A stretch of 59,624 bases of DNA from Bacteriovorax sp. Lineage in GTDB: Bacteria > Bdellovibrionota > Bacteriovoracia > Bacteriovoracales > Bacteriovoracaceae. The position numbers were made by a program, and so were the translations under genes. The stretch is from NCBI GenBank assembly GCA_018060625.1, contig JAGOVS010000005.1, positions 1 to 59,624 on the forward strand, written 5' to 3'. The notes beneath the pieces are model-generated. The model was not told where the DNA came from and did no database searches. It worked only from the letters and a program-made list of their open reading frames with translations. Numbering within the stretch: position 1 is the stretch's first letter; each line of letters opens with the position of its first letter. Shown here in pieces: positions 1 through 59,624 of the stretch.

Positions 1-6
1 TTAAAA

Positions 7-83
7 TGGCGCAAACGGCAGGAGTCGAACCTGCGACCACTTGATTCGTAGTCAAGTACTCTATCCAACTGAGCTACGTCTGC
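7..83 (-). tRNA. tRNA-Arg (anticodon ACG)
   Basis: Read on the minus strand the sequence folds as a full cloverleaf: a 7-bp acceptor stem GCAGACG/CGTTTGC with one G-T pair, a D arm with GCTCAGTTGGATAGAGT, an anticodon arm CTTGA-CTACGAA-TCAAG whose anticodon is ACG (read as ICG after deamination, decoding CGU/CGC/CGA), and a T arm with GGTTCGACTCC. Discriminator G is followed by a genome-encoded CCA. It lies downstream of, and in the same direction as, the large membrane-protein gene, but a promoter-like sequence just upstream suggests its own transcription. Confidence 0.96.
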
Positions 84-155
84 GCAAATTTTAAAGAACG
101 AAGATGAAAACTTACAGTCAAAAAGTTATTAGCCCAATGCTGCATTTTCCTCGGT

Positions 156-185
156 ATAATACATAGAAATTACATCTAATGGCAA
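156..185 (-). promoter_or_regulatory. Candidate sigma70-type promoter for tRNA-Arg
   Basis: On the minus strand TTGCCA (180-185) and TATTAT (156-161) are separated by 18 bp. This would start transcription near 149, about 65 nt before the mature tRNA. It is a consensus match only. Confidence 0.35.
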
Positions 186-262
186 GAGCTAGAATGTATT
201 TCTCCATCAAAAAATCTGAGGCCCATGACAGTTAATTTCCTGTTTTTACATCGGCCTATCAC

Positions 263-3200
263 TTATTTAAAAAAGTTCTTCATTAAATCCTTACATGAGC
301 CTTTAACGGCAACCGCAGGGCGAACAATGGCCTTCTCAGCAAGGCCCTTCACTTTATCGGCCACCGGTTTAACAAAAAAGTTATAACCTTTTGTAGAGGC
401 AAGAGAGTAGGTAACAGCTATAAAGGTTAAATATGTCCCTGCCGATTTAAGCAATTCAAGCCCTGTAAGTTTCGCAGGATTGAAAGAGTCAACACTTAGG
501 CTAATTGAGAGATAGGTTGTTAAACATGCACCAAGAATAAGTGTCGTAAATTCGGCAATCGCGCGATTTGCTTTTAAGGGCATCGGTGGGTTTTGAATGG
601 AAAAGTCTGCCAACTTTAGGGCGTTTTCCTGCAAATGCAACTTTAGTTTCTCTTCAATTGAACTCACCGGCATATCTTCATGAATCATTCTTTCAAGTAA
701 AGCGACTCGCTCTTTAATCAGTACCTGATTTCTTGTTTTATTCGCTTCGTTGATATCCACTACAATACCTAAAATGAGAGCTCGCTTCTCTGGATTATTC
801 TCAATCAAATCTTTAATCTTTGATTCTAGTTTTGGAATATCTTCATAAAACTTTTTTGACTCAGAAAAAACTCTTTTAATTTCTTTTTTTAATTCTCCGT
901 CTGTTTTTGCATAGAGATCCGAGAGATCATTATATGCTCTCCATAATTTTTGATCATCTTTTTCCCTAAGAGCCTTTGAGATGTTGTTTTGAGCATTTTT
1001 TAACAATGCCACTCTTTCTGCAATGCGATCTTCTTCTAAACTATTTCCCACTCCGAGAAATTCCCAAGGCCATCCAAAAACAGGAACTGCATTAAGAAGG
1101 AAAAAGAGCCAAGCAATAAAGGCTTGCTCAAGAGGCTGTCCTCCAAGTAAATGTCTAAATGCAACTGTCATGATCAAACCAACCTGGAACGTTGTCATTT
1201 GAGCAACAAAGAGTTTACTGTAAATTGCTCCAAGATTTGATTTAGGTAAATTAAGAACTTCTTTAAACCAACGATAAACTCCTAAATGCAATTTTTCAGG
1301 TACAATCTTTGATTCAATTAAAATATTCTCGAGTGGAAGATATCCTGTTTCTGCTTTTGGACGAACTTGTTGGTAGATCAGCATTCGCTTTGGTCCAGCT
1401 GATATTAAATGAGCAAAAGTATTACTGAACATATCTGTTCCATGACTAGGAGTAGTCCAAAGAAAATGTCCTTCTCCGTGAGCTAAAACCTCCGGTGGGT
1501 TTGATAAATTTGCTCGCTCACCAATAGTGGATGTCATGGCACTTACAATAACATGATCTTGATAAAACTCTGACCAAGTCTGATTTCCAACAAACTTATT
1601 AGCTACATTTTTTCTTAATTTTTGATAATTTTCCTGAGAAAATTCCGCAAGGGCCTTACCTGAAGAAGTAAGATTGAGAACAAATGTATTTTTTAATTTT
1701 CTGGCCGCAATTTTAATTTTCGAATTTGCCTCTATTAGATTAGCAACCGACTGTCCTTTTTTGTAATACATATCGAGGGTCGCGACATCCAGGTTATCAA
1801 TTTTAACACTCGAGTTTTTCATCAATCCTAACAGGTCAACATAAAGGCTATTGGCCACAAGTTCCCATTTTTTCTTAAGCACTTCATTGTTGTATATTTC
1901 TGTTAGTTGATCATAACTAATATCTCCCTTCATAAGGGCCACCAGTGTTGCAGGATCAATATTTCTTTCTTGAGATATAACCAAAGTTGCAAGTAAGAAA
2001 GCTTGGTTTCTAGCTGACAATGCCTCGTTAGAAGATTCAGCAATGGCCTTTAGTTGTAGATCTCTCATTTTTGATAATTTTTCTTTGCTCAAAAATGGAT
2101 TATTGAAACCTTGGCGAAAACTCTTATCTCCCTCGCTCATTCCAATGGCCTTTCCAATATCACTGTCGGCCTTAATGACTCGAAATGGACTTACTTTTGC
2201 CTTGAAGGCAAGCATTGTTGGTTGTCTTAATAAATCACAAACTCGAACGTATAAAGGAAGTAGTAAAAAGGTATAAGGACGTGTCGCAAATGTTACTATT
2301 CTTTGCTTAAAATCGAGATCCTTAAAAGCTTGGGCGGTATTCCCTAAATTTTGAGAAAGAACTTTCGCAATTCGAGCGCGATATGTTTCTCCTTCACTTA
2401 TTTTACCAAGGGCCACCGACCAATTATGCAAAATAAAGACGGACATCTGACTAAAGAGAGCTGCCATTGGCATAATCGCTAGCATTGAAAGTGTTCCGAG
2501 AATAAGTGGTTTGACATAAGCAGGATGAGTTCCCAATTGTCCAAAAATCATTATTTGATTTATCCAGTTTTGAAAAATATGAAACTTTAAGGCAATGGCA
2601 TGATCTAAAAATTGACCATCGATAAAGCTCACACCTTGATAGGCCAAAAGTCCTACTGCCGAAATTTTTGCGGTAAAGATGGCCAGCTTTTTATAAGGAA
2701 TGGCCTTGTACCACTTTGTTGTATTTTTCTTACTATAAATGGACTTCGTAAAATCAGCTTTAAGCAAAGCTTGATAATGACTTCTGAAATCTCCCTCTGC
2801 AAGTTGTTTTGAAAGAGCTGCTTGTTCACTTTTTAATCCGAGACCCTCTACTGAATTCTCTTCCGTTAACAATCTCTCTTGGATTTCAGCAATCTCTTTT
2901 GGCGCTTGAGTTGTAATTCGTTCATAACTGGCCAGCCAAGACTCAACACTATAACTATCTCTTTCCCCCGAGCGACTAAGGGCCTTAGATCTTTTAATAA
3001 GATTTTTTAATTGATCACGATTAAACGTACTAAGCGTCTCTCTAACTCTTTCTTTCAAATAAAGATCAAACTGCTCCTCTTCCTGAAGTGGTTTAATATC
3101 TTTAGCACCAGCACTTTCTAACTGTTCTAAAAGTTGCTCAATCGGTGCTTTATCATTATTAGGTTCATGTAAAAAATTTTTTAATCTCTCTGAAAATATT

Positions 3201-4105
3201 CTTCCATTTCCTTCGTGAGATGCCAGGGCCGATGAAAGAGCAATTTTCAAAGTTCCCCTTTGAATAATGTCACGGATGACGTCTCTGTTTAAAACAGCTC
3301 GTAAATTTCTTTTTCCATCTTGCAATTCATGGATAAAAAGATCACCAGCATTAACAACGCTCTCTCCACTCATATTTGTAGGGATAAGGGATTGCCCACT
3401 TGTTAAACCTAGTTTTATTTCTTCATCTGTATACGGCTTTAATCCTCTCGTATTGAAGGTCATTTTAATTTCTTTGCCCGTATTAAATCTCACCAATGTA
3501 TTCGAATTCACATCATAAATTTTATAAACAGGCACAATTCCCTTAAACATTTCTGTTAGTAAATGTCCTGTATCTAATGCAAAAATTTTTCCCGACTTAT
3601 CCATGATGACCGTAAATTCCTCATCTTTAACAGTCGAAACAATATTTAATCCTGAAATAAGATGTTCAATGACTTCTTCACCATTGCGAAGACCAACAAA
3701 AGCTAGTTTTCCATCTTGGGTTGACCTAATGATTATATCGTCCACAGCTTCGGCCGGAATGTTTTTCACATAGGTATCAAGTGAGTAAGTTTGATTTGTA
3801 GAAATGATTCTAACTGTCTGTCCAACAAGGTGTTCAGGGTCAATTAATTCTTGTGGTATATCTTTTAAGCGTCGCTCTTCAAGCGCTGACATTAAAAGTT
3901 CATACTCTTTTAATTTTGCTCGCTCTTGTGGTGAATTTAATTTTTGAGATGTTAAAAAATCTGTAACGTTGGCCAGTTCTGTTATCGGATTTGTTTCACT
4001 TAATTCTTGAGCAACTACCGCTGTCGTCTGTGAGACACCCATAATAAAAAGTGAAAGAATGCTTAAAAAGGAAGTTACCAGACGTAATTGCTTAATGAAC
4101 TTCAT
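263..4105 (-). CDS. Large signal-peptide-bearing membrane protein of unknown function (1280 aa)
   Basis: I do not recognise this protein. It begins with a clear export signal (MKFIKQLRLVTSFLSILSLF, followed by a small-residue stretch near residues 25-33). Residues about 35-465 look soluble and charged. Hydrophobic segments follow near residues 470-495, 530-558, 962-985, 993-1015, 1183-1205 and 1219-1238, with a long helical, Lys/Glu-rich region in between. A conserved-looking patch HGEGHFLWTTPSHGTDMFSN lies just before the third hydrophobic group and carries three His. The C-terminus is basic. It is monocistronic: tRNA-Ser(GCT) lies 203 bp upstream and tRNA-Arg 180 bp downstream, so gene context gives no clue. 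An envelope location is inferred from the signal and membrane segments; no enzymatic function is supported. Confidence 0.9.
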   Translation of the reverse strand: MKFIKQLRLVTSFLSILSLFIMGVSQTTAVVAQELSETNPITELANVTDFLTSQKLNSPQERAKLKEYELLMSALEERRLKDIPQELIDPEHLVGQTVRIISTNQTYSLDTYVKNIPAEAVDDIIIRSTQDGKLAFVGLRNGEEVIEHLISGLNIVSTVKDEEFTVIMDKSGKIFALDTGHLLTEMFKGIVPVYKIYDVNSNTLVRFNTGKEIKMTFNTRGLKPYTDEEIKLGLTSGQSLIPTNMSGESVVNAGDLFIHELQDGKRNLRAVLNRDVIRDIIQRGTLKIALSSALASHEGNGRIFSERLKNFLHEPNNDKAPIEQLLEQLESAGAKDIKPLQEEEQFDLYLKERVRETLSTFNRDQLKNLIKRSKALSRSGERDSYSVESWLASYERITTQAPKEIAEIQERLLTEENSVEGLGLKSEQAALSKQLAEGDFRSHYQALLKADFTKSIYSKKNTTKWYKAIPYKKLAIFTAKISAVGLLAYQGVSFIDGQFLDHAIALKFHIFQNWINQIMIFGQLGTHPAYVKPLILGTLSMLAIMPMAALFSQMSVFILHNWSVALGKISEGETYRARIAKVLSQNLGNTAQAFKDLDFKQRIVTFATRPYTFLLLPLYVRVCDLLRQPTMLAFKAKVSPFRVIKADSDIGKAIGMSEGDKSFRQGFNNPFLSKEKLSKMRDLQLKAIAESSNEALSARNQAFLLATLVISQERNIDPATLVALMKGDISYDQLTEIYNNEVLKKKWELVANSLYVDLLGLMKNSSVKIDNLDVATLDMYYKKGQSVANLIEANSKIKIAARKLKNTFVLNLTSSGKALAEFSQENYQKLRKNVANKFVGNQTWSEFYQDHVIVSAMTSTIGERANLSNPPEVLAHGEGHFLWTTPSHGTDMFSNTFAHLISAGPKRMLIYQQVRPKAETGYLPLENILIESKIVPEKLHLGVYRWFKEVLNLPKSNLGAIYSKLFVAQMTTFQVGLIMTVAFRHLLGGQPLEQAFIAWLFFLLNAVPVFGWPWEFLGVGNSLEEDRIAERVALLKNAQNNISKALREKDDQKLWRAYNDLSDLYAKTDGELKKEIKRVFSESKKFYEDIPKLESKIKDLIENNPEKRALILGIVVDINEANKTRNQVLIKERVALLERMIHEDMPVSSIEEKLKLHLQENALKLADFSIQNPPMPLKANRAIAEFTTLILGACLTTYLSISLSVDSFNPAKLTGLELLKSAGTYLTFIAVTYSLASTKGYNFFVKPVADKVKGLAEKAIVRPAVAVKGSCKDLMKNFFK

Positions 4106-4308
4106 ATAAATCCTTGATCAAGGGAATGTTCTATAGGGGCATTTTACAGTACAGAGGGTGTTCTTAGGGAACAGGGCATGGTGTCATATAAAAAAGACAT
4201 GGTCCCTATAAACTCTAGACATTCTGGTAAGACGCTTAAAGCGTGTGACTTAACTCATTGTAAATAAAGGCTGATTTTTCAGTTACAGATCGCCACTTCG
4301 TTAAAAAG

Positions 4309-4400
4309 TGGCGGAGACGGTGAGATTCGAACTCACGGTACCCCTTGCGGGGTACGACGCCTTAGCAAGGCGCTGGATTAGACCACTCTCCCACGTCTCC
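4309..4400 (-). tRNA. tRNA-Ser (anticodon GCT)
   Basis: The minus strand gives an acceptor stem GGAGACG/CGTCTCC, discriminator G and encoded CCA. The anticodon loop TTGCTAA reads GCT (codons AGC/AGU). A long class II variable arm with a GC-rich hairpin (GTACCCCGCAAGGGGTAC) is diagnostic for tRNA-Ser. It is 55 bp downstream of a second tRNA-Ser in the same direction, and the two are probably cotranscribed. Confidence 0.96.
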
Positions 4401-4455
4401 AAGTACTCGATAAATAATTTTGTCTAAAATTTAGAAGTGGTGGCGCTTAAAAAAG

Positions 4456-4543
4456 TGGCGGAGGACACAGGATTCGAACCTGCGGAACCTTTCGGTTCAA
4501 CGGTTTTCAAAACCGCCGCTATCGACCACTCAGCCAATCCTCC
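4456..4543 (-). tRNA. tRNA-Ser (anticodon TGA)
   Basis: The minus strand gives an acceptor stem GGAGGAT/GTCCTCC, discriminator G and encoded CCA. The anticodon stem-loop GCGGT-TTTGAAA-ACCGT carries TGA (codons UCA/UCG). The long variable arm TTGAACCGAAAGGTTCC marks it as class II. It is the promoter-proximal member of the two-gene serine tRNA cluster. Confidence 0.96.
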
Positions 4544-4558
4544 AAATTCTAGAACGTC

Positions 4559-4587
4559 ATCTTATGTGGTTTATTCAAAAAAGACAA
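4559..4587 (-). promoter_or_regulatory. Candidate promoter for the tRNA-Ser pair
   Basis: On the minus strand TTGTCT (4582-4587) and TAAGAT (4559-4564) are 17 bp apart, just after the stop codon of the TPR gene and about 16-23 bp before the first tRNA-Ser. The spacing and placement fit a sigma70-like promoter, which would let the tRNAs be expressed independently of the upstream operon. Confidence 0.4.
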
Positions 4588-4595
4588 GCAAGAAA

Positions 4596-7500
4596 CTACT
4601 GTAAATTTTTAATTTGTGCCTCAATTTGATCATGATCACTCGCTGCTGGACTTAATTTCATATAATCTTCAAATTTTTCTTTTGCTAAGGCCCTTTGGCC
4701 AGCTGCTTTATGAGCAAATCCCATTTGCTTATATATTTCAGGATTATTTTTATCTTCCTTCAGCGCTTGATTATAAAGCTCGATGGCTTCACTTGCGTAG
4801 TTTTGTGAGAGCTTTATCCAACCAAGACCCATTAAGGCCTCAACAGATTTGGGATTTAAACTAATCGCCTTTTCAAATCTTTGAATGGCCTCCCTGTAAT
4901 CCTTTTCCACTCGTGCGACCTCTCCACAAATAAAATATGCTGAATCCAGAGTAGGGTTAAGCTCAACTTCTTTAAGGGCCATTTCTTTAGCTTTTTTAAT
5001 ATCTCCAATTGCTAAATAGACTTTTGAAAGCATAAAGTGAACTTTTGGATATGAAGAAAGCTTCTGCCTCACTTCCTCGAATTCTCTTATTGCTTCTTGG
5101 TAGCGTTTTAAATTAAAAAGAAACTCCCCAAGCTCTAGGCGCGCTTTTAAATTTCCAGGATTAAATCTTAAAAGTTCGTAGCTGTAATTGATGTAATCAT
5201 CATTTTTTTCTTCGAGCTTGGCAGCATAAACAAGAAATTCATAAAAGGATTCGTCTTTTTTTGGTAATTCCTGAATTCGCTTATAATAGTTTTCAAATTC
5301 CTTAATTTGCCCACTTTTATAATAAATTTTCGCAATGGCCGCTATTAATTTAGGATCTTCTCCGATTTCGGAAATTGCATCTCGCAAATATCCAACAGCA
5401 GTATCAGTATTATCTTGTTCAAATAAAACTTCTGAATAAGCTGCAAGATATTCTGTATTTTTAGGATCAAGAATTAGGGCCTTGTTTAATCTCATTTTGG
5501 CATCATTAAATTTTTTTATTCGAATAAAAATTTTAGCTAACTGAAACATATCCGCATCGCTTAATGGATCCCGATTTAAAGCTTCTCCAAACCACTTTGC
5601 GGATAAAGGAATATTGGAATTAAGTAAGTTTATATGCCCCATGAGAGAAGCATATTCACTAGTGAGACTAAATTTCGTTTGCGAAAGTTCAATTAATAAT
5701 TTTTGAGCATCTGGCAATTTGTATGATTTAAAATAAGCTTGTACCAAATTTTTTTTAAGCAATAAATTAGTCGGATTGGCATCGATTGCCTTTTTTAAAG
5801 AAATAATTGCAGAATCAAACAACCCCCTCCTTAATTGCAAATCTACATGTTGCAAAATTGCTGGGATATAATCAGGAAACGCATCTATCGCTTCAATTGA
5901 AAAAGTGAACGCAGCTTCAATATTTTTATTCTTTATTTCTGTGTTTGCTTTCTTTATGAGATCAATAACCTTACTTTCTAAAATAAGTGATTGGGCCATA
6001 TTGTCGCCACTAATTTCCAAACTTGAGAGCATCGTTCTTAATTCATCTGATTCCTTAAGATCTAATGATTTTTTAAAATAACTACTCGCTTCTTTATTTT
6101 TTTTCTTCAAGGCATTCATTAAGCCCATATGCTGATAAAACTTAGCTGTAAAACTAGGAGAACCTTCACTTTTAATTTGGTTGCACTTATTTAGGACTTC
6201 TTCATATTTTTTTTGAGATTGGCTTTTAAATAGGTAATCGGCATATTTTAAAAGCAGGAGAGCACTGTTTGGATAATACTTTAAGCCTTCCTCTATTGTA
6301 TTCTGCGCTTCAGCTTGTTGATCATCTATTTCGCTAAATCGAGCAAGGTAATAATAGGCTTCCTGAGGTTTTTTAGGGATTTCTTTTAACTTAGTATATA
6401 TTTTTCTTGCTTCAACCAGGTCACCTGCATTAATAAGTAGTTCCAAGTCATAGGCAAGAAGCTTGCTTGATATTGGTCCCTTTACTCTCAAATAATTTTT
6501 TATAACATTTATGCCCGTTTGATATTTTCCAATTTTTCCATAGAACAAGGCCGTTCCTGTGACTACATTTAAATCAGTCAGCATTTTATTTTCTGAAAGC
6601 TGGATAAGTTTATAAATGGTGTTGGCAGAAATTTTAGAGTCTTTTGTTTCTTCTAGAAGTTCAGAATACGTCAGGATTAGTTCTCCAAGGGCCTCATTGT
6701 TACTAAATTGTTTTTGTAGGGACAAAAGGAATTGATCTGATGCCTGTATCCGATTTAAATAATTATTCTTTGCATAGAGATCTCTTCCCCGGCTTAATGC
6801 CGCTCCTGCAGCTGCCTTGTCTTCATATTCTTGTGTCATCGGAAACTTGATATCAAGGTATTTTAATCCTTGAGTCTTGGGTAGTTCATCGGGAGTTAAG
6901 AGAACATAAAATATTCCCAAAAATGCAAAGGCAACAATCCATGACATGCCTTTTTTCTTTCCATTTTTTTCATCATTTTCATCAGAGGTGTTTTCTCTTT
7001 CATCTCTATCGAAGGTTTCTTCTTTTAATCTTTTTTCACGCAACTCTTTGAGGTGAACCTTTTCTTGATTTTCTTCAATCCTGGCTTTCTGTTCTAGCTC
7101 TACCTCCGAAACACTAAGTTGAGCATTTATAGAAGGAAGCACGCTCGCAAGGTTTATAAACTCCGTTTTCTCATTCACAAGCTCTTCTTGAGTGGGAACA
7201 GGAGGGGGCTCATTTAATTTTTTCTTCTCTGAGACGATCCGCAATCTTGTTTCTTCTGACTCAATTTTTGGTCGTGATGCCTTAGATGGAACGACTATCG
7301 TTCTATCGACATCTGGGTGAGATTTATTCGCTGGTTTTTTAATTATTTTGGTTTTTTCGATCTGATCTTCATCAGGAGGATTTACTGACTTGAGGTTCTC
7401 TGCTTGATATTTTTTTTCCAACTCTACATAATCAACTTCAATATCTACTTTTTTATCAAACTTAAACTCTTGGAACGACTGATTCTCTGCCTTTTTAGCA

Positions 7501-7706
7501 CCTGGTGATTCGTTCTTTGTCGAATTTTGCAAAAAGGGTTGGAGCTCGGAGAAACTTTGGAGGCTTTTCCAATCGCCAATGGGAAATTGTTGGCAAAATT
7601 CATCACCTACAATGTGCTCTTTAAGGAAAAGTTCTTTAATTTCTTCAGAGCTAAACGGACCAATGACTCGGTCGTTTTTAAGCCTAACTCTATACTTTAC
7701 ACCCAT
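4596..7706 (-). CDS. GYF-like/TPR membrane-anchored protein at the end of the nuo run (1036 aa)
   Basis: Residues 1-60 resemble the bacterial GYF_2/DUF4339 type domain ([20 protein letters not shown], then W in DWKSLQ). A long charged, low-complexity linker with prolines follows (about 60-245). One transmembrane helix lies near 252-272 ([17 protein letters not shown]), and the remaining 750 residues are tetratricopeptide-like repeats; the clearest have the YxxAIxxFxxAxxLxP pattern near the C-terminus (for example [20 protein letters not shown]). The expected topology is cytoplasmic GYF domain, single membrane pass, external TPR scaffold. It starts 14 nt after nuoN and shares its strand, so it is probably cotranscribed with the Nuo genes. 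Partner and role are unknown; protein-protein scaffolding or assembly is the reasonable inference. Confidence 0.9.
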
Positions 7707-7720
7707 TCATTCCTGTCTAC

Positions 7721-9103
7721 TTACTTCAACCCTAAGAAGAGTGATGGAGCAATTCCAAAAGTAAAGATCGACACTAAAATGATAACATGAACTAGCGATT
7801 CGCTAAACTGAGTTTTTATTATAGGTAATTTCATCTTTTCTTTGTTTTCTGTAAACAGATCACTTACGAAACGAATATAGTAGGCTAAACCAACGACCGA
7901 ACTAATAAAGATTGACGTTGTCTCGACGTTAAAGCCTTCTTTGAAAAAATTAGTGAACAACATATACTTCATTGCAAAGCCGGCAGTAAGAGGAATTCCC
8001 CCCAGGCTTAATACAAAAACAGAAAGCATGACAGCCAAACCTTTATTGCGATAAAACCCTGACATTAGCATGTCTCGACCATCTTTATTTTGATTATCCT
8101 GTGCAAATTGGTTAAGTATTAAAATAACCCCTGTCGCCGTTAACGAATAAATCACCAGATAGCTTATCAGTTGCTTCTCGTAGATTTCATCTGGATTCAT
8201 GCAAATCATCATCAACATGTATCCTGTATGTGCTACCGATGAATAAGCAATGATTCGCTTAAATTGCCCCTGCACGATGGCCATAATATTGCCATAAAAA
8301 GCAGATAGAACCGCAATAACCTGAATGATTCTAATTAAAATTTGCTGAAATTGAGGATCGCAATCTAAAAGCAAAACCTGAATTAATGTTATAAACTTAT
8401 ATCCAATAATGATCTTGGAAATAAAAAAGTTCGTTGCAAGATTCCCAGAGCTCACATTCGAATAAACATCAGCAATCCATGCATGAAAAGGAAATGCTCC
8501 TAATTTAAAACACGCAGTAAGAATAAAAATGCCAATCGCAATTGCATATAGTTCTTGATTATGAACCGTAACACCGACAAGGGTTAAGCCTCCGGTTGCC
8601 CCCAAGTAAAAAGCAACTCCCAATAAAAAGATCACTGAAACAACTGATCCTTGAATAAGATACTTAACCGAAGCTTCGCGTGAGTATTCTAAATCTGAAG
8701 TTGCGACGAGGGTATATCCAACCAAGGCGATGGTTTCAAGTGCCACATAAAAAGTAATTAGTTCATTGGCCCCCAGAAGAAAAACTCCTCCTAGAAACAT
8801 ATAGCTCATAAGCAGTGTACTTTTCACTTTTTCTAAAGATTTATACCCATTTATCAGAATCATAAGAATATTCAGAAGGGATACAATTTTTAAAAGAAAA
8901 ATCTTATTTCCTTCTAAAGTAAACAACTCACCTAACCTGAATACATCTTGGGTGAAAAGCATAAAATAGAAAGCAACTGCTGCGACAAGGCTTAAGCCAA
9001 AACCTATATGTTTACCATGCTTCTTTATATTTAACGAAAGAAGGGCAATAGAGTTTAGTGTGATAAAAGCTAGTACATTTTGAACAAATGATAAATTTTC
9101 CAT
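7721..9103 (-). CDS. nuoN: NADH-quinone oxidoreductase subunit N, module 2
   Basis: Antiporter-like membrane subunit of complex I (proton-conducting antiporter family), 460 aa and multi-spanning. The conserved Glu lies in ALETIALVGYTLVATSD, and the transport Lys near residue 199 is in FKLGAFPFHAWIADVYSNV. RIIAYSSVAHTGYMLM marks the second half-channel. The ATG is 2 nt after the nuoM stop, which indicates translational coupling. It is shorter and clearly diverged from the other NuoN in this window (488 aa), so this is an old second copy rather than a recent duplicate. Last Nuo gene of the second membrane module. Confidence 0.95.
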   Translation of the reverse strand: MENLSFVQNVLAFITLNSIALLSLNIKKHGKHIGFGLSLVAAVAFYFMLFTQDVFRLGELFTLEGNKIFLLKIVSLLNILMILINGYKSLEKVKSTLLMSYMFLGGVFLLGANELITFYVALETIALVGYTLVATSDLEYSREASVKYLIQGSVVSVIFLLGVAFYLGATGGLTLVGVTVHNQELYAIAIGIFILTACFKLGAFPFHAWIADVYSNVSSGNLATNFFISKIIIGYKFITLIQVLLLDCDPQFQQILIRIIQVIAVLSAFYGNIMAIVQGQFKRIIAYSSVAHTGYMLMMICMNPDEIYEKQLISYLVIYSLTATGVILILNQFAQDNQNKDGRDMLMSGFYRNKGLAVMLSVFVLSLGGIPLTAGFAMKYMLFTNFFKEGFNVETTSIFISSVVGLAYYIRFVSDLFTENKEKMKLPIIKTQFSESLVHVIILVSIFTFGIAPSLFLGLK

Positions 9104-9105
9104 TT

Positions 9106-10590
9106 CTATAAACCTGAGTGAGTGAAAAAATTAATGGTTCCTTCATACATCGAGGTAACCAGTTTTGGATAAAGCCCTAAAAGAATCGTCAAAACAGAAA
9201 GAACAATCATTGGCGCAGCTTCAAGTATTGTTAAATCTTTAAGTGATTTATTTTCTTCGTGAGTAATTTCTCCAAGTGCCGTTAAATGGTACATCTTTAA
9301 AAGATAAAGAGGACATAAAATGATTCCAGTTGCAGCTAATATGGCCACCACTTTATTCACTTCGTAAACCCCGGCAATAATCATAAACTCACCAACAAAT
9401 CCACAAGTCATCGGCACGGCCATAGAGCCGGCGGTTATCAAGAAAAAAAGAACGGCAAAGCGAGGCATAACTTTTGCTATTCCTCCAAACTGATCTAATT
9501 TCTTTGTATGTCGTCTCGTATAAAGATAATGAACGCCAATAAAGAGTCCCGGAGTTGATATCCCATGAGCAATCATTTGGAAGATTGCACCCTTGACCGC
9601 AAATGCATTCTGGGAAAAGACTCCCATCACAATGTAGCCCATATGAGAAATAGAAGAGAAAGCAACGAGCTTCTTAATGTCTTTTTGAACCCAAGCAGTA
9701 AGGGCTCCATAAATGACTCCTATTGCTCCCAGATAAAGAATAATTTCTCTGTTGGCCTCTACGGCCTGTGGGTAAAATGGTATGACGAATCTTAAGAATC
9801 CATAAATACCAAGTTTAAGTAAAATTCCCGCAAGCAGAATTGAACCAGCAGTTGGAGCTTCAACGTGAGCATCCGGCAACCATGAGTGAAACGGAAAAAC
9901 TGGAACCTTGAGAAAGAAGGCGATAGCGAAGGCCCAAAAAACGAGAGATTGAGGGGAGAAAAATCCTTCATAACGCAAATTAAGCGATTTAATGACTTCA
10001 TAATTTAAATCATAAGAACCATTTAATTTATATGCTACTGCACTCATGTAGCACATTGAAGCTAACATTAAAATGGAGCCTGCCGCAGTCATCATGAAAA
10101 ATTTAAAACTCGCATATCTTCGATTTTCACCACCAAAAACCCCTACTAAAATGAATAGAGGAATGAGCATCGCTTCCCAGAAAACATAAAAACCGTAAAG
10201 GGAAGTTGCCAAAAGTGAACCATTCACGGCCCAAACTAACGTAAAAATTAGAAAATAATAGAGACGAAGTTTATCTGTTTTTATATCCCAGGTTACGATA
10301 ACAACAACCAGAAGTAGAAAAGCATTCAGAATTAACAGAAGTCCACTCAGACCATCCATTGCAAACGTATAACTCATATTAAAAAAGAGAGGCATTTCAA
10401 ACTTGAATAATTCTGTTAGAACTCCAGGATCTGACAGGTCCAGATACATTTTTATAGAGTAAGCAAAAGCAACAAAAGCTCCAATTAGAGCGTAAAGCTT
10501 GATGACTCTCTCGTTTTGTTTAGGTGCAAAAATAAAACCAATGGCCCACAGGAGGGGAATTAAAAATTTAATTAGAAATAATTGTTCCAT
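9106..10590 (-). CDS. nuoM: NADH-quinone oxidoreductase subunit M, module 2
   Basis: Antiporter-like subunit of the complex I membrane arm, 494 aa, about 14 predicted membrane helices. The conserved Glu sits in YVFWEAMLIPLFILVGVFGG (near residue 138) and the channel Lys in FFLKVPVFPFHSWLPDAHVE (near 227). The PTAGSILLAGILLKLGIYGF segment and KKLVAFSSISHMGYIVMG are typical NuoM. It lies 30 nt downstream of nuoL. Compared with the other NuoM here (510 aa), the family residues are kept while much of the rest differs. Confidence 0.96.
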   Translation of the reverse strand: MEQLFLIKFLIPLLWAIGFIFAPKQNERVIKLYALIGAFVAFAYSIKMYLDLSDPGVLTELFKFEMPLFFNMSYTFAMDGLSGLLLILNAFLLLVVVIVTWDIKTDKLRLYYFLIFTLVWAVNGSLLATSLYGFYVFWEAMLIPLFILVGVFGGENRRYASFKFFMMTAAGSILMLASMCYMSAVAYKLNGSYDLNYEVIKSLNLRYEGFFSPQSLVFWAFAIAFFLKVPVFPFHSWLPDAHVEAPTAGSILLAGILLKLGIYGFLRFVIPFYPQAVEANREIILYLGAIGVIYGALTAWVQKDIKKLVAFSSISHMGYIVMGVFSQNAFAVKGAIFQMIAHGISTPGLFIGVHYLYTRRHTKKLDQFGGIAKVMPRFAVLFFLITAGSMAVPMTCGFVGEFMIIAGVYEVNKVVAILAATGIILCPLYLLKMYHLTALGEITHEENKSLKDLTILEAAPMIVLSVLTILLGLYPKLVTSMYEGTINFFTHSGL

Positions 10591-10620
10591 GATATTGTTC
10601 TCTTTTTACTTAAGTAATTA

Positions 10621-12573
10621 TTAGTTAAAAACAAAGGCGTTAAAAACCGCCAATATTAAAATCGTAAAACCAATGATGATATAGAGAATCCCCATTTCTA
10701 GTTTTTCTGGCTTGGTATCCTCTAGAAATAAACCACCCTCGCTTACTGTTTTTGTGACTAATTTCACAAAACCATTAATGACATGTGTTTCAACAATATC
10801 TACTAAAAAATGTCCCATTCGGTAGAGAGGCTTAACGAGACTCGCTTCATAAATCTCATCTACTTTAAACTTTTCAGAGCTCACTGTCCAAAGACGACTA
10901 AATCTTGCCTTAAGTTTATCTCGCATTTTTACATGATCATTTTTTACGTAAATATAGTAGGCAAGTCCCATCGAACAAAGGATGAGCGTCGTTGTTATAA
11001 CCATCATCACAACTTCCACTTCTTCAGTAAGGTGTGTGTGTCCTACAGGTGCTGCTGTGAATTTTTCAACAAAGCTTTGGAATAAACGTGAGTAATCGTG
11101 ACCTCCAAAAAGATGTGGCATTCCAATGTATCCAGCTAAAAAACTACAAAGGGCAAGAATGACTAAAGGAATTGTCATCACTGATGGAGACTCGTGGATT
11201 TCGTGGGCTCCATGCTTGTCTTCTTTTCCATGATGCTCTTTGCTTGGAGAAACAATAAAAACGAGAACCAACATTCTTGTCATATAAAAAGCTGTAATGA
11301 GTGCACTCAATAAACCAATGGAGTAGAGGACTATCCCATTTCCTGGATTTGTAAAGGCCATAGAGAGTATTTCGTCTTTAGAGAAAAAGCCCGAGAACCC
11401 TGGTATTCCTGAAATGGCCAGGAATCCGACCACAAAAGTCCAAAAAGTAATTGGCATTTTCTTCTTTAAACCGCCCATCTTAAAAATATTTTGCTCATGA
11501 TGGCAGCCATAAATGACTGAAGCTGCACAAAGAAAGAGAAGCGCCTTAAAGAAAGCATGAGTGAAAACGTGAAAGAGTCCAGTTGAAAAAGCTCCAAGTC
11601 CACAGGCCATTACCATATAACCAAGTTGTGAAACAGTGGAGTATGCGAGGATCTTTTTTATGTCCGTTTGAGTTATCGCGATAAGGGCCGCCAATAACGA
11701 GGTGAGTGCACCTATCCATGCAATAACATCTAAAACAACTGGAAAATGAACAATAATATTTGAAACTCGACACAACAAGAAGATACCGGCCGTAACCATT
11801 GTCGCTGCGTGCATCAGCGCAGAAACGGGAGTTGGACCCATCATTGCGTCAGGCAACCATATAAAGAGAGGAATTTGGGCCGATTTTCCAGTAACTCCAA
11901 GAACAAGAAGTAAGCTTGAAATGATCAATAAATTTTTATTTGCTGCTATTACTGCGAGGTCTGGATGCTGTAGATCACGAAACGAAATTGTATTAAAGAT
12001 GAGAGCATACCCAATCATTCCCAAAACCAAGCCAAAGTCACCTACTCTGTTTGCCAAGAATGCCTTTTTAGCGGCATCACCATTTTTAGTGTGTTCGTAC
12101 CAAAACCCAATTAATAAATATGAACTTAAGCCAACCCCTTCCCATCCCATAAAGAGAACGAGAAAGTTTTCACCTAAAACAAGCAAGAGCATAGAAAAAG
12201 CAAAAAGGGCAAAAAAAGCAAAAAACTTTCCTACTTTTTCCTCATGATCCATATATCCAATTGAGAAAAAAGCAATGGCACTTCCTATACCTGTTACCAT
12301 TAAACAAAGAACTACTGAGAGTTGATCCATAACAAAATGTATATCAAAATTGATTTTGTTATATGTCATCCACTCCCATAACTTAACATTTACTGGACCG
12401 ACTTCTTGAACATGAAGAGCAAGCATAACCACCAAAATAAATGAAGTGAAAAGCCCAAAAAAAGTAATAAGACCCGCTTGAATATTGTTCAACTTATTCT
12501 TAATAAAAAGAGAGTTGAGCAAAAAGGCAAGTAGGGGAAAAAAGGGAATAAGTGCTAAATAGTTCTCGTACAT
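10621..12573 (-). CDS. nuoL: NADH-quinone oxidoreductase subunit L, module 2
   Basis: Distal antiporter-like subunit, 650 aa. Recognisable features are GWEGVGLSSYLLIGFWYE (Glu near residue 145), GKSAQIPLFIWLPDAMMGPT with the channel Lys near 230, SALMHAATMVTAGIFLL, and KKILAYSTVSQLGYMVMACG. A His-rich hydrophilic loop (SKEHHGKEDKHGAHEIHESP) lies around residues 440-460. The C-terminal part holds the region that in NuoL forms the long lateral amphipathic helix. Length is close to the usual 610-650 aa. Confidence 0.96.
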   Translation of the reverse strand: MYENYLALIPFFPLLAFLLNSLFIKNKLNNIQAGLITFFGLFTSFILVVMLALHVQEVGPVNVKLWEWMTYNKINFDIHFVMDQLSVVLCLMVTGIGSAIAFFSIGYMDHEEKVGKFFAFFALFAFSMLLLVLGENFLVLFMGWEGVGLSSYLLIGFWYEHTKNGDAAKKAFLANRVGDFGLVLGMIGYALIFNTISFRDLQHPDLAVIAANKNLLIISSLLLVLGVTGKSAQIPLFIWLPDAMMGPTPVSALMHAATMVTAGIFLLCRVSNIIVHFPVVLDVIAWIGALTSLLAALIAITQTDIKKILAYSTVSQLGYMVMACGLGAFSTGLFHVFTHAFFKALLFLCAASVIYGCHHEQNIFKMGGLKKKMPITFWTFVVGFLAISGIPGFSGFFSKDEILSMAFTNPGNGIVLYSIGLLSALITAFYMTRMLVLVFIVSPSKEHHGKEDKHGAHEIHESPSVMTIPLVILALCSFLAGYIGMPHLFGGHDYSRLFQSFVEKFTAAPVGHTHLTEEVEVVMMVITTTLILCSMGLAYYIYVKNDHVKMRDKLKARFSRLWTVSSEKFKVDEIYEASLVKPLYRMGHFLVDIVETHVINGFVKLVTKTVSEGGLFLEDTKPEKLEMGILYIIIGFTILILAVFNAFVFN

Positions 12574-12581
12574 AATTATTT

Positions 12582-12875
12582 CTATTCCGTTATAATTTTA
12601 ATGTCGTCTGTGTAAATCGTCTGTTTCTTACGATAGAGAGAAATGATTAAGCTTAAGCCGATCGCAACTTCGCAAGCTGAAATAATCATAGAAAAGATAA
12701 CCAATAGCTGGGCATCAAGGAATCCTGTCGATTTTGAAAAGAGAATAAAAAGGAGCGAGACGCTACTTAGCATTAACTCTAGACAAAGTAGCATTGAAAT
12801 TAAATCTTTTTTAAAAACTGTTCCCAGCAGACCCAAACAAAAAAGAAATGCTGATAGGTAATAATAGATACTCAT
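12582..12875 (-). CDS. nuoK: NADH-quinone oxidoreductase subunit K, module 2
   Basis: Small 97-aa subunit with three membrane helices, MrpC-like. Both membrane-buried glutamates of the proton path are present: Glu33 (LLCLELML) and Glu69 (SACEVAIGLSL), matching Glu36 and Glu72 of the E. coli protein. The gene abuts nuoJ: its start codon overlaps the nuoJ stop by one base. It ends 8 nt before nuoL. Confidence 0.96.
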   Translation of the reverse strand: MSIYYYLSAFLFCLGLLGTVFKKDLISMLLCLELMLSSVSLLFILFSKSTGFLDAQLLVIFSMIISACEVAIGLSLIISLYRKKQTIYTDDIKIITE

Positions 12876-13429
12876 TATTTCTTCTCCAACTTTTGCCCTT
12901 CAAGCTCTTCCTCTGCCTCATGCTTTCCATGTGTTGTGATTACAATGCAAGCAACAATTGCTGCGAGAAGAAGAACTGTCGCCATTTCAAAAGGTAAATA
13001 ATAAACATTAAACAACTTTTCAAAAAGTGTTTTCATTGAATCATCAGACAAGGTCACCAAAGACAGGGACTCAATATTATTATTGATTATTAGTGCAAAG
13101 ACACCGAGAAGGACAAGAACGGTCAGAGTTGAGATAACAAGTTTCCATTTTCCTCTTTCTCGATTATTAGCAAATTGATCTAGATTAATGAGCATCATTA
13201 CGAAAACAAACAAGATAGCGATTGCTCCCGCATTTACTAAAACTTGAACCGCTGATAAAAACACTGCTCCCAGCTGAAAATAAATCATCGCAACCACTAA
13301 CAGAGTCATTAAAAGGGAAAAGGCTGCTACGACTGTTTTTTTTGAAAAAACAACCATAAGTGCAAAAACAACAGTTAAGATCGTAAGTAATACATCTGAG
13401 ACCATATTATAAATTCCTGAAGTAAACAA
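12875..13429 (-). CDS. nuoJ: NADH-quinone oxidoreductase subunit J, module 2
   Basis: Membrane subunit of 184 aa with five predicted helices. The family signature AVQVLVNAGAIAILFVFVMMLI corresponds to the NuoJ TM3 region, where a pi-bulge occurs in known structures. MATVLLLAAIVACIVI is the last helix, and a charged Lys/Glu tail follows. The start overlaps the 3' end of nuoH by 23 nt, a tight operonic join. Confidence 0.94.
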   Translation of the reverse strand: MFTSGIYNMVSDVLLTILTVVFALMVVFSKKTVVAAFSLLMTLLVVAMIYFQLGAVFLSAVQVLVNAGAIAILFVFVMMLINLDQFANNRERGKWKLVISTLTVLVLLGVFALIINNNIESLSLVTLSDDSMKTLFEKLFNVYYLPFEMATVLLLAAIVACIVITTHGKHEAEEELEGQKLEKK

Positions 13430-14456
13430 AAAGGACAGTCACTATTAGATTTGCAATTCCTAGGGGCAAAAGTCTCTCCCAACCAAGATTCATTAGTTGA
13501 TCATATCGAAAACGTGGAAGAGTCCAACGAACCCAAACAAAAAGCCAAATCATGCAGGCGATTTTTATGACCAACGAAAGAACTTGTAGAGCTGCAATTA
13601 AATAAGGAGAATCTCCTGCAATTAAATCCATTCCCGGAAGGAGAGCATACCCCCCAAAAAAGAGAATGATAAAAAGAGCAGAAAGAGCGATCATGTGAAT
13701 ATATTCCGCCATAAAAAAGAGAGCGAATTTCATTGAAGAATATTCTAAGTGATAACCTGCTACAATTTCAGACTCACCTTCAGCTAGATCAAATGGAAGT
13801 CGGTTTGATTCTGCAAAAATGCCTACCAAAAAAAGCATCGCTGCAACAGGCTGGCAAAACACCCCCCAGCGAGGGAGAAATCCAAACCATGTTTCACTTT
13901 GCCAATTAATCATTGCATGGATGTCATTTGTTCCATAGACAAAGATCATTGCTACAATTGATATTGATAATGATAACTCGTAAGAAACCATTTGCGCACA
14001 AGCACGAAGAGCCCCGAGCATTGAATATTTATTATTTGACGCCCATCCTGCCAAAAGAATTCCGTAAGAACCGAGGGCCGATACTGCGAAGGCAAAGAAA
14101 ATTCCCATATCACTTCTAAAAACTTCTGGGTAAATGGTTTTACCAAAGGCTTCAATTGGACCAGCAACAGGTATACAGGCCAATGGCAAAAGGGCCACAA
14201 CCAAAGCTATCATCGGAGCTGCCGTATAAAAAAATGGCCGGACATGGGCCGGATGTACCTCTTCTTTAAACATGAATTTAGCGACATCGGCTAACGGCTG
14301 AAGGAGACCAAAGGGGCCTACGCGGTTAGGTCCTAATCGCTTTTGCATAAAAGCAGCTCCTCTTCTTTCTACATGAATAATAAGAGGAAGCGAACCTAGG
14401 GGTAGAGCTAAAATAACGACGGTCTTTAAAAGGATTTCAATTAATGCTTCTAACAT
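13407..14456 (-). CDS. nuoH: NADH-quinone oxidoreductase subunit H, module 2
   Basis: Quinone-site membrane subunit, 349 aa. Conserved loops are ERRGAAFMQKRLGPNRVGPF, LLQPLADVAKFMFKEE, and ESNRLPFDLAEGESEIVAGY, with FVWVRWTLPRFRYDQLMNLGW near the C-terminus; these line the quinone chamber and contact NuoB/NuoD in known complexes. All are intact, so the protein is expected to dock a peripheral arm, although none is encoded nearby. The gene starts one base after the nuoA stop. Confidence 0.96.
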   Translation of the reverse strand: MLEALIEILLKTVVILALPLGSLPLIIHVERRGAAFMQKRLGPNRVGPFGLLQPLADVAKFMFKEEVHPAHVRPFFYTAAPMIALVVALLPLACIPVAGPIEAFGKTIYPEVFRSDMGIFFAFAVSALGSYGILLAGWASNNKYSMLGALRACAQMVSYELSLSISIVAMIFVYGTNDIHAMINWQSETWFGFLPRWGVFCQPVAAMLFLVGIFAESNRLPFDLAEGESEIVAGYHLEYSSMKFALFFMAEYIHMIALSALFIILFFGGYALLPGMDLIAGDSPYLIAALQVLSLVIKIACMIWLFVWVRWTLPRFRYDQLMNLGWERLLPLGIANLIVTVLFVYFRNL

Positions 14457-14457
14457 T

Positions 14458-14817
14458 TTATTTTTCCCACTTTAGTGCTTTGGAATTTATAACAAAAATA
14501 TAACCAACAAGGAGAATGGCCATAAAAAAGAGGAAATCAGCAATGAGGAATGCTGGATTCGTTGTATCTTTATATGTTAGCGCCCAAGGTAATAAAAAGA
14601 CAATTTCAACATCAAACAAAAGAAAAAGAATCGCTGTTAAATAAAATTTAATATCATATTGTCTTGTGGCACTTCCAACGGGATTAACACCAGACTCGTA
14701 GACATCCATCTCTCGGATCGCTTTTCTTTTTTGCCCAAGCAACGAGGAAATAAGCAAAAGAACCGCACTAAGAGTGCAGGCAATTATAAAAAAAATCACA
14801 AAAGAAACAAATTCCAT
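14458..14817 (-). CDS. nuoA: NADH-quinone oxidoreductase subunit A, module 2
   Basis: 119-aa subunit with three membrane helices, first gene of the second module and 25 nt after nuoN of module 1. The acidic membrane motif LFDVEIVFLLPWA is intact. The loop that normally reads YECG is YESG here, so the usual Cys is Ser42; in mitochondrial ND3 the corresponding loop Cys reports the active/deactive state. No obvious promoter lies in the short gap, so both modules probably belong to one transcript. Confidence 0.95.
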   Translation of the reverse strand: MEFVSFVIFFIIACTLSAVLLLISSLLGQKRKAIREMDVYESGVNPVGSATRQYDIKFYLTAILFLLFDVEIVFLLPWALTYKDTTNPAFLIADFLFFMAILLVGYIFVINSKALKWEK

Positions 14818-14842
14818 ACTCCCTCACTCAAGCTCATAAAAA

Positions 14843-16309
14843 TTACTTAATAAAAATTTTTGCGCCAGCGGCAAGACTCATCAAGTTGTCCCAAAATACA
14901 CCCAAGATAAGCACTGGTGCCGTCATGAGTACAATCACAAGTTGATTTAAAAACCCAAAGCCTTCAATTTTCTCATCTGAGACTTGAGTTTTGAGAGTCA
15001 TTAAACGCACTATTTTCAAATAATAATAGGCTGAGATAACAGAGTTAATGGCAAGAATTATGGCAAGTGAGTAGAACTGAGAACTTAATAATGCACTTAA
15101 AATATTAAATTTGGCGACAAAACCGGCCAAGGGAGGAAGACCTGTTAAGGAAAACATTACGACTGACATCATGATGGCCATGAACGGGTATCTGTAAGCT
15201 AAACCCTGAAAGCGCTCAAAATGATCATTGCCATATTTATCTTGAACAATGCTTGTAATATAAAATGCTACAAGTGTCATAAAGAGATAAGTGATTCCGT
15301 AAAACACAACCGCACGAACTCCCACATCATTGATCATTACCAAACCGGCCATCATGATACCGGCGTGAGAAATTGAAGAGTAAGCAAGCATTCTCTTAAC
15401 TGACTTTTGCCCAATCGCCGTTACGTTACCAACTGTCATCGTTAATGCGGCCATAACCACCATCAAACCTATCCAACCAACTCGCAAAGGAGAAGTTACG
15501 GAAAAGAAAATCATCGTGACTCTTATAAGTGCAGAAATACCGGCCATTTTAGGAACGATGGCAAAAAATGTTGTTACAGGAGTGGGAGATCCTTCATATA
15601 CATCAGGTGACCACATGTGAAAGGGAACAGAAGCAATCTTGTAACCAATACCTGCAAAGAAAAGCACAAACGAAGGCATCATAATAAGAATTTGAGCTTT
15701 ATCAAGCTTGGCGATACTGGCCGCCATTCCGGAAAATTGAATCGTTCCAAGCACACCAAACATGTGACTTAGACCAAAGAGCGCAATTCCCGAAGCCACC
15801 CCTCCAAAGAGAGCATACTTCAAACCGGCCTCACTAGATCTTTCATCATTTTTCTTCAAAGAAGCCATGACATAAGAAAGGATGGAAAGTGTTTCAATTC
15901 CAAGATAAAGCATCAGCATATTATTGGCAGAAGCGAGGATCATACCACCAATTAAAATCCCTACCGCCAAGATGATAAATTCTGTTTTTAGTGATTCATA
16001 AATATCTTTTGAAAATGAACTCAGATAAAAGGCACCAAAAGTACCTAAAACCATCACTATTTTCATAACCGTACTAAACGGATCGATAATCATAGAATTG
16101 CTAAAAATCGCTTCCGGTGCACCAGAGAGATTGGCCACTAAACAGGCCAAGGTTACGACCAATCCAATGCAGGTCGTGATAAAAATATATTTCTTATTTT
16201 TTTCGTCTTCTGCATAAGTTGCTTCTATGAGGATAAGTCCCACCATAAGAACAACTAAGGTCAGCTCTGGAATATATCGACTAATGCTCGCTAAATAATT
16301 TAAATACAT
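14843..16309 (-). CDS. nuoN: NADH-quinone oxidoreductase subunit N, module 1
   Basis: Antiporter-like complex I subunit, 488 aa. Family features are LGIETLSILSYVMASLKKND (membrane Glu), YKIASVPFHMWSPDVYEGSP with the channel Lys, TTFFAIVPKMAG, and KRMLAYSSISHAGIMMAGLV. The MWSPDVYEG-PTPVT sequence is closer to textbook NuoN than the equivalent in module 2. It is the last gene of module 1, directly followed by nuoA of module 2. Confidence 0.96.
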   Translation of the reverse strand: MYLNYLASISRYIPELTLVVLMVGLILIEATYAEDEKNKKYIFITTCIGLVVTLACLVANLSGAPEAIFSNSMIIDPFSTVMKIVMVLGTFGAFYLSSFSKDIYESLKTEFIILAVGILIGGMILASANNMLMLYLGIETLSILSYVMASLKKNDERSSEAGLKYALFGGVASGIALFGLSHMFGVLGTIQFSGMAASIAKLDKAQILIMMPSFVLFFAGIGYKIASVPFHMWSPDVYEGSPTPVTTFFAIVPKMAGISALIRVTMIFFSVTSPLRVGWIGLMVVMAALTMTVGNVTAIGQKSVKRMLAYSSISHAGIMMAGLVMINDVGVRAVVFYGITYLFMTLVAFYITSIVQDKYGNDHFERFQGLAYRYPFMAIMMSVVMFSLTGLPPLAGFVAKFNILSALLSSQFYSLAIILAINSVISAYYYLKIVRLMTLKTQVSDEKIEGFGFLNQLVIVLMTAPVLILGVFWDNLMSLAAGAKIFIK

Positions 16310-16318
16310 CTCTATTTC

Positions 16319-17851
16319 CTAGAAAGTTGCAAGTAATGAAACTAGTTGTCCCACAGAAGCTTTCATCACATTTAAAATAGGTGATGGCCAAATTCCAAAA
16401 AGAATAACAGCTATACATAGTGGAATCATATAAGCGACTTCAAGTCTTGTCATATCAGAGTATTCTTTCACTTCTGGATTAACCTCACCAAAGAACATTC
16501 TTTTGAACATCCATAGAAGATAGGCTGCTCCAATCAACAACCCAAACAGAGCAAGAACCGTGATTGTTGTGAATCTTTCATAGATACCAATAAAGATGAG
16601 AGCTTCTGAAATAAAACCTGATAGTCCCGGAAGACCCATTGAGGCAAACATACCGATAATGAAGATAATTGAATAAACTGGAAGTTGAGTGTAAAGGCCG
16701 CCATACCCACGTGAGCCATCCGGCTTAACAATCCATCTATGGTGAGAGCGCTCGTAAAGTATACCAATCATAAAGAACATCATTGCTGTCGACGTTCCAT
16801 GATTGAACATTTGAAGAACTGCTCCGTTCATTCCTTGAACAGTCATGGCAGCTAAGCCAAGCATGACAAATCCCATATGTGAAACTGATGAGTATGCGAT
16901 AAGCTTTTTAACATCAGTCTGTGCCATTGCACAAAGTGCTCCGTAAATGACATTTATCAAACCCAACCAAGCAATGGCAGTTGAAAAATATTTTGCTGAA
17001 TCTGGAAAAATAGGGAAGGCAATTCTTAAGAAACCATAAGTACCCATTTTAAGTAAAACTCCTGCCAGAATAACAGAAATCGCTGTTGGAGCCTGGACGT
17101 GGGCATGAGGTAACCAAGTATGAAATGGGAAAACTGGTACCTTGATTGCAAATCCAATAAACATAAAAACAAAAAAGAGCTTACTAAAAGAAAGGGTTTG
17201 TCCAAAGAGCGTCAGAGTTTGAGTCGTAAACTTACCGCCAGAAAGCGCTAAAATATTAAAGGAGTTTTCCGTTTGCCCAGTTGCAAAATAAAGGGCCACA
17301 ATCCCCACTAGCATTAGGATTGATCCAAAAAAGGTATAGAGGAAAAACTTAACTGCGGCATATTCTCTGTTTTCTCCGCCCCAAACACCAATAAGGAAGA
17401 ACATTGGAAGAAGCATTACTTCCCAGTAAACATAGAACAGGAAGAAGTCCAAAGACATAAAAACGCCAAAAACTGTACTTTGCAGAAGAAGGAGTAGGGC
17501 AAAGTATGCTTTAATCGATTTTTTAATTTGAGTCCAAGAACTCAAAATACAGAGCATAAAAAGAAGACCCGTTAGTAGAATCATCGGAAGGGAAATACCG
17601 TCAACCCCCAATGCATAATAAATATGAAATTGCGGAATCCAAGGCACCCGCACATTGAATGCATTTTGCATTCCCGAGAGTGTTTGGTCGAACTTACAAT
17701 AGAGAACGAGTGTAAGCGCAAAAGTAATAATGGTATTGATAAGTGCCCATGTTTTCATGGCCGTTGTTTTTTCTTTAGGAAATAACAACACTCCCAGCAC
17801 TCCAATAATAGGCATCCACAAAATCCAACTTAATAAATCTAAACCGTACAC
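16319..17851 (-). CDS. nuoM: NADH-quinone oxidoreductase subunit M, module 1
   Basis: 510-aa antiporter-like subunit. YVYWEVMLLPMFFLIGVWGG carries the conserved Glu, FAIKVPVFPFHTWLPHAHVQ the channel Lys, and APTAISVILAGVLLKMGTYG and KKLIAYSSVSHMGFVMLG are standard NuoM blocks. It starts 47 nt after nuoL, the widest gap inside this module. A short AT-rich spacer separates them with no terminator-like hairpin. Confidence 0.96.
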   Translation of the reverse strand: MYGLDLLSWILWMPIIGVLGVLLFPKEKTTAMKTWALINTIITFALTLVLYCKFDQTLSGMQNAFNVRVPWIPQFHIYYALGVDGISLPMILLTGLLFMLCILSSWTQIKKSIKAYFALLLLLQSTVFGVFMSLDFFLFYVYWEVMLLPMFFLIGVWGGENREYAAVKFFLYTFFGSILMLVGIVALYFATGQTENSFNILALSGGKFTTQTLTLFGQTLSFSKLFFVFMFIGFAIKVPVFPFHTWLPHAHVQAPTAISVILAGVLLKMGTYGFLRIAFPIFPDSAKYFSTAIAWLGLINVIYGALCAMAQTDVKKLIAYSSVSHMGFVMLGLAAMTVQGMNGAVLQMFNHGTSTAMMFFMIGILYERSHHRWIVKPDGSRGYGGLYTQLPVYSIIFIIGMFASMGLPGLSGFISEALIFIGIYERFTTITVLALFGLLIGAAYLLWMFKRMFFGEVNPEVKEYSDMTRLEVAYMIPLCIAVILFGIWPSPILNVMKASVGQLVSLLATF

Positions 17852-17898
17852 CGGTTAACTCCTTCAAAAAAGTTACTCTTATATAACAAAACTCTAAT

Positions 17899-20055
17899 TT
17901 AAAAACTTAAGGTCCAAACATATCCAGCAATGACAATAACCATTACGATGAAATACATCTGAACTTTTCCCGATTGCAATGTTCTTAACATAACATTCAT
18001 CAATCGAACACTTGCCCCGGTACCATCAACCATTCCGCTGTCAATAATAGTATTATCAAACCATCGAGAGACAGTATAAGCGAAACGATTTACCGCGGCC
18101 CATCCATCAACACCATACTTATCATAAACGCCCATATCAAACTTAGACAAAAGATTATTAAATGGTAAAAGTCCTTTTTGGATGATTTTACCAACATACA
18201 AATCATCAAAGTAATAACGATTTTTTAAAGCTTTCGTCCAACCTGCAAAAGTCCCTGTCCACCAACCTGGATTTAGAGATTTTTTAATGTACATTGAATA
18301 AGCTAAGAAAATACCTGAGAAAGCAATGATGATCGACATGATAGCACCTAGATGATGTATCTGGTGAACATGATGAGCTTCTTCTTCACTCATTCCGTGA
18401 TTTGCATCGTAGGCTGCTTTTGGTAATTCAAGTTTGTCGCGTGTATCAACACTTCCAAAATCTTCTGACTTATACCCTTCAAAGTGATGTAAATTTTTTG
18501 CCGCTGGCTTATGAATAAGAGTTGAGAACCACTCGTTCTTAGAACCAAAAAGATTAACCTCTCCTTGGCCTGTAAAAGAGCCTGAATAAAATAATCCTAA
18601 GGTAAACAAAGCTAAAATAAGTAAAGGAACGTTTGAATTCCATCCAATATGCTCATCATGGGCATGATCATAAATATGATGATCTCGCGGCTCGCCATAA
18701 AATGTTAAAAAGAGCATTCTGAACATATAGAAGGCGGTCAAAAACGCACCCGCAAATCCAAGAAGAGCGACTGGAATGTAAACAGGATTTGCAAGGGCCA
18801 TTAATAAGGCATCTCCTAAAATTCTGTCTTTAGAAACAAAGCCTGAAAAGAAAGGGACTCCGGCAATAGCAAAACAACAAAGCAGCATCGCGAAAAAGGT
18901 GTATGGTAACTTCTTGCGCAGACCACCCATTTGCGGCATTTCTTGGCAATGAATAGAGTGTATGACAGATCCTGCAGACAAAAAGAGACAAGCTTTAAAA
19001 ACAGCGTGAGTAATTAAATGCATAAAAGACGCGTTGTATGAACCAACTCCAATACCAATAACCATATAACCAAGTTGAGAGATGGTGGAGTAGGCAAGGA
19101 CCGCTTTAATATCTGTTTGAACAAGTGCAATCGTCGCTGCTCCAAAAGCCGTAATCCCACCAATGATAGCAATAAATGGTAGTAAATGTCCTAACTCCAT
19201 TAAAGGGAACATTCTCAAAGAGAGGTATACACCCGCTGCAACCATTGTTGCCGCATGAATAAGGGCCGAACATGGAGTAGGTCCCCACATTGCGTCTGGA
19301 AGCCAAACCTGAAGAGGGACCTGTGCAGATTTCCCCATTGTTCCCATAAAAATAGAAAATCCTGCAAAAGTAGCAAGCGGAATTCCAAGTGCGTACACAT
19401 TATTAAAGGCACCCGAACCAATGGCCTTATAAATATCTACAAAAGTGACACTCCCAACGACTGACCATAGTGAAAGTATTCCTAGAAGGAAAAAAACATC
19501 GCCCACTCTTGTGGTCATAAAAGCTTTCATCGAAGCATTTCCTGCTCCTTCTTTTTCGTAGTAAAATCCAATTAGTGAATATGAGCAAAAGCCCATTAAT
19601 TCCCAAAAAATAAAAACGGAAAGAAGATTATCAGAAAGAACAAGTCCAAGCATTGCTGAAGTAAAAAGTGATAAATAGACAAAAAATCTTCCAAAGCGAG
19701 GATCATCATGCATATACCAAGTCGAGAATACATGAATTAAGGTTGCCGCAGCAGTAACCATTAGAAGCATAACGGAGGTCATGTTATCTATATAGATACC
19801 CATGTTCACTTTAAAAAGAAGAGAGCCTGCGCTCAAATCAAACCAAGTGAAGGTTTTATGAATATGATAGCCAACGGAGTAAACATTCATAAAATCTGCA
19901 AAAATTCTTAATGCAAACAAAAATGAAATAAATATTGCACCTGTACTTATCGCCACCGCAAGATTGGTGAATTTTTTGACAATAAATGCATTAATCACAA
20001 ATGCAAAAAACGGCAATAGTACAATAGGAGCAACGGTTGTGATTGTATAATCCAT
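17899..20055 (-). CDS. nuoL: NADH-quinone oxidoreductase subunit L, module 1 (long form)
   Basis: 718 aa, some 70 residues longer than the module 2 copy. Core motifs are FIFWELMGFCSYSLIGFYYE, GKSAQVPLQVWLPDAMWGPT, SALIHAATMVAAGVYLSLRM and KAVLAYSTISQLGYMVIGIG. The extra length lies after about residue 500, in a hydrophilic stretch with many Lys, Asp and His residues that includes EEEAHHVHQIHHLG; another His-rich loop (RDHHIYDHAHDEHIGW) precedes it. The C-terminal segment should hold the lateral helix and anchor. The insertion could alter contacts with NuoM/NuoN or bind a metal, but this is only suggested by composition. Confidence 0.96.
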   Translation of the reverse strand: MDYTITTVAPIVLLPFFAFVINAFIVKKFTNLAVAISTGAIFISFLFALRIFADFMNVYSVGYHIHKTFTWFDLSAGSLLFKVNMGIYIDNMTSVMLLMVTAAATLIHVFSTWYMHDDPRFGRFFVYLSLFTSAMLGLVLSDNLLSVFIFWELMGFCSYSLIGFYYEKEGAGNASMKAFMTTRVGDVFFLLGILSLWSVVGSVTFVDIYKAIGSGAFNNVYALGIPLATFAGFSIFMGTMGKSAQVPLQVWLPDAMWGPTPCSALIHAATMVAAGVYLSLRMFPLMELGHLLPFIAIIGGITAFGAATIALVQTDIKAVLAYSTISQLGYMVIGIGVGSYNASFMHLITHAVFKACLFLSAGSVIHSIHCQEMPQMGGLRKKLPYTFFAMLLCCFAIAGVPFFSGFVSKDRILGDALLMALANPVYIPVALLGFAGAFLTAFYMFRMLFLTFYGEPRDHHIYDHAHDEHIGWNSNVPLLILALFTLGLFYSGSFTGQGEVNLFGSKNEWFSTLIHKPAAKNLHHFEGYKSEDFGSVDTRDKLELPKAAYDANHGMSEEEAHHVHQIHHLGAIMSIIIAFSGIFLAYSMYIKKSLNPGWWTGTFAGWTKALKNRYYFDDLYVGKIIQKGLLPFNNLLSKFDMGVYDKYGVDGWAAVNRFAYTVSRWFDNTIIDSGMVDGTGASVRLMNVMLRTLQSGKVQMYFIVMVIVIAGYVWTLSF

Positions 20056-20079
20056 AATCTCTATATCCTTACCAAGTCA

Positions 20080-20385
20080 TTAGTTTTGTAACGTAGCTGC
20101 ATCATCTATATGTATGCTTTCTCTTAGTTGGAAAAATCTTATGACAATCCCCAACCCAACAGCGGCTTCAGCTGCAGCGATGACAATAATAAAGAGACTC
20201 ATAATGTGTCCGTCTAAATTATTATTTAAAAACTTTGTATAAGCGACAAAGTTTAGTGCCGAAGCATTTAATATAAGCTCTATTCCTAAAAGCATAGCAA
20301 TGATGTTCTTTCTGGCCACCATGACGAGGATGCCACAAATGAATAAAGCAAATGAAATTCCTAAATATGATCCTAAACTAATCAT
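20080..20385 (-). CDS. nuoK: NADH-quinone oxidoreductase subunit K, module 1
   Basis: 101-aa, three-helix subunit. Buried glutamates are Glu36 (LLGIELILN) and Glu73 (AAAEAAVGLGIVI), the exact pattern of functional NuoK. Its start overlaps the nuoJ stop by 8 nt. Family assignment is unambiguous from the two Glu-bearing helices. Confidence 0.97.
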   Translation of the reverse strand: MISLGSYLGISFALFICGILVMVARKNIIAMLLGIELILNASALNFVAYTKFLNNNLDGHIMSLFIIVIAAAEAAVGLGIVIRFFQLRESIHIDDAATLQN

Positions 20386-20914
20386 GTCTTTCTTTCCTTG
20401 GTCTAGAAATTATAGCTGCACCAATCAGGGCCCCTAAAAGAAGCACAGATGAAATTTCAAAAGCTAAAATGTGATCTGTCGCCAACAGTGTCCCTAGTTT
20501 TTCAACGGTCACTTCATTGGCCGTTAATACTCTATAAGGTTCTGCCTTAAGTACATTGGCAATAATTTTAAGATTTACCAAAGCAAAAATAATGGCTGTA
20601 AAGCCAGCGAAAAAATACGTTTTTTTATTCCCCATCGCTGCGATTTTCTCTAATCCATAACGATTGATTTTGTTGCTTGCGCCCCCCGTTAGCATGATCG
20701 CAAACAACATTAGAATAACAACTCCACCAGCATAAACGACCAACTGGGTTGCGGCTAAAAAATCAGCACCAATACAAGCATACAACCCCGCAACACCAAA
20801 AAGTGAGGCAAGAAGATAGATACATGCATGCATTAAGTTTTGCGTATAAACGACCGCAAACGCACCCGCGAGGGTTATTGAAGCCGACAATAAAAAAAGT
20901 GTATTCGTAAACAC
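20378..20914 (-). CDS. nuoJ: NADH-quinone oxidoreductase subunit J, module 1
   Basis: 178-aa membrane subunit. AATQLVVYAGGVVILMLFAI is the canonical NuoJ block; VLAFEISSVLLLGALIGAAI forms the last helix, ending in a basic tail. In module 2 the corresponding block carries LVNAGAI, one sign that the two modules separated long ago. It lies 45 nt after nuoH. Confidence 0.96.
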   Translation of the reverse strand: MFTNTLFLLSASITLAGAFAVVYTQNLMHACIYLLASLFGVAGLYACIGADFLAATQLVVYAGGVVILMLFAIMLTGGASNKINRYGLEKIAAMGNKKTYFFAGFTAIIFALVNLKIIANVLKAEPYRVLTANEVTVEKLGTLLATDHILAFEISSVLLLGALIGAAIISRPRKERHD

Positions 20915-20959
20915 AACAGATCCCCTTTATATTTTTCTCTTATCCTTATATACAGACTT

Positions 20960-22156
20960 CTAGTGATGCCCTACTGCCGTCACTGCTGATTCAAAAATAA
21001 GTGAATAAATTGATTTTCCACTAAACGCATACATCCAAACAGCACAACCTAATAAGTTAAAAAGTGCAATTGGAGTTAAGTACTTCCAACAGAGAGTCAT
21101 TAGCTGATCTACTCTTAAGCGAGGCAGAGTCCAGCGTACCCAAATAACAACATAATAAAGAGCAAATGTTTTTGTAAAGAATGAACCAAGTTCAAGAACT
21201 TGCCCAATATTTTTTGCTAACATTGAATCGAGTCCCAACTTTTCAACAAGTATGGCCCCAGAGCCAAGGTCAAAAGGAACTTTGTAGCCACCTAGAAATA
21301 GCGCCGCTGCGACTCCACAAACAACAAAGACTTCAATATATTCCGCAAGAGCAAAAAGACCGAATCTCATTCCTGAATACTCTGTATGATAACCTGAGAC
21401 GAGTTCCGATTCTGCTTCCGGAAGATCAAAAGGAGCTCTGTTGGTTTCCGCTAGTGCTGAAATAAAATATACAAAGAAGCCAATAAAGGCGAAGGGATTA
21501 TGGAATAAATACCATTCATGAGGAAGCCCACCTTGTCCGGAAATAAGAGTCTTCATTGAAAGACCTCCGGCCAAAAGAACAATAGAGATAATTGTTATTG
21601 TTCCAGGAATTTCATAAGAAATGATTTGGGAAGCCCCTCTCATCCCTCCAAGCATTGACCACTTTGAGTTTGAGGCATAGCCCCCAAGAAAAACACCAAC
21701 ACCGACAAGCGAAGCCATACCTACGAGATAAAAAATACCTACGTTTAAATCTGCAAGAATAAAACCACTTGAAAAGGGAACAACGACCAATGTGGCAAAC
21801 ACACCAATCATGCATAAAAATGGAGCCAGAATAAATACAAAGCGATCTGCATTTGCGGGAATAATGTCTTCCTTTAAAATCATCTTCACACCGTCAGCAA
21901 GGAATTGAAGAATTCCATAAGGACCAACCCGGTTAGGTCCTTGTCTCATCTGAAGATCGGCAGATATTTTTCTTTCGGCGTATGTTCCAAGCCCCCCAAT
22001 CGTTGCAAGTGCTCCTACAACAATTAAGCATGCTACTGTGAAAACGACAAAGGTCACGAGAGAAGTTGCATCAAAGCCTAATACATTTGTAAGCCAAGTA
22101 ACTACGGAGTTAAATTCTTTTGATTGTGCAAGATAGGTGACTACGGTTGAATTCAT
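20960..22156 (-). CDS. nuoH: NADH-quinone oxidoreductase subunit H, module 1
   Basis: 398-aa quinone-chamber subunit, longer than usual (about 325-350) because of an N-terminal extension of roughly 30 residues and a longer C-terminal segment. Conserved loops are ERKISADLQMRQGPNRVGPY, LQFLADGVKMILKED, ETNRAPFDLPEAESELVSGY and VIWVRWTLPRLRVDQLMTL. The ATG shares a base with the nuoA stop, showing tight coupling. Confidence 0.96.
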   Translation of the reverse strand: MNSTVVTYLAQSKEFNSVVTWLTNVLGFDATSLVTFVVFTVACLIVVGALATIGGLGTYAERKISADLQMRQGPNRVGPYGILQFLADGVKMILKEDIIPANADRFVFILAPFLCMIGVFATLVVVPFSSGFILADLNVGIFYLVGMASLVGVGVFLGGYASNSKWSMLGGMRGASQIISYEIPGTITIISIVLLAGGLSMKTLISGQGGLPHEWYLFHNPFAFIGFFVYFISALAETNRAPFDLPEAESELVSGYHTEYSGMRFGLFALAEYIEVFVVCGVAAALFLGGYKVPFDLGSGAILVEKLGLDSMLAKNIGQVLELGSFFTKTFALYYVVIWVRWTLPRLRVDQLMTLCWKYLTPIALFNLLGCAVWMYAFSGKSIYSLIFESAVTAVGHH

Positions 22157-22581
22157 TACTTATCCTTTGAAGCAACATTAACTTGTGGATTAAAACTTTT
22201 AACCCAATCAAGATCACCTTTTTTCCAGCAGTAAACAATTCCTGCCACGAGAACTAAAGTGAAAGTTAAAATAGAAAGTAGAAGTGTCCCACCAAGGCCA
22301 ATTTCATTAAATCTTTTAAAAACGGCCGCCACTGGAAACATTAGTGCGCTTTCAACATCAAAAATAATGAAGATGAGAGCGATAACGTAAAATCTCACGT
22401 TAAAATTTGCCCAAGCAGTACCCACGGGTTCTTCACCACACTCATAGGCAGTTTCTTTGAGCTTGTTAGGGTTATGAGGACGTATAATACTCCCCAGTAA
22501 CATAGAACCACCTGCCACCATCGTTGCTAGCGCAATTAAAATTACGACGGGCATGTAGACGTCTAGATTAAATGTCGACAT
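22156..22581 (-). CDS. nuoA: NADH-quinone oxidoreductase subunit A, module 1
   Basis: 141-aa three-helix subunit and first gene of the whole Nuo run. The YECGEEPVG loop with Cys48 and the membrane motif IIFDVESALMFPVA are intact, unlike the Ser-bearing copy in module 2. The C-terminus is extended (WKKGDLDWVKSFNP). The gene is divergent from mfd across 75 bp, which must hold the operon promoter. Confidence 0.96.
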   Translation of the reverse strand: MSTFNLDVYMPVVILIALATMVAGGSMLLGSIIRPHNPNKLKETAYECGEEPVGTAWANFNVRFYVIALIFIIFDVESALMFPVAAVFKRFNEIGLGGTLLLSILTFTLVLVAGIVYCWKKGDLDWVKSFNPQVNVASKDK

Positions 22582-22656
22582 CTTGATCTCCGAGATAAAA
22601 AATCCAATTTTTTAGTTTCCTTAGATTACACGAAAATATAATATCTTGGAAAGATT

Positions 22657-25600
22657 TTGTTTGCTCAAGCTGATTATCATATGAGTCACTTCAATTCACT
22701 GCTTCAAAAAATTCTCAATTGGGATGAACATAGCTCGTCACAATTGCACCTCTATGGCGCTAGCATGGAGCAGTGGAGCTTTATCCTAAGCAACTTCCTT
22801 AAGGAAAGTCCGCAGTTATTTTTAAAGAAATCGCACCTTGTTATAACAAGCTCAAATGATGAAGCAGATGAATTAACGCAAACCCTAAAGTCTCTTAATG
22901 CAAGCTGCGATCTCATTTTTTTTCCCGGACTTGAGGCTTCACCTTATAGTGGAGTTATTTCGTCAGAAAAGGCTTTTTATGATCGCTTTGAGGTATTGAG
23001 TCGATTAAGCAACAACAAAGAATCTCAAAATAAGTTTATTTTAATAACCTCCTTTGAGGCCCTCTCTTTCAAAACGCCACCACCAGAGTTTTTCAAAGAT
23101 TTTAGCCTTAAACTTACTGTCGACGACATTATTGCACCCACTGATCTTGCAAAAAAGCTCGTTGGACTTGGCTACTCGTCTGCCACTTCCGTTGAAGAAC
23201 CAGGAACTTTTATTAAAAAAGGTCAAATTTTTGATCTTTACCCCGTCGGCTCCCCCCCGGTTCGCTTATCTTATTTCGATGACCTCATTGAAAGCATTCA
23301 TGAAATTGATTTAGATACTCAAAAAACAATCCGTGAGAATTCTCTTTCTTTTATTTCAATTGCTCCCGCTGCTGGTATTTTTACATCACACGACTTTCCC
23401 GTTACCTTACGTGAAAACCTCCCTCAATCAGGCCCCTCTTTTAAAAATAAGTTTGAATTCAGAAAGAGTCTCTTTGGCAAACTCTCAGAGGGACTTTTGT
23501 TTGAAAATTATCCAGTCTATCTTCCTCTTTTTTTTAAAAAAGCAGGAACTCTTTTTGATTTTTTCAATGTTGAAGACTGCATTGTTTCTGTTTTGGGCGC
23601 TAACGAAACATATCGCTCATTCCTTGAAATGCATGAATCCTTAAGGGTTGAATTTGAGAATGAAGAAGCAAATGTAAACAGTGACAACATTCTTCCACAC
23701 TTCGACATGCTTTATGATTTTTCCTTTTTAAAGTTACTTGATAAGAAAAAAGTCATGCTTGTCGATCAATTAAATTTAAGTCTTAATTTCACAGAGGTCT
23801 CAGATGCAGTTGATTTAAGACTTATTAAAACAAAGAACTTTCTCAATCAATTCATTAACCCTACTCTTTCTAAGCCTGATTATATAAAAGCTTCCCTTAA
23901 TTACATTAAAAAACATTTTGAATTCCAGGGGCGGATTTATTTTTCTTCTTATAGCGAATCCTCTAAAGAAGAAATTAAACACCTCATTGATCTCCAAGAA
24001 TATCCTCGCGACCTTTTGGATCGAATTGAATTCTTGAACTATAAGGTTACCGAAGGTTTCTATTATGAAGGAGAAAAATTTCTTATCATCACTGATGGAG
24101 ATCTTTTTGCCGCTAAAAAGACTAAAGTTCAAAAGACCTCCAAAGTAGACCTCGATCTTTTCGCAGAACAATTGGCCACCTTAAAGGCAGGGGATTTTGT
24201 CATTCATAATGAGTACGGTGTAGGGGAATATCTAGGACTTGAATCCCTCAATATCGGTGGTGACAAAACCGACTTTCTTGTTCTTAAATACGCAGACAAT
24301 GATAAGGTTTATGTTCCCGTTTATAAATTAAACCAGATTCAAAAACATGCTGATGCCCATGCAGGCTTGAAAAAAGATAGCTTGCGCACTAATAAGTTTA
24401 TCCTGCTCAAAGCGAGGGCAAGGACTTCGGCGAAGGCGCTTGCTTTTGACCTACTTAAATTGCAAGCAGAAAGACAATCCTCCTCTGCTTATGCATTCTC
24501 TGCTCCAGATCATTTATATAAAGAATTCGAACTTGCTTTCCCTTTTGATGAAACTCCCGATCAAGCTCGCGCTATAGAAGAAGTCCTAGAGGCCATGCAA
24601 AAGCCTGTTCCCATGGATTTCTTGGTTTGCGGCGATGTAGGATTTGGAAAAACAGAAGTGGCCATGCGCGCAGCCTTTAAGGCCGTTGAAGATAAAAAAC
24701 AAGTTGCAGTCCTTGTTCCAACAACGATCCTCGCTCTTCAACATTATAATTCTTTTATCAAACGTTTTAAAGATTTCCCTATTCGCATAGAATTTATCTC
24801 TCGTTTTAAATCCCCTAAAGAATCTAAAGAAATATTGGCAAAGGCGGAAAAAGGAGAAATCGATATTCTCATAGGGACGCATAAACTTTTATCTGACAAG
24901 TTGAAATTTAGTGATCTTGGATTAGTTATTGTCGATGAAGAACAGCGTTTCGGAGTTGGTCATAAAGAAAAACTAAAACTCATGAAGGCTTCTGTTGATT
25001 TTCTCACTCTCACAGCAACTCCAATTCCACGAACCTTACAGATGGCCTTTTTGGGATTGCGCGATCTCTCGCTAATTAAAACCGCACCTCCAAGACGACA
25101 ATCAATTAAGTCCTATGTCATAAAAGAAGATGAGCTTACAATACAAAGTGCCATACAAAAAGAGCTTCTCAGAGGTGGCCAAGTCTTCATCGTCCACAAT
25201 AAAGTTAATGACATTGAACAATATGCCGCCACCATTAAAGACCTTGTTCCCGAAGCTAAAATTACTTTTGCTCACGGACAAATGGGGGAGAAGGACCTTG
25301 AAGATCGCATTAATTCTTTTTATAACGGCAACTACCAAGTCCTTATTGCTACAACGATCATAGAATCAGGAATAGATATTCCAAATGCTAATACCATGAT
25401 CATAGATCGTGCCGATACTTACGGTCTCGCTCAACTTCATCAATTACGTGGAAGAATTGGGCGTTCAGATAAAAAGGCATATGCTTATTTCGTGGTTCCT
25501 CGTATGAGAGAGATTTCTGCGATTGCTCAAAAAAGACTTCATGCCCTTCAGACATATGCAGATATGGGTTCTGGATTTAATATCGCTTCTGTCGATTTAG

Positions 25601-26190
25601 AAATTCGAGGTGCTGGAGATATTTTAGGGGCTACACAGTCTGGGCATGTAGAAGCCGTTGGGCTTGAACTCTATATGGAGCTCCTGAAAGATGCCATAAA
25701 TGAAATTCGCGGTGAAAAAAGAATTCTCAAAAAAGATATTGAAATCCTCACTCCTTTTCCTGCCTTTATACCAAACCACTATATAAGTGACCCCGGAGAA
25801 AGGCTTAAGCAATATAAGCGACTTTCAAATTGCGAGACGCTTACTCTTTTAGAAAACATTAAAAATGAATTTCTTGATATCTATGGTCTTTTCAGTGAAG
25901 AACTTTCAAATCTCTTTGTTGTCCTAGAAACTAGAATTTATCTCCAAACCCTGGGACTAAAATCTGTTCTTGTTGGTGGATCTGCCATCACCTTGAAGTT
26001 TGACAAGCCCTTCTTAGAATCTAATACTGACATGCGCGATCGTGTCGTTAATTTTTTTATTTCTCGTCCAAAAATCTATCAATTTACTCCAGATTATAGA
26101 GTTATCTATAATCACAAAACAGTCGTCAATCAAAACGATTTGCTCAAGTTTTCTAAAGAAATTAGTGAGCATTTAGTTCCATCTAAGTGA
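22657..26190 (+). CDS. mfd: Transcription-repair coupling factor Mfd
   Basis: ATP-dependent translocase that removes stalled RNA polymerase and recruits UvrA. In order, 1177 aa show a UvrB-homology N-terminal region (to about 380), the RNA-polymerase-interacting Tudor-like domain (GDFVIHNEYGVGEYLGLESL, about 510-575), the RecG-like motor with Walker A GDVGFGKTEVAMRA (about 659), VIVDEEQRFGVGHKEKLK (about 757), LTATPIPRTL and QLRGRIGRS, and the C-terminal regulatory domain. The start used is a TTG preceded by GGAAAG; an in-frame ATG at 22681 lacks a good ribosome site, but a TATAAT at 22637 would make the TTG transcript almost leaderless, so the start is uncertain by 8 codons. uvrA lies 3 kb downstream on the same strand. 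Confidence 0.96.
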   Translation: MFAQADYHMSHFNSLLQKILNWDEHSSSQLHLYGASMEQWSFILSNFLKESPQLFLKKSHLVITSSNDEADELTQTLKSLNASCDLIFFPGLEASPYSGVISSEKAFYDRFEVLSRLSNNKESQNKFILITSFEALSFKTPPPEFFKDFSLKLTVDDIIAPTDLAKKLVGLGYSSATSVEEPGTFIKKGQIFDLYPVGSPPVRLSYFDDLIESIHEIDLDTQKTIRENSLSFISIAPAAGIFTSHDFPVTLRENLPQSGPSFKNKFEFRKSLFGKLSEGLLFENYPVYLPLFFKKAGTLFDFFNVEDCIVSVLGANETYRSFLEMHESLRVEFENEEANVNSDNILPHFDMLYDFSFLKLLDKKKVMLVDQLNLSLNFTEVSDAVDLRLIKTKNFLNQFINPTLSKPDYIKASLNYIKKHFEFQGRIYFSSYSESSKEEIKHLIDLQEYPRDLLDRIEFLNYKVTEGFYYEGEKFLIITDGDLFAAKKTKVQKTSKVDLDLFAEQLATLKAGDFVIHNEYGVGEYLGLESLNIGGDKTDFLVLKYADNDKVYVPVYKLNQIQKHADAHAGLKKDSLRTNKFILLKARARTSAKALAFDLLKLQAERQSSSAYAFSAPDHLYKEFELAFPFDETPDQARAIEEVLEAMQKPVPMDFLVCGDVGFGKTEVAMRAAFKAVEDKKQVAVLVPTTILALQHYNSFIKRFKDFPIRIEFISRFKSPKESKEILAKAEKGEIDILIGTHKLLSDKLKFSDLGLVIVDEEQRFGVGHKEKLKLMKASVDFLTLTATPIPRTLQMAFLGLRDLSLIKTAPPRRQSIKSYVIKEDELTIQSAIQKELLRGGQVFIVHNKVNDIEQYAATIKDLVPEAKITFAHGQMGEKDLEDRINSFYNGNYQVLIATTIIESGIDIPNANTMIIDRADTYGLAQLHQLRGRIGRSDKKAYAYFVVPRMREISAIAQKRLHALQTYADMGSGFNIASVDLEIRGAGDILGATQSGHVEAVGLELYMELLKDAINEIRGEKRILKKDIEILTPFPAFIPNHYISDPGERLKQYKRLSNCETLTLLENIKNEFLDIYGLFSEELSNLFVVLETRIYLQTLGLKSVLVGGSAITLKFDKPFLESNTDMRDRVVNFFISRPKIYQFTPDYRVIYNHKTVVNQNDLLKFSKEISEHLVPSK

Positions 26191-26293
26191 TTTTGTACTT
26201 CCTAATTTCATTTTTCTGTTATTATAAAAGAGTTACAAACAAAATTATTTTTTTAGAATTAACTGTTCTTACGTATTAATCAGGAATTAAACG

Positions 26294-27115
26294 ATGAAAA
26301 AATCAAACGTTTTAGTGGCCCTAACATTTCTTGGCTCTCTTTCGGCCTTTGCACAGACTGCAGCTGACCCCGTCGTGGCGACTGTAAATGGAATTGAGAT
26401 CAAGAAAGGACAATTGGATCAAGCCTATGAACAAAACATGATGTTTGTTTCAGACAAAATGGTTACAAAAGAAAGTGTATTAAACGATATTATAAGTCGT
26501 GAAATAGGAATTAAAAAAGCTAAAGAAGCTAAGTTGAATGAAGACCCAATTGTAAAAGCAAAAATGGAAGATGTCCTTTATCATGCACAAATCTCAAAAG
26601 ATTTAGAAAAAAAATTGCAGGCAATAACTGTCAGCGATAAAGAAGCACAAGACTATTATGCCAAAAATAAAGAATATCGTACTGCTCACATTCTTTTTAG
26701 AATCAGAGTAAGTCCAGAAAAAGAAGAAATTCAAGAAGCTATTAAAAAATCGTTAGAGGTCTATAAAACACTTCAAGTTAAACCTCAGATGTGGCCAGAA
26801 CTTGCCAACAAGTATTCACAAAGCAGTTCAGCCCCAGCGGGAGGAGACCTTGGTTACCTTCCAGCTGTAAAATATGCACCAGAGTACTTTAAGGCCATCA
26901 ATGGAAAGGCCAATGGCTATATCACTCCTCCAGTAAGAACACAGTTCGGTTTGCATGTTGTAAAAGTTCTTGGTGTTCATGAATGGAAGGAAGTTGATCC
27001 GGCCATTTATAAAAAGATTGTTTACGATCAAAAACGCGATAAGATTCTTGAAGAATATTTCGCTGAAGGTCGTAAAAATGCCCAAGTTAAGATTAACAAA
27101 GAATTTTTAAAGTAA
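26294..27115 (+). CDS. Periplasmic parvulin-type peptidyl-prolyl isomerase (PpiC/PrsA-like)
   Basis: 273 aa with a signal peptide (MKKSNVLVALTFLGSLSAFA, cleavage after AFA-Q). A SurA_N/PpiC-type helical chaperone region follows (about 25-115). The parvulin rotamase domain spans about 127-228, with YRTAHILFRI, a YSQSSSAPAGGDLGYLP block and FGLHVVKVL, all parvulin hallmarks. No lipobox is seen, so it should be soluble in the periplasm. The ribosome site is AGGAAT 8 nt before ATG. With the SurA-like gene downstream it probably forms an outer-membrane-protein folding pair. The precise orthologue (PpiC, PrsA or a lineage-specific form) is open. Confidence 0.92.
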   Translation: MKKSNVLVALTFLGSLSAFAQTAADPVVATVNGIEIKKGQLDQAYEQNMMFVSDKMVTKESVLNDIISREIGIKKAKEAKLNEDPIVKAKMEDVLYHAQISKDLEKKLQAITVSDKEAQDYYAKNKEYRTAHILFRIRVSPEKEEIQEAIKKSLEVYKTLQVKPQMWPELANKYSQSSSAPAGGDLGYLPAVKYAPEYFKAINGKANGYITPPVRTQFGLHVVKVLGVHEWKEVDPAIYKKIVYDQKRDKILEEYFAEGRKNAQVKINKEFLK

Positions 27116-27187
27116 TCGTTCTTGCGACTTGTTTAGTAATTTCATATAACTTACTCTAGATATCTTACTAGTATCAGAGTGGGTTAT

Positions 27188-28111
27188 ATGAAATTTAAAA
27201 TGATTCTCAGTCTTTTTTGTCTAACTTCTTTTCTTCAAACAGCGGCAGAAGCTAAAATCCTAGATAAAATAGCGGCCATCATTGATGAAAACATTATTAC
27301 ATTGTCACAAATCAACCGAATAAATAAAAATTTGGCAATCAAGAAAAGTGTCGCTCCAATGATTTATGACAAGAGCAGCTTTACAACGGATGAGCTTTTA
27401 ACTATTTCCATTAATAAGTTCCTTATTCGATCAAAACTAACTGAACTTGGCTACACAATCTCTGATGATCAAGTTGAAGCGCAAATTAAGACGAACGAAA
27501 AGCGTCTGAATGTTGACCGCAAATCTCTTATGAATTTTCTCAAGGAGCAAGGTTCAACTTTTGACGAGTATTTTGAAACTTTACGCGAAGCTATTGAATA
27601 CAGTTATTTTATTAATCGAGTAATCTCACCAAGCATTTCCATTTCTGATCAAGATGTTAAAAATACCTATTTTAAAAACAACATCAAAGACTCTCGTCTT
27701 AATTTCAAATATACTCTAATCGATTACAGTATCTCTAAAGACGTTTTGCCCAAATCAGATAAAAATAAAATGGAAGAGGTGGTCAAACAGTATCGCGTCA
27801 ACTCTGTTTTACCTGAAGCTTATTCAACTCTTACTACGGCAAACCTTGATGAAATAACAGAAGAGGGGATTGCCTCAGAGCTTAAAAACCTCCTTAAGCA
27901 AACTGACGAAGGATCTCTTTCTGCGCCAATCATGCTTAACGCCCAACTTCATGTTTTCTATATTGCCAAAAAAGATCTCGTCGAATCTGAAGCTTTTGCC
28001 AAACAAAAAGACAAAATTCGTGAAGAACTCTTTGATGTCGCCGTTAAGAATGAAGCTGGGTTATGGGTTGATCGCGAGAGAAACAAACATTATATTAAAA
28101 TTTCTCTCTGA
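27188..28111 (+). CDS. SurA-like periplasmic chaperone, apparently without a parvulin domain
   Basis: 307 aa from the ATG at 27188, preceded by an AGAGTGGG ribosome site; a GTG at 27179 is the alternative start. The signal peptide MKFKMILSLFCLTSFLQTAAEA is followed by KILDKIAAIIDENIITLSQI, the characteristic SurA N-terminal start, and a SurA_N helical region to about residue 150. The C-terminal half lacks the parvulin blocks (no HI(L/V)-R and GG-(D/E)-LG motifs), so it looks like a chaperone module only. pdxA follows after 14 nt; surA-pdxA is a known arrangement in Proteobacteria, supporting the SurA relationship. Confidence 0.85.
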   Translation: MKFKMILSLFCLTSFLQTAAEAKILDKIAAIIDENIITLSQINRINKNLAIKKSVAPMIYDKSSFTTDELLTISINKFLIRSKLTELGYTISDDQVEAQIKTNEKRLNVDRKSLMNFLKEQGSTFDEYFETLREAIEYSYFINRVISPSISISDQDVKNTYFKNNIKDSRLNFKYTLIDYSISKDVLPKSDKNKMEEVVKQYRVNSVLPEAYSTLTTANLDEITEEGIASELKNLLKQTDEGSLSAPIMLNAQLHVFYIAKKDLVESEAFAKQKDKIREELFDVAVKNEAGLWVDRERNKHYIKISL

Positions 28112-28125
28112 TCAAAGGCTGAGAA

Positions 28126-29028
28126 ATGATTTACGTTACAGAAGGCCATGAATCAGGAATTGGCCTTGAAATTTTTCTTAAATCATTTCTACTTCTCACA
28201 AGAGAAGAAAAAAAACTTATTCGATTGGTCGTTAAAAAAGCGGACCTGCAAAAAAACTTTATCTCCTTAAGTCTAAACCCAAAACTCTTTAATGATCTTA
28301 CGATTATAGATAATATCGAAAGCACTCGTTTTTCATCAACAAACTCCCTTTTAACCACCCTGAGCATGATAAAGGGAGACGATATCATGATCACATTGCC
28401 GACTTCTAAAGATCAATTGATTTTAAAGAATGTCAACCAAGCTGGATACACCGAATTTTTTCGAACTTATTTTAAAAATAAAAATATTTCCATGACATTC
28501 AAAGCTCTATCGCAAAATGTACTTCTTATCACTGACCACATTCCTTTAAAAAAAGTAGCAGATGAAATTACGGCAGACCTTATTTATAAAAAAGTGGATC
28601 TGACATTAACTCATTCAAAAAAATTCTTTTTACCTTTTGATGAAGTTATCTTTTCTGGCATAAACCCTCATGCTGGTGAAAATGGCATTTTGGGACATGA
28701 AGAAAAGGAAATTAATACCGCCATTAGTGAGCTTCAAAATAATCATGGATCAATCTTTAAAGGCCCATTCTCAGGAGACATTTTACACCATCATCAAGAT
28801 AATTCTAAAAATCAACTCTTTGTTTATATGTATCATGACCAGGGTCTTGGTCAGTTCAAGTCACGATATGGTCTTATTGGACTCAATATCACGTTTGGTT
28901 TACCCTTTTTACGTCTAAGTGTTGATCACGGCACAGCTTTTGAATTATATGGTAAGAATAAGGCCAATATTTCTGGAATGCTTTATCTTCTAAAAACATG
29001 CTTTGAGGTGATCAATGTCAATCAATGA
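28126..29028 (+). CDS. pdxA: 4-hydroxythreonine-4-phosphate dehydrogenase-like protein (PdxA family)
   Basis: PdxA oxidises 4-phosphohydroxythreonine in deoxyxylulose-dependent pyridoxal phosphate synthesis. Seen here in 300 aa: ESGIGLEI at the start (usual PAGIGPE), TLPTSK (usual TAPISK), the three metal-ligand His positions His138 (DHIPL), His182 (NPHAGENG) and His237 (MYHDQG) with the same spacing as His166/211/266 of E. coli, and LNITFGLPFLRLSVDHGTAF. It is about 30 residues shorter than usual, mostly N-terminally. The substrate-binding GHTE motif reads GYTE (Tyr108), and the N-terminal half is poorly conserved, so altered substrate or activity is possible. It overlaps uvrA by 14 nt. Confidence 0.88.
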   Translation: MIYVTEGHESGIGLEIFLKSFLLLTREEKKLIRLVVKKADLQKNFISLSLNPKLFNDLTIIDNIESTRFSSTNSLLTTLSMIKGDDIMITLPTSKDQLILKNVNQAGYTEFFRTYFKNKNISMTFKALSQNVLLITDHIPLKKVADEITADLIYKKVDLTLTHSKKFFLPFDEVIFSGINPHAGENGILGHEEKEINTAISELQNNHGSIFKGPFSGDILHHHQDNSKNQLFVYMYHDQGLGQFKSRYGLIGLNITFGLPFLRLSVDHGTAFELYGKNKANISGMLYLLKTCFEVINVNQ

Positions 29029-31831
29029 AATTACTATAGTAAAAGCTGCCGTCCATAATCTCCAAAATGTTACTATTAGCATCCCAAAGAACACCCTAAC
29101 AGTTATTACCGGTCCCTCTGGATCGGGAAAATCATCGTTGGCCTTTGATACAATCTATGTAGAGGGTCAACGGCGTTATATTGAATCTCTTTCAAGTTAT
29201 GCCAGACAATTTCTAGGGCAATATCAGCCACCTGAAGTTGAATCCATTACGGGGCTCTCTCCATCAATTGCCATTGATCAAAAAACATCAAGTAAAAATC
29301 CGAGATCAACAGTTGGAACAACGACTGAAATTTACGATTACTTAAGAGTGCTTTACGCGCGTATTGGTACTCTTTATGATCCAGAAACGGGACTTGAGGT
29401 AAGACGATATACTCCGACTCAAATCACTAAAGAAGTTATAAAGTTAGGAGAAAAAACAAAAATACAAATCCTCGCACCCATTCCTTATAATGACAAAATT
29501 AAATTTCGTGATCTTTTATCTAAATTCCTCACCATGGGGTTTTCTCGCGCTCGCCTTGATGGTGAATTTATCCAAATGGACGAGGGCACCAAAGCTCCAA
29601 AGGGAAAATTTAAATTCGATATTATTGTCGATAGAATTATACTTAAAAATGATATTGAAAAACGTCTGGCCGATTCCATTGAATATGCTCTAAAGCTTGG
29701 TGAGGGTAATGTTGCGATTTTAGTTGATGATAAAAAAGAGCTCACTTTTTCGGAACATAACAAATCCACAAAAGGGGATAAAGTATTTCCAGAACTTGAA
29801 CCTCGTTTATTTTCTTTCAACTCACCGATCGGTGCTTGTGAAATTTGCAATGGACTCGGGGAAACTAAAACCTTCGATATCGACTTAATGATTTTTGACG
29901 AAAATCTTCCCCTTCTTGAGGGTGCGATCACACCACTTTCAAAAAGAAATTCTTTTCTTTATAAAATGGTTGAGACCATTGCCAACGAAGAGGGAATTGA
30001 AATCACCGGCCCCTTTAAAAAACTACCTAAGAAATTTACCAACATCCTCTTTAATGGTTCCGACAAGGTTTATCGCTATTCCTTTACATCAGAAAATTCC
30101 CATTTTGAGTTCTCTAAGGCCTTTCCTGGCCTTTCTGCTTGGTTAGAAAAAAAATTCTTAGAATCTGGTTCAGATAAAGTTCGAATCGAATTAGAAAAAT
30201 TCATGAATATAAAGACATGTCCGAGTTGTCATGGTTTACGCTTAAACCGCATCGCTCTTTCAACAAAGATTGGCGATAAGCACATCATGGATCTTTGCAC
30301 TCTTTCTATTGCTGAATGCTTTGACTATCTTCATTCTATAAAGCTTGAAGGAGAAAAAAAGATCATTGCAGACAAATTACTTAAGGAAATCGTTTCTCGA
30401 TTAAAGTTTCTTCTCGATGTCGGCCTTAATTATTTAACTCTTAATCGTGGGGCCATGACATTATCAGGAGGAGAATCTCAAAGAATACGCTTGGCCACTC
30501 AAATCGGTTCTGCTCTTTCTGGTGTTCTCTACGTTCTAGATGAACCAAGTATTGGTCTTCATCAAAGAGATAACGATCGTCTCATCAAAACACTTAAGTC
30601 TTTACGTGATATAGGAAACACTGTCTTGGTGGTGGAGCATGACGAAGACACAATGCTTGCTTCTGATTATTTAATAGACATGGGGCCAGGCGCCGGTATT
30701 CACGGAGGAAAAGTTGTTTCACATGGAACCTTACCGCAAATTTTAAAAGACAAGAAATCCCTTACGGCTAAATATCTTTCCGGTGAACTTCGAATTCAAA
30801 CACCTTCAACGAGAAAAAAAGCTTCAAAGTTCCTTAAACTCAATGGAGCTAACGAGCACAATATTAAGAATCTCACCGTTTCCATTCCCCTTGGAGGACT
30901 AGTTTGCGTCTCTGGTGTTAGTGGTTCAGGAAAATCAACCCTTATCCACCGCATTTTAGTTCCTGCTGTTAAAACACATTTAACAAATACTCACAAAACT
31001 CTTTACCAAAAGGCCAATTATAATTCTTTAACTGGTATTGATGAAATTAAAACGGTAATTGAATTAGACCAATCTCCAATAGGAAGAACCCCTCATTCAA
31101 ATCCAGCAACATACACCGGCCTTTTTGATGATATTCGAGATATTTTTGCTTCCACAAATGAATCCCAAATTCGCGGTTACAAAACAGGGCGTTTTAGTTT
31201 CAATGTTAAAGGTGGACGTTGTGAGGAGTGCGAAGGCAATGGAGTAAAGAAAATTGAAATGCACTTTCTACCAGATGTTTATATCACCTGTAATGACTGT
31301 AAAGGAAGTCGCTATAACCCTGAGACGTTATCAGTTCTTTATAAAGGGAAAAATATTTCTGAAATCCTCGACATGTCTATTGAAGAAGGAGCTGAGTTCT
31401 TTAAAAATCATACAAAGCTCTCACGTGTTTTATCGACTTTAAATTCTGTGGGTCTGGGCTACATGAAACTCGGTCAACCCGCCACCACTCTTTCTGGTGG
31501 TGAAGCTCAACGCTTAAAACTTTCTCGCGAACTCTCTAAACGCACCAAAGGCCATTGTCTTTATGTCCTCGATGAACCTACAACTGGCCTTCATTTTCAA
31601 GATATTAAGATTTTGCTTGCGGCCCTTCAACAACTTGTTGAGCAAGGTCATACACTCTTAATTATCGAGCATAATCTCGATGTGATTAAAACCGCTGATT
31701 GGGTCATTGATCTTGGCCCCGAAGGTGGGAGTGGAGGAGGGGAGATTGTAGCAGAAGGCACACCCGAGCAAGTGGCCAAGAATACAAAATCCCATACTGG
31801 AAAATATTTAAAAAAAGTTCTTAAAGTATGA
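29015..31831 (+). CDS. uvrA: Excinuclease ABC subunit UvrA
   Basis: Damage-sensing ATPase of nucleotide excision repair, 938 aa, the normal length. There are two ABC ATPase modules with Walker A GPSGSGKSSLAFDT (near residue 33) and GVSGSGKSTLIHRI (near 635), and two signature regions LSGGESQRIRLATQIGSAL and LSGGEAQRLKLSRELSK, each followed by VLDEPS/VLDEPT. Zinc-binding Cys pairs are present: CEIC...CPSC in the first half and CEEC-x19-CNDC in the second. The start is ATG with GAGGTG upstream, inside the end of pdxA. Confidence 0.98.
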   Translation: MSINEITIVKAAVHNLQNVTISIPKNTLTVITGPSGSGKSSLAFDTIYVEGQRRYIESLSSYARQFLGQYQPPEVESITGLSPSIAIDQKTSSKNPRSTVGTTTEIYDYLRVLYARIGTLYDPETGLEVRRYTPTQITKEVIKLGEKTKIQILAPIPYNDKIKFRDLLSKFLTMGFSRARLDGEFIQMDEGTKAPKGKFKFDIIVDRIILKNDIEKRLADSIEYALKLGEGNVAILVDDKKELTFSEHNKSTKGDKVFPELEPRLFSFNSPIGACEICNGLGETKTFDIDLMIFDENLPLLEGAITPLSKRNSFLYKMVETIANEEGIEITGPFKKLPKKFTNILFNGSDKVYRYSFTSENSHFEFSKAFPGLSAWLEKKFLESGSDKVRIELEKFMNIKTCPSCHGLRLNRIALSTKIGDKHIMDLCTLSIAECFDYLHSIKLEGEKKIIADKLLKEIVSRLKFLLDVGLNYLTLNRGAMTLSGGESQRIRLATQIGSALSGVLYVLDEPSIGLHQRDNDRLIKTLKSLRDIGNTVLVVEHDEDTMLASDYLIDMGPGAGIHGGKVVSHGTLPQILKDKKSLTAKYLSGELRIQTPSTRKKASKFLKLNGANEHNIKNLTVSIPLGGLVCVSGVSGSGKSTLIHRILVPAVKTHLTNTHKTLYQKANYNSLTGIDEIKTVIELDQSPIGRTPHSNPATYTGLFDDIRDIFASTNESQIRGYKTGRFSFNVKGGRCEECEGNGVKKIEMHFLPDVYITCNDCKGSRYNPETLSVLYKGKNISEILDMSIEEGAEFFKNHTKLSRVLSTLNSVGLGYMKLGQPATTLSGGEAQRLKLSRELSKRTKGHCLYVLDEPTTGLHFQDIKILLAALQQLVEQGHTLLIIEHNLDVIKTADWVIDLGPEGGSGGGEIVAEGTPEQVAKNTKSHTGKYLKKVLKV

Positions 31832-32583
31832 TTGAAATTACTGAATCCTCTGATATTCGTATTACCGAATTTACTCATTTAAGAGATCGAGTTCTTCATG
31901 ACAAAAACTTAATTGTTTGTGAGTCTGAAAAATTATATTTGCAACTTATCCACAATCAGCGTCCCGCATTGAAGACTTTATCCACAAAGAAATTTGCGGA
32001 AAAATATCAATTAACGAGCAATCTAAATTTTTTTGCATCAAAAAATATTTTAGAATCTATTGCGGGTTTTAAAATTGAATTCGACGTTCTCTTTCTTATT
32101 GAAAAGCCTGCTGATTACGAACTTTTTCAATTAGACGATCATATTATCTTATTAAATGGTCTCTCCTCTCCAGAGAACGTTGGGAGCATTGTAAGATCTG
32201 CCGCTGCTTTTAAGGTAAATTCCATTATTACTGATGAAAAAACGTGTTCTCCATTTCTAAGAAGGTGCATTCGTGTCTCCATGGGGAATATTTTTTCTAT
32301 GAGAACTTATCATTCCCATAATATTCGTCGAGACCTTTTAGCGCTTAAGAATTTGGGATATTCAATTATCTCAACGGCCAACATTGACCGATCTCTTGAT
32401 CTTAAGACCTTTCAATTTCCCTCTAGAGTTGTATTGATTATTGGCAGTGAAGGTCATGGAATAGATCATGATATATTAGATATCTCTGATTTTATCCTTA
32501 AGATTAAAATTGATCCGCAAGTTGCCCACTTGAATGCTTCAAATGCGGCTTCTATTTTCCTTTCACGTCTTAGTATATTATAA
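31828..32583 (+). CDS. TrmH-family (SpoU) RNA 2'-O-methyltransferase
   Basis: 251 aa with the three SPOUT/SpoU motifs in the C-terminal half: motif 1 LLNGLSSPENVGSIVRSAAA (about 108-127), motif 2 VLIIGSEGHGID (about 200) and motif 3 HLNASNAASIFLSRL at the end, where the usual SLNVSVAA is altered. These build the trefoil-knot SAM site. The N-terminal part resembles the small substrate-binding domain of 23S rRNA or tRNA methylases of this family. The exact RNA target cannot be read from sequence. The ATG overlaps the uvrA stop by 4 nt; a strong hairpin follows immediately. Confidence 0.9.
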   Translation: MIEITESSDIRITEFTHLRDRVLHDKNLIVCESEKLYLQLIHNQRPALKTLSTKKFAEKYQLTSNLNFFASKNILESIAGFKIEFDVLFLIEKPADYELFQLDDHIILLNGLSSPENVGSIVRSAAAFKVNSIITDEKTCSPFLRRCIRVSMGNIFSMRTYHSHNIRRDLLALKNLGYSIISTANIDRSLDLKTFQFPSRVVLIIGSEGHGIDHDILDISDFILKIKIDPQVAHLNASNAASIFLSRLSIL

Positions 32584-32584
32584 A

Positions 32585-32611
32585 AAAGGGGAGCTTAAAA
32601 AGCTCCCCTTT
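32585..32611. terminator. Bidirectional rho-independent terminator
   Basis: A 12-bp perfect stem (AAAGGGGAGCTT paired with AAGCTCCCCTTT) closes a 3-nt AAA loop between the convergent methyltransferase and atpE genes. The flanks are A-rich on the left and partly T-rich on the right, so it best serves as an intrinsic terminator for atpE transcripts (minus strand gives a U run), and probably for both directions. Confidence 0.85.
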
Positions 32612-32641
32612 CGTAACTATCATGAATTTTTTTATAAAAAA

Positions 32642-32950
32642 TTACACAAGGAATGTAGAGATAAGCGCGAAAATAACAAGTGATTCCATAAGAGCAAGAC
32701 CAAGAATCATTGGAGTTTGGATCTTGTCTGCTGCAGATGGGTTACGAGCGATACCATCTAGAGCAACAGCTGCTGCTTTAGATTGTGCTTGTGTTCCACC
32801 GTAAACTGCGATTCCAAGAGCAAAAAAGTAAGAGATGTACTTGAATGACTTTTCAGACATTCCACCAGCAGCACCTTGTGCGAATACTTGGCTAGATACT
32901 AGAAGTGCAAAAAGAATGAAAGCTAAGATAACTGGGATTTTCTTTGACAT
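32642..32950 (-). CDS. atpE: F-type ATP synthase subunit c
   Basis: Ring-forming ion-carrying subunit of F0, 102 aa. Residues 1-24 form a signal-peptide-like extension (LVSSQVFA-Q), followed by two membrane helices joined by a polar ARNPS loop. The ion-binding Glu is Glu89 in LMESLVIFAL. Aligned on the loop Arg, Gln56 and Ser90 sit where Na+-binding c subunits carry Gln32 and Ser66. The usual GxGxGxG helix-packing motif is replaced by mixed small residues (GGTQAQSKAAA). Downstream end of the minus-strand run from gyrA. See findings. Confidence 0.97.
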   Translation of the reverse strand: MSKKIPVILAFILFALLVSSQVFAQGAAGGMSEKSFKYISYFFALGIAVYGGTQAQSKAAAVALDGIARNPSAADKIQTPMILGLALMESLVIFALISTFLV

Positions 32951-32987
32951 AAATGTCTCCTCAAAAAAGTTAATAATTTGGTTTCAA

Positions 32988-33806
32988 TTAGTGATGTGCA
33001 TGCTGTTCACCATGATCGTGGTGAGCAGTAGCTAAACTAACATAGACCATTGATAGCATAATAAAAACGTAAGCTTGAATAAATGAAACAAGTAAACCTA
33101 AAAGCATGAACACAACAGGAACTGCAAGTGGTGCTAAGTTTGAAAATGTTCCTAAGACCATATGATCCCCGTACATGTTTCCATAAAGACGAAGGGCCAA
33201 AGAAACAGGACGAATACAAGTAGAGATGATTTCAATGGGGAAAATGAGAATTGCCATGTACCAAAGAGGTCCAGCAAAATGCTTTAGATAATTAAGCGTT
33301 CCTAATTCCTTACATCCCTTAATATTGAAATAAAGGAATGAAAAAACACCAAGAGCAAGTGTTGTATTAATTGATTCCGTAGGAGGTAAAAATCCTGGAA
33401 TTAAGCCAATTGCATTTGAAAGAAAGATCAGAATGAAAATTGTTGCAATATAAGAAAAATATTTTGGGGCATCTTTTTCCCCTAAAACAGCACGACATTG
33501 AGTCATGATAAAAGATCCATACAGTTCTGTGATATTCTTAAACGTGATTCCCTTATCAGGAACAAGGGCAGCATCCTTATTGTTTGTTTTTGATCTATAT
33601 AAAAGAGCTGCAATCACTAAAAGAACACAAATAAGAAGGAAAGTTAAAATGTGTTCATAATGATGAATTTCTTGATGATGAAACGCTTCTTCAATTCCAG
33701 TTACTTTTGCCACTTGAGAAAGCCAGGTAAAACCATCACTTGCTAGTGCACTTGTGCTTTGAAGACCGATTAAACTCAATAGACTTAAAATGAAGTATTT
33801 TTTCAT
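32988..33806 (-). CDS. atpB: F-type ATP synthase subunit a
   Basis: Stator channel subunit of F0, 272 aa. The N-terminus MKKYFILSLLSLIGLQSTSALA is a signal peptide. The core motif EIISTCIRPVSLALRLYGNM contains the essential Arg of helix 4/5 (near residue 200), and SFIQAYVFIMLSMVYVSLAT is the last helix. The C-terminus is His-rich (HHDHGEQHAHH). It begins directly at the stop of the AtpI-like gene and is 37 nt upstream of atpE. Confidence 0.97.
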   Translation of the reverse strand: MKKYFILSLLSLIGLQSTSALASDGFTWLSQVAKVTGIEEAFHHQEIHHYEHILTFLLICVLLVIAALLYRSKTNNKDAALVPDKGITFKNITELYGSFIMTQCRAVLGEKDAPKYFSYIATIFILIFLSNAIGLIPGFLPPTESINTTLALGVFSFLYFNIKGCKELGTLNYLKHFAGPLWYMAILIFPIEIISTCIRPVSLALRLYGNMYGDHMVLGTFSNLAPLAVPVVFMLLGLLVSFIQAYVFIMLSMVYVSLATAHHDHGEQHAHH

Positions 33807-34199
33807 TTATTTTGATCCTTTTTCCGCCCCAGTTTGATCAATTCTCTTATCAAAACTTAGGTAGAGGACTGCGATTTGTAATACGTAAATTAGTACAGGA
33901 ATAATTATCCTATTTCCCATAATATGTACACCAAAACTTAAAGCCGTAACCACCAAAAGCAATTTGCCAATGGTCATCATAACCATATTTCCTTTAACTA
34001 CCGGAGTCCCATCTGCTGCATTTTGTGTTACACCCCGCACGACATTGACAAGCATCCACTGATTTAGGCACGCGGCACTAAAAACGATTAGCATGACAAA
34101 TCTTTCATCATTTGATCGAGCCAGAAAAAATGCGAGGCCGAGAAGCAAAAGAGAGAGGAGTGTATATTTAAATAAATTAACCTTTGCGCCTGTATGCAT
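33807..34199 (-). CDS. AtpI-like ATP synthase accessory protein
   Basis: 130 aa with four predicted membrane helices (about 10-25, 33-52, 74-93, 100-117) and a Lys-rich tail. Its position directly before atpB and its size fit the ATP synthase I / AtpI family, which aids c-ring assembly or Mg2+ supply. Sequence identity to the family is weak by eye, so the assignment rests mostly on context. Confidence 0.75.
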   Translation of the reverse strand: MHTGAKVNLFKYTLLSLLLLGLAFFLARSNDERFVMLIVFSAACLNQWMLVNVVRGVTQNAADGTPVVKGNMVMMTIGKLLLVVTALSFGVHIMGNRIIIPVLIYVLQIAVLYLSFDKRIDQTGAEKGSK

Positions 34200-34377
34200 A
34201 ATAAACCATCAAAAACAACATTCCCCCAATTATTGAGAGAAAAAGTAAAACCGCTTGAGTTTGAGTTAATATATGCATTTTCGTCAATTGCATAGACCCC
34301 CAGACTGCTACAAATATAGTGGAAGGCAAACTCATGGCAATTCCCATTATTTGCAACCATTTACGATTTGGCATCAT
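34177..34377 (-). CDS. Small AtpZ/AtpQ-like two-helix membrane protein
   Basis: 66 aa with two membrane helices (about 9-27 and 40-60) and a basic C-terminus (YYAYRRKG). Small two-helix proteins of the ATPase_gene1/AtpZ group occur before atpI and atpB in many operons and are thought to act with AtpI in an ion-supply or assembly role. Here it overlaps atpI by 23 nt and the TPR lipoprotein gene by 4 nt, which supports a genuine translated gene. The name is inferred from context. Confidence 0.7.
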   Translation of the reverse strand: MMPNRKWLQIMGIAMSLPSTIFVAVWGSMQLTKMHILTQTQAVLLFLSIIGGMLFLMVYYAYRRKG

Positions 34378-35195
34378 CGTCTCCGAGAAACTCTTCGTTC
34401 ATAAAGGGCCTTAAGTCTATTTTGAATAACATCAGGGTTTGGATAGTCATTCGCTATTGAATAATAAATATCGTAGGCCATTTTTAAATTATCTGTAGAC
34501 TCGTAAATATTTGCGACTAAGAATTTTGCCTGAACAATATATTCTTTTTTAACTTCTCTCTTTAAGTATTCTGACCAAAGAAAAAGTGATTTGTTAAAAT
34601 CTCTTTTTTCAAAATAAATTAACCCTAAATAATAAAAGGATCGAACAAAAAATTCATGATTGGGATCACTCTGAATTGAAGTTAACTGCTTAATGGCATT
34701 TTCAGTGTCATTTAAAAAGTAGTAGGCTAGGGCCATTTGGAGTTGAAAATAATCGTATCGCTTTAACTTGGGTGTAAATTCTGAAAGCTTGATATAGTTT
34801 TTGACTGCTTCTTTGTAATTTTTGCGATAATTAAAATTGATTTCCGCTAATTTCTCTTCTGTTTTGATTAACCATAAGGGATCTTCCGTTAGCTCCTTAA
34901 CTTCGTTATAATAATAGACTGATTTTTTATACTCGCCTAAATATATTGAATAAAGCTCACCCAATTGATAACAAATTTTTAATCTTAAGTCGGGTCCTGG
35001 ATTACTTTTTAATATGTCTTCGTAAAGAAATGCCGCTTTTTTGTATTTTTGTTCAGTGATGTAGTTCTGGGCATCAATAATTTTACGATTTATTGGCGGT
35101 GTAAAATCACATGAAGTCATAATACTAGTCACAGCGAAAACCGTGACTAGTAAAAAGACTTGTAGAAATAATTTATTCTGTTTTTGGTGCTTCAT
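34374..35195 (-). CDS. TPR-repeat lipoprotein
   Basis: 273 aa. The N-terminus is a lipoprotein signal (hydrophobic LFLQVFLLVTVFAVTSIMTSC with Cys29 as the likely lipidated residue). After it come tetratricopeptide-like helical pairs (YKKAAFLYEDILKSNPGPDL, then four or five more) and a basic end (RRVSRRR). It starts inside the 3' end of gyrA (23-nt overlap), so it is translationally coupled between gyrA and the F0 genes. Its role is unknown; the context may simply reflect shared transcription. Confidence 0.88.
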   Translation of the reverse strand: MKHQKQNKLFLQVFLLVTVFAVTSIMTSCDFTPPINRKIIDAQNYITEQKYKKAAFLYEDILKSNPGPDLRLKICYQLGELYSIYLGEYKKSVYYYNEVKELTEDPLWLIKTEEKLAEINFNYRKNYKEAVKNYIKLSEFTPKLKRYDYFQLQMALAYYFLNDTENAIKQLTSIQSDPNHEFFVRSFYYLGLIYFEKRDFNKSLFLWSEYLKREVKKEYIVQAKFLVANIYESTDNLKMAYDIYYSIANDYPNPDVIQNRLKALYERRVSRRR

Positions 35196-37674
35196 CTGTT
35201 AGGGCACCTTCAACCGTTTCAATTTCTTCGTCAGGATCAAGGATTTTCTCAACGGCAACGACTAACTCGCTTTCCTTAAGCTTAATCAATCGAACACCTT
35301 GGGTTGTTCTTCCCATCAATGAAATTCCAGAAATTTTTGTTCTAATGACTTGCCCCTTGTCAGAAATAATCATCAAATCATCTTTATCTGTAACTGGCTT
35401 GATATCAATGATGTCTCCATTTTTATCCGTTAGCCTCATTGCCAAAATTCCTTTTCCTCCGCGAGACTGCTTACGGTACTCAGAAACACTTGTGCGTTTT
35501 CCATAACCATTGGCCGTTACTGAGAGAATTTCGACCGTGTCATCAATAATCTCCATTCCAATGATTTTTTCATCTTCTGAAAGTTCGATCCCCTTTACTC
35601 CTTGAGAGACACGTCCCAATGGGCGACAATCTGTTTCTGCAAATCGAATTATTTTTCCAGAAGAAGAGCAAAGAAGGACATCTTTTGTTCCATCGGTAAT
35701 TCTCACTGATAGAAGTTCATCACCATCTACAATCTTAATGGCGGTTAAGCCCGATTGACGAATGTTTTTATATTCCGAAAGCTCTGACTTCTTAACAATA
35801 CCTTTTTCCGTAGCAATCATTAAGAACTTACCTTCAATATTATCTGGCAGGCACATAATTTTCTTTACAGACTCACCTGATGGCAATTGGATTAAGTTTA
35901 CAATATTTCTTCCTTTAGTTGTTCTGTTACCCTCTGGAATATTGTAAACTTTAATTGAAAAGACTTGTCCTTTATTTGTGAAGATAAACAGTGTTGAATG
36001 TGTATTGGCCGTAAAGATTGATGTATAGAAATCGTCATCTGCCCCATCTGCTCCCTTGACTCCCGTGCCACCACGCTTTTGAGTTCGGTAAGTGTCCATC
36101 GCCATACGCTTAACATAACCCTTATGTGTTATTGTTACGATAACATCTTCTTGCTTCACCAAATCTTCCATGTGGATTTCATCAGCTTTTGCCACGATTT
36201 CTGTTCTTCTTTTATCGCCAAAGTTTTCTAATATTTCTTGGAATTCTGTACGAATAATTCCCGTAATTAATTCATCACTGCTTAATATACTTTCTAATCG
36301 AGCAATTTCTCGCATAATTTCATTATAATCTTTGATGATTTTATCGCGCTCAAGTCCTGTTAGGCGCTGTAGTCTCATGTCGAGAATGGCCTGTGCTTGA
36401 ATTTCAGATAATTTATAAGTTCCCATTAAGTTTGTTTTTGCTTGAAGGGGACCCTCTGATTTTTTAACAAGCTCTACAATTGCGTCGATATTTTCAACGG
36501 CTACTTTTAAGCCTTCTAAGATATGTGCTCGTTCCTTTGCCTTTTTTAATTCATATACTGTTCTTCTAATAACAATTTCTCTTCTATGGTCAATAAAGAA
36601 AAGAAGCTGCTCTTTTAAATTTAAAATCCGAGGACTACCATTCACAATCGAAAGAAAAATTATCCCAAAAGAAGATTGAAGAGGTGTTGCTTTATATAAT
36701 TTATTAATGATTACTGTTGCAATTTCACCCTTCTTTAAATCAATAACAACACGAATCCCCTCACGCGAAGATTCATCGCGAATGTCTGAAATACCAGTAA
36801 GCTCTTTTTCATTTACCAGCTCTGCGATTCTTTCAATGAGTTTTGCCTTATTAACCTGATAAGGTAATTCAGTAATAACGATACTGTCTCGATCTTTCTT
36901 AGCATTATGTTCAACATCAATCTTCGCTCTAATTTGCAACACACCTTTTCCTGTGTGATAAGCAGATCGAATTCCTTCTGTTCCATGAATGGCACCAGCA
37001 GTAGGGAAGTCTGGCCCTGGTATTACTTTCATCAAATCATCAATTGATGTCCCTGTCGGATTATCAATTAATAAAAGTAATCCATTCATAACTTCACTTA
37101 AATTATGTGGAGGGATATTGGTGGCCATACCAACCGCAATCCCTGATGAACCGTTAATGAGAAGATTGGGAACTTTCGTTGGCAATACTTTTGGTTCAAC
37201 TAATGAATCATCATAGTTTGGTTGCCAATCAACGGTTTCTTTATCAAGATCGGCCATCATTTCTTCAGAAAGTTTCTTCATTCTGATTTCGGTATACCTC
37301 ATGGCGGCAGCGTTATCTCCATCTATCGAACCAAAATTTCCTTGTCCATCAATGAGAGGATAGCGCATTGAAAAATCTTGAGCGAGACGTACTATGGCCC
37401 CATACACAGCAGAGTCACCATGTGGGTGATACTTACCAATAATATCCCCAACAACTCTTGCAGACTTTAAAAATGGCTTGTTGTGATAATTATTAAGCGA
37501 ATCCATTGCAAAAAGCACGCGTCGATGAACGGGCTTCATTCCATCTCTAACATCAGGAAGAGCGCGGCCCACGATAACCGACATGGCGTAGTCGAGGTAG
37601 CAACTCTTCATTTCGTCTTGAATAACGACGGGAGTAATATTTCCGTGGTTAGTTGGTGTATTATTTTCTGACAT
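35173..37674 (-). CDS. gyrA: DNA gyrase subunit A
   Basis: Cuts and rejoins DNA in type II supercoiling. 833 aa with the quinolone-resistance region (HPHGDSAVYGAIVRLAQDF) and catalytic Tyr near residue 126 in AAMRYTEIRM. The C-terminal beta-pinwheel carries a GyrA box reading QSRGGKG (consensus QRRGGKG), which separates it from ParC. An acidic tail follows (EEIETVEGALTDEAPKTE). The quinolone-region Ser83 and Asp87 equivalents read Ser and Tyr-Gly-Ala context as HGDSAVYGA. The ATG has AAAGG upstream and lies 28 nt after gyrB. Confidence 0.98.
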   Translation of the reverse strand: MSENNTPTNHGNITPVVIQDEMKSCYLDYAMSVIVGRALPDVRDGMKPVHRRVLFAMDSLNNYHNKPFLKSARVVGDIIGKYHPHGDSAVYGAIVRLAQDFSMRYPLIDGQGNFGSIDGDNAAAMRYTEIRMKKLSEEMMADLDKETVDWQPNYDDSLVEPKVLPTKVPNLLINGSSGIAVGMATNIPPHNLSEVMNGLLLLIDNPTGTSIDDLMKVIPGPDFPTAGAIHGTEGIRSAYHTGKGVLQIRAKIDVEHNAKKDRDSIVITELPYQVNKAKLIERIAELVNEKELTGISDIRDESSREGIRVVIDLKKGEIATVIINKLYKATPLQSSFGIIFLSIVNGSPRILNLKEQLLFFIDHRREIVIRRTVYELKKAKERAHILEGLKVAVENIDAIVELVKKSEGPLQAKTNLMGTYKLSEIQAQAILDMRLQRLTGLERDKIIKDYNEIMREIARLESILSSDELITGIIRTEFQEILENFGDKRRTEIVAKADEIHMEDLVKQEDVIVTITHKGYVKRMAMDTYRTQKRGGTGVKGADGADDDFYTSIFTANTHSTLFIFTNKGQVFSIKVYNIPEGNRTTKGRNIVNLIQLPSGESVKKIMCLPDNIEGKFLMIATEKGIVKKSELSEYKNIRQSGLTAIKIVDGDELLSVRITDGTKDVLLCSSSGKIIRFAETDCRPLGRVSQGVKGIELSEDEKIIGMEIIDDTVEILSVTANGYGKRTSVSEYRKQSRGGKGILAMRLTDKNGDIIDIKPVTDKDDLMIISDKGQVIRTKISGISLMGRTTQGVRLIKLKESELVVAVEKILDPDEEIETVEGALTDEAPKTE

Positions 37675-37702
37675 ATTTTATTACCTTTCTACTTTTTAAA
37701 AA

Positions 37703-40195
<2,493 letters not shown>

Positions 40196-40235
40196 CTAAG
40201 TGTTCTAAATTCCATTTTTTTTAAGTGAGAAGTTT

Positions 40236-41333
40236 TTAGTGAATTACTGAGCCATTCTTGATGTGAATTTTATTGGCCCCGCTGATTCGATCTAATTCTT
40301 CCTTAAATTTTTCGTTGGCCGTAGTTATTAAAACTTGAAATTCGCGTTTTTCTAAATACTCAACAAGTCTTCGCCATCGTTGCTGATCAAGCTCGCCAGA
40401 AACGTCATCAATTAATACGATGGGGTAGGACACATATTTATACCGAAAAAGCTCTATATAGGCAAATAAGAGGCTTAAATAACTCATTTTTTGCTGGCCT
40501 AAAGAACAGAAATCAAAGGAATTTAATCCATCAAAAAGAAGCACGTAGTCATCTTTGTGCGGACCATAGCTGGTGTGGCCTCTTTCACAATCACTTTCCA
40601 AATTATTGAGCAGCATTTTTTGAACATTTACCGCAGAGAGTCCAATTATTCTGGAATCGAGACTTATTTGTAAGGTATGATCTTCTGAGAATATTTGTTG
40701 AAACGTATCTGCGACATGAGGCTCTATTTCTTTTAAGAATTCAATCCTTCTTGCTGTTAAATACATTGAAAGCAAACTTAATTCTCCATCAGAAGCTATT
40801 ATTTGCTCTTTATATTTTGACGGTTTTTTTGATAGTAGCGTATTTCTAAACCGCAATGCTTGATTGTATTTGCTTAAGCTTTTTTTATATTGATCATCTA
40901 ATTGACTTAAAAAATAATCAATCCATTCTCGTCTTTCACTTGCATTATTATGAAACCCATAAGAGTCAAATGGATTAATAAAGACTACTTTGATGTCCAA
41001 TCTTTTTTTTACTGGTACACCATCTAAAAACCACAAGATAGATTCATTGGTCATCTTGGATGTATAACTTATTTTACTAGATTCTTTTTTCTCGAAGACA
41101 GAGGAAAATATTATTTCAGGTTTTCCACCATCAATACTCAAAAATTGTGGAAAACTTGTATTTTTACGAAAGGATTTTTTCGTTGCTAATACATTTATAG
41201 CTTCTAATATATTTGTTTTTCCATTTCCATTTTCACCAAGGATGCAGTTAATTCCATTTGTAAATGTAATGATGTCAGGATTTAAATTTCTAAAATTGGT
41301 AACTTGTAATTTAGAAATTTTATAATTGCTCAT
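40236..41333 (-). CDS. recF: DNA replication and repair protein RecF
   Basis: SMC-like ATPase that helps load RecA at gaps through RecOR, 365 aa. Walker A is GENGNGKTNILEAI (33-46), the ABC signature region is SLGQQKMSYLSLLFAY, and Walker B is VLIDDVSGELDQQR. The N-terminal KLQVTNFRNL is typical of RecF. It lies 8 nt after dnaN. Confidence 0.97.
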   Translation of the reverse strand: MSNYKISKLQVTNFRNLNPDIITFTNGINCILGENGNGKTNILEAINVLATKKSFRKNTSFPQFLSIDGGKPEIIFSSVFEKKESSKISYTSKMTNESILWFLDGVPVKKRLDIKVVFINPFDSYGFHNNASERREWIDYFLSQLDDQYKKSLSKYNQALRFRNTLLSKKPSKYKEQIIASDGELSLLSMYLTARRIEFLKEIEPHVADTFQQIFSEDHTLQISLDSRIIGLSAVNVQKMLLNNLESDCERGHTSYGPHKDDYVLLFDGLNSFDFCSLGQQKMSYLSLLFAYIELFRYKYVSYPIVLIDDVSGELDQQRWRRLVEYLEKREFQVLITTANEKFKEELDRISGANKIHIKNGSVIH

Positions 41334-41341
41334 TATAAAAG

Positions 41342-42457
41342 TTATAACTTTAGAGGCATTATTATACAGAGATAATTTTGATTTTTAGAAGACTTAATTG
41401 CGACTGGACTTAATTCGTTGTTAAATTCCATTCTAATTTCTTCATCACCAAAGATAGAGAGAGTGTCTATTAAAAATTTAGCATTAAAGCCAATTTCAAA
41501 TTCCTTACCTGAATAATGAATATTTATTTTTTCCTGTGCATCCCCAAGTGAGGGGTGATTCGCAGCAATTGTCATTTCATTTTCTTTTAAAATCAGTTTA
41601 ACAGCATTAGATCTTTCATTGGCCATAATCTTTATTCTTCTTACGGCATTTAAAAATGCACTTCTTTCAATATCAGCAAAGAAGCTTGTCTTTTTTGGTA
41701 TAACAGCTTGGTATTTTAAATATTCTTTTGCAATTAATCTTATGGCCAATAGATATGTATTGTTGGCATTTAAGTAAATAAAGGACTCATCAACTGAAAT
41801 TCCTATCAATTGATCTGGATAAGCTTCTGCAATTTTTTTTAGCTCGGTGACGCCTTTCTTGGGAACTATAATTCCATTTATGAGAGCTTCAATTTTATTG
41901 TTTGAAAGATCAGTCTCAATTAATGAGAGTCTAAAACCATCAGTCGCAACAGCTCTTAATTTACCTTCAATTTCTTGTAGATATATCCCACTTAAGAATT
42001 GTCTTGTTTCATCATTTGAAATGGCATGTGATGTTTTATTGATTATTTCTATAATTTGGTTTGAATTTAATTTAAATTCATTTCCAGTTGTTCCAAATTG
42101 CAAATGGGGAAATTCTTCGCTGGTATAAATGAGAAGTGTAAAATTAATATTATCACAAGTTAATTTTAAACTATTAGAACCATCTGGTAATTCAATTGTT
42201 AATTCTTTATCCGGTAGTTCTTTTACGATATCAAATATATTTTTGGCATTTACACAAAATGTACCAGGTTTTTCCACATTACATCTTGTTGTAATTTTTG
42301 CAGAGACTTCTAAGTCTGTTGCAGTCATTTCAATTCTATTCTCATAAGCCTGTATTTGAATGAAATTTAAAATGAGTCTTGTATTCTTTTTATCAACAAC
42401 ACTTAAAATTTTATTAAGTGTGTCTTTTAATTCAGCTACAGATATTTTAACAAGCAT
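41342..42457 (-). CDS. dnaN: DNA polymerase III beta sliding clamp
   Basis: Ring-shaped processivity clamp, 371 aa from the ATG at 42457 (MLVKISVAELKDTLNKIL). An upstream in-frame TTG at 42469 would add four residues, but its own codons contain the GGAAAA ribosome site of the ATG, so the shorter start is preferred. Conserved features include ATDLEVSA, FLSGIYLQ, RAVATDGFRLSL and the C-terminal P-x-K-L (MPLKL) that closes family members. Directly flanks the origin. Confidence 0.97.
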   Translation of the reverse strand: MLVKISVAELKDTLNKILSVVDKKNTRLILNFIQIQAYENRIEMTATDLEVSAKITTRCNVEKPGTFCVNAKNIFDIVKELPDKELTIELPDGSNSLKLTCDNINFTLLIYTSEEFPHLQFGTTGNEFKLNSNQIIEIINKTSHAISNDETRQFLSGIYLQEIEGKLRAVATDGFRLSLIETDLSNNKIEALINGIIVPKKGVTELKKIAEAYPDQLIGISVDESFIYLNANNTYLLAIRLIAKEYLKYQAVIPKKTSFFADIERSAFLNAVRRIKIMANERSNAVKLILKENEMTIAANHPSLGDAQEKINIHYSGKEFEIGFNAKFLIDTLSIFGDEEIRMEFNNELSPVAIKSSKNQNYLCIIMPLKL

Positions 42458-42540
42458 ATTTTTTTCCAATAATTTAATGATCTATTTTTATCGTTATCTA
42501 AAAGTGAAATCAAGCTTCACTGGGTCTTCATCTCTTTAAG

Positions 42541-42600
42541 TTATTAACGATTTCTCTTTCTCTTATATTATTTAGTATTATTAATACTTTTATTATTACA
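42541..42600. other. Candidate DNA unwinding element
   Basis: Sixty bases with almost no G or C (only eight by eye) next to the DnaA box at 42602. It contains short TAT/TTA repeats such as TTATATTATTTAGTATTATT. A T-rich stretch at 43014-43078 on the dnaA side is the alternative. Which one melts cannot be decided from sequence. Confidence 0.4.
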
Positions 42601-42745
42601 GTGTGGATAAGTGGAAAAGCTATGAAAGAATAACGATATCATTATGTTATGTCTTTTGTTTATATGGATTATTTCTAATAACATTGATGTTTTTAGGCCT
42701 TGCGCAACAGAGATTCAGCTTTATAGGCCCTTTAAAAAATAGTTT

Positions 42746-42766
42746 TCCACGGCCTTTCCACGGCCT
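42746..42766 (+). repeat. Left arm of 21-bp perfect inverted repeat in oriC
   Basis: Built from tandem 11-mers of the type TTTCCACGGCC. It is the exact reverse complement of 42958-42978, 191 bp away. The CCAC core resembles a weak DnaA box (TTTTCCACG versus TTATCCACA). Confidence 0.9.
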
Positions 42767-42957
42767 TTCCACAATGCCTTTAGAAATGTGGTTTTTCCTC
42801 TTTTTTTATTAAAGATTCCTATTTTATTAACATTTTTATCCACATTGTTGATAACTTTTTGTGGATAACTTTGCTTTGTTGAAAACTTTCTCACAATCTG
42901 TCACGAATTTTGGCCATATGTCATTTCGAGATAAGTTTTGTGGATAACTATGTTGAT

Positions 42958-42978
42958 AGGCCGTGGAAAGGCCGTGGA
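42958..42978 (-). repeat. Right arm of 21-bp perfect inverted repeat in oriC
   Basis: Two tandem GGCCGTGGA units form the arm; degenerate copies continue at 42979 (GGCCGTTGATAAC) and 43002 (GGCCGTGGATAAC), where the unit merges with a DnaA box. This suggests an iteron family related to DnaA boxes. Confidence 0.9.
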
Positions 42979-43077
42979 GGCCGTTGATAACTTTATTCAC
43001 AGGCCGTGGATAACTTTGTCTTTTTTGACACAGTTATTCCTTTCGAGACTTTCTAATTTATCTATTAGGGATTTTTT

Positions 43078-44628
43078 TTATAGGTTTGATTCTATTGCGT
43101 TAATGTCTTTTGATAGGGATGGGTCCAATTTTACTTTTTCAGTTATGGTGTTAACAGCATGAATGACTGAAGAATGATCACGGCCACCAAAAAAGGCTCC
43201 AATTTCTTGTTGTTTCCCGTTCGCTATTTTACGGGCGAGGTACATTGCGATATGTCTTGCCTTGGTAATATCTTGGCTTCTTCCTTTTGATTTCAAGTCT
43301 GCCAGAGGTATTCTAAAGTATTGTGCAGTTGCCTTTGCAACATGTTCAATTGTCATTTCTTTTCCTGAGTCACCATCAGGAACCATTAATTGCTCTTTGA
43401 CGAGATCGATTTCAATCTCGACATTCATGAGTTCACTTACGGCCTTAAGTCTTACCAGGGAGCCCTCAAGTTCTCTTATGTTAGTTTTAATTCTCGAAGC
43501 AATTAAGGTCAAAACATCTTCAGTAACATAGAGATCAAGAGCTTCCATTTTGCGTCTTAGAATCGCAATTCTTGTTTCTAGATCCGGTGGTTGAATATCT
43601 ACGACAAGACCCCATTGAAGACGGGTTTTAATTCTCTCTGAAATACCATCTATCTCTTTTGGTCGTTTATCTGATGTAAAAAGGAGCTGTTTTCCCTTGT
43701 TATGCATTTCATTGAAAACATGAAAAAATTGATCTTGAGTTCCTTCTTTATTTTTCAACTCGTGAATATCATCAATCATAAGAACGTCGATTCTCTCTGT
43801 GTATTTTTTGACGAACTCATTTATTCGGTTGTTTTTCATGAGCGTGATCATTTCATCCATAAAGTCTCGTGCTGTAATTAAACATACGGTGAGTTCTGGA
43901 TGTTTTTCATTTATTTCATTGGCCACGCCGTGAAGTAGGTGAGTCTTTCCTAATCCTGAATTGCTATGTACATATAAAGAAGGATATTTTCCACTTCTTC
44001 CAGGATTTTGTGCCACAGCCTTAGAAGCAGCTTGTGCCATATTGTTAGTTGGTCCAACAATAAAATTATCAAATGTCTTAGACCGATCAATGATAATTCC
44101 GGATTGGTTGGGATTCATATGTTCAATATATTGCGCTTGTGCCCTGGCCGCTAGATCATTTCTTGTAGGTGTCAAATCTAGAGTAAACTTAACGTCATTA
44201 AACGTTTTTTGAGAGACTGTTGTTGGTGATCCTAAGTTGTAATCGGTTTGGTCTTTGCTCGCTATTTGGATTTCATAGAGAGTTCCAAGTACATTACAAA
44301 GTGCCTTTGAGATCTCATCTTTATATAACTCTACAGATTTTTTGATAAATGCCGTTTTAACTTCAAAGAGAACATATTTTTCAGCGATTTCTTTCAGCTC
44401 TAAACTGTTTTCAAAATACGTCTTATATTTTAGTTCAGGAACTATGGATTTAAGATGGTTTAAGACTTCTTGATTGATAACATTGAGTTCTTCTTCAGGG
44501 AAAGCGCTTGAACTCTCTTGACTCGATGCATGTTCTTGAATTGGAGTAAGTGGGGAGCTTTGAAGATTATTAGAATTCTTGTTGTTGCCGATTTTTAAAA
44601 AATGTTCGAACGGAAAATCATGCGCCAT
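43078..44628 (-). CDS. dnaA: Chromosomal replication initiator DnaA
   Basis: AAA+ initiator, 516 aa from the ATG at 44628, which has GGAG 8-11 nt upstream; the open frame runs 24 codons further up but without a ribosome site. Domain I (helicase loading) lies near residues 45-140, ahead of a linker. The AAA+ core has Walker A NSGLGKTHLLHG (near 222), Walker B LMIDDIHEL and the initiator sensor regions. Domain IV has the DnaA signature DITKARHIAMYLARK and GGRDHSSVIHAVNTI for box binding. An N-terminal extension of about 40 residues, rich in Ser, Gln and Asn, precedes domain I. It is transcribed away from rpmH and towards oriC. Confidence 0.97.
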   Translation of the reverse strand: MAHDFPFEHFLKIGNNKNSNNLQSSPLTPIQEHASSQESSSAFPEEELNVINQEVLNHLKSIVPELKYKTYFENSLELKEIAEKYVLFEVKTAFIKKSVELYKDEISKALCNVLGTLYEIQIASKDQTDYNLGSPTTVSQKTFNDVKFTLDLTPTRNDLAARAQAQYIEHMNPNQSGIIIDRSKTFDNFIVGPTNNMAQAASKAVAQNPGRSGKYPSLYVHSNSGLGKTHLLHGVANEINEKHPELTVCLITARDFMDEMITLMKNNRINEFVKKYTERIDVLMIDDIHELKNKEGTQDQFFHVFNEMHNKGKQLLFTSDKRPKEIDGISERIKTRLQWGLVVDIQPPDLETRIAILRRKMEALDLYVTEDVLTLIASRIKTNIRELEGSLVRLKAVSELMNVEIEIDLVKEQLMVPDGDSGKEMTIEHVAKATAQYFRIPLADLKSKGRSQDITKARHIAMYLARKIANGKQQEIGAFFGGRDHSSVIHAVNTITEKVKLDPSLSKDINAIESNL

Positions 44629-44748
44629 TATGTGTGCTCCAACGGGACTGACAAAAAATCTAAGACAAAAGATGTAACATGGCCCCAAAGTTAATAGCAA
44701 TAAAACTGTATTTCATATTTTCTTACATGTGACGCACCTTGTTTGTCA

Positions 44749-44775
44749 TTGACCTTTCACAAAAGAAAATATAAT
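44749..44775 (+). promoter_or_regulatory. Candidate rpmH operon promoter
   Basis: TTGACC (44749-44754) and TATAAT (44770-44775) are 15 bp apart; the -10 is perfect and the spacing short. The predicted start is about 35 nt before the rpmH ATG. Confidence 0.5.
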
Positions 44776-44818
44776 CGTATCAGTTCAATTATAAATGAGT
44801 GTTTAGAGGATAGCGACT

Positions 44819-44971
44819 ATGAGCAAAAGAACGTGGCAACCAAAAAAATTAAAAAGACTTAGAGTACATGGATTTCTTAAAAGAATGGCGAGTCCTGGTG
44901 GAAAGAACGTAATCAAAGCAAGAAGAGCGAAAGGTCGCGCTAGGCTGACGGTTTCTTCTAGTACAAAGTAA
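44819..44971 (+). CDS. rpmH: 50S ribosomal protein L34
   Basis: Fifty codons translate to a basic protein beginning [19 protein letters not shown] with [19 protein letters not shown] in the middle, the L34 signature. Start ATG with AGAGGA upstream. It stands in its normal place between dnaA (divergent) and rnpA (6 nt downstream). The C-terminus RLTVSSSTK is a few residues longer than in E. coli. Confidence 0.97.
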
Positions 44972-44977
44972 TAGCTA

Positions 44978-45355
44978 ATGGCCGATAGTCGGTTTGAAAA
45001 AAAATTTCGCCTTCTCTCGGCCAGCGATTTTTCTGAGCTTAAAGTCGATTCTCTTTCGTTTAAGAAACCCTCTTTAATCATCTATTATAAAAAAAATTCT
45101 TATAACCAAACTCGTATTGGTTTGAGCGTTACCAAAAAAATAGGTAAGGCACATGATCGCAATCGTCTCAAAAGGCTTCTTCGAGAAGCATTTAGACAAT
45201 CTTCTTTTAAGTTTCTAGGGGCAGATGTTTTAGTTGTCGTTTCATGGAGTCGATCCTTAATAAACGAATCATCAGAGGTCAAAGAGAAGTTATTAATCAA
45301 AGATCTAGGGGATTTTTTTCTCCATCTCCAACGTCTCGTTAATCAATCATTATGA
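44978..45355 (+). CDS. rnpA: Ribonuclease P protein component
   Basis: Basic 125-aa protein cofactor of RNase P, which matures tRNA 5' ends. The family RNR motif is seen as KKIGKAHDRNRLKRLLREAFR (near residues 53-73), and an N-terminal RLLSASDF matches the usual RL-x-x-x-x-(E/D)F. The stop overlaps the yidD start (ATGA). Confidence 0.96.
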   Translation: MADSRFEKKFRLLSASDFSELKVDSLSFKKPSLIIYYKKNSYNQTRIGLSVTKKIGKAHDRNRLKRLLREAFRQSSFKFLGADVLVVVSWSRSLINESSEVKEKLLIKDLGDFFLHLQRLVNQSL

Positions 45356-45567
45356 AATATCCTTTTATTTTTCTTATTCGGTTTTATCAGTATTTTATTT
45401 CACCACTCCTTGGTCCCAATTGTCGTTTTTATCCAACTTGCTCGGAATATGCAAAAGAGTGTTTTCTGCAGTTTCCAATTCATCGCGCTCTATGGTATTC
45501 ATCACGACGTATTATAAGATGTCATCCCTTTTGCGAAGGCGGGCACGACCCAGTTCCTAAGCAATAA
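45352..45567 (+). CDS. yidD: Membrane protein insertion efficiency factor YidD
   Basis: 71 aa with the YidD block IRFYQYFISPLLGPNCRFYPTCSEYA given in part as RFYQYFISPLLGPNCRFYP, and Cys residues at the conserved places, ending in CHPFCEGGHDPVP. It is a small peripheral inner-membrane protein that aids YidC-dependent insertion. Located between rnpA and yidC, as usual. Confidence 0.97.
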   Translation: MKYPFIFLIRFYQYFISPLLGPNCRFYPTCSEYAKECFLQFPIHRALWYSSRRIIRCHPFCEGGHDPVPKQ

Positions 45568-45586
45568 ACTTTTTGGAGTTTTTCTC

Positions 45587-47068
45587 ATGCTTAATTCAGA
45601 TCAAAAACGCGCATTTCTTGCTGTTGTTCTTTCGGGTATTATCTTGTTTGGATGGCAATATTTTTTTGCTCCAAAGTCTGTTGAAAATTCACTGAAGACC
45701 ACTCAGAAACAAGAAGCAGTTAAAACAGAAAATGTTGAATCTAGTGCTGTAAAAAATGAAACGACCCCAGCAAAAATGGAAGGAGCTGCTCCTCAAGGAC
45801 TGCCTTTAACAATTACTTCAAACACTCTTAAAAATAAGGAATTTGAATTTAAAATAAATAATGATCTTTCTGTAACAGATCTTAAAAATCCAAATTCAGT
45901 TTTTAGTTTTTCTTCTTTAACGGATACTTCAGCACCTCTTAGGATTCAAGTGATCACTGACTATGGACCAATGGATCTTTTTTTCCAGATGGTGCAGGAA
46001 GGACCTAATAAATTGGTAGGGAAGAATTCAATTTATGGAGTAACCTTTACCTCTACAATTCTTGACAATGGTCGAGTGAGTTTTAATTTATCATCAGAAA
46101 AAGCATATAAATTTCGATTCGTTTTTCAAGCGCAATCTAAAAAGCTTGATAACGGTCAAATTCGTCAGTTTGTCATTCTTGGCAACGACGTTAAACTTAT
46201 TGAAGTTGGAAATGATAAAGAAGAAGATGGAACTTTGAAGTGGTTTGGTGTGGATTTTAATTACCACATGTTTGCTCTTGTCTTAAAAGATAAACTTCCT
46301 GCAAAATATAAAACGACTGAGGGGGGACAATTAATTGTTGAAATTCCAACGGCCGCGAAGTCTTTTAATGGAGATCTTGTTTTTACAAAGAAAAATTATG
46401 ATACTTTAATTGGCCTGGGAGATAATTTACATCTTGCCGTTGATTTTGGATTTTTTGCAGTACTTGCCGTTCCAACATTGCGTGGACTTCAGTTTATTTA
46501 TAAGTATATTCCAAACTATGGTATTGCGATCATTCTTCTAACAATACTTATCCGTGTTATTACCTTTCCTCTTCAATATAAGTCTTTTAAGAGCATGAAG
46601 AAGATGCAAACTATTCAGCCAGAATTGGCAAAGCTGAAGGAAAAATACAAAGACGAACCTCAAAAAATGCAAAAAGAAACAATGGATCTTTTTAAAAAGG
46701 CAGGAGCGAATCCTCTTAGTGGATGTTTACCACTTCTTCTCCAGATGCCATTTTTCTTTGCTATTTATCGCGTACTTTATAGCGCCGTTGAGCTTGTTGG
46801 TGCTCCATTTTATGGCTGGATTCATGATTTAAGTATTCACGATCCTTATTATGTCCTTCCTGTTTTAATGGGTCTAGCAATGCTTGCTCAACAGAAGTTA
46901 ACTCCTCAGACAACAGTGGATCCTACTCAGCAGAAAATAATGATGTTTATGCCAGTTATTTTCGCTTTTATCATGAAGAGCCTACCAGCTGGTCTAGTTC
47001 TTTATATTTTTGTTTCAACTGTTGTTGGTGTGCTTCAACAAGTGTTCGTTTATAAAATGGCCGATTAA
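45587..47068 (+). CDS. yidC: Membrane protein insertase YidC
   Basis: 493 aa of the Gram-negative type: N-terminal helix (RAFLAVVLSGIILFGWQYFF), a variable linker, a periplasmic beta domain (about 75-270), and the five-helix insertase core from about 295 with NYGIAIILLTILIRVITFPL, a charged cytoplasmic hairpin (KKMQTIQPELAKLKEKYKDE) and LSGCLPLLLQMPFFFAIYRV. The core holds the conserved Arg that lines the hydrophilic groove. Its best-known client is ATP synthase subunit c, encoded here too. Ribosome site GGAG before ATG. Confidence 0.97.
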   Translation: MLNSDQKRAFLAVVLSGIILFGWQYFFAPKSVENSLKTTQKQEAVKTENVESSAVKNETTPAKMEGAAPQGLPLTITSNTLKNKEFEFKINNDLSVTDLKNPNSVFSFSSLTDTSAPLRIQVITDYGPMDLFFQMVQEGPNKLVGKNSIYGVTFTSTILDNGRVSFNLSSEKAYKFRFVFQAQSKKLDNGQIRQFVILGNDVKLIEVGNDKEEDGTLKWFGVDFNYHMFALVLKDKLPAKYKTTEGGQLIVEIPTAAKSFNGDLVFTKKNYDTLIGLGDNLHLAVDFGFFAVLAVPTLRGLQFIYKYIPNYGIAIILLTILIRVITFPLQYKSFKSMKKMQTIQPELAKLKEKYKDEPQKMQKETMDLFKKAGANPLSGCLPLLLQMPFFFAIYRVLYSAVELVGAPFYGWIHDLSIHDPYYVLPVLMGLAMLAQQKLTPQTTVDPTQQKIMMFMPVIFAFIMKSLPAGLVLYIFVSTVVGVLQQVFVYKMAD

Positions 47069-47080
47069 CAATAATGCCTT

Positions 47081-48718
47081 ATGAGTTTCTATACAGATAA
47101 TTTACCTATCATTGCATGCAGTACTGGCACTCAGGCCAATACTGCGATAGCAGTGATAAGGCTTTCTGGTTTTTCTTCGCTTATTGAGTTACAACCTTTT
47201 TTTTCATTTTCGTTATTAAAGGTAAAACCTCGATATAGTCATTTAACAAATGTTATTTTCAATACCCAAGTTTTTGATAATGGCCTTATGGTTTTCTTTC
47301 CTCAAGGGGAGAGCTATACAGGGGAGAATGTTCTTGAGCTTTCTGTTCACGGAAACCTTCTCAATATTCAAAGAATACTTGATCTTTTCATTCAAAATGC
47401 AGGCTTTCGTGATGCGCACCCTGGAGAATTCACTTATCGGGCCTTAAAAAATAAGAATCTTTCACTTTCTCAAGTAGAAGGTTTAGATATGCTTTTGAAT
47501 GCAAATTCGAATTTAATGCTCACTCAAGGCTTAGATATCCTCCAAGGCGAACTTCATGCTCAATACCTAGAGCTTTATGAAAGCTTCATAAAACTAAAGG
47601 CTTCTATTGAGCTTTCGATTGATTTTTCTGAAGATGTAGGGGAGGAGGAGTCTCGTCATTTATTTTTGGATTCCTTTATTCACTTTTCTGACCTTTTAGA
47701 TGCACTCCATGTTCGAACTCAGGGGAATTTGTCCTCACTTCTCTCTCCAGAGGTTGTTTTAGTTGGTCAGACCAATGCCGGAAAGAGCTCCCTTTTTAAT
47801 TTATTGGTAAAGCAAAACCGTTCTATTGTTTCAAATATCGCTGGAACAACTCGTGATTATATTTCTGAACTCATCCATATTGATGGGACCAACTATAAAT
47901 TAGTGGATACGGCCGGAATAAGAGATTCACAGGACACGATTGAAAACATAGGAATTGAGCGAGCTTTTGAAATATTAGAGAGGGCCTTCTTTCGTATTTT
48001 AATAATCAATCCTTTTGAAACAAATCCAGAATATATTAATAAATTACATGAATTTGAATTTGATCTTTTGCTTTTTTCTCATTGGGATAAAGAGGACTTT
48101 TCAAAGAGATTGTTAGAGTTGGATTTATCTTCCGTCTCTGCAACTTATTTTGCGGCAGCAAGCTTTGAGAGTGGTTCTATAGAACCACTTACGAAACTTG
48201 GTCCTATAGAACCACTTACGAAACTTGGTCCTATAGAGCCACTTACGAAACTTGGTCCTATAGAACCACTTACGAAACTTGGTCCTATAGAACCACTTAT
48301 GAAACATGGTCCTATAGAACCACTTATGAAACTTGGTCCTATAGAACCACTTATAAAACATGGTCCTATAGAACCACTTTCGAAACTTGGTCCTATAGAA
48401 CCACTTATAAAACATGGTCCTATAGAACCACTTTCGAAACTTGGTCCTATAGAACCATTTGTAAAAAATTTGATTGTTCAAAAATTTAAAGAAAAGACTC
48501 TAGATGGCCCCATATTAATAGAGAGACATCGAGGCGTAATAAATAAACTATATTTAGCAAAGAGCAGTTTATCTTGTAAAATCAAGGAGATAGGTGATGT
48601 GGCGATACTCTCGTCTGAGGTCAATATCTTTGCAAACCATCTTAGCGAGTTAATTGGAGTCGTCTCACCTGATGATGTACTTAATTCAATTTTTTCAAAT
48701 TTTTGCATTGGTAAATAG
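47081..48718 (+). CDS. mnmE: tRNA modification GTPase MnmE with an internal 11-unit repeat insertion
   Basis: MnmE works with MnmG to form cmnm5U at the wobble base of certain tRNAs. Seen in 545 aa: N-terminal tetrahydrofolate-binding domain (to about 120), helical domain, G domain with G1 GQTNAGKSSLFN (near 228), G2 region TTRDYISE, G3 DTAGIRD (near 276), and the C-terminal FCIGK whose Cys is the family hallmark. Normal length is about 455; the excess is an in-frame array of 9-residue units, (G)PIEPL-x-K-(L/H), at residues 365-463, beginning right in the G5 loop. The G4 motif reads SHWD instead of NKxD. The reading frame is open throughout, so the protein is probably made. Confidence 0.95.
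   Translation: MSFYTDNLPIIACSTGTQANTAIAVIRLSGFSSLIELQPFFSFSLLKVKPRYSHLTNVIFNTQVFDNGLMVFFPQGESYTGENVLELSVHGNLLNIQRILDLFIQNAGFRDAHPGEFTYRALKNKNLSLSQVEGLDMLLNANSNLMLTQGLDILQGELHAQYLELYESFIKLKASIELSIDFSEDVGEEESRHLFLDSFIHFSDLLDALHVRTQGNLSSLLSPEVVLVGQTNAGKSSLFNLLVKQNRSIVSNIAGTTRDYISELIHIDGTNYKLVDTAGIRDSQDTIENIGIERAFEILERAFFRILIINPFETNPEYINKLHEFEFDLLLFSHWDKEDFSKRLLELDLSSVSATYFAAASFESGSIEPLTKLGPIEPLTKLGPIEPLTKLGPIEPLTKLGPIEPLMKHGPIEPLMKLGPIEPLIKHGPIEPLSKLGPIEPLIKHGPIEPLSKLGPIEPFVKNLIVQKFKEKTLDGPILIERHRGVINKLYLAKSSLSCKIKEIGDVAILSSEVNIFANHLSELIGVVSPDDVLNSIFSNFCIGK
48173..48469 (+). repeat. 27-bp x 11 in-frame tandem repeat (minisatellite) inside mnmE
   Basis: Eleven contiguous units start at 48173, 48200, 48227 and every 27 bp to 48443. 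The first five units are nearly identical at DNA level; units 5-10 alternate KH and KL endings, and units 7-10 form a 54-bp higher-order period. The last unit is degenerate (EPFVKN). Each unit carries GGTCCTATAGAACC, a near-palindrome, while the first is inside a perfect 18-bp palindrome GTGGTTCTATAGAACCAC (48171-48188). Confidence 0.98.
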
Positions 48719-48764
48719 TCAATTCCTAAAATTTAGATTACTAATTCTAGTCTTAAAGAACAGA

Positions 48765-48780
48765 TGTTCTACGTGGAACA
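48765..48780. promoter_or_regulatory. parS-like site upstream of mnmG
   Basis: TGTTCTACGTGGAACA matches the widely conserved chromosomal parS (TGTTTCACGTGAAACA and the TTCCACGTGGAA form) with a central ACGTGG core. It ends 3 bp before the mnmG ATG. An identical copy lies at 51215-51230, and parAB lies just downstream of that copy. Confidence 0.85.
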
Positions 48781-48783
48781 ATT

Positions 48784-50640
48784 ATGAAAAATACATTTGA
48801 TGTCGTAATTATTGGTGGAGGTCACGCTGGCGCAGAAGCAGCTTGGATTTCCTCGCAGTTTAACTTGAGAGTCGCGCTCATTTCTTCGCCGGAGTCCGGC
48901 CTTGCTTCTGCCCCTTGTAATCCGGCAATTGGAGGAGTAGGGAAGGGGCAAGTTGTTCGCGAGATTGACGCCCTCGGTGGACTTATGGGTCTACTGGCGG
49001 ACAGGGCCGGCATTCAGTATCGCACACTGAATGAGTCAAAAGGATTTGCTGTTCAGTCAACGAGGGTTCAGATTGACAAGGAGCTTTACACTAAGTTTGC
49101 GGACGAGATTTTAAACAACGTTTCGGCGCTTACCATTTTTCGTGACATGGTCAATTCGATCGACAAAGTCGATGGACAGTTTCAAATCAAGACAAAGAAA
49201 GGAGAGGTTGTATCCTCTCTCAAAATCATAGTGACGACAGGCACATTTTTAAATGGAAAGCTTCATACGGGAGAAGAACAAAAATTCGGTGGCAGGGTAG
49301 AGTGTGAAAAGTCAGTTGGACTCAATGAGCTCTTGAAGGAAATTAAAACTAATCCCAATCGGTTTAAAACAGGAACACCTCCTCGTCTTGACAGAAAGAG
49401 CATTGATTTTAGCAAGCTCGAACCACAGGAAAGTGATAGTGGAACTAGGAACTTTCATTCACTTAATTCGCCATTTACCAGAGAGTCGCGACAAGTTTGT
49501 TGCTACCTAACAAAGACCAATTCTCAAACATTATCAATTATTCGTGCCAATAAAGAGCGTTCTCCCATTTTTAACGGTCAAATTAAAGGTATTGGACCGA
49601 GATATTGTCCAAGTATTGAGGATAAAGCGTTCAGATATACAGAAAAAGACGTTCACCATGTCTTTATTGAACCCGAAGGACTTGAATTGGACACAATTTA
49701 TCCAAATGGTGTTTCCACTTCTCTGCCTAAAGATGTCCAAGAGAGCTTTGTTCAAACGATTTCTGGTCTCGAAAATGCTAAAATTCTAATTCATGGTTAT
49801 GCTGTAGAGTACGATGTTGTAGATACTTCCCAGCTTTCACGCACTATGGAGTATTTTTCAATTCCAGGGCTGTATTTTGCCGGGCAAGTTTGCGGCACTT
49901 CTGGATACGAAGAGGCGGCCGGACAGGGAATTATCGCCGGAATTAATGCTTCGTTGGCCATTTTAGAGAAAGAGCCACTGATTTTGGACCGAAATGACTC
50001 TTATATTGGAGTAATGATCGAAGATTTGGTGACAAATAAGCGAGATGAGCCCTATCGGTTATTCACTGCTCGATCTGAAAATAGACTCTATGTTCGTGAG
50101 GACAATACAGTTCTACGAATGAGGAAGTACAGAAGAGCGCTCGGTTTATCGAACGAACTCGATCATTTTCAAGAAAACTTCATTGAAGAAGTCGAGCTTC
50201 TTGAGAAATTAGTAGATTCGACTATGTTCTATTCAACAAAAGAGAGTAAGGAGTATTTCAAAGAGAATAGCTATGGACCTCTAGAAATTAATATCAGCTT
50301 CAAGGAATTGCTTAAAAGACCAGATAATAATCCAATTACTGTGCTAGAGAGAGAGACAAGGCGCTTTGGAACTCAATTTAGATATGACGTACTAAGAACT
50401 GTTGCTATTGCCACAAAGTACGAAGGCTATATCGATCGATCCATTATTGAAACGGAGAGGGTTAATCGCTTAGGGAAAAAGAAGATTGATTGGCAATCGC
50501 TTGCAGAATCAAAAAACATATCATTCGAGTGTAGACTTAGAATATCAACCATTCGGCCAGAAACATTTGCTCAATTGCAACGAATTGAGGGAATAAGGCC
50601 TGCTACCTTAGCCTTCGTGGCCGGGAACATAATATCATGA
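48784..50640 (+). CDS. mnmG: tRNA uridine-5-carboxymethylaminomethyl modification enzyme MnmG
   Basis: FAD-dependent partner of MnmE, 618 aa. FAD-binding DVVIIGGGHAGAEAAW (4-19), CNPAIGGVGKGQVVREID, and the catalytic-region Cys in GTFLNGKL-adjacent and CCYLTKTN blocks; PGLYFAGQVCGTSGYEEAAG and the C-terminal RISTIRPETFAQLQRIEGI are standard GidA signatures. The order mnmE-mnmG-rsmG is conserved near many origins. The upstream parS site overlaps the expected ribosome-site region (GGAACAATTATG). Confidence 0.98.
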   Translation: MKNTFDVVIIGGGHAGAEAAWISSQFNLRVALISSPESGLASAPCNPAIGGVGKGQVVREIDALGGLMGLLADRAGIQYRTLNESKGFAVQSTRVQIDKELYTKFADEILNNVSALTIFRDMVNSIDKVDGQFQIKTKKGEVVSSLKIIVTTGTFLNGKLHTGEEQKFGGRVECEKSVGLNELLKEIKTNPNRFKTGTPPRLDRKSIDFSKLEPQESDSGTRNFHSLNSPFTRESRQVCCYLTKTNSQTLSIIRANKERSPIFNGQIKGIGPRYCPSIEDKAFRYTEKDVHHVFIEPEGLELDTIYPNGVSTSLPKDVQESFVQTISGLENAKILIHGYAVEYDVVDTSQLSRTMEYFSIPGLYFAGQVCGTSGYEEAAGQGIIAGINASLAILEKEPLILDRNDSYIGVMIEDLVTNKRDEPYRLFTARSENRLYVREDNTVLRMRKYRRALGLSNELDHFQENFIEEVELLEKLVDSTMFYSTKESKEYFKENSYGPLEINISFKELLKRPDNNPITVLERETRRFGTQFRYDVLRTVAIATKYEGYIDRSIIETERVNRLGKKKIDWQSLAESKNISFECRLRISTIRPETFAQLQRIEGIRPATLAFVAGNIIS

Positions 50641-51269
50641 AAGAATTTAGCCAAAAATACCTCGAACTACTCACTGGAGAATTTTCTGGGATTAATCTCA
50701 CTCGAATTGATGGCCCTGAGGAGTTTTACAACAAACAGATATTGGACTCTGTGCTGCCAATGGAAAAGAGTGCGGTTTTTAGAAATGCTCTCGAAAAAAC
50801 AAAAATCTTAGTCGATATTGGTTTCGGTGGCGGATTTCCAATTCTTCCATTGGCCTTCAAGAATTTAGATAAAAAATTCTATGGATTCGACGCAAGAGCA
50901 AAAAAGGCACAGGTTGTTTCTAAGATAGCGACTAGGTTAGAGCTAGAGAACGCAAAGCTTCTCCATCAACGCTTTGAAGAAGTTATTTTCGATCGAGATG
51001 CCGTTATCACCTTCAAGGCAGTTGGAAAGGTGGCCGATCTACTTCCACTGCTAAAAGCAAATAAGACGCTTTATGTGTTCTTCTACAAGGGGCCAAATTT
51101 TTACGAACTCGAAGACATTGAGCCACTGCTTGAGACATGGGAGCTTATCGAAGAAGTTTCATACGATGTTGAAGGAACTGAAGGGAGATTGCTTTTAGGC
51201 TTTAAAAATAAAAATGTTCTACGTGGAACAAAGACCGCAAAAAATATTAAATTTTCTGAGTTACTTTAA
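50637..51269 (+). CDS. rsmG: 16S rRNA (guanine527-N7)-methyltransferase RsmG
   Basis: 210-aa SAM-dependent methylase. The N-terminal NLTRIDGPEEFYNKQILDSV matches the RsmG NLT-x-I...H-x-x-DS block with some changes, and LVDIGFGGGFPILPLAF is SAM motif I (usual DVGTGAGFPGIPLAI). It starts in the mnmG stop (ATGA overlap). The C-terminal codons for NVLRGTKT contain a parS site, so this protein end is partly shaped by a DNA-binding signal. Confidence 0.93.
   Translation: MKEFSQKYLELLTGEFSGINLTRIDGPEEFYNKQILDSVLPMEKSAVFRNALEKTKILVDIGFGGGFPILPLAFKNLDKKFYGFDARAKKAQVVSKIATRLELENAKLLHQRFEEVIFDRDAVITFKAVGKVADLLPLLKANKTLYVFFYKGPNFYELEDIEPLLETWELIEEVSYDVEGTEGRLLLGFKNKNVLRGTKTAKNIKFSELL
51215..51230. promoter_or_regulatory. 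parS-like site inside the 3' end of rsmG
   Basis: The 16 bases TGTTCTACGTGGAACA are identical to 48765-48780, including the off-centre T that breaks the perfect palindrome. It lies 93 bp before parA. Exact conservation of a coding and a non-coding copy argues for selection by ParB. Confidence 0.87.
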
Positions 51270-51322
51270 AAATAAAAAATTGTATAAATAGACATTCAAT
51301 GGAATGAAAAAAGGAAACCTAA

Positions 51323-52219
51323 ATGGCTAAAATTATAGCAATGATGAACCAGAAGGGTGGCGTAGGAAAAACGACATCATCAGTCAATTTGGCGGCGTGT
51401 CTAGCAGTAGCTGAGAAAAAAACTCTACTAATAGATCTTGATCCACAAGGCAACGGAAGCATCAGTATTGGCTTAGCAAAAGATACTTTTGCCCAAAAGA
51501 ATATTTATCATGCACTCATTGGGCAAATTAGCTTAAAAGAAGCTATTTACGAGTCTGAGCTTCCTTATTTTCATATATGTCCTTCAGATAACAATCTCTC
51601 TGGTGCAGAGATAGAATTAGTGAGCTTGTTTGCACGTGAGTCGAAGTTAAAAAACGCCTTTAAGGCAATTGAAAAAGATTATGATTACATCATTATCGAC
51701 TGTCCGCCTTCGTTGGGTTTATTAACAGTCAATGCCCTCAATGCTGCCCATTCTTATATTGTTCCTATGCAAACAGAATATCTAGCAATGGAAGGACTTG
51801 CCCAGCTGCTTAACACTGTAACGCTTATTCGTTCATCATTAAATCCAGATCTAGAATTAGATGGAATTCTTCTGACAATGTATGATTCGCGTTCGGGTCT
51901 TCATAAGCAAGTTGCCAATGAAATTAAAACGCATTTTGCAGATGTTGTATTTGATACAATCATACCAAGAAATGTAAAGCTCGCTGAATGTCCTAGTTTT
52001 GGAAAACCAATTATTCTTTACGATATTGAATCGAAAGGCAGTGAGGCTTATCTTGCTTTGGCTAAAGAGCTAATCCTTAAAGAGCGATTTAAAAATAGTG
52101 GAGCCGCTAAGAATGCTCCAACAAAAATAGAAGAGAAATTACCTGAAGAAAAAATTATGGATATCATTCCTTCGTTAGAAAATATTAATTTTGATGATAA
52201 TCAAATATTCGAGCAATAA
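51323..52219 (+). CDS. parA: Chromosome partitioning ATPase ParA (Soj)
   Basis: 298 aa. Deviant Walker A NQKGGVGKTTSSVNLA (9-24), switch region LLIDLDPQGNGS, and DYIIIDCPPSLGLLTVNAL place it in the ParA/MinD family; basic residues near the C-terminus of the ATPase fold fit non-specific DNA binding. A tail of about 40 residues (KNAPTKIEEKLPEEKIMDII) extends past the usual Soj end. Ribosome site AAAGGA before ATG. ParB follows after 15 nt. Confidence 0.96.
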   Translation: MAKIIAMMNQKGGVGKTTSSVNLAACLAVAEKKTLLIDLDPQGNGSISIGLAKDTFAQKNIYHALIGQISLKEAIYESELPYFHICPSDNNLSGAEIELVSLFARESKLKNAFKAIEKDYDYIIIDCPPSLGLLTVNALNAAHSYIVPMQTEYLAMEGLAQLLNTVTLIRSSLNPDLELDGILLTMYDSRSGLHKQVANEIKTHFADVVFDTIIPRNVKLAECPSFGKPIILYDIESKGSEAYLALAKELILKERFKNSGAAKNAPTKIEEKLPEEKIMDIIPSLENINFDDNQIFEQ

Positions 52220-52234
52220 GCTTACGGAGTCTTT

Positions 52235-53188
52235 GTGGCAAAAAAACTTGCATTAGGAAAAGGGATCGCTTCGTTGCTTAGAGAATCGACTCCACAGTCA
52301 GTTGTAAATCAGACATATAATAATCAATTCGGTGATCAAAACGAAGATGAACTTGAGTCTAGTCAGGAACAGAGTGAACGTGTTGTCGAAATTCGTTATG
52401 AGAACACACCGCTACTTATTGATGTTGGCTCCATTAAGACAAATCCCAATCAACCTAGAAAAATTTTTAAAGAAAAAGATCTAGAAGAACTCTCAGAATC
52501 GATTAAAGAGAATGGAATTATTCAGCCCCTCATTGTTGCAGAAATGGAAAATGGACAATATGAACTTGTCGCTGGAGAGCGTCGCTTAAGGGCCGCTAAA
52601 AAAGCAGGTCTAGAGCAAGTGCCAGTGGTTGTTAAGAGAGCTACAGATCGTGAAAAAATGATCATGTCGATCATTGAAAACGTGCAACGTTCAGACCTCA
52701 ACTGTGTTGAAGAGGCCTTGGCTTACTATCAACTAATGAACGAATATAAACTGACTCAAGAAGACGTAGCAAAAAAGTTGGGTAAAGAGCGCTCAACAGT
52801 TGCGAATTTTCTCCGCATTCTAAATCTTCCAAGGCCCATTATTGATCTTCTTCAAAAAGAGTCACTTTCTTTTGGGCATGCAAAGATATTAGCCGCTGTT
52901 AAAGAGCGTGAGGATGCCATTAGACTTGCGAATGAGTGTATTGCCAACAATTGGTCTGTCCGAGAGCTTGAAAACGCTATAAAGGGCAAAAAACCACTTA
53001 AAGAGAAAGCTGCTCGCAAAAATCCATTTTTTGATGAAAAATTGGATCAATTCAAGAAAACTCTTGAGCAAAAGACAGGTTATCATTTTGGAATTAATTC
53101 TGGAAAAAATGGATCTGGTCAAATCGTTCTTAAATTTAGCAATGAGGCAGAATTTAACGATATATATGAATTTCTTTTATCTAAGTAG
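52235..53188 (+). CDS. parB: Chromosome partitioning CTPase/DNA-binding protein ParB (Spo0J)
   Basis: 317 aa, GTG start with ACGGAG upstream. N-terminal basic ParA-stimulating segment (MAKKLALGKGIASLLRES); ParB/Srx CTPase domain with NQPRKIF, ENGIIQPLIV and GERRLRAAKKAGL (near 114), the CTP-binding motif; ENVQRSDLNCVEEA, then a helix-turn-helix EDVAKKLGKERSTVANFLRI that reads parS; C-terminal dimer domain. Two parS-like sites lie within 3.5 kb upstream. Confidence 0.97.
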   Translation: MAKKLALGKGIASLLRESTPQSVVNQTYNNQFGDQNEDELESSQEQSERVVEIRYENTPLLIDVGSIKTNPNQPRKIFKEKDLEELSESIKENGIIQPLIVAEMENGQYELVAGERRLRAAKKAGLEQVPVVVKRATDREKMIMSIIENVQRSDLNCVEEALAYYQLMNEYKLTQEDVAKKLGKERSTVANFLRILNLPRPIIDLLQKESLSFGHAKILAAVKEREDAIRLANECIANNWSVRELENAIKGKKPLKEKAARKNPFFDEKLDQFKKTLEQKTGYHFGINSGKNGSGQIVLKFSNEAEFNDIYEFLLSK

Positions 53189-53224
53189 AAAGCAAAGTAA
53201 ACTTAGCAAAGAGAAATAATCAAT

Positions 53225-53248
53225 GGAGTGGTCCTATGGGACCACTCC
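53225..53248. other. 10-bp-stem hairpin between parB and the bactofilin gene
   Basis: GGAGTGGTCC and GGACCACTCC enclose a TATG loop. No T run follows, so it is a weak candidate as an intrinsic terminator; it sits just 18 bp before the bactofilin start and could act as an attenuator or RNA-stability element. Its core GTGGTCCTATGGGACCAC closely resembles the palindrome at the start of the mnmE repeat. Confidence 0.75.
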
Positions 53249-53266
53249 CCAATGAAAGGTCAGTTT

Positions 53267-53617
53267 ATGGAAAGACGACGCGGTGAAGTTTCGGCCATCA
53301 TAGAAGAAGGGTGTAAGTTTGAAGGAAATTTGTCTTTCAATGGGACAGCTCGCATTGCAGGAATTGTGAACGGTAGTGTCTTTTCGAATGACACGGTTGT
53401 TATCTCAGAAGGCGCCATAATAAACGCGGATATAAATGCAAATATTATTATTATTGCTGGCTCAGTGAAAGGTAATATAAAAGCAAGTTCAAGAGTGGAA
53501 ATTTTAAAGCCTGCTCGATTTGAAGGAATTATTACAACCCCAAGTCTCATTGTGGAAGAGGGCGTTATCTTTCATGGAACGACTAAAATGCGCGACAAAA
53601 AAAACCCCCTTAATTAA
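53267..53617 (+). CDS. Bactofilin (DUF583) cytoskeletal protein
   Basis: 116 aa from the ATG at 53267, chosen because AAAGG lies 7 nt upstream and bactofilins begin close to the beta-helix; an upstream frame from 53228 runs through the hairpin and is rejected. The core is a right-handed beta-helix made of short repeats (GCKFEGNLSFNGTARIAG, then NGSVFSNDTVVISEGAIINA, INANIIIIAGSVKGNIKAS). Bactofilins polymerise without nucleotide; in myxobacteria they scaffold the ParABS machinery, and the position next to parAB suggests the same here (inference). Confidence 0.93.
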   Translation: MERRRGEVSAIIEEGCKFEGNLSFNGTARIAGIVNGSVFSNDTVVISEGAIINADINANIIIIAGSVKGNIKASSRVEILKPARFEGIITTPSLIVEEGVIFHGTTKMRDKKNPLN

Positions 53618-53673
53618 CTTGAAGCAATGGTCTCGTGGACTGATGCGATAAAAAAATAGACAAAACGAGCCTT

Positions 53674-53742
53674 TTGACACACTGGCAATACTCTTACTAA
53701 TCTTTAAATTTTCTTGACGATAACCACTTAAAACATTATTCA
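53674..53742 (+). promoter_or_regulatory. Candidate promoter region of the atpF'FHAGDC operon
   Basis: The 239-bp gap between the bactofilin and the b' subunit gene contains TTGACA (53674) followed by a poor TAATCT-type -10, and TTGACG (53714-53719) with TATTCA (53737-53742) at 17 bp. The second pair is better spaced. A short A/T hairpin at 53746-53762 (GTGAAAA/TTTTCAC) lies downstream. Confidence 0.35.
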
Positions 53743-53856
53743 TAAGTGAAAAAAATTTTCACAAAATCTCTCTCGTTTTTTTGCAAGTTTTGCTTCAGAA
53801 AAGTTATTTTTCGCAAAAAAATGGAGAAGACTGATAAATCGGAGTACTAAAAAACA

Positions 53857-54300
53857 ATGGATACGATTGTTATAATTTTAAAGGCCCTCAAGATTGATCA
53901 AACTGCCGTTATTCAATTTGGAATTTTATTCGCGTTTTTTAATATTTTAGCGCCTCTTTTTTTTCGCAGAATTCAAGAGATTCTCGAATACAGAGAAAGT
54001 AAAACAACGAAATTAGAAGACCATGCCCATGCTGTTTATAAGCAGGCTGAAGACCTGGCAAGTCAGTATAAAGCTAAAGTTGAAAAAACACACTCTGACT
54101 CGCAGTCGATAGCCCAAAAAAAGAAATCAGATTCGTTAAATAAAGAAAAAGAGCTTCTTAAGTCAGCAGAAGATGTAATCAATTCAGAATACGACGAGAG
54201 AAAGGCAAAAATACTGAAAGAAGTGTCAGAAAAGAGAACAGTAGTTATGGCCGAAGCTGATAAACTTGCAGGTCATTTAGTCGAAAAACTTACGAAATAA
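53857..54300 (+). CDS. atpF: ATP synthase subunit b' (first b-type subunit)
   Basis: 147 aa: one N-terminal membrane helix (VIQFGILFAFFNILAPLFFRR) and a long charged helix with heptad-like pattern forming the peripheral stalk. It lacks a signal peptide, unlike the second b-type subunit downstream. Two different b subunits (b and b') usually form a heterodimeric stator, as in photosynthetic bacteria and many Deltaproteobacteria. Which gene is b and which b' is inferred from order only. Confidence 0.85.
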   Translation: MDTIVIILKALKIDQTAVIQFGILFAFFNILAPLFFRRIQEILEYRESKTTKLEDHAHAVYKQAEDLASQYKAKVEKTHSDSQSIAQKKKSDSLNKEKELLKSAEDVINSEYDERKAKILKEVSEKRTVVMAEADKLAGHLVEKLTK

Positions 54301-54309
54301 GGAAATATT

Positions 54310-54855
54310 GTGAAATCGATTGTCTATTATTTAATCCTGCTGATCTCATCTATTACTCTCGCAGTAGCAAATGAAGAAGCCGTTCATCATGAAGCAAGCA
54401 TTAAAGATTTAATGTACCCCTTTATCAATTTTATCATTCTTCTTGCAATTCTTTCTAAAGTCATTAAGCCACTTCGAGAAAAATTTAACAAGCAAGCAAC
54501 AGATGTTAAGTCTTTGATGGATTCGGCAGCAAAAAGTAGTAGAGACGCAGAAGAACGCCTGAATAATTTTCAAAGCAAAATTAAAAATTTAGATTCTGAG
54601 TTGGTAAAAATAACAACTGACTATGAATCAGAAGCTGCTCAGTTTGCAAAAAACCAAAGTGAAGAAACACAAACAACAATTTCTCGAATGAAGCGGGACT
54701 TGGAAAACAAACTTGATGGGGAAAGAAAAGAATTAATAGACGAACTCAATCACGACCTCGTTAATAAAGTTGTCTCAAGCACTCAGGCGACAATTAAAGG
54801 CAATAAAGATTTTCAATCAAAAGCGACACAAAAAATTGTGTCTGAACTTAGATAA
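54310..54855 (+). CDS. atpF: ATP synthase subunit b (second b-type subunit)
   Basis: 181 aa, GTG start with AAGGAAA upstream. Signal-like N-terminus (SIVYYLILLISSITLAVA), a second hydrophobic helix (LMYPFINFIILLAILSKVI), then a long charged coiled-coil stalk region. The extra N-terminal helix parallels the signal peptides found on AtpB and AtpE here, so exported N-termini appear to be a habit of the F0 parts in this organism. Confidence 0.9.
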   Translation: MKSIVYYLILLISSITLAVANEEAVHHEASIKDLMYPFINFIILLAILSKVIKPLREKFNKQATDVKSLMDSAAKSSRDAEERLNNFQSKIKNLDSELVKITTDYESEAAQFAKNQSEETQTTISRMKRDLENKLDGERKELIDELNHDLVNKVVSSTQATIKGNKDFQSKATQKIVSELR

Positions 54856-54876
54856 GTAAAAGTAGATAGGAAAAAC

Positions 54877-55416
54877 ATGAAAGAGCAAATAATCGCTAAG
54901 GCTTATGCCCAGTCCCTTGTAGAGCTCTCTGAAGAGCTAAAGCTTGATTTAGCGAGTGAATTAACAAAATTAAATGAAGCGATTAATACGAACAATGATT
55001 TTGAGACTCTACTCTTTCTTGATGTATTCACAGCAGAAGAAAAATGGAGTGTTCTTGATGTTATCATGGGGAAGCTTGAACTTTCTCAGATAACAAAAAA
55101 CTTTATGCAATTTCTTATTCAAGAAAAAAGAATTGGCCTTATGCCAATGATTTTCAAAAATGTCATTGTTATTGACGATCACAAGAAGGGATTCTTGCGC
55201 GGAACAATTGAAGGAAGTGAAGACTCAATTCCAGCAGAAATAAAAGAGAAACTTAAAACGTATCTTCAACAGAAACTTGGAAGAACAGCTATCCTTGAAT
55301 ATAGTAAGAACGAGAATGTTTCAGCGGGATACAGAGTAACAGTAGAAGATTTACAATTAGATGCTAGTTTAGAAAACCAATTAGAAAAATTTAAAGAAAG
55401 TGTTTTAAATTCGTAA
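54877..55416 (+). CDS. atpH: ATP synthase subunit delta
   Basis: 179 aa connecting F1 to the peripheral stalk. The N-terminal six-helix bundle begins AKAYAQSLVELSEELK, and the C-terminal segment has the family G-x-x-x-G pattern as KGFLRGTIEGSEDSIPAEIK followed by SAGYRVTVEDLQLDASLENQ (usual GG-x-x-x-x-GD-x-x-D-x-S). Small spacing (21 nt after atpF, 29 nt before atpA) fits one operon. Confidence 0.93.
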   Translation: MKEQIIAKAYAQSLVELSEELKLDLASELTKLNEAINTNNDFETLLFLDVFTAEEKWSVLDVIMGKLELSQITKNFMQFLIQEKRIGLMPMIFKNVIVIDDHKKGFLRGTIEGSEDSIPAEIKEKLKTYLQQKLGRTAILEYSKNENVSAGYRVTVEDLQLDASLENQLEKFKESVLNS

Positions 55417-55445
55417 TACACCTATTAGGAATGTTGAGGTAAAAA

Positions 55446-56954
55446 ATGGCCATGAATCCAGAAGAGATTACAAGTATTATCAAAGAAAGAATCTCAAACT
55501 TTCAAACGAGACTTCAAGTAGATGAAGTTGGAACTGTATTAACTGTTGGAGACGGGATTGCGAGAGCATTCGGTCTTAAAAATGTCATGAACGGTGAACT
55601 TGTTGAGTTCGAGTCAGGCACAACTGGAATGGTTCTTAACTTAGAAACAAATAACGTTGGGATCGCCATTCTTGGTGAAGACACACGAATTAAAGAAGGA
55701 TCTTCAGTAAAAAGAACAGAAAGAATTGTTCAGGTTCCAGTAGGAGACGCTCTTTTAGGAAGAGTTGTAAACGCGATTGGAGAGCCAATTGACGGAATGG
55801 GTGAGATAAAATCAGAACACACCCGAGTTGTTGAAATTAAAGCCCCAGGGATCATTGCTCGTAAGTCAGTACACGAGCCCCTACAAACAGGACTAAAGGC
55901 AATCGATTCCATGATTCCCATTGGACGTGGACAAAGAGAGCTAATCATTGGCGACAGAAAAACAGGTAAAACAGCTATTGCGATTGATACCATTATCAAT
56001 CAAAAAGGTAAAAACGTCGTTTGTGTTTACGTGGCGATTGGGCAAAAACAATCAACAGTAAGACAAGTTCAACAAAAATTAAAAGATGCAGGCGCGCTTG
56101 ATTATACAATCATTGTTTCTGCAACTGCTTCAGCTTCTGCTCCTATGCAATTTCTTGCTCCTTACACTGGTTGTACGATGGGTGAGTATTACAGAGACAG
56201 TGGAAGACATGCTGTTATCGTTTATGATGATTTAACAAAACAAGCACAAGCTTACAGACAGATGTCACTTCTTCTTCGTCGACCTCCAGGACGAGAAGCT
56301 TTCCCAGGGGACGTTTTCTTTCTTCACTCAAGACTTCTAGAGCGTGGGTGTAAATTGAACGACGCTCTTGGAAATGGATCATTGACGGCACTTCCAATTA
56401 TCGAAACTCAAGAAGGTGACGTTTCTGCCTATATTCCAACAAACGTTATTTCAATCACTGATGGCCAGATCTTTTTAGAGTCTGATTTATTCAACTCAGG
56501 TATTCGCCCAGCAGTTAACGTTGGTCTTTCTGTTTCACGCGTTGGTGGTTCTGCTCAAATTAAGGCAATGAAAAAAGTTGCAGGAACACTTCGTTTAGAT
56601 CTAGCTCAATACAGAGAGCTTGCAGCTTTCGCAGCTTTTGGATCTGACTTAGATGAAGCAACAAAGAGACAGTTAAATAGAGGGGAGAGACTCGTTGAAC
56701 TTTTAAAACAAGATCAATATGCTCCAGCTGATGTTATTGACCAAGCGGTTTCAATTCTTGTGGCAACAAAAGGGTTACTAGACGTAGTCCCAACACCACA
56801 AGTGAGAGTCGCGGAAAAAGATATTCTTGCCTTTTTACACTCAAGACATTCTGACGTTATGACTGAAATTTCTACCTCAAAAGAAATTAATGGGGCTAAC
56901 GAGGGAAAAATCCTTGAAGCCGTAAAGGGTTTCTTAGCTACTAAAAAATACTAA
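55446..56954 (+). CDS. atpA: ATP synthase subunit alpha
   Basis: 502 aa, non-catalytic nucleotide-binding subunit of the F1 hexamer. P-loop [15 protein letters not shown] (near 169), [15 protein letters not shown], the signature [17 protein letters not shown] near residue 358 and the catalytic-site Arg region within it. N-terminal [11 protein letters not shown] is the segment that binds delta. Length is normal. Confidence 0.98.
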
Positions 56955-56991
56955 GAAGGACGAAGTAAAAAAGAATTAGGAATGAATAACA

Positions 56992-57861
56992 ATGGCTAAT
57001 ATTAAAGAGCTTAAAAAGAAAATTAAAAGTACCAAAAGTACTTCTAAAATTACACAAGCGATGAAGCTCGTTTCGGCCGCAAAATTAGCGAAAGCTCAAA
57101 ATAATATCTTGAACTCGCGTCCCTATGCACGCGAGCTTGAATCAACGATTAAGGTTGTTTCTGCTCTTGTTCAAGACTATGACCATGAGTATTTGCATGA
57201 GAAGAAAGATAATAAGAAAGCTGTTCTTGTCGTCATTTCTTCTGACAAAGGTCTTTGTGGCTCGTACAACTCTCAGCTTGCAAAAAAAGTGAGACGCTTC
57301 TTGGATGAAACGGACCTAGACGTAAAGGTGTTTTTCATTGGGAAAAAAGTAAGAGATCTGCTCGCTTCAACCTATAACAAAGGAAAAACTTTTACCTTTG
57401 CTAAAACAGAGCCAACTTTTGTCGAGATGGAAAATGTTGGTGTTGAACTTGGGGAGCTTTTTACGACAGGTGAAGTTGGAAAAATATTTGTAGCTTACAA
57501 TATTTTTAATTCAGCCATTTCTTTTGATCCAGAAGTAAAACAATTGTTACCTTTGACTCTAGACCAAGCAGAAAAAGAAGAATTAGCAGAAAAATTTCCA
57601 TTCGATTTTAAATATGAACCGAATGCAACTGAGATTTTAAATACGCTTATTCCTCAGACGTATATCAGCACACTTTATACAGCTCTCTTGGATGGAGTCG
57701 CAGCGGAACATGGTTCAAGAATGGCCGCAATGGATTCTGCGACATCAAATTGTAAAAAAGCGATTAGAACGTTATCAATAAAAATGAATAAACTGAGACA
57801 AGCAGCGATTACGACAGAATTATCTGAAGTAGTATCGGGAGCTGAGTCTCTGAACGGTTAA
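56992..57861 (+). CDS. atpG: ATP synthase subunit gamma
   Basis: 289-aa central rotor shaft. N-terminal helix KELKKKIKSTKSTSKITQAM with KLVSAAKLAKAQ, Rossmann-like middle with SSDKGLCGSYNSQLAKKV, and C-terminal helix SRMAAMDSATSNCKKAIRTL. These termini form the coiled coil inside the alpha/beta hexamer. Located between atpA and atpD as usual. Confidence 0.98.
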   Translation: MANIKELKKKIKSTKSTSKITQAMKLVSAAKLAKAQNNILNSRPYARELESTIKVVSALVQDYDHEYLHEKKDNKKAVLVVISSDKGLCGSYNSQLAKKVRRFLDETDLDVKVFFIGKKVRDLLASTYNKGKTFTFAKTEPTFVEMENVGVELGELFTTGEVGKIFVAYNIFNSAISFDPEVKQLLPLTLDQAEKEELAEKFPFDFKYEPNATEILNTLIPQTYISTLYTALLDGVAAEHGSRMAAMDSATSNCKKAIRTLSIKMNKLRQAAITTELSEVVSGAESLNG

Positions 57862-57874
57862 AAAGGGATATTAG

Positions 57875-59302
<1,428 letters not shown>

Positions 59303-59323
59303 TTTTTAGGGAATCAAAAGCAG

Positions 59324-59624
59324 ATGAAATATTTTACAGTTGAAATCCTAACGCCATCTAAGATTATTGCTAAAGGTGTACTTGCGGACTCGTTGTTAAT
59401 CCCAACGGTCCGTGGCCAGATCAACGTACTTGAAAATCATACTCACATCGTAACGAAGCTTGCGGCAGGAGTGTTAAGTGTTTTCGGAGGGGCGGACTAT
59501 GCAGATAGGCACTTCGCGCTCTCGACGGGGATTTGTAAAGTTTTGGAAGATAAAGTCATGATCCTTGCAAACACAGCTGAAGAAAGCACGGATGTTGATG
59601 TTGAAAGAGCAAAATTGGCACTTA
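59324..59624 (+). CDS. atpC: ATP synthase subunit epsilon (partial, runs off the window)
   Basis: The ATG at 59324 opens a frame still open at the window edge (100 codons). It translates to MKYFTVEILTPSKIIAKGVL, then SLLIPTVRGQINVLENHTH and ALSTGICKVLEDKVMILANT, the beta-sandwich domain of epsilon. The C-terminal helical hairpin lies outside. It follows atpD by 21 nt. Confidence 0.95.
   Translation, partial: MKYFTVEILTPSKIIAKGVLADSLLIPTVRGQINVLENHTHIVTKLAAGVLSVFGGADYADRHFALSTGICKVLEDKVMILANTAEESTDVDVERAKLAL

What the first reader, a model, noticed from the sequence alone, without database searches (positions are those of the whole stretch)
48173..48469. In-frame 27-bp minisatellite inside the GTPase MnmE, seeded at its G5 loop
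Eleven 9-residue units follow VSATYFAAASFES, the place of the SAxxGxG (G5) motif. The first unit GSIEPLTKL aligns with the native G5-to-helix segment (E. coli GEGVDVL), so the array looks like repeated duplication of native sequence, adding about 90 residues. Units are multiples of 3, so copy-number changes would keep the frame and alter the linker between the G domain and the C-terminal helical domain that must move during GTP-driven dimerisation. Near-identity of the first units implies recent expansion.
Basis: partly seen in the sequence, partly recalled or inferred. Interest (0 to 1): 0.78.

Follow-up and report, generated by a model that had tools for sequence, protein, structure and literature searches.

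The report
Origin-side binding-site array inside mnmE
The repeat inside the tRNA-modifying enzyme MnmE is best read not as a protein feature but as a row of near-identical 16-letter DNA palindromes beside the replication origin, kept by a whole family of (mostly predatory) bacteria and probably bound by a still unknown chromosome-organising protein.

Summary
The array is real: 27 bp x 10.6 (48172-48457), eleven in-frame 9-residue units in mnmE, just after the G5 strand. Each unit carries a 16-bp palindrome, TGGTYCTATRGRACCA; the 11 bp between are variable spacer. The same palindrome lies near oriC in 123 of 129 genomes of the family (Bacteriovoracaceae), 73 of 73 good-quality ones, against 2 reversed-pattern control hits. 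Arrays are not found outside the family above chance. It occurs in mnmE arrays with unrelated spacers, after parB, and singly in yidC, dnaA, mnmG, rsmG, parB and atpD, in coding and non-coding DNA and in more than one frame. In mnmE its codons are almost fixed. In 23 of 24 origin regions sites lie just outside the canonical parS sites. So selection acts on DNA: an origin-proximal, sopC-like array of protein-binding sites that uses a disordered MnmE loop as carrier. The binder is not shown. The best candidate is ParB2, a family-restricted Noc/KorB-like ParB with its own ParA and no palindromic site of its own nearby (72 of 73 good genomes; one motif-bearing genome lacks it). Function is inferred: origin anchoring or segregation, or gating of parS.

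The parts
47081..48718 (+). mnmE, carrier gene of the array (545 aa)
   Evidence: TIGR00450, PF10396, PF12631
48172..48457 (+). array of eleven 27-bp units, each a 16-bp palindrome plus 11 bp of spacer
   Evidence: TRF; motif scans
48172..48187 (.). site 1 TGGTTCTATAGAACCA (perfect palindrome)
48199..48214 (.). site 2 TGGTCCTATAGAACCA
48226..48241 (.). site 3 TGGTCCTATAGAGCCA
48253..48268 (.). site 4
48280..48295 (.). site 5
48307..48322 (.). site 6
48334..48349 (.). site 7
48361..48376 (.). site 8
48388..48403 (.). site 9
48415..48430 (.). site 10
48442..48457 (.). site 11
48765..48780 (.). canonical-type parS, copy 1 (TGTTCTACGTGGAACA), between mnmE and mnmG
51215..51230 (.). parS, copy 2, inside the 3' end of rsmG
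51323..52219 (+). parA of the chromosomal ParABS system
   Evidence: gene order and sequence
52235..53188 (+). parB (ParB1)
   Evidence: PF02195 and HTH_ParB
53229..53244 (.). site 12 TGGTCCTATGGGACCA, between the parB stop and the bactofilin gene; sites here in 12 of 24 origin regions
42744..43019 (.). probable oriC between dnaN and dnaA, with repeats that resemble DnaA boxes (GTGGATAA); position by inference

Best explanation
The array is a cluster of DNA-binding sites beside the replication origin. The conserved element is the 16-bp palindrome TGGTYCTATRGRACCA (half-site GGTYC, or GCCCC in one half). A family-specific, dimeric DNA-binding protein most likely loads on this array, and on further copies after parB and in neighbouring genes, to anchor, segregate or gate the oriC-parS region. 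MnmE only carries it: a disordered loop between the G5 strand and the following helix tolerates in-frame repeats, so sites multiply there by tandem duplication while spacers turn over. Shown here: DNA-level constraint, confinement to the origin region, family-wide conservation, arrays of 24-30 bp pitch, position beside parS. Inferred: that a protein binds it and what that does. The best single candidate binder is ParB2-ParA2 (about 35-40%).
For: (1) The 16-mer occurs in 123 of 129 family genomes and 73 of 73 good-quality ones; the reversed control hits twice in all. (2) All 68 array stretches in 257 Gb of prokaryote genomes lie among oriC genes (dnaA...atpD) of records labelled Bacteriovoracaceae or close; outside the family the array pattern is at control level. 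(3) In seven genomes listed completely, 64 of 89 distinct loose-pattern positions fall in the oriC neighbourhood, the rest at about the control rate. (4) In 160 mnmE copies the 16 bp carry 1-2 bits per base and the flanks under 0.7; GGT encodes 146 of 148 Gly (32% elsewhere in the gene), ATA 125 of 129 Ile (22%), CCT 105 of 109 Pro (40%), CCA 128 of 135 final Pro (37%). The 57 non-mnmE sites show the same 16-bp block. (5) Sites lie in intergenic DNA, parB, yidC, dnaA, mnmG (another frame), rsmG, atpD; the pitch is 23-37 bp, mostly not multiples of 3, outside mnmE and 24/27/30 inside. (6) Sites lie just before parS in 23 of 24 regions and also just after parB in 12. (7) Array-less genera keep dispersed origin sites. 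(8) ParB2: 54-90% identical orthologues in 72 of 73 good family genomes and none in the 141 other genomes of the phylum searched; recognition helix nearly invariant; Noc/KorB/ParB fold; no motif or shared long palindrome near parA2B2.
Against: No binding was or could be tested. ParB2 is missing from G060 (99% complete), which has the motif, although an assembly gap is possible. Family-level co-occurrence is one evolutionary event and would fit any family-specific protein. The ParB2 genes lie about 300-390 kb from the origin where both are on one contig.
Confidence: 0.72

Rival explanations
1. Protein-level minisatellite: repeated duplication of the native G5 loop alters the linker of MnmE and its copy number tunes the GTPase.
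For: In frame, right after the G5 strand, eleven near-identical units; position conserved in many relatives.
Against: Codons frozen at synonymous positions while spacer residues drift; same 16-mer in other genes, frames and intergenic DNA; loop predicted disordered; array-less relatives lack the peptide.
Confidence: 0.06
2. Sites for a replication-initiation or origin-copy-number regulator (a titration or sequestration cluster) rather than for segregation or anchoring.
For: Tight oriC proximity; clustered sites of equal pitch.
Against: Densest next to parS and parAB, about 5 kb from the presumed oriC and seldom in it; not a DnaA-box sequence.
Confidence: 0.17
3. Gate or boundary for ParB1: a protein on these sites blocks or limits ParB sliding from parS. 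In Bdellovibrio bacteriovorus short DNA around parS prevents ParB clustering in attack phase through an unidentified Bdellovibrio-specific factor (PMC10547168).
For: Sites sit just outside parS1 in 23 of 24 regions and also just beyond parB in 12; Kaljevic et al. 2023.
Against: That work is in another family, where this motif is not found; no ParB1 occupancy data for this family.
Confidence: 0.2
4. RNA hairpins in the mRNA of origin-region genes.
For: A palindrome with a TATA loop can fold as RNA.
Against: The commonest sense-strand form (C4/A11, 71 sites) makes a C-A mismatch in RNA and is commoner than the wobble form T4/G11 (34); 49 sites with one GCCCC half-site break 2-3 pairs; sites occur intergenically and on either strand of genes.
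Confidence: 0.03
5. Selfish interspersed palindromic element (REP- or Rickettsia-palindromic-element-like).
For: Short palindrome found in coding and non-coding DNA.
Against: Confined to the origin region, not spread over the genome; only the 16 bp are shared, with no larger mobile unit.
Confidence: 0.02

Closest known systems
parS sites of ParABS (consensus TGTTTCAC-GTGAAACA, PMC7383237)
   Same: 16-bp origin-proximal palindrome; 10 of 16 bases agree with TGGTTCTATAGAACCA
   Different: Centre and positions 3 and 14 differ; genuine parS copies are present separately in the same regions; arrays inside one gene
Noc-binding sites NBS (TATTTCCC-GGGAAATA, PMC7383237)
   Same: 16-bp palindrome of a ParB paralogue, distinct from parS; ParB2 is closest in the PDB to Noc
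   Different: Only 8 of 16 bases agree; NBS are scattered over the chromosome, these are confined to the origin region
sopC / parS-F of F plasmid (twelve 43-bp tandem repeats with ten 16-bp inverted repeats, PMC6238139)
   Same: Tandem array in which units hold one 16-bp inverted repeat; served by a ParA-ParB pair
   Different: Chromosomal, inside the coding sequence of mnmE, pitch 24-30 bp, different sequence, binder unknown
Bdellovibrio bacteriovorus parS context effect (PMC10547168)
   Same: Local DNA around origin parS sites controls the centromere through a lineage-specific factor
   Different: That factor and its site are unknown; the present motif is not found in other families of the phylum

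Membership tests
parS (ParB1 site) | Match to TGTTTCAC-GTGAAACA | tested here: not met
   6 of 16 positions differ; real parS found separately at 48765 and 51215
parS (ParB1 site) | Bound by the chromosomal ParB | not testable with these tools
   needs ChIP or in vitro binding
Noc-binding site (NBS) | Match to TATTTCCC-GGGAAATA | tested here: not met
   8 of 16 agree with TGGTTCTATAGAACCA; consensus from PMC7383237
sopC-like tandem centromere | Tandem units each with a 16-bp inverted repeat | tested here: met
   11 units of 27 bp, each with the 16-mer
sopC-like tandem centromere | Cognate ParA-ParB pair binding the repeat | tested here: inconclusive
   ParA2-ParB2 co-occurs (72 of 73) and has no palindromic site of its own nearby; G060 lacks it; binding untested
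ParB/Noc CTPase family (ParB2) | ParB_N domain with GERRxRA motif and following helix-turn-helix | tested here: met
   PF02195 56 bits; invariant GERR.RA in 26 orthologues; Foldseek to Noc, KorB, ParB
   fixed synonymous positions; motif in other genes, frames and non-coding DNA
Interspersed palindromic element (REP/RPE) | Dispersed genome-wide | tested here: not met
   origin-confined

The most novel reading that the evidence does not exclude
Bacteriovoracaceae have a second chromosomal partition or origin-organising system, ParA2-ParB2, encoded hundreds of kb away, whose centromere is a sopC-like array written in frame into mnmE beside the ordinary parS sites.
Probability: 0.35. Interest if true: 0.9.

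Novelty: new variant of a known kind. Interest (0 to 1): 0.8.

Why it matters
It exposes a conserved origin-region site class in a family known for predators, in which chromosome segregation is unusual and, in the related Bdellovibrio, an unidentified lineage-specific factor controls the centromere. The exact 16-mer bait and a candidate protein make it directly testable. It also shows a DNA-binding array hosted in frame by a conserved tRNA-modification gene, a warning against reading coding minisatellites as protein features.

Tried and rejected
Native-G5 duplication: rejected by array-less relatives and by motif copies elsewhere. ParB3 (own C120:20682) as binder: no detectable orthologue in several motif-bearing genomes, so unlikely. 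A separate palindromic site for ParB2 near parA2B2: none shared; the only common long palindromic word lies in parA2 coding DNA. Phage origin: the single viral-contig hit is a T4-like phage with collagen-like GPIGP repeats, judged chance. Plasmid homologue of ParB2 with a similar array: only distant hits (at most 34% identity in the rows listed), not followed up. Papers: none of the four exact 14-mers occurs in the open library, nor Bacteriovorax with parS and ParB.

Full report
What is there. The window (contig C252 of a 3.26-Mb, 296-contig genome) holds an origin region: gyrA, gyrB, recF, dnaN, dnaA, rnpA, yidC, mnmE, mnmG, rsmG, parA, parB, bactofilin, atp genes. Inside mnmE lie eleven 27-bp units. 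The unit occurs nowhere else in the genome.

What is conserved. MnmE of nearly all relatives carries an array at or near this place, but with different spacers and unit lengths of 8-14 residues: GPIEPVQNL, GPIEPEISKN, GPMGAEKS, GPIGPDKTS and so on. What they share is DNA: TGGTYCTATRGRACCA, with GCCCC as an alternative half-site. Over 160 mnmE copies from 30 genes this block of 16 bp stands out and the flanks do not; codons inside are almost invariant although the same amino acids use mixed codons elsewhere in the gene. In 57 sites outside mnmE the same 16 bp stand out. Tandem copies and relatedness mean these counts are not independent, but the genes are down to about 42% identical in protein, so synonymous sites should be saturated.

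Where it is. In 24 origin regions I found 176 sites: 119 in mnmE, 29 intergenic, the rest in bactofilin-upstream DNA, parB, yidC, dnaA, mnmG, rnpA, rsmG, atpD and unnamed ORFs, in more than one frame. Sites lie before parS in 23 of 24 regions and directly after parB in 12. Spacing is 24-30 bp as a rule both in coding and non-coding arrays. Two half-sites of the GCCCC type never occur together among these sites (0 against 3.4 expected).

Who has it. The 16-mer is in 123 of 129 genomes of the family, all 73 of good quality, with 2 control hits in all. An array pattern scanned over 257 Gb of prokaryote genomes gave 68 stretches, every one beside origin genes. Outside the family, 8 phylum genomes had one loose array match each, as many as the controls. 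Genera without arrays (g43, g5) still carry a few dispersed origin sites.

What it most likely does. The pattern (a fixed 16-bp palindrome, clustered, origin-confined, indifferent to reading frame, with turnover of everything between) is that of binding sites for a dimeric protein. MnmE tolerates it because the repeats fall in a loop predicted as disordered (pLDDT under 50 for 364-453) between the strand ending at 359 and the helix starting at 457. RNA-hairpin, mobile-element and protein-linker readings fit worse.

Which protein. The family has the ordinary ParB1 with parS and a second ParA-ParB pair (own C241). ParB2 orthologues were found in 50 of 51 family genomes and none of 141 others in the phylum, and in 72 of 73 good family genomes. 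Its recognition helix is nearly invariant, it folds like Noc, KorB and ParB, and its operon has no shared long palindrome nearby. That makes it the best candidate, not a demonstrated one: G060 has the motif but no ParB2 was found there, and any family-specific protein would show the same distribution.

Relation to known systems. It works like sopC or Noc/parS clusters but is none of them by sequence. The B. bacteriovorus finding that 242-330 bp around parS block ParB clustering in attack phase through an unknown lineage-specific factor (PMC10547168) is the most suggestive functional parallel; a direct link is inference.

Noticed in passing
window 48060-48150; alignment A3: The G4 motif NKxD of MnmE reads SHWD here; H334 and D336 are nearly invariant or invariant in the 25-sequence family alignment, and the SAxxGxG of G5 is degenerate.
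   Followed up: no
window 48765-48780 and 51215-51230: Two identical parS copies of an asymmetric form, TGTTCTACGTGGAACA; the same form or its reverse complement is seen in the close relatives G003, G008, G001, G006 and G009.
   Followed up: partly
own genome C241:14734-15615 (L072): A second ParA-ParB pair, conserved across the family, hundreds of kb from the origin where measurable, with no recognised palindromic site nearby.
   Followed up: yes
G007 contigs C45, C109, C140: Several different mnmE copies with different arrays in one assembly; strain mixture or duplication.
   Followed up: no
L239 (G060:C66): Half of the motif copies in G060 have flanks changed symmetrically from T...A to C...G (CGGTTCTATAGAACCG), again as a palindrome; no canonical parS was found in the 20 kb read.
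   Followed up: partly
L238 1392-2825: A T4-like phage gene with collagen-like GPIGP repeats matches the array pattern, probably by chance.
   Followed up: yes
window 48125-48481, minus strand: A 118-aa antisense ORF (WFYRT repeats) is only the palindromic array read backwards.
   Followed up: yes
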